Of a DNA stretch of 21,174 nt, positions 1-21,174 are shown piece by piece; within the stretch, counting starts at the first letter, position 1; every line of letters starts with the position of its first letter. The position numbers and the translations under genes were made by a program. The notes beneath the pieces were generated by a model. It saw only the letters and a program-made list of their open reading frames with translations. It did no database searches and was not told where the DNA came from. This DNA is from an uncultured Fretibacterium sp. Its GTDB lineage: Bacteria > Synergistota > Synergistia > Synergistales > Aminobacteriaceae. Location: positions 1 through 21,174 of the forward strand of contig CAJPSE010000006.1 of NCBI GenBank assembly GCA_905373185.1, read 5' to 3'.

Positions 1-9
1 CCCTATTCC

Positions 10-123
10 AATTCTCAATCATTTGTATGCTGCGTTGTTTTTGCTCACCTTGCTCGACGTACCTTTATGTACGCCTTCGCGGCGGTTCGCAAAAGCCGCC
101 TTGCCTACAAATGATTTAGAAAT
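10..123. repeat. Imperfect palindromic element upstream of pepT
   Basis: The outer arms 12-27 and 106-121 are inverted copies differing at one base. The pairing continues inward in broken form: left-arm blocks around TTTTGC, ACC and CGTAC match the reverse complement of the right arm, ending in a small loop near 63-67. A transcript could fold into one long, bulged hairpin of about 110 nt. It ends about 20 bases before the pepT Shine-Dalgarno site. This architecture is typical of non-coding palindromic repeat or MITE-like elements, but only one copy is visible here, so being a dispersed repeat is inference. Confidence 0.6.
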
Positions 124-160
124 GAAATTATTTATGGAGCCGTAAGGAGATGGCTGATCG

Positions 161-1393
161 ATGTATTCGACGCTCGAACGTTTTCTGAAGTATGTGACCT
201 ACGACACGCAGTCCGTCCAGGATGCCTCCACCGTGCCCAGCACGCCGGGGCAGCTCGTTTTGGCGAAGGAGATGGCCGAGGAGCTGCGGGCGCTGGGATT
301 GCGGGATGTAGAGATGACGGAGCACGCCTACGTTACGGCGACGCTGCCCGGCAACACGAAGAAGAAGGTGCCCGCCGTCGGCTTCATCGCGCACCTGGAC
401 ACGGCGACCGAGCTGACCGGCAAGGATGTCAAGCCCCGCGTCGTGAAGGATTATGACGGCGGCGACATCGTCCTGAACGCGGCGGAGGGCGTGGTGCTGT
501 CCCCGCGGGACTTTCCCTTCCTCGTGGACTGCAAGGGGCAGGATCTTGTGGTGACGGACGGAACCACGCTGCTGGGTGCCGACGACAAGGCCGGCATGGC
601 CGAGGTGATGGGAGCGCTGGACCACTTGGTGAAGCACCCGGAGATCGAGCACGGCGACGTCAAGGTGGCCTTCACCCCCGACGAGGAGGTGGGGCACCTG
701 GCGAAGCTGCTGGACATCGAAAAGTTCGGGGCGGACTTCGCCTACACGCTCGACGGCGGCCCGGTGGGCGAGGCCTGCTGCGAGAACTTCAACGCCGCGA
801 ACGCAACGGTGCGGATCAAGGGCCGCGCGGTGCATCCGGGCAAGTCCAAGGGCATGATGCTGAGTGCCGTGATGATGGGGCACGAGTTCCTGTCGCTCTT
901 CCCTGCCGCGGAGGTCCCCTCGGCGACGGAACGGTACGAGGGCTTCTTCCACTGCACATGCTTCGAGGCGGGGACCGAGCGTGCGGTGCTGCGCTTCATC
1001 ATCCGCGACCACGACTCGAAAAGATTCGCGGAGCGCAAGGCCTTCATGGAGCGGGCCGTGAATTGGATGCGGGACAAGTACGGCGCGGAGCGTTTCGAGC
1101 TGGCGATGAAGGATCAGTACTACAACATGGCCGACAAGCTGAAGGGGCACGAGCACATCATGGATACGGCCCTGGAGGCGATGCGGGAGCTGGGCATCGA
1201 GCCGCGGATCATCCCGATGCGCGGCGGCACGGACGGGGCAGCACTCTCCTGGCGCGGGCTCCTGACCCCCAATCTCTTCACGGGCGGCTACAACTATCAC
1301 GGCCGGTTCGAGTTCATCCCGGTTCAGGCGATGGAGAAGGCCACCGCGATGGTGCTGAAGATCCTGGAGCTGTACGTGAGGAAGGCCGGCTGA
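161..1393 (+). CDS. pepT: Peptidase T (tripeptide aminopeptidase)
   Basis: This 410-residue cytoplasmic dizinc metallopeptidase (family M20B) should remove the N-terminal residue from tripeptides, the last steps of peptide use. Length and motifs fit PepT throughout. The metal and catalytic residues can be placed: His78 and Asp80 in AHLDTATE, Asp141 in GADDKAG, Glu175/Glu176 in PDEEVG, and His380 in GGYNYHG. The GGTDGA motif just before the last His is also intact. The ATG at 161 is preceded by AAGGAGA (144-150), 10 bases away. The gene is monocistronic, with a palindromic element upstream and a strong hairpin downstream. No promoter could be recognised between the element and the start. Assignment is secure from whole-length similarity to the family as I know it. 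Confidence 0.96.
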   Translation: MYSTLERFLKYVTYDTQSVQDASTVPSTPGQLVLAKEMAEELRALGLRDVEMTEHAYVTATLPGNTKKKVPAVGFIAHLDTATELTGKDVKPRVVKDYDGGDIVLNAAEGVVLSPRDFPFLVDCKGQDLVVTDGTTLLGADDKAGMAEVMGALDHLVKHPEIEHGDVKVAFTPDEEVGHLAKLLDIEKFGADFAYTLDGGPVGEACCENFNAANATVRIKGRAVHPGKSKGMMLSAVMMGHEFLSLFPAAEVPSATERYEGFFHCTCFEAGTERAVLRFIIRDHDSKRFAERKAFMERAVNWMRDKYGAERFELAMKDQYYNMADKLKGHEHIMDTALEAMRELGIEPRIIPMRGGTDGAALSWRGLLTPNLFTGGYNYHGRFEFIPVQAMEKATAMVLKILELYVRKAG

Positions 1394-1440
1394 GAATCGG
1401 ACGGAAAACGCGAACAGAGGGAACGCGAACAAAGGATATG

Positions 1441-1475
1441 AAGAATCCCCCCGCGAAGGCGGGGGGATTCTTGTT
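1441..1475 (+). terminator. Hairpin terminator after pepT
   Basis: A perfect 14-bp stem (1441-1454 with 1459-1472) closes on a GAAG tetraloop. The stem begins with A-rich and ends with T-rich bases (AAGAAT / ATTCTT), so it can work in both directions between the converging pepT and the beta-helix gene. The downstream T run is short (TTGTT), so efficiency is uncertain. Confidence 0.8.
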
Positions 1476-1503
1476 AAGGAAGGGATTTCCGTTAAGGATG
1501 GCT

Positions 1504-1532
1504 GGCGGCTCGAGGGAGCCGCCATCCCTTTT
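1504..1532. terminator. Second convergent hairpin
   Basis: GGCGGCTC (1504-1511) pairs with GAGCCGCC (1516-1523) across a GAGG loop, followed on the plus strand by ATCCCTTTT. Read on the minus strand it lies about 40 bases past the stop of the beta-helix gene. It probably backs up the hairpin at 1441-1475 as a terminator for one or both converging genes. Confidence 0.6.
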
Positions 1533-1570
1533 GGGCTGATTTTAGGCTCAATGGGATCGGCAATACAGCG

Positions 1571-4500
1571 CTATCTCCTGCGGCGAATAGCGAACGCCGA
1601 CAGGGCGACCAGGGCCAAAGAGCCCAATCCCGTCTCGCAGCCCCCGCTGCTGGATGATTTATTCTGCTGCGGGCTCTGGTTCCGCTGCATCTTGCTTATG
1701 GGGATGCCGGCCTCGGGAAGGGAGACCGAGTGGATCTTCGAGTCGCCCTCCAGGCGGTATTGAAGGGCCGTAATGGCCGTGTTGGACAAATTGCCCTCCA
1801 ATACGTTGCCCGTCAGTTTCAGGCCATAGCGGCGGAGCGATCCGCCGAGCACCGCATTGTCGACCGCAAAAGTGAGGCTGGCCTTCTGCCCCCCCAGAGA
1901 GAGCTCCGTCCGCAGTGTGCCCTCGACGATATCACGCATCTTCGACTCGAGGGATGCGATCGACTGCTGCGACTCAAAAGAGGTTGTGAGCGTGAAGCGC
2001 AGGGTCCCCGGCTTTCCGGACTCGGGAACGACCTCGGCGACCCACCTCTCGGGGCTGATGGGAATATCGGGCAGAGGAACGTCCGAGGATTCGGGGGGCA
2101 GAGGCTGATTCGGGGCCGGAGATGGAGCCGGCTTCTTCGGATCGGGCTTTTGAGGCTCGTTGGGCTTGGGATCAGAAGATGCCGGAGGATTCGACGCCGA
2201 TGCCTTGAACGAAACCGAAAGCGCGTGGGCTGCTGTCACGTTGTCGAGCGCGTACCTGTAGCCGCTCTTCCCCGCAGCATCCCTGACATCGATCCCGTTG
2301 TCCGCCAGCGTACCGATGACGAAGCTCGGATTGGCCGTGATGTCGAACTCGACGCTGTCTCCCGACGTCACCTCCGTCTTGAAGGGGGAGGTGACCGCAG
2401 CGCCCTTGTGCTTCACGCTCCCGCCCGCATTCCAGGAGACCTGGACGGCAAACTTCGTCGGAGCGACGGGGGCTGATGCCCTGAACGTCACCGAAAGCGT
2501 ATGGGCCGCCGTCACGTTGTTGAGTGCGTACCTGTAGCTGACCTTCCCCGCAGCATCCCTGACATCGGTCCCGTTGTCCGTCAGCGTGCCGATGACGAAG
2601 CCCGGATTGGCCGTGATGTCGAACGCGACGCTGTCTCCCGACGTCACCTCCGTCTTGAAGGGGGAGGTGACCGCAGCGCCCTTGTGCTTCACGCTCCCGC
2701 CCGCATTCCAGGAGACCTGGACGGCAAACTTCGTCGGAGCGACGGGGGCTGATGCCCTGAACGTCACCGAAAGCGTATGGGCCGCCGTCACGTTGTTGAG
2801 TGCGTACCTGTAGCTGACCTTCCCCGCAGCATCCCTGACATCGGTCCCGTTGTCCGTCAGCGTGCCGATGACGAAGCCCGGATTGGCCGTGATGTCGAAC
2901 GCGACGCTGTCTCCCGACGCCACCTCTGTCCTGAAAGGAGAGGTGACCGCAGCGCCCTTGTGCTTCACGCTCCCGCCCGCGTTCCAGGATAGCTCGATGG
3001 CAAACTTCGTCGGAACGGGCATGGGCTGCTGCATGAACTCGTAGGCGCCGATGTCCGGTTTCGCGTCCGTGCGCTTATAGCCCCGCTGGTCGACGCTCAC
3101 CAGATCCCGAATATTGGCGGGCAGCCCTTCCAGGGTTCCCGCATCGACGGCAATACTGTCCGAGGGCAGTGCATGAGTGAGGGTCGGCCCGCCGTTGTCC
3201 TTCAGGCCCCCCAGCTTCGGGTCCGCGCTGGTGACGCCTGCGCCCCCCTCCGTCCAGCCCTGGATGACGCAGTTTTTCGGCGTCAAGGTGACATTCTTCT
3301 CGTTGACTATCTCCGTGCCGTTGTCCCAGAGGATGCAGTTGATCATCGTGGGTTCACTCTTCAAGGCGTTGTATATTCCACCGCCGCTGCCCTCCGGGCT
3401 GCCCTCGACGCTGCCTCGGTTTCTGAAGAAAGTGCAGTTGATTACTTTGGGCTTGCTGCGTTCGAAGTTACACATCCCGCCGCCGAGCCCTCCCCAGGGT
3501 CTCTCTGTGACCTTATTATTAGGACTGCCCTTATCAGCCGAATTTCCAGAGAACGTGCAGTTGACCACGGTCGGCTCGCTTTGGCTGTGGTTGAACATCC
3601 CGCCTCCCTTGGCGTTGGCCCCCTTGGCCTTGTTCCCGGAGAAGACGCAGCAACTCACGGTCGGTGTGCTGCGATCGTCGTTGTACATCCCTCCCCCGCT
3701 GCCATCGCCAACGTTATTCTCGGAGAAGGTGCAGTAGGCAATCGTTGGCCTGCTTGTGCCCATGTTGAACATCCCGCCGCCATACCCCTTTAAGGCCGTA
3801 TTTTCGGAGAAGGTGCAGTGGGTGACGACCGCCTCGCTCTTCTCGGCGTTGTGCATCCCGCCGCCGGAGCTGAATTGTATCGAAGTTTTGTTCCTGGAGA
3901 AGATACAATGGGAAACGAGCGGTTTCCCTCTGCCGTTGTACATTCCGCCGCCGTGGGCCCGCCCCGGCCCGGCCTCGTTGTCGGAAAAATTACACTGGGT
4001 GATGACCGGGTTGCCGCCATCGTTCAACATTCCGCCGGCGTATCCGATGTTTCCGGAGAAGGCACAGTGGGTCACGGTGGGGCTGCTGGAGCCGTTGTAC
4101 ATACCGCCGGCGCACTTTACCGGCTCGGACATATTGCCCGAAAAGGTGCAGTAGCTGATGACGGGATTGCTGCCGTTGCTGTTGCACATTCCGGCGCCGC
4201 TGCCCATATACCGGACGGCCTTGTTGCCCGAGAATACGCAGCGCGTTATGGTCGGGGAGCTCTCGATGTTGTGCATCCCACCGGCATGGTTCTCGACTTT
4301 CCCCTTTTCACCGATACCCCCGCAGACCGTGAAACCGTCCAGGACGGCCGCGGCGGTACATTTCGAGCTCCGCACCACGGTGTAGCTGTTCTCTCCCACG
4401 ATGTCCCCGGCCTTGGGCGTGGCGCCGTTCCCGTCCCTCTTGTCGTCGCCGTCCAGGTCGCCCGTCAGAACCGTGACGTTGGCATCCGGTCTGCGGGCCT

Positions 4501-4819
4501 CGAGGCTCGTCTCGTCCCCCTTGAACCCGCCATAGAGCTTCACGCCCTCCTTGAGGACGAAGGAGGCATTGAGGTCCTTCTCCCCCGAGGGCCGGTAGAT
4601 TCCCTTGGCCACCCAGAAAACATCGCCGTTCTCGGATTCCTTGAGCTTGTTTCTGAGCCCGCCCTCGTCAAGGGCGTTGTTCCAATCACCGCCTCCCTTA
4701 TCTCCGCCGCCGTTTTGAGTCACGTAATATGTCTTTGCCTCTGCACCTGCGGAAAACACGAGCAGGGACAGCAGCAAAACCCCAACACACAACCCGCTCC
4801 TTCGGCCTTTCTCGTACAT
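1571..4819 (-). CDS. Beta-helix surface protein with three InlB-type repeats and Synerg-CTERM tail
   Basis: A secreted, probably surface-held protein of 1082 residues. In order: signal peptide (about 1-28); conserved N-terminal region shared with the protein at 8187-11078; eleven parallel beta-helix rungs (about 194-518) marked by the repeat CxFSxN and GGGMxN; a closing stretch ending DQRG..DIGAYEF, as in choice-of-anchor Q proteins; three 92-residue InlB B-type repeats (about 598-873); a Pro/Lys linker; a ~120-residue module beginning near ERW (about 923-1043); and the sorting tail SSGGCETG, hydrophobic segment, RRRR. The upstream ATG at 4825 is only 2 bases from AAGGAG (4828-4833), so the ATG at 4819, with 8-base spacing, is preferred. 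Adhesion or glycan binding is a guess from the fold class; no catalytic residues were recognised. Confidence 0.88.
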   Translation of the reverse strand: MYEKGRRSGLCVGVLLLSLLVFSAGAEAKTYYVTQNGGGDKGGGDWNNALDEGGLRNKLKESENGDVFWVAKGIYRPSGEKDLNASFVLKEGVKLYGGFKGDETSLEARRPDANVTVLTGDLDGDDKRDGNGATPKAGDIVGENSYTVVRSSKCTAAAVLDGFTVCGGIGEKGKVENHAGGMHNIESSPTITRCVFSGNKAVRYMGSGAGMCNSNGSNPVISYCTFSGNMSEPVKCAGGMYNGSSSPTVTHCAFSGNIGYAGGMLNDGGNPVITQCNFSDNEAGPGRAHGGGMYNGRGKPLVSHCIFSRNKTSIQFSSGGGMHNAEKSEAVVTHCTFSENTALKGYGGGMFNMGTSRPTIAYCTFSENNVGDGSGGGMYNDDRSTPTVSCCVFSGNKAKGANAKGGGMFNHSQSEPTVVNCTFSGNSADKGSPNNKVTERPWGGLGGGMCNFERSKPKVINCTFFRNRGSVEGSPEGSGGGIYNALKSEPTMINCILWDNGTEIVNEKNVTLTPKNCVIQGWTEGGAGVTSADPKLGGLKDNGGPTLTHALPSDSIAVDAGTLEGLPANIRDLVSVDQRGYKRTDAKPDIGAYEFMQQPMPVPTKFAIELSWNAGGSVKHKGAAVTSPFRTEVASGDSVAFDITANPGFVIGTLTDNGTDVRDAAGKVSYRYALNNVTAAHTLSVTFRASAPVAPTKFAVQVSWNAGGSVKHKGAAVTSPFKTEVTSGDSVAFDITANPGFVIGTLTDNGTDVRDAAGKVSYRYALNNVTAAHTLSVTFRASAPVAPTKFAVQVSWNAGGSVKHKGAAVTSPFKTEVTSGDSVEFDITANPSFVIGTLADNGIDVRDAAGKSGYRYALDNVTAAHALSVSFKASASNPPASSDPKPNEPQKPDPKKPAPSPAPNQPLPPESSDVPLPDIPISPERWVAEVVPESGKPGTLRFTLTTSFESQQSIASLESKMRDIVEGTLRTELSLGGQKASLTFAVDNAVLGGSLRRYGLKLTGNVLEGNLSNTAITALQYRLEGDSKIHSVSLPEAGIPISKMQRNQSPQQNKSSSSGGCETGLGSLALVALSAFAIRRRR
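2199..3026 (-). repeat. Three tandem 276-bp repeats (InlB-type domains)
   Basis: Units are 2199-2474, 2475-2750 and 2751-3026, each 276 bp (92 codons), in frame within the beta-helix gene. Bases 2350-2643 and 2626-2919 are identical over 294 bp, longer than one period. Each unit encodes KF..SWNAGGSVKHKGAAVTSPF-type sequence typical of divergent InlB B repeats. Near-identity points to recent duplication or gene conversion. Confidence 0.95.
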
Positions 4820-4827
4820 CGACATCT

Positions 4828-4833
4828 CTCCTT
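4828..4833 (-). promoter_or_regulatory. Shine-Dalgarno site deciding the start at 4819
   Basis: AAGGAG on the minus strand lies 2 bases from the ATG at 4825 and 8 bases from the in-frame ATG at 4819. Normal spacing selects 4819 and removes two residues from the longest reading. Confidence 0.75.
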
Positions 4834-4855
4834 ACACCTTGGGATTTTGGACGAG

Positions 4856-4927
4856 CCGGGGGAGCACCCCCGGAAAACCGCCTCACGAGCCCGCCGTAGT
4901 CCGTCCCGCAAAAACGCCCCCGGGACG
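4856..4927 (-). promoter_or_regulatory. Two hairpins in the 5' leader of the beta-helix gene
   Basis: CCGGGGG (4856-4862) pairs perfectly with CCCCCGG (4867-4873) across a 4-base loop. Further upstream in the transcript CGTCCCG (4902-4908) pairs with CGGGACG (4921-4927). Both lie between the predicted promoter (4988-5015) and the start codon, so the ~160-nt leader is structured. A regulatory role is inference. Confidence 0.45.
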
Positions 4928-4987
4928 TCCGGCCAAGCCGACATCGAGTGTGTTCGTGTTTGGAGACTATCAGTACATCGATTCGAT

Positions 4988-5015
4988 ATTTTACTGTAGA
5001 TGAACGGCTTGTCAA
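4988..5015 (-). promoter_or_regulatory. Sigma-70-type promoter for the minus-strand beta-helix gene
   Basis: On the minus strand, TTGACA (5010-5015) is followed after 16 bases by TAAAAT (4988-4993), inside an AT-rich patch unlike its GC-rich surroundings. It predicts a start near 4981 and a leader of about 160 nt. Confidence 0.65.
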
Positions 5016-5255
5016 TAAAAATGTTCGTTTCAAGAAACTATTATGTCACGACTATTCCAATAAAATATATGAAAATCATATATAAGGAGTGCTGGGAGTT
5101 CTTTTTCGCCCTGCGGTGCGGCATCCCGAATCAGGGCAGCAGGTTTTCCGTGCCCATGCCTGAATAGTCCAGTATCACGTCTTCCGCACTCTTCCTCCTC
5201 CGTCCCCGTGACGGGCGGGCAGTCCGAAGCATGAGGAAGGCATCGACGTTGAAAC

Positions 5256-5284
5256 TTGACAACGACTCGGAATGGACCTATCAT
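5256..5284 (+). promoter_or_regulatory. Sigma-70-type promoter for the unknown surface protein gene
   Basis: TTGACA (5256-5261), a 17-base spacer and TATCAT (5279-5284) form a near-consensus promoter. It predicts transcription from about 5291 and a leader of about 185 nt. A short inverted repeat, CGTTG (5247-5251) with CAACG (5260-5264), overlaps the -35 box. Confidence 0.65.
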
Positions 5285-5286
5285 CT

Positions 5287-5302
5287 GTTTGTAATAACAA
5301 AC
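5287..5302 (+). promoter_or_regulatory. Candidate operator palindrome at the transcription start
   Basis: GTTTGT and ACAAAC arms are separated by AATA, forming a 16-bp near-palindrome centred about 11 bases after the -10 box. Its position over the expected start site is where a repressor would block initiation. The protein that might bind it is not in this window. Confidence 0.4.
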
Positions 5303-5477
5303 AAAAATTGTTCTGTTGCGATCTTCCGCCGAAGTCGATTGCGGAACGTCGGGTGGCGTAAACGGGGCCGGGACCCCGCCGATATCGTTTCCCGGAGCTC
5401 CCCCAAGCCGGGTGCGACGGCAGAGGGGAGAGATGATCATAGGGCGCGGAAGCGCCCGGAAAGGAACGTGTGGGGAA

Positions 5478-8036
5478 ATGCGAAAAAAGGTATTGGCGGC
5501 GTTTGGCGTATCGTTGGCGCTGGCGCTGGCGCTCGCGTTCGCAGGGACACCTCGTCCCGTCGCGGCGGAGCCTCTGGCACAGGGGCAGATTCCCAACGAG
5601 ATGAAGGTGGTCCGTACGTTCGGCGGAAAACAGGTCGAGGATCCCTTCAAACTGATGGCAAGTTGCCCGAACCGCCGTATGTCCTATCGCCTGATGCAGG
5701 TTTTGGAGCGCAACCAGTCTTCGGAGAGGGTCCTGCGCCCCTATGATCTGACCCTGCATGCGGGATGGACGTTCGGCTGCGCGCTGAGCTTCTTCCAGAC
5801 GGAAAAGTATCAGGAGGGCACCGATCAGGGGCTCTGGCTGGGCTGGCGTTTCTCCATGGGATCGGGATTTCCGAAGTTCCTGTTCATGGGGCGGTCCCGT
5901 TCCTCGGGCGAGCGGTTCCTGTGTTCGCCGATCAAGGAGGCGGCAGAGGACGTCTTTGTGGTCGCCGTGGAGTGGAACAAGAAGTTGGGCGCTCGCTGGA
6001 GGGCTCTGCAGAAAAAGCTGCTCAAGGCAATCCTCGACAAGGATTACGGCGGAAGGGCATATAAAGACCTTACCGAGGAGGAGCAGGAGGCGGCATTCAA
6101 CAAGTTGACCGTGCAGATGAAGGCGGAATGGCCCAAGGAGCTAAAGACCGAAGAGGAGAAGGCGCTGAACGAGAAACGCGATCGTCTGCTCGCCCTGCTC
6201 GAGCAGGTCCTCAATCAGCCTAAGGATACGGATTATGAGTACAGGGTATTGGAAAAGGGCGTCGGGGTCCCGGTCCTCGTCCAGGACGGGAGCTTGCAGA
6301 CCACGGGAGGGAACCTCGAGCTGAAGGGGCGGGACCGAGGCCTGACGGAGACGATGCTCTTCAGGCTGGCCCAGACGGCCTCCGGCCTCTGGCAGGACAA
6401 GAAATTCCATGCCGACGACGTGACGGTCGAGACGGGATGGAACGATCCGAAGGTCAAAGAATTTCTGACGGGAGAACTGCACGTCCCCGAGGGCAAAATC
6501 GTGCTCGGAGCCGCGGGGTCCCTGACCGCGGAGAAGGACTTGGGGCTGGCCGACGCATGGTTCCGCGTCTCGGCCCTTTCGACGGGAAAATCCCTGCTTT
6601 TCCGCGCCACGGAGAAGATGCTCTCGCCTCTCTATTTCGAACTCAAGGGCAAGGGGGCGTCCACCGCACAGGAGGAGACGCGCCTGGCCGCTCTGTCGCA
6701 GGTCTCGCCCTTCCTGGGAGGCTTCGAGGTCCGCGATTGTCCGAAGGACAAGGGGCTGAACGATGTCCTGTACGACAACTCCCTCGTCTTCCTGGGGCAG
6801 GACGGTTCCAAGGAGAAGCTGAAGCTCGGCTTGCTTGTCTATGAGCTTGTGAAAGACGCCAACATCAGCTCCGACGTCATCTTCAACACCGTCACGGGAT
6901 TTCGCGCCGCGCAGTTCGCCTCCCAGGCGTGGAGCGACGGCGTATTCAAGCCCGCCGATGCCTCCGTCACCGTCGGGCCCATGTTGAGGGGCACGAACCC
7001 CGCGGACTTCTGGAAGTCCCTGGGAGTCGCCGACGTCGAAACCAGCGCGGAGGGCTCGGACAATGAGCGGCTTACCGTAAAGATCAAGATCAAATCCACG
7101 GGCGAAATCTACACGATAGCGGAGACCGAGGACCTTGGCCGCAGGGACTATGCAAACCTGAAAGCCTATGCGGACAGTATCAGGCCACTGGCTAAAAAGG
7201 AGAAGAAAGGCGCCTCCGTCGCTCCGCAGACGCTTGCGAAGGTCGGGATGATCTCGGCGTTCGGGGAGGTCCACGCCATGCACGATGAACTGAAGGGGTG
7301 GTCCGGCGCGCTTCACATCACTGAGGACAGCATGGAGGAGCTTATCGGCAGAGCAACAGCAGCGCCCTGCGTCGGCAACTTCGTCGTCTCGAAGACAACG
7401 GAAACTCCGGTCCCCCCCACCCCCGGCAATCCGGATCCTGAAAAACCCAAGCCCGAGGATCCCAAACCCGAGGATCCCAAGCCGGAAAATCCGAAGCCGG
7501 AAACCCCTAAGCCCGAGGAACCCAAGCCCGACACTCGGCAGGAGCAAGAACTGGGAGATTTCCTCAAGTCCCCGCAGAACTGGGGTATCAGCGAGACTCA
7601 GGTGGGTAATGTCACCAAGGTCGTTTTCACGACCAGCTTCGAGACGAACCTCGGCCTGAAGAGCATGCGTCTGACAACCCAGGGGTTCCGGCAGGGAACG
7701 GTGAAGGCCGAGCTGCTTCCCGTTTCCTCGGGAAAGACGAGGACGGCCGCTGCGGCAGCCCGTCGCTACACGCTCAGGGCCTCCGGGGAGTTCGAAACGG
7801 CGGACAGGGATAAGGCTGCGATCACGGGTATCCTCTACACGCCCTCCGACGGTTCGGGGGAACGGAGCCTGCCCCTGCCGTCCTCGGGGATTCCGTTGAA
7901 GGGGATGAAGAAAACATCTCCTTCCCCCGACACGGAAAAGAAAGGCGGCAGCAGCGGGTGCGACACCGGGCTTCTCTCCTTTGCGGCATTGGCCCTGGTG
8001 CCCATGGCATCACGATTCGGGAAAAAAGCGCGGTAA
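5478..8036 (+). CDS. Large secreted protein of unknown fold with Synerg-CTERM tail
   Basis: I do not recognise the main body of this 852-residue protein. It begins with a clear signal peptide (MRKK, Leu/Ala-rich core, cleavage near VAA-EP, about residue 30). Residues 31-640 look globular and mixed, with a charged, probably helical part around 170-260 rich in Lys/Glu. A Pro-rich linker follows (about 643-690) with six PKPEx units of 15 bp. A module starting near QNW (about 699-809) resembles those of the three other surface proteins here, with the shared pattern YTLRASG...DKAAITGI...SLPLPSSGIPL. The tail is GGSSGCDTG, a hydrophobic segment and a basic end. The start at 5478 gives a compact signal peptide. 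An in-frame ATG at 5433 after a G-rich Shine-Dalgarno-like stretch is the alternative and adds 15 residues. Confidence 0.85.
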   Translation: MRKKVLAAFGVSLALALALAFAGTPRPVAAEPLAQGQIPNEMKVVRTFGGKQVEDPFKLMASCPNRRMSYRLMQVLERNQSSERVLRPYDLTLHAGWTFGCALSFFQTEKYQEGTDQGLWLGWRFSMGSGFPKFLFMGRSRSSGERFLCSPIKEAAEDVFVVAVEWNKKLGARWRALQKKLLKAILDKDYGGRAYKDLTEEEQEAAFNKLTVQMKAEWPKELKTEEEKALNEKRDRLLALLEQVLNQPKDTDYEYRVLEKGVGVPVLVQDGSLQTTGGNLELKGRDRGLTETMLFRLAQTASGLWQDKKFHADDVTVETGWNDPKVKEFLTGELHVPEGKIVLGAAGSLTAEKDLGLADAWFRVSALSTGKSLLFRATEKMLSPLYFELKGKGASTAQEETRLAALSQVSPFLGGFEVRDCPKDKGLNDVLYDNSLVFLGQDGSKEKLKLGLLVYELVKDANISSDVIFNTVTGFRAAQFASQAWSDGVFKPADASVTVGPMLRGTNPADFWKSLGVADVETSAEGSDNERLTVKIKIKSTGEIYTIAETEDLGRRDYANLKAYADSIRPLAKKEKKGASVAPQTLAKVGMISAFGEVHAMHDELKGWSGALHITEDSMEELIGRATAAPCVGNFVVSKTTETPVPPTPGNPDPEKPKPEDPKPEDPKPENPKPETPKPEEPKPDTRQEQELGDFLKSPQNWGISETQVGNVTKVVFTTSFETNLGLKSMRLTTQGFRQGTVKAELLPVSSGKTRTAAAAARRYTLRASGEFETADRDKAAITGILYTPSDGSGERSLPLPSSGIPLKGMKKTSPSPDTEKKGGSSGCDTGLLSFAALALVPMASRFGKKAR
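7446..7532 (+). repeat. Short tandem repeat encoding PKPEx linker
   Basis: Five full 15-bp units and one partial unit encode PKPED, PKPED, PKPEN, PKPET, PKPEE and PKPD. This forms an extended spacer between the unknown body and the C-terminal module. Copy number in such arrays can drift. Confidence 0.9.
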
Positions 8037-8072
8037 ACTCGACCTGAAATTTTTTTGAACCGTTGACCCAAG

Positions 8073-8121
8073 GCGGAAGGCCGTTCCTCCCATCTCCACA
8101 GGGCGGCCTTCTGCTTTGTTT
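8073..8121 (+). terminator. Terminator after the unknown surface protein gene
   Basis: GCGGAAGGCCG (8073-8083) pairs with CGGCCTTCTGC (8104-8114), 11 bp with one G-U pair, around a 20-base loop. The tail TTTGTTT follows at once. It suggests the next gene, at 8187, has its own transcription start or depends on readthrough. Confidence 0.65.
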
Positions 8122-8129
8122 CGAGGTGT

Positions 8130-8159
8130 GTCCGAATCGAAGAGTCTGAGATTCGGGAC
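8130..8159 (+). promoter_or_regulatory. Inverted repeat in front of the second beta-helix gene
   Basis: CCGAATC (8132-8138) and GATTCGG (8150-8156) are perfect inverted copies 11 bases apart, extendable with one bulge. It lies just before the Shine-Dalgarno site AAGGGAG (8171-8177). It could be an operator or an RNA hairpin. No convincing -35/-10 pair was found beside it. Confidence 0.35.
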
Positions 8160-8186
8160 AATTTCTTCCGAAGGGAGTTCCTGAAA

Positions 8187-11078
8187 GTGAGAAAGAGTTT
8201 TACGATTCGCGCTGCGACGGCGCTAGCCTTTGTCTCGCTGCTTTTCCCCCGCCCCATCGGGGCGGCCGAAAAGGTACTCCGGGTCACACCGAACGGGGCA
8301 AGCATGGAAGCGGACCGGGACGGGTCCTCCTGGGAGCGCGCGTTGGGAGAAAAAGAATTTTCCGCTGCGCTTTCCTCCGCTGAAGCGGGGACGGAGTTCT
8401 GGGTTGCCGGTGGCAGTTATCGGCCCAGCCACTCGGGCGATCCGGCGTCGGCGTTCGTCCTCGGGGGCGGGGTGGCGATCTACGGAGGGTTCAACGGAGA
8501 CGAGAAGGACCGAAGCGGGCGGGACCCCAAGGCGCACGTGACGATTCTCACCGGCGACCTCCATAACGACGACGAAAAGGACGGAAGCGGCGCGACGGCC
8601 TCCTGGGAGGGTATCAAGGGGACGAACAGCACCGTCGTGGTGAAGGGTGCAAAATGCACGGAGAGTACCGTTCTCGACGGCGTGACCATCACCGGGGGCA
8701 GCAATCCGACGGGCAAGGGCGGAGGCTTGAGCCTATCGGGCTCCCCAAGGATATCGAACTGCATCTTTCAGGGCAACCTGGCCAAGTCAGGCGGCGGCAT
8801 GGCCAGCCGCGAGGGCAGCCCCAGGGTCGAAAACTGTGTCTTTAAAAAGAACAGGGCCGATCAGGGGGGAGCCGGCCTGTTCGAGTTCGGAAAGATCGGC
8901 AAGGCCGGAGCGTTCGGATCCACGGTGAAGGGCTGCCTCTTCGAGGGGAACTCGGCGGAAGCCTTCGGCGGAGGGATGGGCGTCATGACGGCGAGCCCGC
9001 GCATCGTCGCCTGCACCTTCAAGGGAAACTCCGCGGAGTGCGGCGAACAAAGCAAGGTCGACACCCGTGGAGGCGGGCTTTATCTCTATTACGACAGTGC
9101 TGCCGAGGTGAGGGACTGCACCTTCGTCGGCAACCGGACATCCTCCAAAAACGGCAGGGGGCTGGGCGGAGGGGTCGCCGTCATGGAGCGCACCGCGATT
9201 TCCCTGTACAACTGCACCTTCTCGCAGAACTACGCCTCGAGATGCGGCGGCGGCTTCTTTCAGTCCGTCGGGTCCCCGGCGCTCACGAACTGCACCTTCT
9301 TCAGAAACGAAGCCCCAAGGGGCGGCGGAGCGTACGCGGAGAATGGGGGGAACTCCACTCCCAGGACGGCGCCCGTTTTGACGCACTGTACCTTTTTGAG
9401 GAACAAGAGCACGGAGGGCGGCGCCTTCTACGCCGAACAGGGGGTCGAGCCCTTCATTCTGAACGGCATCCTCTGGGAGAACGAGGGCGGTGAGATCGGT
9501 TATCACGAAAGGGTCGGGAGGTTCCTCGTAAGCCACTGCGTCGTCAAGGGGGACTTCAACTATTCGAGGGCCACTCCGGAAAACGTCGTGTCCGGGGACG
9601 CAAAAATTCAACCATTGGCCGACAATGGCGGTTCGACTGAGACCTGCGCCATCGTGGCTGGAAGCTCCGCCGTCGATATCGGCATGAACGGCACGGAGCT
9701 GGAAGGGAAACTGCAGAGGAGTTCCCTGTCGAAGATGCAGAAGGAGGGGCTCCTCTCCTGTGTCTCGGCGGACCAGAGGGGACTGAAGCGTTCTGGAAGG
9801 GCGGATGCCGGATCCTTCGAGGTAAACGCAACGGTTCCCGGAACGGAGTTCGTCATCTCCGCGGCGGCCGACCTCGGGGGCAGCATCGAGCCCTCCGGGG
9901 AGATCTCCGTGAAGAGGGGAACGGATCGCTCCTTCGCCATTCGCGCGGACAAGGGCTTCCAGATCGCCAGCGTCCGGGTCGACGGGGCCCTCCTGCCGGA
10001 TGCCTCCGGCCGCACGGAGTACGACTATAAGTTCGAAGGGGTCTCCCGCGATCACAGCATATCGGCGGGATTCGAGGAGATACGGTTCACCGGGCTGGAG
10101 ATCGTGGGCCAGCCGGACACCAGGCTCCATATCGGCGAGGTACGCACGTTTCATTACCGTCTGATCGGCGACGCCGAGATCGCGACCGTGGACAGGGCCG
10201 TTCCATCCTATCGTGGCAAGGATGGCCGCCCCGACACGAAATGGACTTGGTGGATGGACCCTGTCACAAGCACGGATATTGCCCTGATCTTCAAGCCCCT
10301 GGAGGGCATTGTGGACGGGACGTTGACGCTCGATGTGCGGCTCAAGAACGGCTCCCTGCTGTCCGCCTCACTGCCCCTGACCATCCTGTCCGGGAACGCC
10401 CCTGCGCCACAGCCCCAGCCGGATCCCAAGCCCAATCCACAGCCCCAGCCGGATCCCCAACCGAATCCGAAGCCCCATCCGGATCCGAAGCCCCAACCTC
10501 AACCCGAGATCTCGCAGGACATCGGTGTGGACGTCCCGGAGAATCCTGCCGGTTGGAACGTGGAAGTCGGAGCTCCCAACGACAGGGGTGAGCGTGGCAT
10601 CTCCCTCTCCTGCGGCGTGAGCTTCCTCAATCAACCCGTTTCTGTGCGCGTCGACGCCTCGAACTTCGTCAACGGCATAGAGTCCTACAGGCTTGTCAGG
10701 GACGGGGAGGGTGCTGGGACCGTCATGTCCGTGACGATGGAGAAGAAGCACAAGTATCGGCTGGAGCTGATCGGACGGGTTCTGGACGCGGAGTTGGACA
10801 AGGCGGCGATCAGGGGGATCACCTTCTATTTCGAGGATGGCTCCGCATCCGAGAAGAAGTTCGGCTCGGAGGGGCTGCCCCTTCGCAGCGTCCCTCGCGC
10901 CGATTCCACGCCGGAAACTCCCGATAACAGCGATAAGAGGGGGACGGGAAGTTCGGGGGGCGGATGCAGCTCATTCCCCTTTGCCTTCATCGTTCTCGCA
11001 GGCATCCCCTTGTTCTGCCGCAGGCGGGGGCAGTGCGCCCCTGTAGATCCGACCCATTCGGGAGGCTTCATGTCATGA
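8187..11078 (+). CDS. Beta-helix surface protein with atypical Synerg-CTERM tail
   Basis: A secreted protein of 963 residues, paralogous in its N-terminal half to the minus-strand beta-helix protein (shared FWVAxGxYRPS, YGGFxGDE, TxLTGDL, TVLDGxTxxGG). In order: signal peptide (about 1-27, ending IGA-AE); beta-helix with about eight CxFxxN rungs (about 190-405); a DQRGLKR..DAGSFEV closing stretch; one InlB-type repeat (about 553-630); an Ig-like region (about 632-735, tentative); a PQPDPKP linker (about 740-775); the ~120-residue C-terminal module (about 778-904); and GSSGGGCSS, hydrophobic segment, CRRR. About 16 further residues follow the Arg cluster, unlike the sister proteins. Translation starts at GTG (8187), 9 bases after AAGGGAG. 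The stop overlaps the next start as ATGA, so the protease downstream is probably co-translated. Confidence 0.88.
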   Translation: MRKSFTIRAATALAFVSLLFPRPIGAAEKVLRVTPNGASMEADRDGSSWERALGEKEFSAALSSAEAGTEFWVAGGSYRPSHSGDPASAFVLGGGVAIYGGFNGDEKDRSGRDPKAHVTILTGDLHNDDEKDGSGATASWEGIKGTNSTVVVKGAKCTESTVLDGVTITGGSNPTGKGGGLSLSGSPRISNCIFQGNLAKSGGGMASREGSPRVENCVFKKNRADQGGAGLFEFGKIGKAGAFGSTVKGCLFEGNSAEAFGGGMGVMTASPRIVACTFKGNSAECGEQSKVDTRGGGLYLYYDSAAEVRDCTFVGNRTSSKNGRGLGGGVAVMERTAISLYNCTFSQNYASRCGGGFFQSVGSPALTNCTFFRNEAPRGGGAYAENGGNSTPRTAPVLTHCTFLRNKSTEGGAFYAEQGVEPFILNGILWENEGGEIGYHERVGRFLVSHCVVKGDFNYSRATPENVVSGDAKIQPLADNGGSTETCAIVAGSSAVDIGMNGTELEGKLQRSSLSKMQKEGLLSCVSADQRGLKRSGRADAGSFEVNATVPGTEFVISAAADLGGSIEPSGEISVKRGTDRSFAIRADKGFQIASVRVDGALLPDASGRTEYDYKFEGVSRDHSISAGFEEIRFTGLEIVGQPDTRLHIGEVRTFHYRLIGDAEIATVDRAVPSYRGKDGRPDTKWTWWMDPVTSTDIALIFKPLEGIVDGTLTLDVRLKNGSLLSASLPLTILSGNAPAPQPQPDPKPNPQPQPDPQPNPKPHPDPKPQPQPEISQDIGVDVPENPAGWNVEVGAPNDRGERGISLSCGVSFLNQPVSVRVDASNFVNGIESYRLVRDGEGAGTVMSVTMEKKHKYRLELIGRVLDAELDKAAIRGITFYFEDGSASEKKFGSEGLPLRSVPRADSTPETPDNSDKRGTGSSGGGCSSFPFAFIVLAGIPLFCRRRGQCAPVDPTHSGGFMS

Positions 11079-13216
11079 CGAAAAAATACTTTGCCCTTAT
11101 CTGCAGCTGCGTGTTCGTGCTTCTGTGCTCAGGTCCCCTGGAAGCGAAACCGGCCAACCCCGGGGAGGTGATCGTTCTGTTCCGCAACAACTCCGGCGAA
11201 CGCCTGACTCACAGCTCCGCCCTGCGGGGCGTGACCCAGTTCCACGTCGCTGCCGAAGCCGCGGCGGCAGGAGCACGGGTCGTCCGAACCTATGGGGAGC
11301 TCTCGGAGTCCGTGGATGGAGTTTTCGTACTGCTGCATGCAGATGGCAGGACGACGGAACAGCTGACGGCATCGCTGAAGGGAAACCCCAGTGTCCTTGC
11401 CATATCCCCTAACCGCCCCCTGTACGCGCTGGAGGAGAAAATCCCCAACGACCCCTATTTCGACAAGCTCTGGGGCATGAGGGACATCGACGCGCCGGCT
11501 TCATGGAGCGAGACGACGGGAGACGATTCCGTCCGCGTCGCCGTACTCGATACGGGGATCGCGACCGGACACGAGGACCTGAAGGACAACATCGACACGC
11601 TCAACAGCCGTTGTTTCTCGCCCTTCTACGCCGAAGACGCCTACGAGGACGATGCGGGGCATGGCACCCACGTGAGCGGGATCATCGGAGCCGTCGGCGA
11701 CAATCAGAAAGGGGTCGCCGGGGTCAGCTGGCGAAGTAAGGTCATCGCGTTCAAGGTCCTGGACGCAAATGGTTCGGGCTCGACATCCACCGTCATCAGG
11801 GGGCTTGACAGGCTGCTTGGCCTTCTTCGCAGCCAGCCGGCCCTCAAAATTGCGGCGGTCAACCTCTCCCTGGGCGGTTACAGCGCGGAATCCCCCGAGG
11901 AGATGGAAAAGGATTCCGCGGAGTGGCGGGCCTACAAGGCGCTGGACGATACGGATCGCATCGTCATTGTCGTAGCGGCCGGGAACGAGGGGCTGGAGGT
12001 AGGGGAACCCGCCCCGTTCAGCGACTCGGAGTCTCTTTTCCGGCCCCGTTTCAGGAGAGGGGAGTATTGTTATCCCGCGTCCTTCACGGGGCTGAACAAC
12101 ATGATCGTCGTCGGCGCCATGGCAGAGGGGGGGAAGGGGGCGTATTTCTCCAACTGGAGCCAGACGAAAGTCGACGTGGCGGCTCCAGGAATGAAGATCT
12201 ACAGCACGACGCCCAAGGGAGTCGAGGGCCCGGGATACGGAAGCACGTATGGACTCTATGGGTTCATGTCGGGAACTTCCATGGCCGCCCCCCATGTGGC
12301 GGGAGCGGCCGGGCTGTTGATGTCGAAGTTTCCTACCCTCAAAGCCCACGAGCTCAAGGAGGCCATCCTCAAGGGGGCAAAGCCGAGTGTCAATCCCGTC
12401 GCCAAGCCCTTTCCGACAAAAGACGACTATCAGGGGATCAATCCGAAGGAACAAAAGCTCTCCGCCCATGGCTTTCTCAACGTCAAGGGAGCTCTCGAAT
12501 GGCTGAATACGCGCTATCCCGAGGTTCCTCCCGACCCGTCGCTCAAGCCCAAACCAGAACCGCAACCCAAGCCCGAGCCTCGGCCCGAACCCCAGCCACA
12601 GCCTCGGCCCGAACCACAGCCGACACCGAAACCGCAGCCAAAGCCCGAGCCGCAGCCCAGGCCCGAGCCGCAGCCAAAGCCCAGTCCCCAGCTTCCTCAG
12701 GAATCCGTGGAGCTCCCCATCGACCCCGCCCGCTGGACGGCGACAATCGGGGTCCCGGACAGCCAGGGGTTCTCCAGCGTTTCTCTGATCTGCCCGGTGA
12801 GGCTCTCGTCCCAGCCCGACGCCGTATATGCCAGCGCGTCCTCCCATTTTGTAGGCGGCGTCACCTGCAGTCTGGCCTGGGACGGCAACCCGGTCGGGGC
12901 GTTCACCTTCCTGGTTCAAACGAAGGAAAGTCAGGAATACCGGCTGAAGCTGGAAGGACGGGTTCCCGCTTCCGCTTTGGACAAGGCTGCGATCTCGGCC
13001 GTGTGCTTCCGGTTCAAGGACGGCTCCATGCTGGAAAAGAGCCTGGGGTCGGAGGGACTGGCGCTCGGCAGCGTTCCCCGCTCCAACCCCGACCCCGACA
13101 ACAATCAGCCCGATAAGAAAACGTCCGGGCATTCCGGAGGAAGCGGCTGTAACACGGGATTCGCAGGTCTGATCCTTCTGGCTGCCCTGCCAATTGTCCT
13201 GCGCGGAAAACCCTGA
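11075..13216 (+). CDS. Secreted subtilisin-family (S8) serine protease with Synerg-CTERM tail
   Basis: A 713-residue secreted protease. After a signal peptide (about 1-24) comes a propeptide-like region with inhibitor I9 character (about 28-120). The S8 domain follows with all key residues: Asp159 in VLDTGIA, His196 in GHGTHVSG, the oxyanion Asn304 in AAGNEG, and Ser402 in GTSMAAPHVAG. It should therefore be an active endopeptidase once matured. A long PKPEPQP linker (about 484-541) leads to a C-terminal module (about 550-670) very like that of the upstream protein (DKAAIS, GSEGLALGSVPR), and the tail SGGSGCNTG, hydrophobic segment, short basic end. The ATG at 11075 has GGGAGG 9 bases upstream and overlaps the preceding stop by 4 bases. 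Substrate is unknown; processing of neighbouring surface proteins or of host or food protein are both possible. Confidence 0.93.
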   Translation: MTKKYFALICSCVFVLLCSGPLEAKPANPGEVIVLFRNNSGERLTHSSALRGVTQFHVAAEAAAAGARVVRTYGELSESVDGVFVLLHADGRTTEQLTASLKGNPSVLAISPNRPLYALEEKIPNDPYFDKLWGMRDIDAPASWSETTGDDSVRVAVLDTGIATGHEDLKDNIDTLNSRCFSPFYAEDAYEDDAGHGTHVSGIIGAVGDNQKGVAGVSWRSKVIAFKVLDANGSGSTSTVIRGLDRLLGLLRSQPALKIAAVNLSLGGYSAESPEEMEKDSAEWRAYKALDDTDRIVIVVAAGNEGLEVGEPAPFSDSESLFRPRFRRGEYCYPASFTGLNNMIVVGAMAEGGKGAYFSNWSQTKVDVAAPGMKIYSTTPKGVEGPGYGSTYGLYGFMSGTSMAAPHVAGAAGLLMSKFPTLKAHELKEAILKGAKPSVNPVAKPFPTKDDYQGINPKEQKLSAHGFLNVKGALEWLNTRYPEVPPDPSLKPKPEPQPKPEPRPEPQPQPRPEPQPTPKPQPKPEPQPRPEPQPKPSPQLPQESVELPIDPARWTATIGVPDSQGFSSVSLICPVRLSSQPDAVYASASSHFVGGVTCSLAWDGNPVGAFTFLVQTKESQEYRLKLEGRVPASALDKAAISAVCFRFKDGSMLEKSLGSEGLALGSVPRSNPDPDNNQPDKKTSGHSGGSGCNTGFAGLILLAALPIVLRGKP

Positions 13217-13242
13217 AGCCCCGTCCTTTCTCGGAGACGAAT

Positions 13243-13275
13243 CGACCCCCCTCCTGAGAGGGGGGTCGTTCTATC
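13243..13275 (+). terminator. Strong terminator after the protease gene
   Basis: A perfect 11-bp stem, CGACCCCCCTC (13243-13253) with GAGGGGGGTCG (13258-13268), closes on CTGA and is followed by TTCTATCTCTT. It lies between converging genes and may also stop transcripts of the minus-strand methyltransferase operon. Confidence 0.85.
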
Positions 13276-13324
13276 TCTTCCACTCCAGAAAATAAGGAAC
13301 GCTCCGATCTAAATCGGGCCTTCC

Positions 13325-13957
13325 TCAGTCTGTCTCCTTCCGCCGTGCCTCCAAAACCAGCGCGGCCCCCGTGGGCGAGCACAGGCGCTCCTGATTCAGG
13401 ATCTCGAATCCCGACGTTTCGATCTCTTCCGCCAGCTGATCGAAGGACACGGGCTGCTTCCTGTCCTCTACAGGGCCGAAGGCCCTCTGATAGCGCCCGG
13501 CCATCGCCATGATCTCGTCGAAGGACATGCCGTCGGTGCCGAAGTCCATAAGCAGCAGGCGTCCTCCCTCCCGCAGCATCCGGCGCATCTCACGCAGTGC
13601 ACCCGTCCGGTTGGGAAGGACGTGCAGAATATTGAGGGCCAGCACCGTGTCGAAGCTCTTCTCGCCAAAGGGCAGGTCGAAGAGATCCGCCTGACGCACC
13701 TCCGCGTGGGGCCAGGTTGAGAGCCTCTCCCGGGCCACGCGGCACATGGCCTCCTCCAGGTCCGTCGCCACCAGGTGCCGCGCCTTGGACACAAAAAGCG
13801 AGGTAAAGCCTCCGTCGCCGCAGGCCACCTCCAGTGCGTCGCCCAAGTCCTCCCATTGCGACATCGTGCGCACCACCTCGTCGTAAAAAGCCTCGCCCAC
13901 GATAGCACGCTGCCGGTCCGAAAAGTCCTCCGCAAGGTCCTTCCACTCGAACGCCAC
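13325..13957 (-). CDS. Class I SAM-dependent methyltransferase
   Basis: A cytoplasmic methyltransferase of 210 residues with the seven-strand Rossmann pattern. Motif I is LEVACGDGG (about 42-50), an acidic residue follows in VATDLEEAM, QADLFDLPF matches the motif II region, and LREGGRLLLMDFG matches motif III. The layout resembles UbiE/MenG-like and other methyltransferase-11 proteins, but no residue tells the substrate. The chosen start is GTG at 13957, because GGAGGT (13965-13970) stands 7 bases before it. The ATG at 13972 lies upstream of that site and has no Shine-Dalgarno of its own. It lies 63 bases behind the sigma factor gene on the same strand and is probably the last gene of that operon. 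Confidence 0.85.
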   Translation of the reverse strand: MAFEWKDLAEDFSDRQRAIVGEAFYDEVVRTMSQWEDLGDALEVACGDGGFTSLFVSKARHLVATDLEEAMCRVARERLSTWPHAEVRQADLFDLPFGEKSFDTVLALNILHVLPNRTGALREMRRMLREGGRLLLMDFGTDGMSFDEIMAMAGRYQRAFGPVEDRKQPVSFDQLAEEIETSGFEILNQERLCSPTGAALVLEARRKETD

Positions 13958-13964
13958 GGCACTC

Positions 13965-13970
13965 ACCTCC
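13965..13970 (-). promoter_or_regulatory. Shine-Dalgarno site deciding a GTG start
   Basis: GGAGGT on the minus strand is 7 bases before the GTG at 13957 and partly overlaps the ATG at 13972. This arrangement favours the GTG start of the methyltransferase. Confidence 0.7.
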
Positions 13971-14020
13971 ATGAACAGCAGCCCCGGCTGCCGCTTTTCA
14001 TCCGGCCTTATCCCTCCAAC

Positions 14021-14653
14021 CTATCCCTTCATCCCCGCTTCCGCGGCATTACGGGCGGAGGGCAGCCCCAGCCAGCTCCGAATGCGGGCGACGGCGCTGC
14101 GCCTCAGACGATACACGTGGCTGACGTCCATGTGCTGCTCGTCGGCCACGGCCTTTGGGTCCTTTCCCTCGAAAAAGAGGGCGGAGACCACCTCCGCCTC
14201 ACGCCCCCGCAGGCGGCCGATGCTCTCGGCGACATCCAGCCAGTCCTCGTCCCCTGGCGCGGGGTCGACCTCGAGCCACTCGTCCGGCACGGGGACCGGG
14301 GCACGGCGCTCCGAACGCTCCAGCATATTGAGCATCTGCCCCCGGATCCGGTGGCAGGCATAGGTGGCGAACTTCAGGTCCCGGTCGGGGTCGAAGCGAT
14401 CCACGGCCCCGATCATGGCCAGCATCCCCTCCTGGACGAGATCCTGTCTCAAGGAGGGGGCCGCATGGATTCGCCCCGCGACCCAAAAGACAAGGGGCCG
14501 GTAGTCGACGATCAGTTCCTCGCGGGCATCCGCGTCGCCAGAGCGGCAGAGCGCCCACAGGGCCCTTTCCCTCTCGGGGCTCAGTGAAGCCGATGTTCTC
14601 TCTTCCGTCCTCTCCTCCATGGGGGCAGAGGATCGCCTCGTTTTCCAAATCAT
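14021..14653 (-). CDS. Sigma-70-family RNA polymerase sigma factor
   Basis: A small sigma factor of 210 residues with only region 2 and region 4. Region 2 (about 29-112) has the core-binding and -10-recognition pattern DLVQEGMLAMIGAVDRFDP..DLKFATYA.HRIRGQML. Region 4 (about 150-200) has a helix-turn-helix pattern, GKDPKAVADEQHMDVSHVYRLRRSAVARIR. No region 1.1 is present and region 3 appears reduced to a short acidic linker. It is thus an alternative factor and not the housekeeping one; its regulon cannot be told from here. The ATG at 14653 lies 25 bases after the phosphatase stop but has only a weak ribosome site; the in-frame ATG at 14620 is the alternative. No anti-sigma gene is adjacent, which is unlike many ECF sigma factors. 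Confidence 0.85.
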   Translation of the reverse strand: MIWKTRRSSAPMEERTEERTSASLSPERERALWALCRSGDADAREELIVDYRPLVFWVAGRIHAAPSLRQDLVQEGMLAMIGAVDRFDPDRDLKFATYACHRIRGQMLNMLERSERRAPVPVPDEWLEVDPAPGDEDWLDVAESIGRLRGREAEVVSALFFEGKDPKAVADEQHMDVSHVYRLRRSAVARIRSWLGLPSARNAAEAGMKG

Positions 14654-14678
14654 AGTTGTGCCTGGCCGCGCCGCTATT

Positions 14679-15353
14679 TCACCACAAGGGCAACGGGCGC
14701 CCTTCGGTATCTCCACATCCACTTCCGGACGCCCAACGCAGATGCAGGTCGTCGTTCGAGAAGGCGAGGGCCGGCCCGTCCGACCCAAGCTCCACCCCGC
14801 TCATGGAACAGTTGAAGACCCTGAGGCGCCAGACGGTATGCGGATCGAGCCCCAGCAGCACCGCGAAGAGCGCCCTGATGATGCCGCCGTGGGTCACGAT
14901 GGCAATCCGCTCATGCGGCTCCTCCAGAATCATCTCAAGGGCCCTCTCCACCCGGTCCCTTATGGACTCCCAGGTCTCGGCGCCGGGCGGCATGTTAAAA
15001 AAGGGGTCGCGCATCCAGGTCCGAAACGCGCCCCTCTCCTCCCGTTCCATCGCCCGAATGGAGCGTCCCTCCCAGGACCCGAAATGGATCTCCTTCAAGC
15101 CATCCAACACCACGGTCCCGAGCCCGCGAGGCTTTGCCAGGGTCTGTGCCGTGCTCAGCGCCCGCTGCAGGGGGCTGGAATAGACTTTCTCCGCGGGCCA
15201 CTGCGCAAAGCGCTCCGCCAGGCGTTCCGCCTGGGCCACCCCCTCGGCGTTCAGGGGAACGTCCGTCTGGCCCTGAAAGCAATAACGCAGGTTCCAATCG
15301 GTCTGACCATGCCGGACCAGCAAGATACGCCGTTTCCAAGATTTACTTGACAC
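14679..15353 (-). CDS. Histidine phosphatase (phosphoglycerate mutase-like)
   Basis: A 224-residue member of the branch-2-like histidine phosphatase family. The nucleophile is His15 in VRHGQTDWN; the other catalytic residues are visible as Arg64 in SSPLQRA, Glu88 in LKEIHFGSWEG, and His155 in VTHGGIIR. Length and motifs suit broad phosphatases and CobC-type alpha-ribazole phosphatases equally; no cobalamin genes are nearby, so I give no symbol. The start is GTG at 15353, 7 bases after GGAGGT (15361-15366). It is the first gene of a likely three-gene operon with the sigma factor and methyltransferase. Confidence 0.88.
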   Translation of the reverse strand: MSSKSWKRRILLVRHGQTDWNLRYCFQGQTDVPLNAEGVAQAERLAERFAQWPAEKVYSSPLQRALSTAQTLAKPRGLGTVVLDGLKEIHFGSWEGRSIRAMEREERGAFRTWMRDPFFNMPPGAETWESIRDRVERALEMILEEPHERIAIVTHGGIIRALFAVLLGLDPHTVWRLRVFNCSMSGVELGSDGPALAFSNDDLHLRWASGSGCGDTEGRPLPLW

Positions 15354-15360
15354 CCGCCCC

Positions 15361-15366
15361 ACCTCC
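15361..15366 (-). promoter_or_regulatory. Shine-Dalgarno site deciding a GTG start
   Basis: GGAGGT on the minus strand stands 7 bases before the GTG at 15353, at ideal spacing. No comparable site precedes the longer in-frame reading from 15386. Confidence 0.75.
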
Positions 15367-15371
15367 CTCGA

Positions 15372-15464
15372 GGAAGCGCAGGGCACGTTCCCGTATTCAA
15401 TCGGCGCTTCCCTAAAAACTTCGGTCTCTCAATAAATTATTACACGTAAAGCACTTATTGACCA
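15372..15464 (-). promoter_or_regulatory. Possible promoter and leader hairpin of the phosphatase operon
   Basis: On the minus strand TGGTCA (15459-15464), 17 bases and AATAAT (15436-15441) make a moderate sigma-70-type promoter in an AT-rich patch. Downstream in the leader GGAAGCGC and GCGCTTCC (15404-15411 and 15372-15379) are perfect 8-bp inverted copies 24 bases apart, just before the Shine-Dalgarno site. Both calls are tentative. Confidence 0.35.
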
Positions 15465-15491
15465 CCCCTTGGTCCGAAGCCTTTCGTGCCG

Positions 15492-16319
15492 CTAGCGGCC
15501 GGAGGTCTTTCCCGTCGTCTGGACGAAGGACGAGAGGATCATCCCCACCGTTCCGAGCCCGGCCACCAGGACGACTCCGAGTGAGCCGACGGCGCCGCCT
15601 GCCTCGAATCCGCCGTACAGCAGGGCCTGTCCGGCCCCCAGTGCCAGGCCCAGGCCGCCGGCCCAGCCGCCAAGGATGCTGACGATCATGAAGAAGGCGC
15701 CGATCTTCGACGTGGCGCCCGGCACGGGCTGGTCCGCCTCGTCCACGACGTCTGTCCAGAGAAGGTCCCATTTCTTGACGCGCGGGTAGAGCACCATCAG
15801 GATGGGAAGCCCCAGCACGATGGACGGAATGGAGTTGTTCAGCATGATGATGGTGCCCAAGGCCGCGTAGGGCACCATGCCCAGCAGCTCGAGCCCCCAG
15901 GCGATGGTGAGCGCGCAGCCCATGGAGCCCAGAAGAGCTGCGACGACGTAGGCCGCGGCCTTCCTGTGGGTGGTCACGCTGGGCTCGAGATCGCCCTTGG
16001 GGACGAGACCGAGGTTGGTCCAGATCTTATAGGGGACGTAGGCGAAGATGAAGTTCCCGAAAAAACCGAAGAGGCTCCCGACCCCGAGCGACCCGAAAAA
16101 GTCCCCGATCAGGTTCCCGATGGCCGAGCCCCAGGCCCCGGCGGGCCCGAACAGGAGCCCCATGACGACCGGCAGTGCGCTTGCAGGACGGAACTCGGTC
16201 ACGCCGGGTATCAGGACGAAGCCCTTGAACGGGATCAGCAGGGCCGCGTACAGGCCGGCGCACAGCGCTACGAGGACGACCATCTTGGTCTTTCCCCACA
16301 TGGAGAATACATCTTTCAT
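15492..16319 (-). CDS. ECF transporter S component (substrate-binding membrane subunit)
   Basis: An integral membrane protein of 275 residues with about six to eight hydrophobic segments (first near 12-31, then 47-68 and 78-98). The N-terminal pattern LYAALLIPFKGF..PGVTEFRPASALPVVMGLLFGPAGAWG followed by GNLIGD fits ECF S subunits of the QueT-like group. It follows the ATPase and T subunit genes, so it should give that importer its substrate; which one cannot be read from the sequence. It is longer than common S units of about 190 residues, with an extra hydrophobic pair after about 205. The ATG at 16319 is 10 bases after AAGGAG (16330-16335); the adjacent TTG at 16322 is an alternative. Two hairpins separate it from the T gene. 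Confidence 0.82.
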   Translation of the reverse strand: MKDVFSMWGKTKMVVLVALCAGLYAALLIPFKGFVLIPGVTEFRPASALPVVMGLLFGPAGAWGSAIGNLIGDFFGSLGVGSLFGFFGNFIFAYVPYKIWTNLGLVPKGDLEPSVTTHRKAAAYVVAALLGSMGCALTIAWGLELLGMVPYAALGTIIMLNNSIPSIVLGLPILMVLYPRVKKWDLLWTDVVDEADQPVPGATSKIGAFFMIVSILGGWAGGLGLALGAGQALLYGGFEAGGAVGSLGVVLVAGLGTVGMILSSFVQTTGKTSGR

Positions 16320-16350
16320 CAATCATCCGCTCCTTTTCGTTTCGGTGGGT

Positions 16351-16397
16351 TCCGGGAGGCTCAGCCTTCCGGATGGGGTTCGGGGCAAAGCCCCGAA
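16351..16397 (-). promoter_or_regulatory. Two hairpins between the T and S subunit genes
   Basis: The 87-bp spacer holds a 23-bp near-palindrome (16351-16373, 11-bp arms with one mismatch) and a perfect hairpin, TTCGGGGC (16379-16386) with GCCCCGAA (16390-16397). Neither has a T tail on the minus strand, so complete termination is unlikely. They may act as mRNA stabilisers, partial attenuators or REP-like sequences. Confidence 0.55.
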
Positions 16398-16406
16398 AAC
16401 TCTTCG

Positions 16407-17183
16407 TTAGAAACTCCCCCATGGGAAGAAGGCGGCCCACGCGGCATAGGCCCCGGGGGCCAGCTTCAGGACCAACAGGGCCGCGAAGACGCCAAGCCCC
16501 AGGACTATCGCGGCGCAGTCGCCCCTCCCGAGCCGCAGGTCCAGCAGCGTCGTGCGTTTGGGGCTGTAGCCGAACCCCTTGGACTCGAGCGCCATGGAGA
16601 AGACGTTGGTGCTCCGGATCAGGGACACGAGCGTGGGGATCACCAGCGGGACGTGCCTGCGTATGCGTTCCAGGAAGTTCCCCGAGTCCAGGTCCAGCCC
16701 TCGGGATTTCTGCGCCTGGATGATGGTGTGGCTCGTCTCCACGATCATGGGCACCAGACGGATGGCCGTGGCGAAGGCAAAGGCCCCCCTGTAGGGAAGG
16801 TGCAGCCTGACCAGCCCCTCGGCGATCTCCTCGATCTTGGTGGTACTCAGGAAGACCATGCCCGCCACGATCATGAGGTCCGTCTTGAGGGCGACCATCG
16901 CACCGTAGAGCACCCCGGAGAGCGAGAGCTCGCCGCGCGCCAGGGGCCAGATCGTCAGGCAGAACACGGCGATCATGATCAGCACGCCGCGAATGCGCCC
17001 GAGGTTCGGAAGCGCGCGCCCCAGGGACCCGACGAACAGCACCAGGACCGTCACCACGAGCAGGACCGGGATGTCCCGGAACATCAGGGCCATGGCGAAG
17101 CTCAGCAGCGTCAGCAGTATCTTGGTGCGAGGGTCGAGCCGATGAATCGGGGTGTCCCTGTCGAGGTAGAGGAACAGGTCCAT
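16407..17183 (-). CDS. ecfT: ECF transporter T component
   Basis: A 258-residue CbiQ/EcfT-family membrane protein that couples the ATPases to the S subunit. It opens with DxxTxxHRLDPRTK, typical of the family, and has hydrophobic spans near 22-52, 66-82, 87-112 and at the C-terminus. The two cytoplasmic coupling motifs are AQKSRG (157-162) and ALESKG (198-203). The second has Ser-Lys-Gly where most family members have Ala-Arg-Gly, a conservative change. Its start overlaps the ATPase stop by one base (TGATG), with AGGAGG just upstream, so the two are translationally coupled. The name CbiQ would imply cobalt uptake, but nothing else here supports cobalt. Confidence 0.92.
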   Translation of the reverse strand: MDLFLYLDRDTPIHRLDPRTKILLTLLSFAMALMFRDIPVLLVVTVLVLFVGSLGRALPNLGRIRGVLIMIAVFCLTIWPLARGELSLSGVLYGAMVALKTDLMIVAGMVFLSTTKIEEIAEGLVRLHLPYRGAFAFATAIRLVPMIVETSHTIIQAQKSRGLDLDSGNFLERIRRHVPLVIPTLVSLIRSTNVFSMALESKGFGYSPKRTTLLDLRLGRGDCAAIVLGLGVFAALLVLKLAPGAYAAWAAFFPWGSF

Positions 17184-18973
17184 CAGGCGTTCCTCCTTTC
17201 GATGGCGCCCTTTTCGGCGGAGCCCGCGGCATTTTGGGGGGAGCGGCCGTTTTTAGGCATGTCAGGCATGCGGGTGCAGCGCACCAGCTCCTCCACGGAG
17301 AGGACCGTCCGTCCCAGGCGGTTGCCCAGGCTGACGATATGGGGCGGCCTCAGGTGCGAGGCGGCCAGCTCTTCCTCGTGCGCCAGGACCTGCCGCGTGG
17401 GGCCGTCCATCACCACCCGGCCGCCCCGCATCGCCACGATGCGGTGGGCGTACTCCGCCACCACCCACAGGGTGTGGGTGATCATGATGATGGTCTGCCC
17501 CGCCTCGTTGAGCTTCCGGATCAGCTCCATCATCCGCCTCTGCTCGCCGTAGTCGAGCCCCGTGGTGGGCTCGTCCAGGATGATGACGCCGGGCCGGGCC
17601 GAGAGCACGGAGGCGACCGCGACCCGCTGACGCTCTCCCTTTCCGAGCGTGAAGGGATCCCTCTTCTCGTAGCCCTGGAGCCCGACGGCCTCGAGGGCCT
17701 CGGTTACGCGCGACGCCACCTCCTCCGCGGAGCATCCGCGAATCCTGGGGCTGAACGCGACCTCGTCGAATACGTTGTCCGCAAATATCTGATGGTCCGG
17801 GTTCTGGAAGACGTACCCCACCTCCTTCCCGATCTCGAAGACCGAGTGCTTCGCGGTGTCCCTGCCCCGGACCAGCGCCCGGCCGCCGCTCGGGAGCAGG
17901 AGGCCGTTGAAGTGCTTCACCAGAGTGGTCTTGCCGCTTCCGTTGTGCCCCAGGATGGCCACGAACTCACCCTGTCGGATACTCAGGGTCACGCCGCTCA
18001 CTGCGGTCCCGCCGTTGGGGTAGACGTGGCTCAGGTCCTCGACCTCGACGACCGCCTCCCCATAGCTCCTCTCCCGCGCGGCGTCGCGCTCCGAGAGCTC
18101 CCGGCAGCGCGCGTCGTCGAGGGAGAGCCCCTTGCTGTGGAAGAGCTCCGCCCCCTCGTCGGGGAGCAGCGGCAGCTCCTCCGCGGGGCAGACGTTCAGC
18201 GCCGCGAAGTATTGGGGGACCTGCAAAGGGCGTATCCCGGCCTCCGCGACGAGCGCCGCGTCCCGCAGCAGGTCCCCGGGTGTCCCGTCGGCGAGGATGC
18301 GCCCCTTTTTCATCAGGACCAGGCGCTCGGCGTGCAGCGCCTCCTCGGTCTCGTGTTCGATGATGATCAGGGTCAGGTCCCCCTGGGCGCTCAGCCTCCG
18401 CGCGATGGAGAAGACCTCGACCTTCCCCATGGGGTCCAGGTCCGTGGTGGGCTCGTCCATGCACAGCACCGACGGGTGCGCGGCCAGGACGGAGCCGATG
18501 GCCAGGCGCTGCTTCTGGCCTCCGGAGAGGGTGGCAGGATGCCGCCCCTCGAAGCCCTCCAGGTTGACCGTCCGCAGCACGTCGCCGATGCGAAGGGCGA
18601 TTTCGGGCCTCGGCACGCCGAAGTTCTCGGGACCGAAGGCGACCTCGAGCCCCGCGTTGGTGGAGAAGAGCTGGGCCTCGAAGTCCTGGAAGACCAGGCC
18701 GATCTCGCGGGCCATCCGGCTGACGGGGGTCTCCCTGGCCGAGAGGCCGCCCACCGTCACGGAGCCCTCGTACCGGCCCCGGACGAAGTGGGGAATCAGT
18801 CCGTTCAGGCTGTTGGCGAGGGTGGACTTCCCCGCGCCGCTCTCGCCCATGATCACGACGAAGCGGCCGCGCTCCACCTCCAGATCGAGCGAATCCAGGG
18901 CCGGGGACTCGGAGCCCCGGTACCAGAAGGAGAAGCCCTTGACCTCCACGGCCTTTTCAGCGTTGGTGTGCAA
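17183..18973 (-). CDS. Fused double ATPase of an ECF transporter (A1-A2)
   Basis: One 596-residue polypeptide carries both ECF ATPase domains, usually two proteins. Domain 1: Walker A GESGAGKST (43-51), signature LSGGQKQR (149-156), Walker B CMDEP (171-175). Domain 2: Walker A GHNGSGKTT (342-350), Q-loop FQNPDHQ (389-395), signature LGKGERQR (443-450), Walker B ILDEP (465-469), then an H-loop His in ITHT. The second signature departs from LSGGQ, so the two ATP sites are unequal. The start is set at TTG 18973, 9 bases after GGAGGT (18983-18988). The longer readings from 19141 and 19042 are disfavoured because the predicted -10 box covers 19041-19046. An acidic linker (about 260-300) joins the halves. 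Confidence 0.9.
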   Translation of the reverse strand: MHTNAEKAVEVKGFSFWYRGSESPALDSLDLEVERGRFVVIMGESGAGKSTLANSLNGLIPHFVRGRYEGSVTVGGLSARETPVSRMAREIGLVFQDFEAQLFSTNAGLEVAFGPENFGVPRPEIALRIGDVLRTVNLEGFEGRHPATLSGGQKQRLAIGSVLAAHPSVLCMDEPTTDLDPMGKVEVFSIARRLSAQGDLTLIIIEHETEEALHAERLVLMKKGRILADGTPGDLLRDAALVAEAGIRPLQVPQYFAALNVCPAEELPLLPDEGAELFHSKGLSLDDARCRELSERDAARERSYGEAVVEVEDLSHVYPNGGTAVSGVTLSIRQGEFVAILGHNGSGKTTLVKHFNGLLLPSGGRALVRGRDTAKHSVFEIGKEVGYVFQNPDHQIFADNVFDEVAFSPRIRGCSAEEVASRVTEALEAVGLQGYEKRDPFTLGKGERQRVAVASVLSARPGVIILDEPTTGLDYGEQRRMMELIRKLNEAGQTIIMITHTLWVVAEYAHRIVAMRGGRVVMDGPTRQVLAHEEELAASHLRPPHIVSLGNRLGRTVLSVEELVRCTRMPDMPKNGRSPQNAAGSAEKGAIERRNA

Positions 18974-18982
18974 TTGTCCGTG

Positions 18983-18988
18983 ACCTCC
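18983..18988 (-). promoter_or_regulatory. Shine-Dalgarno site for the fused ATPase
   Basis: GGAGGT on the minus strand precedes the TTG at 18973 by 9 bases. It is the only good ribosome site near the beginning of the conserved ATPase sequence. Confidence 0.65.
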
Positions 18989-19040
18989 GTCCGTCGTTCC
19001 GGGACGCCCCGGCGCGAGAAATGGTTCGATTCCACCGACC

Positions 19041-19069
19041 ATTGTGCGTATTTCCGCAGTCCTTGTCAA
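19041..19069 (-). promoter_or_regulatory. Promoter of the ECF transporter operon
   Basis: On the minus strand TTGACA (19064-19069), a 17-base spacer and CACAAT (19041-19046) form a promoter with a perfect -35 and a 4/6 -10 box. It sits between tsaB and the ATPase gene and gives a leader of about 60 nt before the TTG start. Confidence 0.6.
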
Positions 19070-19073
19070 GGAC
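19059..19073 (-). promoter_or_regulatory. Perfect palindrome over the -35 box (candidate operator)
   Basis: GTCCTTG and CAAGGAC are perfect 7-base inverted arms around one central base. The palindrome covers the whole -35 box of the ECF operon promoter, a classic place for a repressor to bind. The regulator is unknown. Confidence 0.5.
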
Positions 19074-19202
19074 GGGGCCCCGCCCTTTTCCATCGGTATG
19101 GGGATGGCTGCGGGCCGAGGAAAAACATGGAGAAAAAACATGCCGGGAAAGCCGCCGACGGCGAACGGATCGGCGACGGGAACATGAACGAGAAAATGCA
19201 GA

Positions 19203-19877
19203 TCAAACCGTTCCCTGGGGCGCCCGGCAGTACACGGCCCGGAACTCGAGGGGCAAGACCGCGCGGGCGCGCTGGGCCCACGCCAACTCGGCCGCCCTCG
19301 CGACGTCCGGGCGAATCGGGACGATGGGGAAGGTCAGCCCCGCGGCCTCGGCAGCCCGACCGGGGCATTCGGAGACCGCGACGGCCCCCGAATGCCCCTT
19401 CATCCACGCCTCCAGGGGCTCCCCTCCGTACTCGCCCACGGGAAGGGCGTCGGACCCGGAGCCGAACGAGGCCGCGTAGACGAAACCGCGCCCCGCGTAG
19501 ACCACCGCCAGGACCTCCCCCTCCGATTCCTCCGAAAAAGTCCCGGCCGAAAAGGCTGGGTGGGACGAGGCCAGCATCTCCAGGGACGATACGGGGACGA
19601 TCCGCACCCCCAGCCCGTAGGCCAGCGCCGCCGCATAGGCGGCGCCCACACGGATGCCCGTGAAGTACCCGGGGCCGCTCGTCACCGCCGTCAGTCCGAC
19701 GTCGGCGAACGCCATGCCCGCCGCCGCCAGGACGCGCTCCGCCATCAGGGGCAGCTCCGCTGCCTGCCGCCGCCCAAGGTCCGCGCTCTCTTGCGCCAGG
19801 ACCGTGCCGCACCGGGCGACGGCCGCTCCGGTGAGGCGCAGGCTGCAATCCAGGACCAGCATCACATCGTCTTTCAT
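19203..19877 (-). CDS. tsaB: tRNA t6A synthesis protein TsaB
   Basis: TsaB is the inactive Kae1/ASKHA-fold partner that pairs with TsaD to place the threonylcarbamoyl group on A37 of ANN-reading tRNAs. The 224-residue length fits. The start LVLDCSLRLTGAAV is the ASKHA phosphate-1 region, and TAVTSGPGYFTGIRVGAAYAAALAYG with PVSSLEML is the diagnostic TsaB block (about 64-100). The DxSxRLT form differs from the more usual DTSx. It starts 18 bases after tsaE, with a weak AGGGA site 8 bases before the ATG. The downstream 229 bp hold the ECF promoter and a weak stem, so tsaB is probably the end of its operon. Confidence 0.93.
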   Translation of the reverse strand: MKDDVMLVLDCSLRLTGAAVARCGTVLAQESADLGRRQAAELPLMAERVLAAAGMAFADVGLTAVTSGPGYFTGIRVGAAYAAALAYGLGVRIVPVSSLEMLASSHPAFSAGTFSEESEGEVLAVVYAGRGFVYAASFGSGSDALPVGEYGGEPLEAWMKGHSGAVAVSECPGRAAEAAGLTFPIVPIRPDVARAAELAWAQRARAVLPLEFRAVYCRAPQGTV

Positions 19878-19895
19878 CGAAGAATTCCCTGCCTT

Positions 19896-20393
19896 TTATA
19901 AAAGCTCCGCGCCGGGGCAGTCCCTCGCACCGGCGAACAGGGCGTCCGCCGCCTCGTCCGCCCGCTCCCCGACGGAGCGGACCTCGAACACGCGTTCCTC
20001 CTCCCCCCGAACGCCCAGTGCCACGTTCAGCACCTCCGTCCCCGGCGGGAAGCGCCAGCGCTCCGGCCACTCCACCATCAGCACGGCATCCTCGGCCCCG
20101 GCGTACTCCTCCAGGCCCAGCTCGTCCACCCCCTCGGGGTCCAGACGATAGAGGTCCGCATGGGCCAGGAGGAAGCGCTCCGTGCGGTACTCGTTGATCA
20201 GGGTAAAGGAGGGGCTGCGCACGCCGGCAACTCCCAGCGCGTCCCCCACCCCCTTGACGAAGGCGGTCTTGCCGGCCCCCAGATCCCCCGAGAGCAACAC
20301 GGTCACGCCGGGCAGCAGGGCCCTCCCCAGGACCTGCCCGAGGCGCCGCGTCGCCGCCTCGGATCGGGAGACGATCCGAAACGCCGCTCTCAA
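19896..20393 (-). CDS. tsaE: tRNA t6A synthesis ATPase TsaE
   Basis: TsaE is the P-loop ATPase that drives turnover of the TsaB-TsaD complex in t6A synthesis. The 165-residue protein shows Walker A GDLGAGKTAF (about 33-42), the TsaE marker SPSFTLINEY, HADLYRL and MVEWPERW. The TTG at 20393 is preceded at 8 bases by AGGAG (20402-20406) and overlaps the stop of the small membrane gene as TTGA. Starting there gives the normal family length, whereas the frame continuing upstream encodes low-complexity sequence antiparallel to nothing conserved. The C-terminus has a short Asp/Ala-rich extension after the conserved core. Confidence 0.94.
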   Translation of the reverse strand: MRAAFRIVSRSEAATRRLGQVLGRALLPGVTVLLSGDLGAGKTAFVKGVGDALGVAGVRSPSFTLINEYRTERFLLAHADLYRLDPEGVDELGLEEYAGAEDAVLMVEWPERWRFPPGTEVLNVALGVRGEEERVFEVRSVGERADEAADALFAGARDCPGAELL

Positions 20394-20680
20394 GGTTCCC
20401 TCTCCTCGGATTCTCTTTCCTTTGATTCCCTCTCCTCGCGCTCCCGCAGCAGGCGCTCGCGACGCCTCAGGACGACGCGGAACAGGAAGACGCCGAGGAC
20501 CAGACAGGCGATCGCGACGACCTTGCGCGGCATGGAGACGTCGATGCCGCCCATCCGACCCACCCCGAAGATGACCCCCAGGGCCACGGCGAGGCTCAGG
20601 GCGCTCAGGGCGAACCCTCTCCTGCGAATGCGGTCCGTCTTCCGAATCTCCTCGTCCCAGTCCACCCGCCGGCGCCTCAT
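20390..20680 (-). CDS. Small two-span membrane protein of unknown function
   Basis: A 96-residue protein I do not recognise. A basic and acidic N-terminus (MRRRR..DWDEE) is followed by hydrophobic spans at about 22-41 and 53-71, then a highly charged Arg/Glu tail (about 72-96) likely to be helical. The tail is coded by a small purine-rich repeat that also supplies the Shine-Dalgarno site for tsaE. It overlaps the upstream dehydratase stop as ATGA and the downstream tsaE start as TTGA. GGAGG lies 10 bases before its ATG. The tight overlaps on both sides make it a real gene, translated with its neighbours. Confidence 0.75.
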   Translation of the reverse strand: MRRRRVDWDEEIRKTDRIRRRGFALSALSLAVALGVIFGVGRMGGIDVSMPRKVVAIACLVLGVFLFRVVLRRRERLLREREERESKERESEEREP

Positions 20681-21174
20681 GAGCGCAGCGCCTCCATCGC
20701 GGGGCGCAGGGCGTCCGCAATCTCGGAGGCCAGCACGCCGTCCACGCCTCCGGAGCGCAGGCGGGCCCCCGCCATTCCGTGCAGGGAGGCGCCCAACAGC
20801 GCCGCGTCCTGTGCTGCAAGTCCCATCGCCAGGAGGGCCCCGATGCAGCCTGAGAGCACATCGCCCGAGCCCGGGACGGAGAGCTCCGGCCCGCCCCAGC
20901 TCAAGCGGCGGGCCGTCTCCTCCCCGCGCCAGGCCACAATCGTGGGGCTCCCCTTGAGCAGCACGCAGCCCCACCGCTCCGCCAGACGCCGCGCCGCGCT
21001 CAGGCGGTCGCCTCGCACGGCATCCGACGAGGTCCCCAAAAGGCGGGCGGCCTCGCCCTCATGGGGGGTCAGCACCGCGTCGCCCCGGGGGAGACAGGCC
21101 TCGCCCGCGTCGCCGGACAGGGCGAACAGGCCGTCGCCATCCACCAGAAGGGGCTTGGGCCATCGAACCCAGAG
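20677..21174 (-). CDS. nnrD: ADP/ATP-dependent NAD(P)H-hydrate dehydratase, 3' part
   Basis: The N-terminal part lies beyond the window; 165 residues are seen. The family dehydrates damaged NAD(P)H hydrates back to NAD(P)H (carbohydrate kinase-like fold). Visible marks are PLLVDGDGL at the start of the fragment, LTPHEGEAARLLG, VLLKGSPTIVA, PGSGDVLSGCIGALLA with the catalytic Asp, and HGMAG. The frame is open to the last base of the window. In many bacteria this domain is fused to an N-terminal NAD(P)HX epimerase; whether it is here cannot be seen. The TGA overlaps the ATG of the next gene. The order nnrD-tsaE-tsaB is a familiar one. Confidence 0.9.
   Translation of the reverse strand, partial: LWVRWPKPLLVDGDGLFALSGDAGEACLPRGDAVLTPHEGEAARLLGTSSDAVRGDRLSAARRLAERWGCVLLKGSPTIVAWRGEETARRLSWGGPELSVPGSGDVLSGCIGALLAMGLAAQDAALLGASLHGMAGARLRSGGVDGVLASEIADALRPAMEALRS

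Follow-up and report, generated by a model that had tools for sequence, protein, structure and literature searches.

A shared, possibly Ig-like module before Synerg-CTERM-type tails in four neighbouring proteins of an uncultured Fretibacterium

Introduction

How the type II secretion system (T2SS) recognises its cargo has long been an open problem, and Synerg-CTERM tails have been described chiefly as a motif. The closest described arrangement is that of VesB of V. cholerae in which, according to the passages of PMC13393428 that deal with it, an IG fold lies directly before a linker and a GlyGly-CTERM, and both the IG fold and the CTERM are needed for the outer-membrane translocation of a reporter. 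A second system is that of MYXO-CTERM and the myxosortase MrtX, where a tripartite tail with an invariant Cys is cleaved by an intramembrane protease and where both lipidation and T2SS export have been proposed (PMC11980579, in the passages on the tail).

Here we analysed a window of 21,174 nt (the whole stretch of DNA under study) from an uncultured Fretibacterium sp., in which the same homologous domain, some 120 residues long, immediately precedes a Synerg-CTERM-type tail in each of four neighbouring secreted proteins, A to D. As far as the passages on VesB go, the likeness to it lies in a folded domain set between the body and the linker with its CTERM (seen at 29 of the 29 module places found at E<=0.01), in a tail that joins a Gly-rich motif to a membrane segment and a basic end, and in a T2SS in the same cell, as encoded in the module genome G035. 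However, the tail here holds a Cys, whereas that of VesB is GlyGly, and the module here is a cassette shared by many unrelated bodies. MYXO-CTERM likewise has a tripartite tail with a Cys, but belongs to another tail family and another phylum, and the passages of PMC11980579 on that tail mention no companion domain before it.

Results

Layout of the four proteins

The four proteins and their candidate regulatory elements are as follows.

1571..4825, minus strand: protein A, with signal peptide (by eye), beta-helix, choice-of-anchor Q domain, three 92-residue repeats, Pro-rich linker, module and tail
5478..8036, plus strand: protein B, with signal peptide (by eye), a body without Pfam match, PKPE-type linker, module and tail
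8187..11078, plus strand: protein C, with signal peptide (by eye), beta-helix, choice-of-anchor Q domain, Pro-rich linker, module and tail
11075..13216, plus strand: protein D, with signal peptide (by eye), S8 subtilase, Pro-rich linker, module and tail
4988..5015, minus strand: sigma-70-like promoter candidate before A, 11 of 12 consensus positions, consensus match only
5256..5284, plus strand: sigma-70-like promoter candidate before B-C-D, 11 of 12 consensus positions, consensus match only
13243..13268, plus strand: terminator-like hairpin 3' of D, 11 pairs of which 9 are G-C, pattern match only

The proteins are 1084 (A), 852 (B), 963 (C) and 713 (D) residues long, and the start of D overlaps the stop of C in an ATGA. 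Pfam assigned the bodies of A and C to beta-helix families and that of D to the S8 subtilases, and gave none for B, which has a relative in L108 of genome G035 (bodies 62% identical). Pro made up 33-45% of a 40-residue sample 5' of the module in all four. The promoter candidates numbered 3 against 1.4 expected from shuffles, and the terminator-like hairpins 17 against 9.4.

The window also carries an ECF transporter gene, 74% identical to its counterpart in a Synerg-CTERM-bearing Synergistetes MAG and also 74% to that in a Spirochaetae MAG; a search of the genome contigs with the ECF S-component returned one Synergistetes locus and ten others.

Tails were scored with the NCBIfam Synerg-CTERM model (TIGR04564), which spans 27 C-terminal positions only and leaves the module outside, and which has a curated cut-off of 22.5 bits.

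1574..1645, minus strand: Synerg-CTERM-like tail of A, GGCETG..., hydrophobic stretch and RRRR; 19.8 bits, below cut-off
7953..8033, plus strand: Synerg-CTERM-like tail of B, SGCDTG...; 16.1 bits, below cut-off
10956..11075, plus strand: Synerg-CTERM-like tail of C, about 16 extra residues past the basic cluster; 13.8 bits, below cut-off
13142..13213, plus strand: Synerg-CTERM tail of D, SGCNTG...; 28.3 bits, above cut-off

The cut-off was thus passed by the tail of D only; those of A, B and C show the Gly-Cys, hydrophobic and basic pattern.

One homologous domain without a family

The modules were delimited as follows.

1682..2056, minus strand: module of A, residues 924-1048 of 1084; 74 bits to a profile of 13 modules from outside the window
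7569..7913, plus strand: module of B, residues 698-812 of 852; AlphaFold model made
10542..10898, plus strand: module of C, residues 786-904 of 963; 43% identical to that of D
12722..13081, plus strand: module of D, residues 550-669 of 713; AlphaFold model made

A sequence-only reading of this DNA had proposed one shared module at essentially these residues, with those of C and D close and those of A and B distant, and this was borne out: the remaining pairs among the four are 16-27% identical. Against the profile of 13 modules taken from other genomes, all four scored 62-94 bits, and the best of 2000 shuffles reached 9.2 bits; these 13 had been found with an earlier profile that included A-D, so that the independence of the test is partial. 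The motifs that had been named also held in an alignment of 37 modules, which takes in near-duplicates: W in 36, Y in 32, L of YxLxLxG in 29 and its G in 27, A of 'AAI' in 33 and G of 'GIPL' in 34. A final M stands in 32. The residues kept in at least 60% of these modules are of a structural kind (W, G, A, aliphatic, Y and the final M), with no polar set among them.

When 28 modules were scanned, no family of Pfam, NCBIfam or PHROG covered the module, in agreement with the suggestion that it had not yet been described. Stray matches reached E 0.017 (Pfam), 0.023 (NCBIfam) and 0.0033 (PHROG) at best, and each listed family was rejected as matching a single module only. Literature searches on Synerg-CTERM, Synergistetes sorting signals and Fretibacterium surface proteins gave nothing on the module among the titles and abstract openings of the matches listed.

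Predicted fold

AlphaFold (AF2) predicted strands and helices in one and the same order for the modules of D and B, the most divergent copies of the window, with the module core at high pLDDT and the linker and tail at low pLDDT in both models. Foldseek, run with the D model, placed the N-terminal domains of Candida Als adhesins first (best E 1.6e-3, TM 0.33-0.34) and antibody fragments next. The nearest folds are Ig-like and adaptin-ear beta-sandwiches (PDB 3zy7, 5ot1, Ig constant and MHC alpha-3 domains), and from these weak structural matches we infer a compact beta-sandwich of Ig-like type. A relation by sequence to PDB entries was rejected, the best match being beta-2-microglobulin at E 0.91. 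VesB was absent from the PDB sequence search and from the listed fold matches, but the two may nevertheless be related.

Occurrence next to Synerg-CTERM tails

A profile of the module only, with no tail in it, found, at E<=0.01, 29 places spread over 10 of the 185 Synergistota genomes searched. All 29 stand directly before a Synerg-CTERM-type tail, a TIGR04564 match lying 10-142 nt downstream of 20 of the 21 modules in the three module-rich genomes G035, G038 and G043, and the tails of the twenty-first and of the eight places in other genomes being judged by eye. Four weaker matches (E 0.01-0.1) were excluded from this count; one of them (L069) stands before a tail and three (L065-L067) do not. 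The sequence-only reading had expected one fold, found almost only before such tails, and the searches and the two AF2 models agree with this, with neither a different fold nor a known common domain unlinked to the tails coming to light.

A profile from the C and D modules alone gave no match in the scan of genome contigs. Outside Synergistota, 877 genome searches gave one match, in the spirochaete phylum, which was rejected as spurious (36 positions, with an internal stop). Protein-database searches restricted by exact words returned 4 matches for the D module, 7 for profile A5 and 46 for the L114 module (one at E 2); the source name of three homologues (P0010, P0035 and P0038) is Fretibacterium.

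Among the bodies of the carriers are beta-helix, subtilase, papain-lectin and LRR proteins, and the 268-residue ORF L125 consists of a signal-like segment, the module and the tail, with nothing else. Synerg-CTERM-type tails are present in 137 of the 185 genomes, against 10 with the module; in the three module-rich genomes it is found on 19 of 53 tails and is absent from 34; and the subtilase L137, 60% identical to D, has linker and tail without it. Therefore the module is an optional and interchangeable neighbour of the tail, and it is not needed for tail sorting.

Exchange between modules and bodies

Among the body pairs listed (at most 45), 21 had bodies at least 44% identical over at least 400 residues; their modules were 50-85% identical in 14 pairs and 19-26% in 7, the background being a median of 23% over all 666 module pairs. 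This comparison covered 37 of 41 carriers, after removal of two with masked residues and of two whose module failed a 20-bit filter, and took in only 7 of 57 database proteins. The bodies of D and the P0055 subtilase are 47% identical and their modules 20%; the modules of D and C are 43% identical and their bodies without match. Tails and modules vary separately, and in co-inherited pairs module identity stays near body identity. Module and body thus recombine, and related bacteria appear to swap the module between otherwise unrelated proteins.

Type II secretion genes

In G035 the gsp genes lie in one region, with gspD and gspG above cut-off and gspE, F, M and K below it but best-named so. 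A gspK match, always below cut-off, was found in 9 of the 10 module genomes; in the other, G038, there are a gspF-like gene and a further secretin match. Across Synergistota, tails co-occur with T2SS, a gspK match being present in 124 of 137 genomes with tails versus 5 of 48 without.

Discussion

We tentatively favour, at somewhat less than an even chance, the view that the module is an exchangeable Ig-like cassette which Fretibacterium-type Synergistota set between body and Synerg-CTERM tail and which aids outer-membrane export or display. A Sec signal peptide would bring the protein to the periplasm and the tail would hold it in the inner membrane in a fixed topology; an enzyme would process the tail at the Gly-Cys motif, leaving the protein lipid-anchored, and the module, folded beside the membrane, would take the role of export and display element. 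The presence of a CPBP protease would say little about the processing enzyme, such proteases being so common. The precedent for the model is the IG fold of VesB, which plays such a part with the GlyGly-CTERM. We infer that the module may participate in export or display, with recognition by the T2SS and processing of the tail.

That the module is merely a passive stalk, an Ig-like spacer without recognition role that lifts the body off the membrane and could be replaced by any stable sandwich, seems rather unlikely, though it would account for the structural nature of the conserved positions, for the homologous subtilases in which the module is missing or has another repeat in its place, and for the Pro-rich stalk upstream of the module in many carriers (at least 20% Pro in the sampled 40 residues in 21 of 39). 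A generic spacer would, however, be expected elsewhere and repeated, whereas the module occurs almost only before tails and in few genomes, with no second in-frame copy in the coordinates of the 33 listed places. A domain that binds the host, a partner or envelope glycans, and whose swapping brings antigenic variation, would suit its diversity and wholesale exchange among bodies, the Als adhesins and antibody fragments among the fold matches, and the bare ORF L125; we consider it improbable in view of the lack of a conserved polar set, a membrane-proximal site that is the poorest for an adhesin, and the agreement of module with body identity in co-inherited pairs, which gives no sign of unusually fast change.

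The strict adjacency to tails would also be explained if the module were what the tail-processing enzyme recognises. The sequence-only reading had suggested such an anchoring or sorting role, of which the single, tail-linked domain stood, but not the anchoring or sorting-recognition element itself; with tails in so many genomes and proteins that lack the module, including the close homologue L137, we rejected it as very improbable. In the passages on V. cholerae, moreover, the GlyGly-CTERM with its linker works when fused to a different secreted protein (PMC13393428). That low-complexity C-termini should be alike by chance, as the low pairwise identity of the distant copies might suggest, is hardly credible given profile scores far above shuffles and a confidently predicted core, and weak matches, including those of 20-23 bits, likewise stand directly before tails.

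The export and display reading has a bolder form, unlikely as it stands, in which the fold of the module would act as a T2SS passport: a portable signal for outer-membrane export, tied to the Synerg-CTERM anchor, recombined via the flanking linkers onto unrelated cargo and exchanged among paralogues. If this were true, new surface proteins would be display-ready in one step.

Annotation gains a name for a domain at the C-terminal end of surface proteins in Fretibacterium and some other Synergistota. Since homologous bodies occur in nature both with and without the module, these proteins form a ready comparison set for what surface proteins need beyond an anchor, and in them body, module and tail evolve as separable parts.

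A common module in four neighbouring secreted proteins

The sequence-only reading had proposed that proteins A-D, four neighbouring surface proteins, share one C-terminal module of about 120 residues before a Synerg-CTERM-type tail. They are encoded as follows, among flanking genes of ordinary appearance, several of whose names rest on matches under curated cut-offs.

161-1393: peptidase T, window flank
1571-4825, minus strand: protein A gene, divergent from B-C-D; module at residues 924-1048
5015-4988, minus strand: promoter-like site (consensus match only)
5256-5284, plus strand: promoter-like site (consensus match only)
5478-8036, plus strand: protein B gene; module at residues 698-812
8187-11078, plus strand: protein C gene; module at residues 786-904
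11075-13216, plus strand: protein D gene, ATGA overlap with C; module at residues 550-669
13243-13268, 3' of D: terminator-like hairpin (pattern match only)
Other flanking genes: methyltransferase, sigma factor, alpha-ribazole-phosphatase-like protein, ECF transporter genes, TsaB/TsaE, NAD(P)H-hydrate dehydratase fragment

Given the promoter-like sites and the terminator-like hairpin after D, B-C-D could form one transcription unit, consensus matches being the sole basis for this. Protein A carries, between beta-helix and linker (residues 606-880; window 2186-3010, minus strand), three almost identical repeats in tandem, of period 92 residues and starting at residues 606, 698 and 790, apparently a recent expansion. 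The tail of C (window 10956-11078) continues for about 16 residues beyond the basic cluster, in the stretch preceding and overlapping the D start, an extension which is unusual for a Synerg-CTERM tail and may be connected with translational coupling.

Scored with a profile of 13 modules from other genomes, B reached 94, A 74, C 73 and D 62 bits, against a maximum of 9.2 bits for 2000 shuffles of the four window modules, and all four matched the same outside set of 13. This upheld the single common module, in a test that was only partly independent since a profile of the window modules had first brought up the 13. The modules of C and D were 43% identical and the remaining pairs 16-27%, in keeping with the earlier view that these two are close and the others distant. 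Against TIGR04564, the NCBIfam model of the Synerg-CTERM tail, only D reached the cut-off of 22.5 bits, at 28.3, the others scoring 19.8 (A), 16.1 (B) and 13.8 (C).

Distribution of the module

The four-module query profile matched 16 places in 4 of 185 Synergistota genomes, a 17-module profile 27 places in 8, and a 28-module profile 29 places in 10 at E<=0.01 or 33 places in 13 at E<=0.1. At all 29 places the frame ran through a linker into a Gly-Cys, hydrophobic and basic tail, less Gly-rich at the two places in G056 and G068, and this position is an independent check because the profile holds no tail residues; the association with the tail noted earlier was supported. Between E 0.01 and 0.1, one of four places lay before a tail. 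In genomes G035, G038 and G043, 20 of 21 modules had a TIGR04564 match 10-142 nt downstream, and the tail of the remaining one (L056) was visible by eye; tails in other genomes were judged by eye throughout.

Outside the phylum, in a sample covering only a mixed set, one phylum and two classes, with at least three genomes counted twice, the profile matched none of 9 mixed genomes, a single genome among 392 from the phylum of a MAG titled Spirochaetae (a short match with a stop), and none of 240 and 236 in the classes of a Selenomonadales and a Nitrospinota MAG, respectively. Three of the homologues carried the source name Fretibacterium, which makes this genus or a close one the probable source of the window.

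Some loci departed from the usual arrangement. At L126 (G122:C1:719229-719450) the module sequence in frame before the tail comprised just its later part (profile positions 39-119), the gene being possibly frameshifted or truncated. L125 (G035:C25, ORF 263-1066), 268 residues stop-to-stop, looks from its sequence like a signal peptide, module and tail, a free-standing module with no other body. L128-L131 and L062, papain-plus-lectin-like proteins of other Synergistota, had a divergent module with no Pro-rich linker and, in some, long insertions preceding the last module strand; theirs may be a more ancient version of the module.

Exchange of module, body and, apparently, tail

Carrier bodies included beta-helix/PMP-repeat, S8, C1 with lectin-like, LRR, GLUG and DUF6273 types, and some with no match. 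Bodies and modules were compared for 37 of 41 carriers, at least 21 pairs among those listed having similar bodies (>=44% identity over >=400 residues). In 14 of the 21 the modules were 50-85% identical and in 7 only 19-26%, at the background level (median 23%, 666 pairs), although near-duplicates within some pairs mean that these counts are not independent events. The 7 represent three situations, and in none of them does body homology continue into the module. P0055/P0056 differ from the D subtilase clade in this way (bodies 46-47%, modules 19-22%), and so does L107 from L118/L121 (63-65% and 23-24%), the L107 module being 43-53% identical to those of three other proteins of its genome. The third is L113 against L119 (55% and 26%), where the L113 module shares 54-58% identity with modules from LRR proteins.

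In the LRR family P0012-P0054 (43 proteins), bodies and modules were homologous throughout, while tails took clearly different forms (CDAG[FV]SG in 19, CAAG in 14, others in 10, one of them truncated). Here tails seem to have been exchanged independently of modules.

Tails without a module and the secretion context

TIGR04564 matched in 137 of the 185 genomes. Among 53 tails at E<=0.01 in G035, G038 and G043, a module lay just upstream in 19 and was absent in 34; the 19 of these 34 proteins that were inspected (two partly masked) scored at most 3.5 bits to the module profile.

One region of G035 encoded type II secretion (T2SS) genes, with gspD (367.7 bits against a cut-off of 351.35) and gspG scoring over their cut-offs, and gspE, gspF, gspK and gspM (the last by a Synergistetes-specific model) under theirs but as best matches. 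Each of the ten module genomes had two secretin matches. At least two secretins were found in 110 of 137 tail genomes versus 8 of 48 tail-less ones, and a gspK match, always below the model cut-off, in 124 of 137 versus 5 of 48 (raw counts, ignoring kinship and completeness). Tails and T2SS genes strongly tend to occur in the same genomes, and these counts bear on the tail, not on the module. G038 had no gspK match; one of its secretins resembles G035 GspD in its opening part, and a gspF-like gene is present.

A possible role in export and display

For MYXO-CTERM, another Cys-containing tail family, PMC11980579 describes tail cleavage by an intramembrane protease and proposes a lipidated Cys, with T2SS as exporter of the folded protein. 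In the Vibrio cholerae protease VesB, according to PMC13393428, the GlyGly-CTERM tail alone gives membrane association, and surface exposure of a reporter needs the IG fold and tail together. The module occupies the position that the IG fold holds in VesB, in the same setting of T2SS secretion, and its predicted fold appears to be of a comparable, Ig-like class; by this analogy we favour the reading that it would act as a cassette for export and display of its carrier. A passive stalk comes close behind, and the strongest point against an export cassette comes from homologous bodies that have a tail of the same type but manage without the module. The subtilase L137 (G035:C5), which shares 60% identity with D over 481 residues, passes from Pro-rich linker directly to tail, and in the D homologues L138 and L139 (G043:C18) a different repeat takes the module's place. 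T2SS signals, however, vary from cargo to cargo, so that such module-less homologues are compatible with an export cassette.

No family in Pfam, NCBIfam or PHROG covers the module, and no paper with 'Synerg-CTERM' was found in the open-access literature searched, which takes in few papers of subscription journals. Folded domains that precede a C-terminal sorting tail are already known as a kind; what appears to be new is this particular family, how it is distributed and its exchange between bodies.
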